Both the position numbers and the translations under genes were made by a program. 9,391 nt of DNA, taken from the NCBI GenBank assembly GCA_021796315.1, contig JAJYOH010000200.1:1-9391 (forward strand), read 5' to 3'. The stretch comes from Chloroflexota bacterium (lineage in GTDB: Bacteria; Chloroflexota; Anaerolineae; Anaerolineales; Villigracilaceae). This document shows, piece by piece, positions 1 through 9,391 of the stretch; position 1 is the stretch's first letter, and each line of letters starts with the position of its first letter. Under the pieces are notes generated by a model. It made no database searches. It saw nothing but the letters and a program-made list of their open reading frames with translations, and had not been told where the DNA came from.

Positions 1-261
1 GGCACGGATATTTTCACGGTCAAGAACGGATTGTTTCCGCCTGGCCACAAAACCCGGTTTTTGATCGGCAGGCAGGGTTTCAAGCAGACGCTCGGCAGGC
101 GAAATCTGTGTGCTACTCTGCCCGGGCTTAATTTCAATGCGCCCGCGGTAACTTTTGAGAAATTCCCGTTCCTTGATAACCGGCCTCGTCGTCGGATTGA
201 TGCCCTTTGTGATGGTCGAAATATCCTCGACAATTAGCAGGGGACCTTGAGCAGCGTTCAT
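1..261 (-). CDS. Unrecognised protein, N-terminal 87 residues (cut by left edge)
   Basis: An open frame starts at ATG 259-261 and runs without a stop to the window edge, giving at least 87 residues beginning MNAAQGPLLIVEDIS. The visible part is hydrophilic and soluble-looking, with no signal peptide or membrane segment, and contains many Arg/Lys (for example KSYRGRIEIKPG and VARRKQS). I do not recognise the family. LLIVEDIS superficially resembles the start of a response-regulator receiver domain, but what follows does not fit one. It lies 37 bp downstream of arginase on the same strand, so co-transcription is possible. The Shine-Dalgarno is poor (GGGGTAG about 9 nt upstream), and TAGAAT near the start could instead be a -10 box giving a nearly leaderless message. 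The uninterrupted frame and the spacing to arginase are the main support for a real gene. Confidence 0.6.
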   Translation of the reverse strand, partial: MNAAQGPLLIVEDISTITKGINPTTRPVIKEREFLKSYRGRIEIKPGQSSTQISPAERLLETLPADQKPGFVARRKQSVLDRENIRA

Positions 262-298
262 ACTTCTATTCTACCCCATTCTTTTTTATAGGCAGATT

Positions 299-1201
299 TT
301 AATCACCATTCCAAATGCGTTTGCCCAAAGCGGACAAAACAAATTCAACCGCCAATTCACCGGTCTGGTTTTGAATATCCAGGATGGGGTTGACTTCCAC
401 GATATCCATGCCGATCAAATTTTTTGTCTCGGCGATCATCTCGCAGGCCATGTGAACTTCGCGCTGGGTCAACCCGGCGGGCACAGGCGTACCGACGCCG
501 GGAGCATGGCGCGGGTCCATGGCGTCCATGTCGAACGAAAGATAGACACCGTCCACGTCGCGGCTGACTCGTTCGATGGCCTTTTCCAGCGCGGAGGTCA
601 TGCCAAGACGGTCGATCTGTTCCATGCCCATGACCATGACGCCGGCTTCGCGCAGGTTGGACTTTTCGCCCGGGTCGAGATCGCGCGCTCCGATAACGGC
701 CACCCGCTTCGGGTCCACGACTGGAAGCGGCTCGTCCCACAATTGGGTTAAGCGCGCGTCCCCAAACCCGCACAACGCGGCCAGCGGCATCCCGTGAATG
801 TTTCCGGATGGAGTTGTTTTCCCGGTGTTGAAATCTGCGTGCGCGTCGATCCAGATCACCCCAAGTTTTTTATGTTTGGCCGCGCCGCGAATGGACCCGA
901 GCGAAAGGCTGTGATCGCCGCCCAGCACGAGCGGAAAATGTCCGCCCTGAATCGATGTGGCAACCGCGCCTGCCGCGCGCCGCGACATGGGTACGATGCA
1001 ATCAATGTATTTGAGTTTGGGATCGTTGATCGTGCACATCTCGGCGATGGGCACCTCGATGTTGCCGTGATCTTCCACATCATATCCAAGCTCTTCAAGT
1101 TTCTTTTGCAGACGCGCGTATCGGATCGCGCTTGGCCCCATGTCCACACCGCGCCGGTCTGCGCCGAGATCAATGGGGATACCGATAATATCAATTTGCA
1201 T
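299..1201 (-). CDS. rocF: Arginase (L-arginine to L-ornithine and urea)
   Basis: This 300-residue cytosolic dimanganese ureohydrolase should hydrolyse arginine to ornithine and urea. The first residues (IDIIGIPIDLGADRRGVDMG, then PSAIR) are the classic arginase opening. The expected metal ligands are all present: H97 in GGDHS, D119, H121 and D123 in DAHADFN, and D224 and D226 in SFDMDAMDP. Substrate residues by comparison with human arginase are also present: N125, S132 and N134 in SGNIHG, H136, D176 in RDLDPGE, and E269 in EVNP. This set separates it from agmatinase and from the formimidoylglutamase HutG, the main alternatives in this superfamily. Length is normal. GGAGG lies 4 nt before the ATG, fixing the start. 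The gene diverges from the cytochrome b561 gene across a 144-bp intergenic region. HutI lies about 0.9 kb away on the same strand, a loose grouping of amino-acid nitrogen catabolism. Confidence 0.95.
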   Translation of the reverse strand: MQIDIIGIPIDLGADRRGVDMGPSAIRYARLQKKLEELGYDVEDHGNIEVPIAEMCTINDPKLKYIDCIVPMSRRAAGAVATSIQGGHFPLVLGGDHSLSLGSIRGAAKHKKLGVIWIDAHADFNTGKTTPSGNIHGMPLAALCGFGDARLTQLWDEPLPVVDPKRVAVIGARDLDPGEKSNLREAGVMVMGMEQIDRLGMTSALEKAIERVSRDVDGVYLSFDMDAMDPRHAPGVGTPVPAGLTQREVHMACEMIAETKNLIGMDIVEVNPILDIQNQTGELAVEFVLSALGKRIWNGD

Positions 1202-1281
1202 GTTGCCTCCGGTTTTGTAAGAGGCGGCTATTGTATCAAAAGTATTTCACCAGAGCCATGAGAAAAAGGTTTATGACAGGA

Positions 1282-1298
1282 AAATGACCTCGTCATTT
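1282..1298. promoter_or_regulatory. Perfect 7+3+7 palindrome between arginase and cytochrome b561 genes
   Basis: AAATGAC, a CTC spacer and GTCATTT form a perfect inverted repeat in the middle of the divergent intergenic region. A possible -10 (TATACT, 1318-1323) for the plus-strand gene follows it. The motif GGGAACTTT at 1310-1318 could alternatively be part of an ECF-type -35 element. Size and symmetry fit a dimeric repressor site. No regulator gene is present in the window, so the operator role is inference. Confidence 0.4.
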
Positions 1299-1345
1299 GG
1301 TGTTCATCTGGGAACTTTATACTTTCCGCAAAGGAGAATTAATAG

Positions 1346-1825
1346 ATGTCGAATTCAGTTGTTTCAAAAGCTAGCCGCTATCATCCCATTTCGGTGATCC
1401 TGCATTGGGCGGTGGTCTTGTTGATGTTTGCCGCTGTGCTGTTTGCCGGGGATGATGGAGGCGGAAACCTTGGGCTTCACACCCTTGTCGGCGGTATTAT
1501 TCTGGCGCTGATGTTGATCCGCTTTGCCATGCGTTGGATCGTCAAGCAGCCCGAATGGGCCAGCACGGGAAACAGTTTTCTTGATTTGGTAGGGAAGCTA
1601 ACGCATTTTGCTTTGTACTTTTTCACGTTCTCGATTCTTGCCACCGGCGCGTTCCTGTTCTTGAACGGCGGCCAGGGCGGCTTTCTTATCGGTGCTTTCC
1701 ACGCTTTGAGCTGGTTTGCGTTGTTCCTTCTGATCGTGTTGCATGTCGGCGCGGCGTTTTACCATCAGTTCTTCATCAAGGATAATTTGCTCGGACGAAT
1801 GTGGTTCGGCAGGCAGACAGAATAA
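1346..1825 (+). CDS. Cytochrome b561-family integral membrane protein
   Basis: This 159-residue protein matches the prokaryotic cytochrome b561 (CybB-like) family: small inner-membrane dihaem b proteins moving electrons between quinols and partners. It opens with RYHPISVILHWAVVLLM, the family's usual start in which a histidine sits at the edge of helix 1. Four hydrophobic segments are visible, at about residues 15-34, 46-66, 83-107 and 117-140. Haem-ligand candidates are H20, H45, H87, H133 and H140. AGGAG lies 9 nt upstream of the ATG. The gene stands alone on the plus strand, diverging from arginase and converging with a small membrane peptide across a hairpin terminator. The in vivo electron partner cannot be read from the sequence. 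A haem-binding subunit of a hydrogenase or formate dehydrogenase is the main alternative, but no such partner gene is adjacent. Confidence 0.85.
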   Translation: MSNSVVSKASRYHPISVILHWAVVLLMFAAVLFAGDDGGGNLGLHTLVGGIILALMLIRFAMRWIVKQPEWASTGNSFLDLVGKLTHFALYFFTFSILATGAFLFLNGGQGGFLIGAFHALSWFALFLLIVLHVGAAFYHQFFIKDNLLGRMWFGRQTE

Positions 1826-1845
1826 AGCGAAAGATTCAAAAGAAG

Positions 1846-1878
1846 AAGCGACAGTCCCATCCATGGCGACTGTCGCTT
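1846..1878. terminator. Bidirectional rho-independent terminator
   Basis: AAGCGACAGTC (1846-1856) and GACTGTCGCTT (1868-1878) form a perfect 11-bp stem with an 11-nt loop. On the plus strand the stem runs into TTTTGTT, ending the cytochrome b561 transcript. On the minus strand it is followed by CTTCTTTTG, serving the convergent small membrane gene whose stop codon is 3 nt from the stem. Confidence 0.85.
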
Positions 1879-1881
1879 TTG

Positions 1882-2097
1882 TTATATCAATTTGAAGTAG
1901 TGCAGCAGATACCACACAATCAGGATGAACAATATCGTCCCGCAACCGTGCCAGAAGAAGTGCACAACAAATTGCACGATGTGAGCAACGATGTGAAGGA
2001 AGTATCTCGCGATGATCACCACCAACAGCAGCGCAACGATGATGATCGCCCATTGAATGGCGGAATTTGACAATGGGTTGCTTAGGTCAATGTTCAT
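1882..2097 (-). CDS. Small two-helix membrane protein (71 aa)
   Basis: This short gene of unknown function encodes a very hydrophobic protein with a polar start (MNIDLSNPLSNS), a first membrane segment at about residues 13-32 and a second at about 48-66. The connecting stretch is rich in histidine and aromatic residues (RYFLHIVAHIVQFVVHFFWH). Histidines recur at 35, 39, 46 and 50, three or four residues apart and partly along one helix face, which could suit metal or haem contact, although this is only suggestive. A good AGGAG lies 6 nt before the ATG, and the gene ends beside a strong terminator, both arguing for a real gene. It begins 15 bp after the hutI stop, so the two probably share a transcript. 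No family name is recognised. Confidence 0.75.
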   Translation of the reverse strand: MNIDLSNPLSNSAIQWAIIIVALLLVVIIARYFLHIVAHIVQFVVHFFWHGCGTILFILIVWYLLHYFKLI

Positions 2098-2112
2098 ATC
2101 AACTCCTGAAAG

Positions 2113-3387
2113 TTATGCTGTCCGATAATAACCGACATCCACCGAATAAACTCGTCCACATTTGACAACCTGCTTGACCAGATTGGTTCCGTAGCGATAA
2201 CCAACGTGACGATAATCCGGGACATTGAGGATTAATAAGTCCGCTTGTTTGCCTTCCTCGAGCGAACCGATCTTATCGGACCTGCGAATGGCGTGCGCAG
2301 AATTGATCGTGGAGGCGGCAATGGCCTGGGCGGGAGTCAGCCCCATCGTGCGGCAAGCCAGCGCGATGACAAACTGCATCGACTCGTTCCAGGTAGTGCC
2401 GGGGTTGCAGTCGGTGGCGAGGGCAAAATATCCGTCTGCGGCGATGATTTTTTTGGCAGGCGTGTAATCGCGCTCGGCGAGTCCGAATGGCGTGCAGGGA
2501 AGCGAGACCGCGACCGTATCCGATTTGGCCAGCGCAGCAATATCCGCGTCAGATGTTTTGACGAGATGATCTGCCGAGGCCGCGCCCAACTCCGCTGCCA
2601 GCGACGCGCCGCCGAGATTGTCGAATTCATCAGCGTGGATCTTGAGCGGGAATCCCAGCCCCGCGGCTGTGGTCAGGACCTGACGCGATTGTTCCAAAGT
2701 AAAGGCTTTGTTCTCGCAGAAGACGTCCACAAAAGGCAAAGGCAGGCGCGGAGCATGAGTCTGCCACCAATCGTGAACAGTCGGAAGCATCGTGTCGCAA
2801 ACAAGATCAGTGTAACCTTGCGGGTCGTCTTTGAATTCAGGCGCGATGGCGTGCGCGCCGAGAAAGGTGATGGCGAGATCGAGCGGACTTTCATCGTCGA
2901 GGGCCAGCAGGGCTTTGAGCAGACGCAGTTCGGTGGCGGTTTGCAGGCCGTAACCAGTCTTGGCTTCGGCGGTGGTTGTCCCACAAGCAAACATTCGCAG
3001 CAAACGCGAGCGGGTCTGTGCGATCAACGTTTCAATGGAAGCAGCGCGCGTTTGTTTGACAGTGGAAATAATTCCGCCGCCTGCCGCCAGAATATCGAGA
3101 TAAGGCGTGCCCGCCATTTTCATCTCGAACTCGCTGGCGCGGTCACCCGCCCAGATGAGGTGCGTGTGCGGATCAACGAAGCCGGGCAGGATGACACAGC
3201 CGCTAGCATCCAGCGTTGGCTCATCTTTGTACGAGGCGCGCAGTTCATCAGTGGGACCAACCGCCACGATCTTTTCTTCGCGGATCAGGATTGCACCGTT
3301 TGGAATGATACCAAGCGTGCCAAGCGCGTGTCCGCGTTGCGGGCCGCCTGCAAGGGTCAGAAGTTGGGTGGAGGAGTGGATGAGCAT
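2113..3387 (-). CDS. hutI: Imidazolonepropionase
   Basis: HutI catalyses the third step of histidine degradation, opening 4-imidazolone-5-propionate to N-formimino-L-glutamate in the cytosol. The 424-residue product is an amidohydrolase-superfamily protein of normal length. It has the metal-binding H74 and H76 in PGFVDPHTHL, R83 of the substrate pocket, TTTAEAKTGYGL at about 137-148, H179 in FLGAHAIAPE, H251 and E254 in KIHADEF, H274 in SADHL and D326 in ATDCNPGT. These are the HutI-specific versions of the motifs, separating it from dihydroorotase or cytosine deaminase relatives. The start is ATG 3385-3387 with only a weak upstream GGAAA. No hutH, hutU or hutG is in the window. The restriction-modification pair ends just 29 bp upstream with no visible terminator, so hutI may be read from that transcript. 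A small membrane gene follows 15 bp downstream. Confidence 0.95.
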   Translation of the reverse strand: MLIHSSTQLLTLAGGPQRGHALGTLGIIPNGAILIREEKIVAVGPTDELRASYKDEPTLDASGCVILPGFVDPHTHLIWAGDRASEFEMKMAGTPYLDILAAGGGIISTVKQTRAASIETLIAQTRSRLLRMFACGTTTAEAKTGYGLQTATELRLLKALLALDDESPLDLAITFLGAHAIAPEFKDDPQGYTDLVCDTMLPTVHDWWQTHAPRLPLPFVDVFCENKAFTLEQSRQVLTTAAGLGFPLKIHADEFDNLGGASLAAELGAASADHLVKTSDADIAALAKSDTVAVSLPCTPFGLAERDYTPAKKIIAADGYFALATDCNPGTTWNESMQFVIALACRTMGLTPAQAIAASTINSAHAIRRSDKIGSLEEGKQADLLILNVPDYRHVGYRYGTNLVKQVVKCGRVYSVDVGYYRTA

Positions 3388-3422
3388 TTCAGTTTCCGGT
3401 GTTCAGTAATCAGTATTCAGTT
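3388..3422. repeat. 7-bp tandem repeat (TTCAGTA-like) between hutI and the methyltransferase gene
   Basis: Units at 3388 (TTCAGTT), 3402 (TTCAGTA), 3409 (ATCAGTA) and 3416 (TTCAGTT) lie in 7-bp register, with one degenerate unit at 3395. The array fills the whole gap between the two genes, and its last unit contributes the TGA stop codon of the methyltransferase (3417-3419). The core resembles the GATTCAGC arrays around the S23-type gene further right. Confidence 0.6.
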
Positions 3423-4349
3423 GACCGTGTGTGGAGTGTAAATCACATAATCGTCTTTGTGCGATTTCTCAAACAGAGCCATTTGTTTTTCTAATTGGAT
3501 ATCCATTTGCGGCATGGGGTTGTAGTTGAGGATAATCGCTTCGAGCATTGGATTGCGATTCTTTTCGCTTGCGCCTACATGATAGAAATGTTGGCGTGTC
3601 AAAATCGTGAAGCGATAAGCATATTTTTCAATTGCCAGATTTGAACGGTATTGATTGCTGTGCCATGTTGAAAGGATAAATTTTGCCGGAGTATTATCGA
3701 GCCATTCGTAAAGTTCCTGCTCATCTTGCTCTGACCACGAATTGAAATAATCAACGTGTCTGCCAATGTAAGGCGGGTCGCAATAAATAAAATCATTGGC
3801 TGATGCGGACGAAATGATTTTTTTGAAATCGGCGCAGATGAATTGCCAATCGTATTGACTGGTTGCCTGTGTCACATATTTGATTTGGTTTGTGATTTTG
3901 GTGACGTAGGCTTTGGCGAAACGTTCAGGTTTGTGACCAAACGGAACATTGAATCCGCCTTTCTTGTTGAAGCGCATTACGCCGTTGAAGCAAGCGCGGT
4001 TCAAGAAGAGTAAATCCAAAGGTTCGTGGTCTTTGTTAAATCGCTCGCGCACTTTATAGTAATGATCTTCGCCTTTTGCTTGAAGATATGTGCCTTCTTT
4101 TTCCAAAAATTCCTTGGCGATTCCGGCGGTAATTTTTTCCTGCTTGATGGCATTGTAGAAGTTGATAATGTGCGGATTTACGTCTGCAAAAATAGCGCGG
4201 CTCGGACGCATGTTGAATCCAACCACACCCGAACCCATAAATGGCTCAATCCATGTGCCGTCACTTTCGAGAACGGCATGGTCTTTGATCCAATCGACCA
4301 GTTTGGTCTTGATGCCCTGACATTTTAAGGGCGGGACGTTTACCGTCAT
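3417..4349 (-). CDS. EcoRV-type adenine-N6 DNA methyltransferase (predicted GATATC)
   Basis: This 310-residue D12-class N6-adenine methyltransferase should protect the host genome at the site cut by the adjacent endonuclease. PPLKCQGIKTKLVDWI opens the protein. The SAM-binding motif EPFMGSGVVGFN is at 35-46, FLNRACFNGVMRFN plus KKGGFNVPF at 115-137, and the catalytic CDPPYIGRHVDYFNSW at about 190-205. HFYHVGASEKNR appears near the C terminus. From memory these blocks match M.EcoRV almost word for word, and more closely than Dam or M.DpnII, so the predicted product is methylated GATATC. The start codon overlaps the endonuclease stop as ATGA (4346-4349), implying translational coupling. The stop falls in a short tandem repeat next to hutI. 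The gene is noticeably AT-richer than hutI. One GATATC site lies inside the gene itself (3498-3503). Confidence 0.93.
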   Translation of the reverse strand: MTVNVPPLKCQGIKTKLVDWIKDHAVLESDGTWIEPFMGSGVVGFNMRPSRAIFADVNPHIINFYNAIKQEKITAGIAKEFLEKEGTYLQAKGEDHYYKVRERFNKDHEPLDLLFLNRACFNGVMRFNKKGGFNVPFGHKPERFAKAYVTKITNQIKYVTQATSQYDWQFICADFKKIISSASANDFIYCDPPYIGRHVDYFNSWSEQDEQELYEWLDNTPAKFILSTWHSNQYRSNLAIEKYAYRFTILTRQHFYHVGASEKNRNPMLEAIILNYNPMPQMDIQLEKQMALFEKSHKDDYVIYTPHTVN

Positions 4350-5218
4350 TTCTGCACTCGCCTATTCTTGCGTGCAGGTTTCCTCGTCATTGGGTTGGCA
4401 AGTTTTTGGTCTTTCCCGCGATAAGCCAGATATTCTTTTAGTAATGTGATTTGCTTTACTTTGCCATCGGGTTTAGTTGTTTGGATTTTGCCATAATTCA
4501 TCCAATAATCATCGAACCATTTTTCGCCGAGCTTTTTGAAAACGCCATTGCCTTCCAAAATATCGCTTATTTTTGTGATGCTACCAATGTTTGCTGTATT
4601 AGAACTGCCTTGATAATCGCTGGCGATTTCCCATTTCTCGTGAACAAAGAATTCAAAATCATTGATGACGGATGTGATGGATTTCAACTCTTCCAAGCGA
4701 TAGGTTTTGGTTTCATCGCTTTTCTCGGAACCTGAACGTGAATAGATAATGCCAAGACAAAAATGTCCGAGATATTCACTGTAAGGAAATTGAATGTTCT
4801 TGTTGCTTTTGCGGTTGATGAAATATTCGCCGCGTGAACCAAGGGTAAAACCATTGCAGAATTCAGGATTGTCGGGCAGACGATACGTAGTTTTTAAATC
4901 AACAGCGAATTTGATACTTTCATCATCCGCGTTGACGAAAGACAAATCAGGATAATAGTTTTGCTGTTCAGCAAGAACAATGCGATAGTTGCTTTGATTG
5001 GCAAATTCAAGCAATTTCGGGAACAAGTGAATTTCAAGAATCTTGGAGACGATCTTTGTGTCTGCTGAAATTGTGTAAATGTTGCGGAACACATCAATAA
5101 AGCCTTTGATTGTCCATTGATCGTCGGGCGTGGAAACATGGCCTTTGAGAGTTTCGACGAATTCGGTTAGCGCTTGCTTGAATTCCGCTTTGAGCTGTTC
5201 TCGTTTTTGCTTTGGCAT
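4346..5218 (-). CDS. EcoRV-family type II restriction endonuclease (predicted GATATC)
   Basis: This 290-residue endonuclease is predicted to cut DNA at GATATC. Its PD-(D/E)xK core is YPDLSF with D91, then VDLKTTY with D107 and K109, and an upstream E62. The spacings D91-D107, D107-K109 and E62-D91 equal those of EcoRV D74, D90, K92 and E45. The minor-groove loop QQN (85-87) corresponds to EcoRV Q68-Q69-N70, and the recognition loop GSSNTANIGS (204-213) to GSGNTTNIGS. Family members are about 245 residues; this one has about 17 extra N-terminal residues and a basic tail (KPARKNRRVQK). ATG 5216-5218 is chosen because GGAG lies 6 nt upstream. Earlier in-frame GTG 5248 and ATG 5245 abut or overlap a TATAAT box and are unlikely starts. 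The first gene of an operon with the methyltransferase, it is AT-rich and probably acquired. Confidence 0.92.
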   Translation of the reverse strand: MPKQKREQLKAEFKQALTEFVETLKGHVSTPDDQWTIKGFIDVFRNIYTISADTKIVSKILEIHLFPKLLEFANQSNYRIVLAEQQNYYPDLSFVNADDESIKFAVDLKTTYRLPDNPEFCNGFTLGSRGEYFINRKSNKNIQFPYSEYLGHFCLGIIYSRSGSEKSDETKTYRLEELKSITSVINDFEFFVHEKWEIASDYQGSSNTANIGSITKISDILEGNGVFKKLGEKWFDDYWMNYGKIQTTKPDGKVKQITLLKEYLAYRGKDQKLANPMTRKPARKNRRVQK

Positions 5219-5230
5219 TTTTGTCTCCGT

Positions 5231-5264
5231 AATGAAATTATACATCACGCTGTGATGCAGGTAA
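5231..5264 (-). promoter_or_regulatory. Candidate promoter and palindromic operator of the restriction-modification operon
   Basis: On the minus strand a perfect TATAAT (plus 5237-5242) lies 19-24 nt before the chosen endonuclease start. A weak -35 candidate, GTTACC (plus 5260-5265 approximately), is 17 nt further upstream. The spacer is almost exactly filled by CATCAC-AGC-GTGATG (5243-5257), a perfect 6+3+6 inverted repeat placed where a bound protein would block RNA polymerase. The regulator is unknown; no C-protein gene is seen. Confidence 0.5.
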
Positions 5265-5304
5265 CGAAAAGCCGCCCCTTTCGGAGCGGCCTTTGATTAC
5301 CTGC
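5257..5304 (-). terminator. Rho-independent terminator in a long hairpin, downstream of the 5332-5709 gene
   Basis: Read on the minus strand, GCCGCTCC, a GAAA tetraloop and GGGGCGGC (plus 5271-5290) form an 8-bp stem followed by TTTTCG, a standard terminator for the gene ending at 5332. Outside it, GCAGGTAA (5257-5264) and TTACCTGC (5297-5304) form a second perfect 8-bp arm, so the whole 48 nt can fold as one hairpin. Its outer arm overlaps the -35 area of the restriction operon. Confidence 0.8.
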
Positions 5305-5331
5305 AATTGCACAACAAAACGATTTCTTTGA

Positions 5332-5709
5332 CTACTCCGCCGGGCCAATAAACTGAAAAAAAGCAAAAGCGATGGCGAAGAAGCCATAAATGACCACCGC
5401 CGACCAGCCAAGAACGTTCATGGTGCCGGAGAGCGTCCCGCCGATGGAAACGATTAAGCCAACGGCGCTGGAGATCAGAATGGACAATGTGATGGCGTTT
5501 CGCTCACTGGAGGCGGTCGCGTCGCGAGCCAGCAGGGTGACCAGGCCGGACATCAACAGTTGAACGCCGAAGAACTGGGCCAGCAATCTGTCTCCGGCTG
5601 TGGTGGTGATGCCGTATAAGAACAGCATGGTCTGTGGGATCAACAAAAGTCCCAGCGAGTATAGCAAAGCGATCAGTGAGTGGATCAAAAACAGGTTGCG
5701 AAGTTTCAT
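5332..5709 (-). CDS. Four-helix membrane protein of unknown function (125 aa)
   Basis: This small integral membrane protein has four hydrophobic segments at about residues 6-26, 38-60, 70-92 and 96-120. It begins MKLRNLFLIHSLIALLYSLG, then LLLIPQTMLFLYGI. The pattern of a LIPQTMLFLYG turn, a single GDRLLAQFFGVQLL segment and a C-terminal GWSAVVIYGFFAIAFAF matches a widespread unnamed family of about 125-residue membrane proteins. I know no function for it. ATG 5707-5709 is preferred over the in-frame TTG at 5715 because AAAGGAG lies 7 nt upstream of the ATG. A possible -10 (TAAAAT, plus 5737-5742) lies about 30 nt before the start, with a poor -35. It appears monocistronic, bounded downstream by a strong terminator and upstream by a 74-bp gap to the methyltransferase stop. 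Confidence 0.8.
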   Translation of the reverse strand: MKLRNLFLIHSLIALLYSLGLLLIPQTMLFLYGITTTAGDRLLAQFFGVQLLMSGLVTLLARDATASSERNAITLSILISSAVGLIVSIGGTLSGTMNVLGWSAVVIYGFFAIAFAFFQFIGPAE

Positions 5710-5783
5710 GGTCAATCTCCTTTAGTGGTTAAGTCTATTTTACAACAAGGAAGGAAAAACCCAATAGTCGTCCGAGGAAAAAC

Positions 5784-6386
5784 TTATTTCCGCGCGGTGG
5801 CCCACATATTAAGCATGAACTCAAAGTATCCGAACTTGACCTTGGTCATTTCAAAGCCTGCCTGACCGAAATGCCAGCCGATGAGTGGAAGTGTGTAGGC
5901 GAAGGCGTGTTCGTGGATTTCCTCGGCGCTGACCAGGTTGATCTGCGCCATGAATTTTAGCAATCCATCCGACCAGGCGGCGGGCGTGGTCAGGATGACG
6001 GTGCCGCCCGGCTTCAACACACGATGACTTTCCTGGAAGAGCAATGCCATGCTGGCCGGGTTGAGATGTTCGACCACTGCCAGCAGAGTCACGACACTGA
6101 AAAAATTGTCTTCGAATGGCAAATGCGGTGCTTCATTCAAATTCAGCGAAAAGAATTCGATCTGATTTTGGACGGCGGTCTCTTTTTCCATCGGGAGCTG
6201 ATCCACCGCAAACTTCTCCTGAAAGGAAGTGTGCGCGAGGAAATAGGGGAAGGAGCCGCACCCGATGTCCAGAATGCGACCCGCTCGCAGGTCGGCAGGG
6301 ATGAGGCGGTTGGCGCGCTGGGTCCGCAGGTGGGCAAGAGTCGGTTCGAGCAGGCCTTTGCCGCGCGTGAATTTTTTGTCGGTCAT
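5784..6386 (-). CDS. Class I SAM-dependent methyltransferase (small-molecule type)
   Basis: The 200-residue soluble protein has the Rossmann methyltransferase core. Motif I is ILDIGCGSFPYF at 38-49, the acidic end of strand 2 is D62 in FAVDQLP, motif II/III lies around PFEDNFFSVVTLLAVVEHL (about 90-108), and the post-I block is SHRVLKPGGTVILTTPA. This is the Methyltransf_11/25 pattern, typical of enzymes acting on quinones, lipids, sugars or other small molecules; the substrate cannot be read. The section after the core (KFMAQINLVSAEEIHEHAF) probably helps form a substrate lid. A TATAAT at plus 6419-6424, just after the transporter stop, may give it its own promoter, although the 45-bp gap also allows co-transcription with the transporter. 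The Shine-Dalgarno is weak, so the exact start is less certain than the function class. Confidence 0.88.
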   Translation of the reverse strand: MTDKKFTRGKGLLEPTLAHLRTQRANRLIPADLRAGRILDIGCGSFPYFLAHTSFQEKFAVDQLPMEKETAVQNQIEFFSLNLNEAPHLPFEDNFFSVVTLLAVVEHLNPASMALLFQESHRVLKPGGTVILTTPAAWSDGLLKFMAQINLVSAEEIHEHAFAYTLPLIGWHFGQAGFEMTKVKFGYFEFMLNMWATARK

Positions 6387-6431
6387 ACATCCAATCTTTC
6401 TGGCGTGAAATTTATCCGATTATACGTGGTT

Positions 6432-7628
6432 TCAGTTCGTTCGGGAAAAAACGCTTCTCACCCATTCAAGAACACGCGGCATGATCACGATCTTCTTTTG
6501 CAGTTCGGCCAATGCCAGCAATGCGAACACATTGAGCAGAAGCGCCATGCCTGCCACAAAAGGAAAACCGAATGTATGAAAAATGAAAGTCGCCAAAAAT
6601 CCGCCAATAGCGCGACCGATGGACTGACCCGTCAAATTAAACGTAAGTAACGTGGCGCGCGCTTTCGGGACAAGCTCAGTCATCATCGGGATGTGGCTGA
6701 CCATGACATACTCGAATGTGATGTAAAAGAGGAAAAGGCCGACGAGTGCGCCCGCTTCAGTCTGACCGATAACGGGCAGCAGGATACAGGCCAGCGCGTT
6801 GCCGACGAGACCCAATGCAAGCGCACGCGGCTTGCCCAACCGGTCGGTAGTCAGGGCCACGAGTCCCTCCCCACTCAACTCGGACAGCCCGATCACAGCC
6901 GAGGCACCCGCCAACGCGGCTATCTTCAACCCGAATGAATTCTCAAGCCAGACACCAAACACCAGGTTGACCATTTCGTTGGCCGCACTGGCCCATAATG
7001 CAATGGATATGCCTGCCAGCGCCGGGACAGACGTAAACACAGCGTGAAAATTTTTGTGTGAGTCGCTTGTCGCTTCGTGATGTGTATCGGCGCGCGGGAT
7101 CATCCAGAAGATGACCGCAAACATCACGATACCTGCTATTGCCAAAACCGGAAACGGAGCAGACCAGCCGTTGCGCGCAATCAAGAACGCCATGACCGGC
7201 ACGCCGACGATGAACGCAGCCGACCAGGCCACTTCGGTCACAGCCAGGGCGGTGCCGCGTTGCTCGTAAGGAATGCGGTCGCCAAAGTAGGCTTGCATGG
7301 CAGGATCGAAAATATATTTGCCAAGTAACGCCAAGATAAGCGCGATGGAAAGTGTAAAGATGTTTGGAAAGAGTGCAACCAACCCCACGCCGAACGTAAA
7401 GATCACGATGCCCGTCAGCATCCCAAATTTGCGTCCACGTTGATCGGCAATCGGGGCAAAGACAGGGACGAATATGCCGACCAGGTTTCGGGCGGTCATC
7501 GCATATTGGAGGACAGTCACATCCACGCCGAGGCCGCGCGCAAAGATGGACAGGAAAGGATAAACCATCCTGTGCATGGTGTTCAGGATGGTGCGAAGCA
7601 CCATGACAACAATCAGTTGGATGCGCAT
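6432..7628 (-). CDS. Major facilitator superfamily transporter
   Basis: This 398-residue protein has the twelve hydrophobic segments of an MFS secondary transporter, with the motif A loop between helices 2 and 3 visible as ADQRGRKFGM at about 61-70. A longer hydrophilic loop around residues 177-190 (RADTHHEATSDSHKN) separates the two six-helix halves. Substrate is unknown; drug or metabolite efflux is the usual guess for this type. The N terminus is very short: helix 1 begins almost at once (MRIQLIVVMVLRTILN). There is no Shine-Dalgarno, because the 4 nt before the ATG run into a repeat array beginning at 7633. An in-frame TGA lies 15 nt upstream of the start, ruling out a longer reading frame. 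The native promoter and perhaps a few N-terminal residues may have been replaced when the neighbouring cassette inserted. A methyltransferase follows 45 bp downstream. Confidence 0.88.
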   Translation of the reverse strand: MRIQLIVVMVLRTILNTMHRMVYPFLSIFARGLGVDVTVLQYAMTARNLVGIFVPVFAPIADQRGRKFGMLTGIVIFTFGVGLVALFPNIFTLSIALILALLGKYIFDPAMQAYFGDRIPYEQRGTALAVTEVAWSAAFIVGVPVMAFLIARNGWSAPFPVLAIAGIVMFAVIFWMIPRADTHHEATSDSHKNFHAVFTSVPALAGISIALWASAANEMVNLVFGVWLENSFGLKIAALAGASAVIGLSELSGEGLVALTTDRLGKPRALALGLVGNALACILLPVIGQTEAGALVGLFLFYITFEYVMVSHIPMMTELVPKARATLLTFNLTGQSIGRAIGGFLATFIFHTFGFPFVAGMALLLNVFALLALAELQKKIVIMPRVLEWVRSVFSRTN

Positions 7629-7632
7629 GTTT

Positions 7633-7671
7633 GATTCAGCGACTCAAAGATTCAGCGATTCAAGATTCAGT
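7633..7671 (+). repeat. GATTCAGC tandem array, left flank of the S23-type gene
   Basis: Five units of an 8-bp repeat start at 7633, 7641, 7649, 7657 and 7664 (the fourth unit is 7 bp). The best units are GATTCAGC, and the variants are GACTCAAA and GATTCAGT. The array lies 4 nt from the MFS start codon and contributes the stop codon of the S23-type gene (7667-7669). It is in inverted orientation relative to the right-flank array. Confidence 0.75.
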
Positions 7672-8074
7672 GGTTGTTGAATTGACGCTGATGATTAAGT
7701 TCAGTGACGAGCAGGGCAATAGCTTCGTCAATCAAAGCCAGACGATCATTTAGAATTTCAGTAATCATAAATCGCCGACCTCGGAAATACCATCCTTTTG
7801 TCTCGCGAGCGGAAGCCAGCGCAACGCGATAATGATATTGAAGTTCCTTGCCATATCCACGACCAAGTCCCTCTTCCAAATTGGCAGAAATGGAACCGGA
7901 GCTTCTCACAATCTGGTCGGCTAACGAGCGGCCACGCATATCTTTTATCCAATTTTCAGTGTCATCCCATACCAGGTCATATACAAAAAGCGCCTTTCTG
8001 TAACCGGCAAATTTCCAAATCGGTTCATTCTTGATCCGGTCTGGAATTTTGTTTTCCCATTCAGTGTAATTCAT
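7667..8074 (-). CDS. S23/IVP-type four-helix-bundle protein
   Basis: The 135-residue soluble, all-helical protein belongs to the family first found encoded in 23S rRNA intervening sequences and related to the Avd accessory protein of diversity-generating retroelements. The family core is clear: [18 protein letters not shown] at 19-36, [20 protein letters not shown] at 54-73, then a helix with [18 protein letters not shown]. The more usual family form is SIxANIAEG; here it is SISANLEEG. The biochemical role of stand-alone members is unknown, with nucleic-acid binding the usual suggestion. GGAGG lies 5 nt upstream of the ATG. It starts 34 bp after the CcmC-like gene stop and is bracketed by inverted arrays of an 8-bp repeat, one of which provides its stop codon. 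Its composition is AT-richer than the flanking genes. No reverse transcriptase, template repeat or rRNA is nearby. Confidence 0.88.
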
Positions 8075-8108
8075 ACGCCCTCCGTCATGTCAAAGTCACG
8101 ATATTTTA

Positions 8109-8771
8109 TTATTTCGCCGATTCATTGATCGCTGATTTGCCGACTCGCTGATTCGTTAAATCGCTATCCCGCTGAATCGAAAGTAACCAGCGAGTGAGGA
8201 AATAAGCCGCCAACCATGTCAGGAGATTCAAGACGACAAAAAATCCGATGATGGCGAAATTGCCGGAACTAAAAATTGGCGATGGCGGCGGGTGCATAAT
8301 ATTTTGAGTTGTGACAAAGACCACGCGCAGAACAATAATGTATGCGATGTTGGCTGCGGACGTGAGCATTTTATTGTCCAACAGCCACAGGCCGATCTGC
8401 AACAACAAGCCGACCACAGCAAAGGTCATCGCCAGGCGGAAGCGCGGTTCAGCCAGGAACAAGCCGTTCCAGTTGGTTTCCATCGCCCACAATGAGAGCG
8501 GCAGATACGTCAGCCAGAAGAAGATACCGGTGCGGCCCAAAGCGGCGGACCAAGTGTGGAAAATGTCGCGGCGCGCGATCAGGCCGACCAGTCCAGCAAG
8601 ACCCGCCGCAATGAAGGCCAGTTCCGCCGTCAGCACCCAGGCGCCGTGCAGGTAGACAATCCGCACGTTCGCGCCAAGCGTCTGCTCTTTGGGGCCAAAG
8701 AAAGCAATGGCGCCAATCAGGATCACGGCGCCCAGAAATTGAATGAGAGGAGTATGTTTGGTTTTCAGCAT
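8109..8771 (-). CDS. Six-helix membrane protein, distantly CcmC-like
   Basis: The 220-residue protein has six hydrophobic segments (about 9-27, 38-65, 77-95, 108-130, 136-155 and 170-196). The block LGANVRIVYLHGAWVLTA resembles the CcmC/cytochrome-c-assembly segment following helix 1 (a VRIxYxH motif), and TTQNIMHPPPSPIFSSG near 153-169 resembles the family's histidine-bearing loop. However, the tryptophan-rich WWD haem motif of true CcmC/CcmF proteins is not seen, so haem handling is doubtful. No ccm neighbours are present. The last 23 residues (SIQRDSDLTNQRVGK and on to SAINESAK) are hydrophilic and encoded by the GATTCAGC repeat array, probably a tail acquired when the adjacent cassette inserted. 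There is no Shine-Dalgarno; TACAAT 6 nt before the ATG would allow a near-leaderless transcript. Confidence 0.72.
   Translation of the reverse strand: MLKTKHTPLIQFLGAVILIGAIAFFGPKEQTLGANVRIVYLHGAWVLTAELAFIAAGLAGLVGLIARRDIFHTWSAALGRTGIFFWLTYLPLSLWAMETNWNGLFLAEPRFRLAMTFAVVGLLLQIGLWLLDNKMLTSAANIAYIIVLRVVFVTTQNIMHPPPSPIFSSGNFAIIGFFVVLNLLTWLAAYFLTRWLLSIQRDSDLTNQRVGKSAINESAK
8116..8178 (-). repeat. GATTCAGC tandem array, right flank of the S23-type gene
   Basis: Read on the minus strand from 8178 downwards, eight consecutive units keep an 8-bp register (one is 7 bp): GATTCAGC at 8171-8178, then diverged copies such as GAATCAGC (8147-8154), GAGTCGGC (8139-8146), AAATCAGC (8131-8138) and GAATCGGC (8116-8123). 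It is the inverted counterpart of the array at 7633-7671, and it is translated as the C terminus of the CcmC-like protein. Confidence 0.75.
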
Positions 8772-8795
8772 GGCTAAATTGTATCAAGGATGCGG

Positions 8796-8808
8796 ACATG
8801 CGCCATGT
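8796..8808. promoter_or_regulatory. Short inverted repeat in the divergent intergenic region
   Basis: ACATG-CGC-CATGT is a perfect 5+3+5 inverted repeat 25 nt upstream of the CcmC-like start codon. The length is marginal for an operator, and arms this short occur by chance at appreciable frequency. Confidence 0.25.
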
Positions 8809-8861
8809 TCCGGCGTCATTGTTTTTGTCGATTTTCATCTGTGATTTGCGCCCAGAAAACC

Positions 8862-8915
8862 TTTACATAAACTACATATTTCCTTCATGAGATTTTCAGG
8901 ATAAGAGGGTATTAT
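8862..8915 (+). promoter_or_regulatory. Candidate OmpR/PhoB-type operator and -10 box upstream of the 8942 gene
   Basis: Four half-site-like elements begin exactly 11 bp apart: TTTACAT (8862), TACATAT (8873), TTCATGA (8884) and TTCAGGA (8895). A possible -10, TATTAT at 8910-8915, follows with no good -35 box. Direct repeats at one-helical-turn spacing ending just before the -10 are the layout of activator sites for OmpR/PhoB-family response regulators. The half-sites are degenerate and the regulator is not in the window. Confidence 0.45.
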
Positions 8916-8941
8916 TTGCGTATGAACAAAGGAGTTATAAA

Positions 8942-9391
8942 ATGAAAAATATTTGGAAATGGATCTTGGGGATCCTGATCGTTTTGGTAATTGTCGCAGG
9001 GCTGGTCGGACTGGCATTTGTGGTTCGCAATCACATGATTACCGCCAACTTCCGAGCGGGATACGGCTTTCAACCGCAACAACGCGGAAACCTGCCGCCA
9101 CAAGGCGGGAACGCACAACCTCGAGGTTGGAATGGACCGATGATGCGCGGCGGTGACGGTTGGGGACGTCCAATGATGGGCGGACGCGGTTTCGGATTCT
9201 CCCGCTTCGGTAGAATGCCTTTTGGCTTTTTGTTCGGCGGGGTGATGGGATTGATTCCGTTGGCGCTGCTGGCCCTGGTCCTTTACGGCGCGTATCGAAT
9301 GGGCAAAAGCTCAGTGAAGCCTATGGTTATAGCCGCAACATCAACACCGAGTATCGCAACGCATGCCTGTGCAAAATGCGGCACAGCGGTT
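8942..9391 (+). CDS. Two-helix membrane protein with Gly/Met/Arg-rich loop and partial zinc ribbon (cut by right edge)
   Basis: The frame opens with ATG 8942-8944, 7 nt after AAAGGAG, and runs 150 codons to the edge without a stop. Visible parts in order: a short Lys/Trp start (MKNIWKW), a membrane segment at about 8-28, a polar loop at about 30-94 very rich in Gly, Arg, Met, Pro and Gln (GPMMRGGDGWGRPMMGGRG), a second membrane segment at about 95-118 (FLFGGVMGLIPLALLALVLY), a Ser/Thr linker, and at the very end CAKCGTAV. CxxCG is the first knuckle of a zinc ribbon; the second pair of cysteines would lie beyond the window. With both ends probably cytoplasmic, the Gly/Met-rich loop would be outside the membrane. 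The function is unknown. The phased repeats upstream suggest control by a two-component system, possibly encoded further right. Confidence 0.8.
   Translation, partial: MKNIWKWILGILIVLVIVAGLVGLAFVVRNHMITANFRAGYGFQPQQRGNLPPQGGNAQPRGWNGPMMRGGDGWGRPMMGGRGFGFSRFGRMPFGFLFGGVMGLIPLALLALVLYGAYRMGKSSVKPMVIAATSTPSIATHACAKCGTAV

Follow-up and report, generated by a model that had tools for sequence, protein, structure and literature searches.

Genes and features of the locus

The window, by which we mean the whole stretch of DNA that was analyzed, comprises 9,391 nucleotides of contig JAJYOH010000200.1 from a Chloroflexota bacterium. Two genes are arranged in tandem on its minus strand. The first encodes an EcoRV-family type II restriction endonuclease of 290 amino acids (4346..5218, with the ATG at 5218 and the TGA at 4346), and the second an M.EcoRV-like adenine-N6 methyltransferase of 310 amino acids (3417..4349, with the ATG at 4349 and the stop codon at 3417). 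As read from the sequence, the endonuclease stop and the methyltransferase start overlap in ATGA (4346..4349, minus strand), an overlap also present in the Chloroflexota loci L001-L019. An earlier, sequence-only reading of this DNA had described a nuclease-first tandem pair with such a 4-bp overlap, and both open reading frames indeed lie at these positions on the minus strand.

The pair is separated from its neighbors by 113 bp and 29 bp. The gene for imidazolonepropionase, hutI (2113..3387, minus strand; TIGR01224, E 4.7e-134), starts 29 bp past the methyltransferase and runs in the same direction. A G+C-rich hairpin noticed by eye (5271..5290, minus strand) may be the terminator of the upstream gene for a 127-aa protein; it is absent from the terminator scan list, and locus L003 carries a similar inverted repeat. 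The flanking genes are housekeeping-like (arginase, a cytochrome b561-type protein, hutI, the 127-aa protein and a methyltransferase-domain protein), with further genes for an MFS-like transporter, whose matches fell below curated cut-offs, and for a four-helix bundle protein. The gene for the latter (TIGR02436; 7667-8074 of the window) lies amid the housekeeping genes. When calculated in 500-base windows, the G+C content is 39-44% inside the pair, as compared to 45-62% in the flanks. Both the nearest loci and the nearest organism-named proteins are from Anaerolineae or other Chloroflexota.

The two proteins and their likely target

The window endonuclease matches the Pfam family Endonuc-EcoRV (PF09233) over residues 28-268 with an E-value of 6.8e-117, and its score of 389.6 bits, covering profile positions 2-244 of 244, passes the curated cut-off of 25. 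Solved EcoRV chains in the PDB match as well (E 1.6e-38), and the identity to EcoRV of plasmid pEC159 is 34%. The residues D74, D90 and K92, named as catalytic for EcoRV in section 21 of PMC4081073, which also describes what the R- and Q-loops do, correspond to D91, D107 and K109 of the window endonuclease. The Q-loop is QQN, as in EcoRV, and the R-loop is GSSNTANIGS, as compared to GSGNTTNIGS in EcoRV, the changes being Gly184 to Ser and Thr187 to Ala. The EcoRV signatures that the sequence-only reading had seen in the nuclease are thus all present.

EcoRV, the window endonuclease and 67 relatives were aligned to examine residue conservation. D74, D90 and K92 have unchanged counterparts in the window and in 67/67 relatives, and Gln69, Lys119, Arg140, Gly182, Ser183, Asn185, Thr186 and Asn188 are likewise invariant throughout the alignment. 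The window has Ser at the position of Gly184, as do 19 of the 67 relatives, these being exactly L001-L019, all of them Chloroflexota records. In EcoRV itself, Gly184 touches bases. When the window endonuclease was compared with seven close relatives, pN was 0.048-0.075 and pS was 0.68-0.78, and such low pN values relative to pS in all seven comparisons point to strong purifying selection.

The methyltransferase belongs to the D12 class (PF02086, E 1.2e-46) and contains the DPPY motif. Its match to TIGR00571 exceeds the cut-off and it also matches the PADLOC model MTase_II PDLC03264 (E 1.4e-122). Over residues 3-275, it is 57% identical to the methyltransferase encoded beside EcoRV on pEC159, with long identical blocks, among them YCDPPYIGRHVDYFNSW, which bears out the near-verbatim M.EcoRV blocks noted previously. 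Judged from these matches, chance is excluded as the source of the resemblance of both window proteins to the EcoRV pair. We regard the pair as an ordinary anti-phage system of EcoRV type that is probably active.

As the catalytic residues and nearly all of the recognition-loop residues are kept, GATATC is the likely target, as predicted from both proteins. The window contains this site at 401 and 3498, and the latter falls inside the methyltransferase gene. No avoidance of GATATC was seen when nine carriers (median 238 sites per Mb) were compared with 49 genomes lacking an endonuclease match (236 per Mb; Mann-Whitney p 0.85), where these are raw densities unmatched for base composition, with three broken-copy genomes left out and the reversed word CTATAG serving as control. 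Avoidance is not obligatory, and its absence speaks neither for nor against the target. One genome, G1220 (L151, L154 and L167), in which the endonuclease is split between frames, has 69 GATATC sites in 2.6 Mb, i.e. 27 per Mb, versus 112 for the reversed control word; a few genomes without endonuclease are also low, at 36-41 GATATC per Mb.

Gene order across the EcoRV family

By stressing the translation of the nuclease before its methyltransferase, the sequence-only reading had implied that this order is odd. A methyltransferase match was found in 54 of 58 related genome-contig loci, and each of these 54 has both genes in tandem on the same strand, endonuclease first; several of them have a partial endonuclease or methyltransferase. 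The remaining four are L053 and L056, which run off the contig, and L055 and L058. Of 72 tandem loci in which the overlap was measured, the window included, 40 have a 4-base overlap; L061 and L067 were left unmeasured in this tally, L040 was mis-measured and some loci come from one genome.

Further PF09233 searches of phylum samples, which partly overlap the genomes behind the 58-locus set, yielded 14 positives among 395 genomes (phylum of G018), 5 among 398 (phylum of G017) and 15 among 400 (phylum of G001). The order is endonuclease-first in 28 of these 34 genomes, 26 having an M.EcoRV-like partner and two a divergent D12 methyltransferase. Four others are methyltransferase-first (G234, G829, G1101 and G1059) and one is convergent (G511). 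The divergent D12 partner was confirmed for G498, G478, G511 and G829, and assigned by resemblance for G1101 and G1059. In L138-L143, EcoRV-family endonucleases accompany a more divergent D12 methyltransferase of 357-377 aa, in endonuclease-first, methyltransferase-first and convergent orders.

Among plasmid copies, of which 7 of 12 records were examined, those of E. coli and Geobacillus carry an annotated HTH regulator gene ahead of the endonuclease, with the methyltransferase divergent, and those of Leuconostoc, Latilactobacillus and Acinetobacter have a regulator and a convergent methyltransferase. The regulator gene directly precedes the endonuclease gene in all five of these regulator-associated copies. 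In the Rhodothermus and Antarctobacter copies, the endonuclease is followed by the methyltransferase and no regulator is annotated alongside. The sequence-only reading had given the classic EcoRV genes as divergent, in agreement with the E. coli plasmid copy and with PMC5333194, which describes EcoRV as divergent and C-regulated.

A maximum-likelihood tree of 74 endonucleases, a subset of the loci from which seven with odd or partial frames were skipped, gathers 60 of the endonuclease-first rows into a single branch (SH-aLRT 99). It also splits 68 rows from 6 (support 100), and the six consist of all four regulator-associated plasmid copies in the tree together with two chromosomal rows, L140 and L144. 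The endonuclease-first rows L098, L103 and L106 fall outside the 60-row branch. This should be read as a quick tree, rooted at the midpoint and with long branches among distant rows. A search of viral contigs with close-relative patterns confirmed no relative; one distant phage relative comes from Halogranum tailed virus 1 (26.6% identity, two accessions).

The endonuclease-first EcoRV branch covers several phyla and, in this sampling, the divergent layout of classic EcoRV is the exception. The survey thus corrects the impression of an odd gene order, as do EcoRI and Eco29kI, two operons in which, according to PMC3874152 and PMC12707154, the endonuclease gene also comes before that for the methyltransferase. 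What stands of the sequence-only reading is the family, the pairing, the overlap and the gene order itself.

Comparison with known systems

The window pair shares with EcoRV of E. coli plasmids (e.g. pEC159) the PF09233 family, the catalytic residues, the loops and a methyltransferase of 57% identity. It differs in that EcoRV has a regulator gene before the endonuclease and the methyltransferase on the opposite strand, whereas the window has a tandem endonuclease and methyltransferase and no C gene, with an endonuclease that is 34% identical. The likeness to EcoRI and Eco29kI concerns the layout, which is read in the window from gene order and overlap. In PMC3874152 and PMC12707154, these two systems are also described as having their own promoter for the methyltransferase as well as antisense promoters; the Chloroflexota loci showed no conserved sign of these. 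Insofar as these sources show, endonuclease-first operons are already known and the window pair adds another system, of EcoRV type.

Tandem pairs of EcoRV type are also found on Rhodothermus pRMAR01 and Antarctobacter pSMS3-1, with the endonuclease followed by the methyltransferase, overlapping ends and no regulator annotated in a gene table that is incomplete. Unlike the window pair, these are plasmid-borne, and their endonucleases are 60% and 57% identical to that of the window. The Chloroflexota loci L001-L019 have the same order, the ATGA overlap, endonucleases of 77-90% identity and, mostly, the same promoter block, with hutI shown after the pair in four of them. Among the papers searched, none combines EcoRV, Anaerolinea and restriction.

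Promoter and translation signals

Upstream of the endonuclease lies a promoter-like block, TGATGTATAAT (5237..5247, minus strand), of the pattern TGnTGTATAAT. In 18 of 20 Chloroflexota loci (the window and L001-L019), the first base of TATAAT lies 22-34 nt ahead of the endonuclease start codon; L018 and L019 have no such upstream TATAAT. The full TGnTGTATAAT is found at the promoter position in 15 of the 19 relatives, or in 16/20 loci with the window; all 15 matches are at this place, with none elsewhere in the relatives' 278 kb, counting both strands. Inspection by eye showed no conserved -35 box. This block before the endonuclease, as a predicted promoter of the Chloroflexota loci, is a new detail. 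A Shine-Dalgarno-like GGAG (5225..5228, minus strand) lies 6 nt before the endonuclease ATG, and in 16 of 18 loci, the window included, the endonuclease start is preceded at 6-7 nt by GGAG or a longer match. Before the methyltransferase start, a 4-nt match at 6 nt was found in 2/18 loci and AAGG at 11 nt in 3/18.

A search for a conserved internal promoter of the methyltransferase gave none. An exact TATAAT is found in the 200 nt before the methyltransferase in none of the 20 Chloroflexota loci, and among 18 sequences no 12-codon window of either gene exceeded the shuffled limit for synonymous conservation. The largest excess, at methyltransferase codons 281-292, was +0.22, as compared to a limit of 0.27. 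As synonymous positions are near saturation among close relatives and still no peak of constraint is seen, a position-conserved internal promoter is unlikely, although an internal or antisense promoter that shifts its place or lacks an exact TATAAT escapes these tests. A promoter scan gave weak promoter-like sites inside the genes in both directions, with 7 in 3300-5500 versus 4.2 (sd 1.9) in shuffles. RNA folding of the two gene starts was set aside as evidence, as the stretches differed in length. With one promoter block before the endonuclease, no conserved sign of a methyltransferase promoter and little ribosome-binding signal at the methyltransferase, the simplest reading suggests a single bicistronic message, in which the methyltransferase would be translated by coupling at ATGA.

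Search for a regulator

The flanking gaps of the pair are too small for a C gene, and a regulator gene within the window operon was thus rejected. Upstream regions were also surveyed in 64 endonuclease-first loci, the window included, for small ORFs (55-140 aa) on the same strand that terminate close to the beginning of the endonuclease gene, with five regulator-associated plasmid loci as controls and with L006 and L010 lacking upstream sequence. HTH_3 matched 5 of 35 such small ORFs, controls included, which equals the number of control regulators, the matching members being unnamed. A single-sequence C.EcoRV probe run on L001-L107 matched only L059 and L065; as it missed the annotated regulators of L062-L064, this probe is insensitive.

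A perfect inverted repeat, CATCAC-AGC-GTGATG, is found at the window promoter (5243-5257). It is perfect in the window alone among the 20 loci, and L003 has a different inverted repeat at the promoter position. As it is not kept in aligned relatives, the repeat was treated as a chance occurrence and not as an operator.

Residence at hutI and decay of the pair

The order of endonuclease, methyltransferase and hutI is common to the window, L001, L003, L004 and L006, with a gap of ~0.4 kb before hutI in L001; as several of the L001-L019 loci are short, other hutI neighbors may be unseen. Given this shared order in four relatives, the window copy was probably inherited at the hutI chromosomal site. 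When 30 hutI loci were examined (59 matches, one family), a methyltransferase was found upstream of hutI in five.

In a sample of 61 genomes of this same family, 12 had an endonuclease match and 13 a methyltransferase match, and all 12 were among the 13. The methyltransferase frame is free of inner stops in 13/13 genomes, whereas an intact endonuclease is missing in four of them, one with the methyltransferase alone (G838) and three with a broken endonuclease. Of the latter, G1220 has the endonuclease split between two frames, and only a C-terminal part was found in G1223 and G1230; in G1223, unrelated sequence fills the 435 bases between this remnant and the limit of the stretch examined. At the hutI site of G838, the methyltransferase is intact, and a PLD-type nuclease and an M.Eco57I-like methyltransferase occupy the place of the endonuclease. 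This genome (L145, contig 3 of G838, 564-4564) also has a 37-bp stretch, ~24 bp ahead of the methyltransferase start, that repeats the 5' end of hutI with 95% identity. In G1242 (L112, 3014-3319, minus strand), ~23 codons of the methyltransferase start are left at the hutI site; a piece resembling the start of hutI precedes this remnant and marks a lost copy. The nuclease thus seems to decay before the methyltransferase, as is expected of an active restriction-modification pair, although this is indirect evidence from few genomes, in which assembly faults are possible. The reverse was seen in G1160, one of the 34 PF09233-positive genomes and outside the 61-genome sample, where an endonuclease fragment is found with no methyltransferase match.

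Interpretation and alternative explanations

We are fairly confident that the window holds a chromosomal-looking type IIP system of the EcoRV family in Anaerolineae, in which GATATC would most likely be both cut and adenine-methylated and the genes would form a bicistronic unit with a coupled methyltransferase. The endonuclease would cut unmethylated GATATC, the methyltransferase would methylate the adenine in the same site, and both would be made from one message, with the methyltransferase depending on coupling at ATGA for its translation, given how little ribosome-binding signal precedes it. An active nuclease dimer accumulates more slowly, and in a new host, where both enzymes would appear nearly together, this slower build-up could give protection with no delay imposed by a transcription factor. 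Alternatively, the system may mostly descend within its lineage and seldom meet a naive host. Two endonuclease-first plasmid copies without an annotated regulator nonetheless show that this layout can also travel. Counted against this explanation are the lack of GATATC avoidance, the change of Gly184 to Ser and the lack of TATAAT in L018 and L019. As a statement on the whole regulator-less EcoRV branch, i.e. that one promoter precedes the nuclease, that the methyltransferase is made by coupling only and that, with no built-in methyltransferase-first delay, naive hosts survive through enzyme kinetics or inheritance within the lineage, the explanation is a tentative one, to which we give rather less than even weight.

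Regulation could instead resemble that of EcoRI and Eco29kI, where a methyltransferase promoter inside the endonuclease gene, together with antisense promoters, would favor the methyltransferase in a new host. The gene order is the same, such regulation is described for both of these endonuclease-first operons in PMC3874152 and PMC12707154, and the scan did give weak promoter-like sites of either orientation within the genes. However, the number of these sites is near chance, and neither an exact TATAAT before the methyltransferase nor a peak of synonymous constraint was found, which leaves this possibility on the unlikely side. The endonuclease might also be dead or shifted in specificity, so that the pair would no longer be a GATATC system, and the Ser in the R-loop, the lack of avoidance and the broken endonucleases of some relatives could all be taken in this sense. 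We consider this improbable, as D74, D90, K92, Lys119, Arg140, Asn185 and Thr186 are kept in the window and all 67 relatives, as the endonuclease is under strong purifying selection and as the methyltransferase is so close to that of EcoRV. Least probable is a C-like regulator acting in trans from elsewhere in the genome. Regulator-associated relatives of EcoRV do exist and the window promoter does carry a perfect inverted repeat, but the repeat is not kept in aligned relatives, even if L003 has another one there, and in the five regulator-associated plasmid copies the regulator directly precedes the endonuclease.

For the endonuclease-first branch, the protection of a newly entered host is a legitimate question, given that no C gene fits the window gaps and that the search for a position-conserved internal promoter of the methyltransferase was negative. 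The remaining interest of the pair thus lies in regulation, with a large branch that has no upstream regulator gene in the loci examined and with Chloroflexota members that have the promoter block in common and a methyltransferase start with little to mark it. Such a regulator-less branch would be a simple system in which to test the need for a methyltransferase-first delay.
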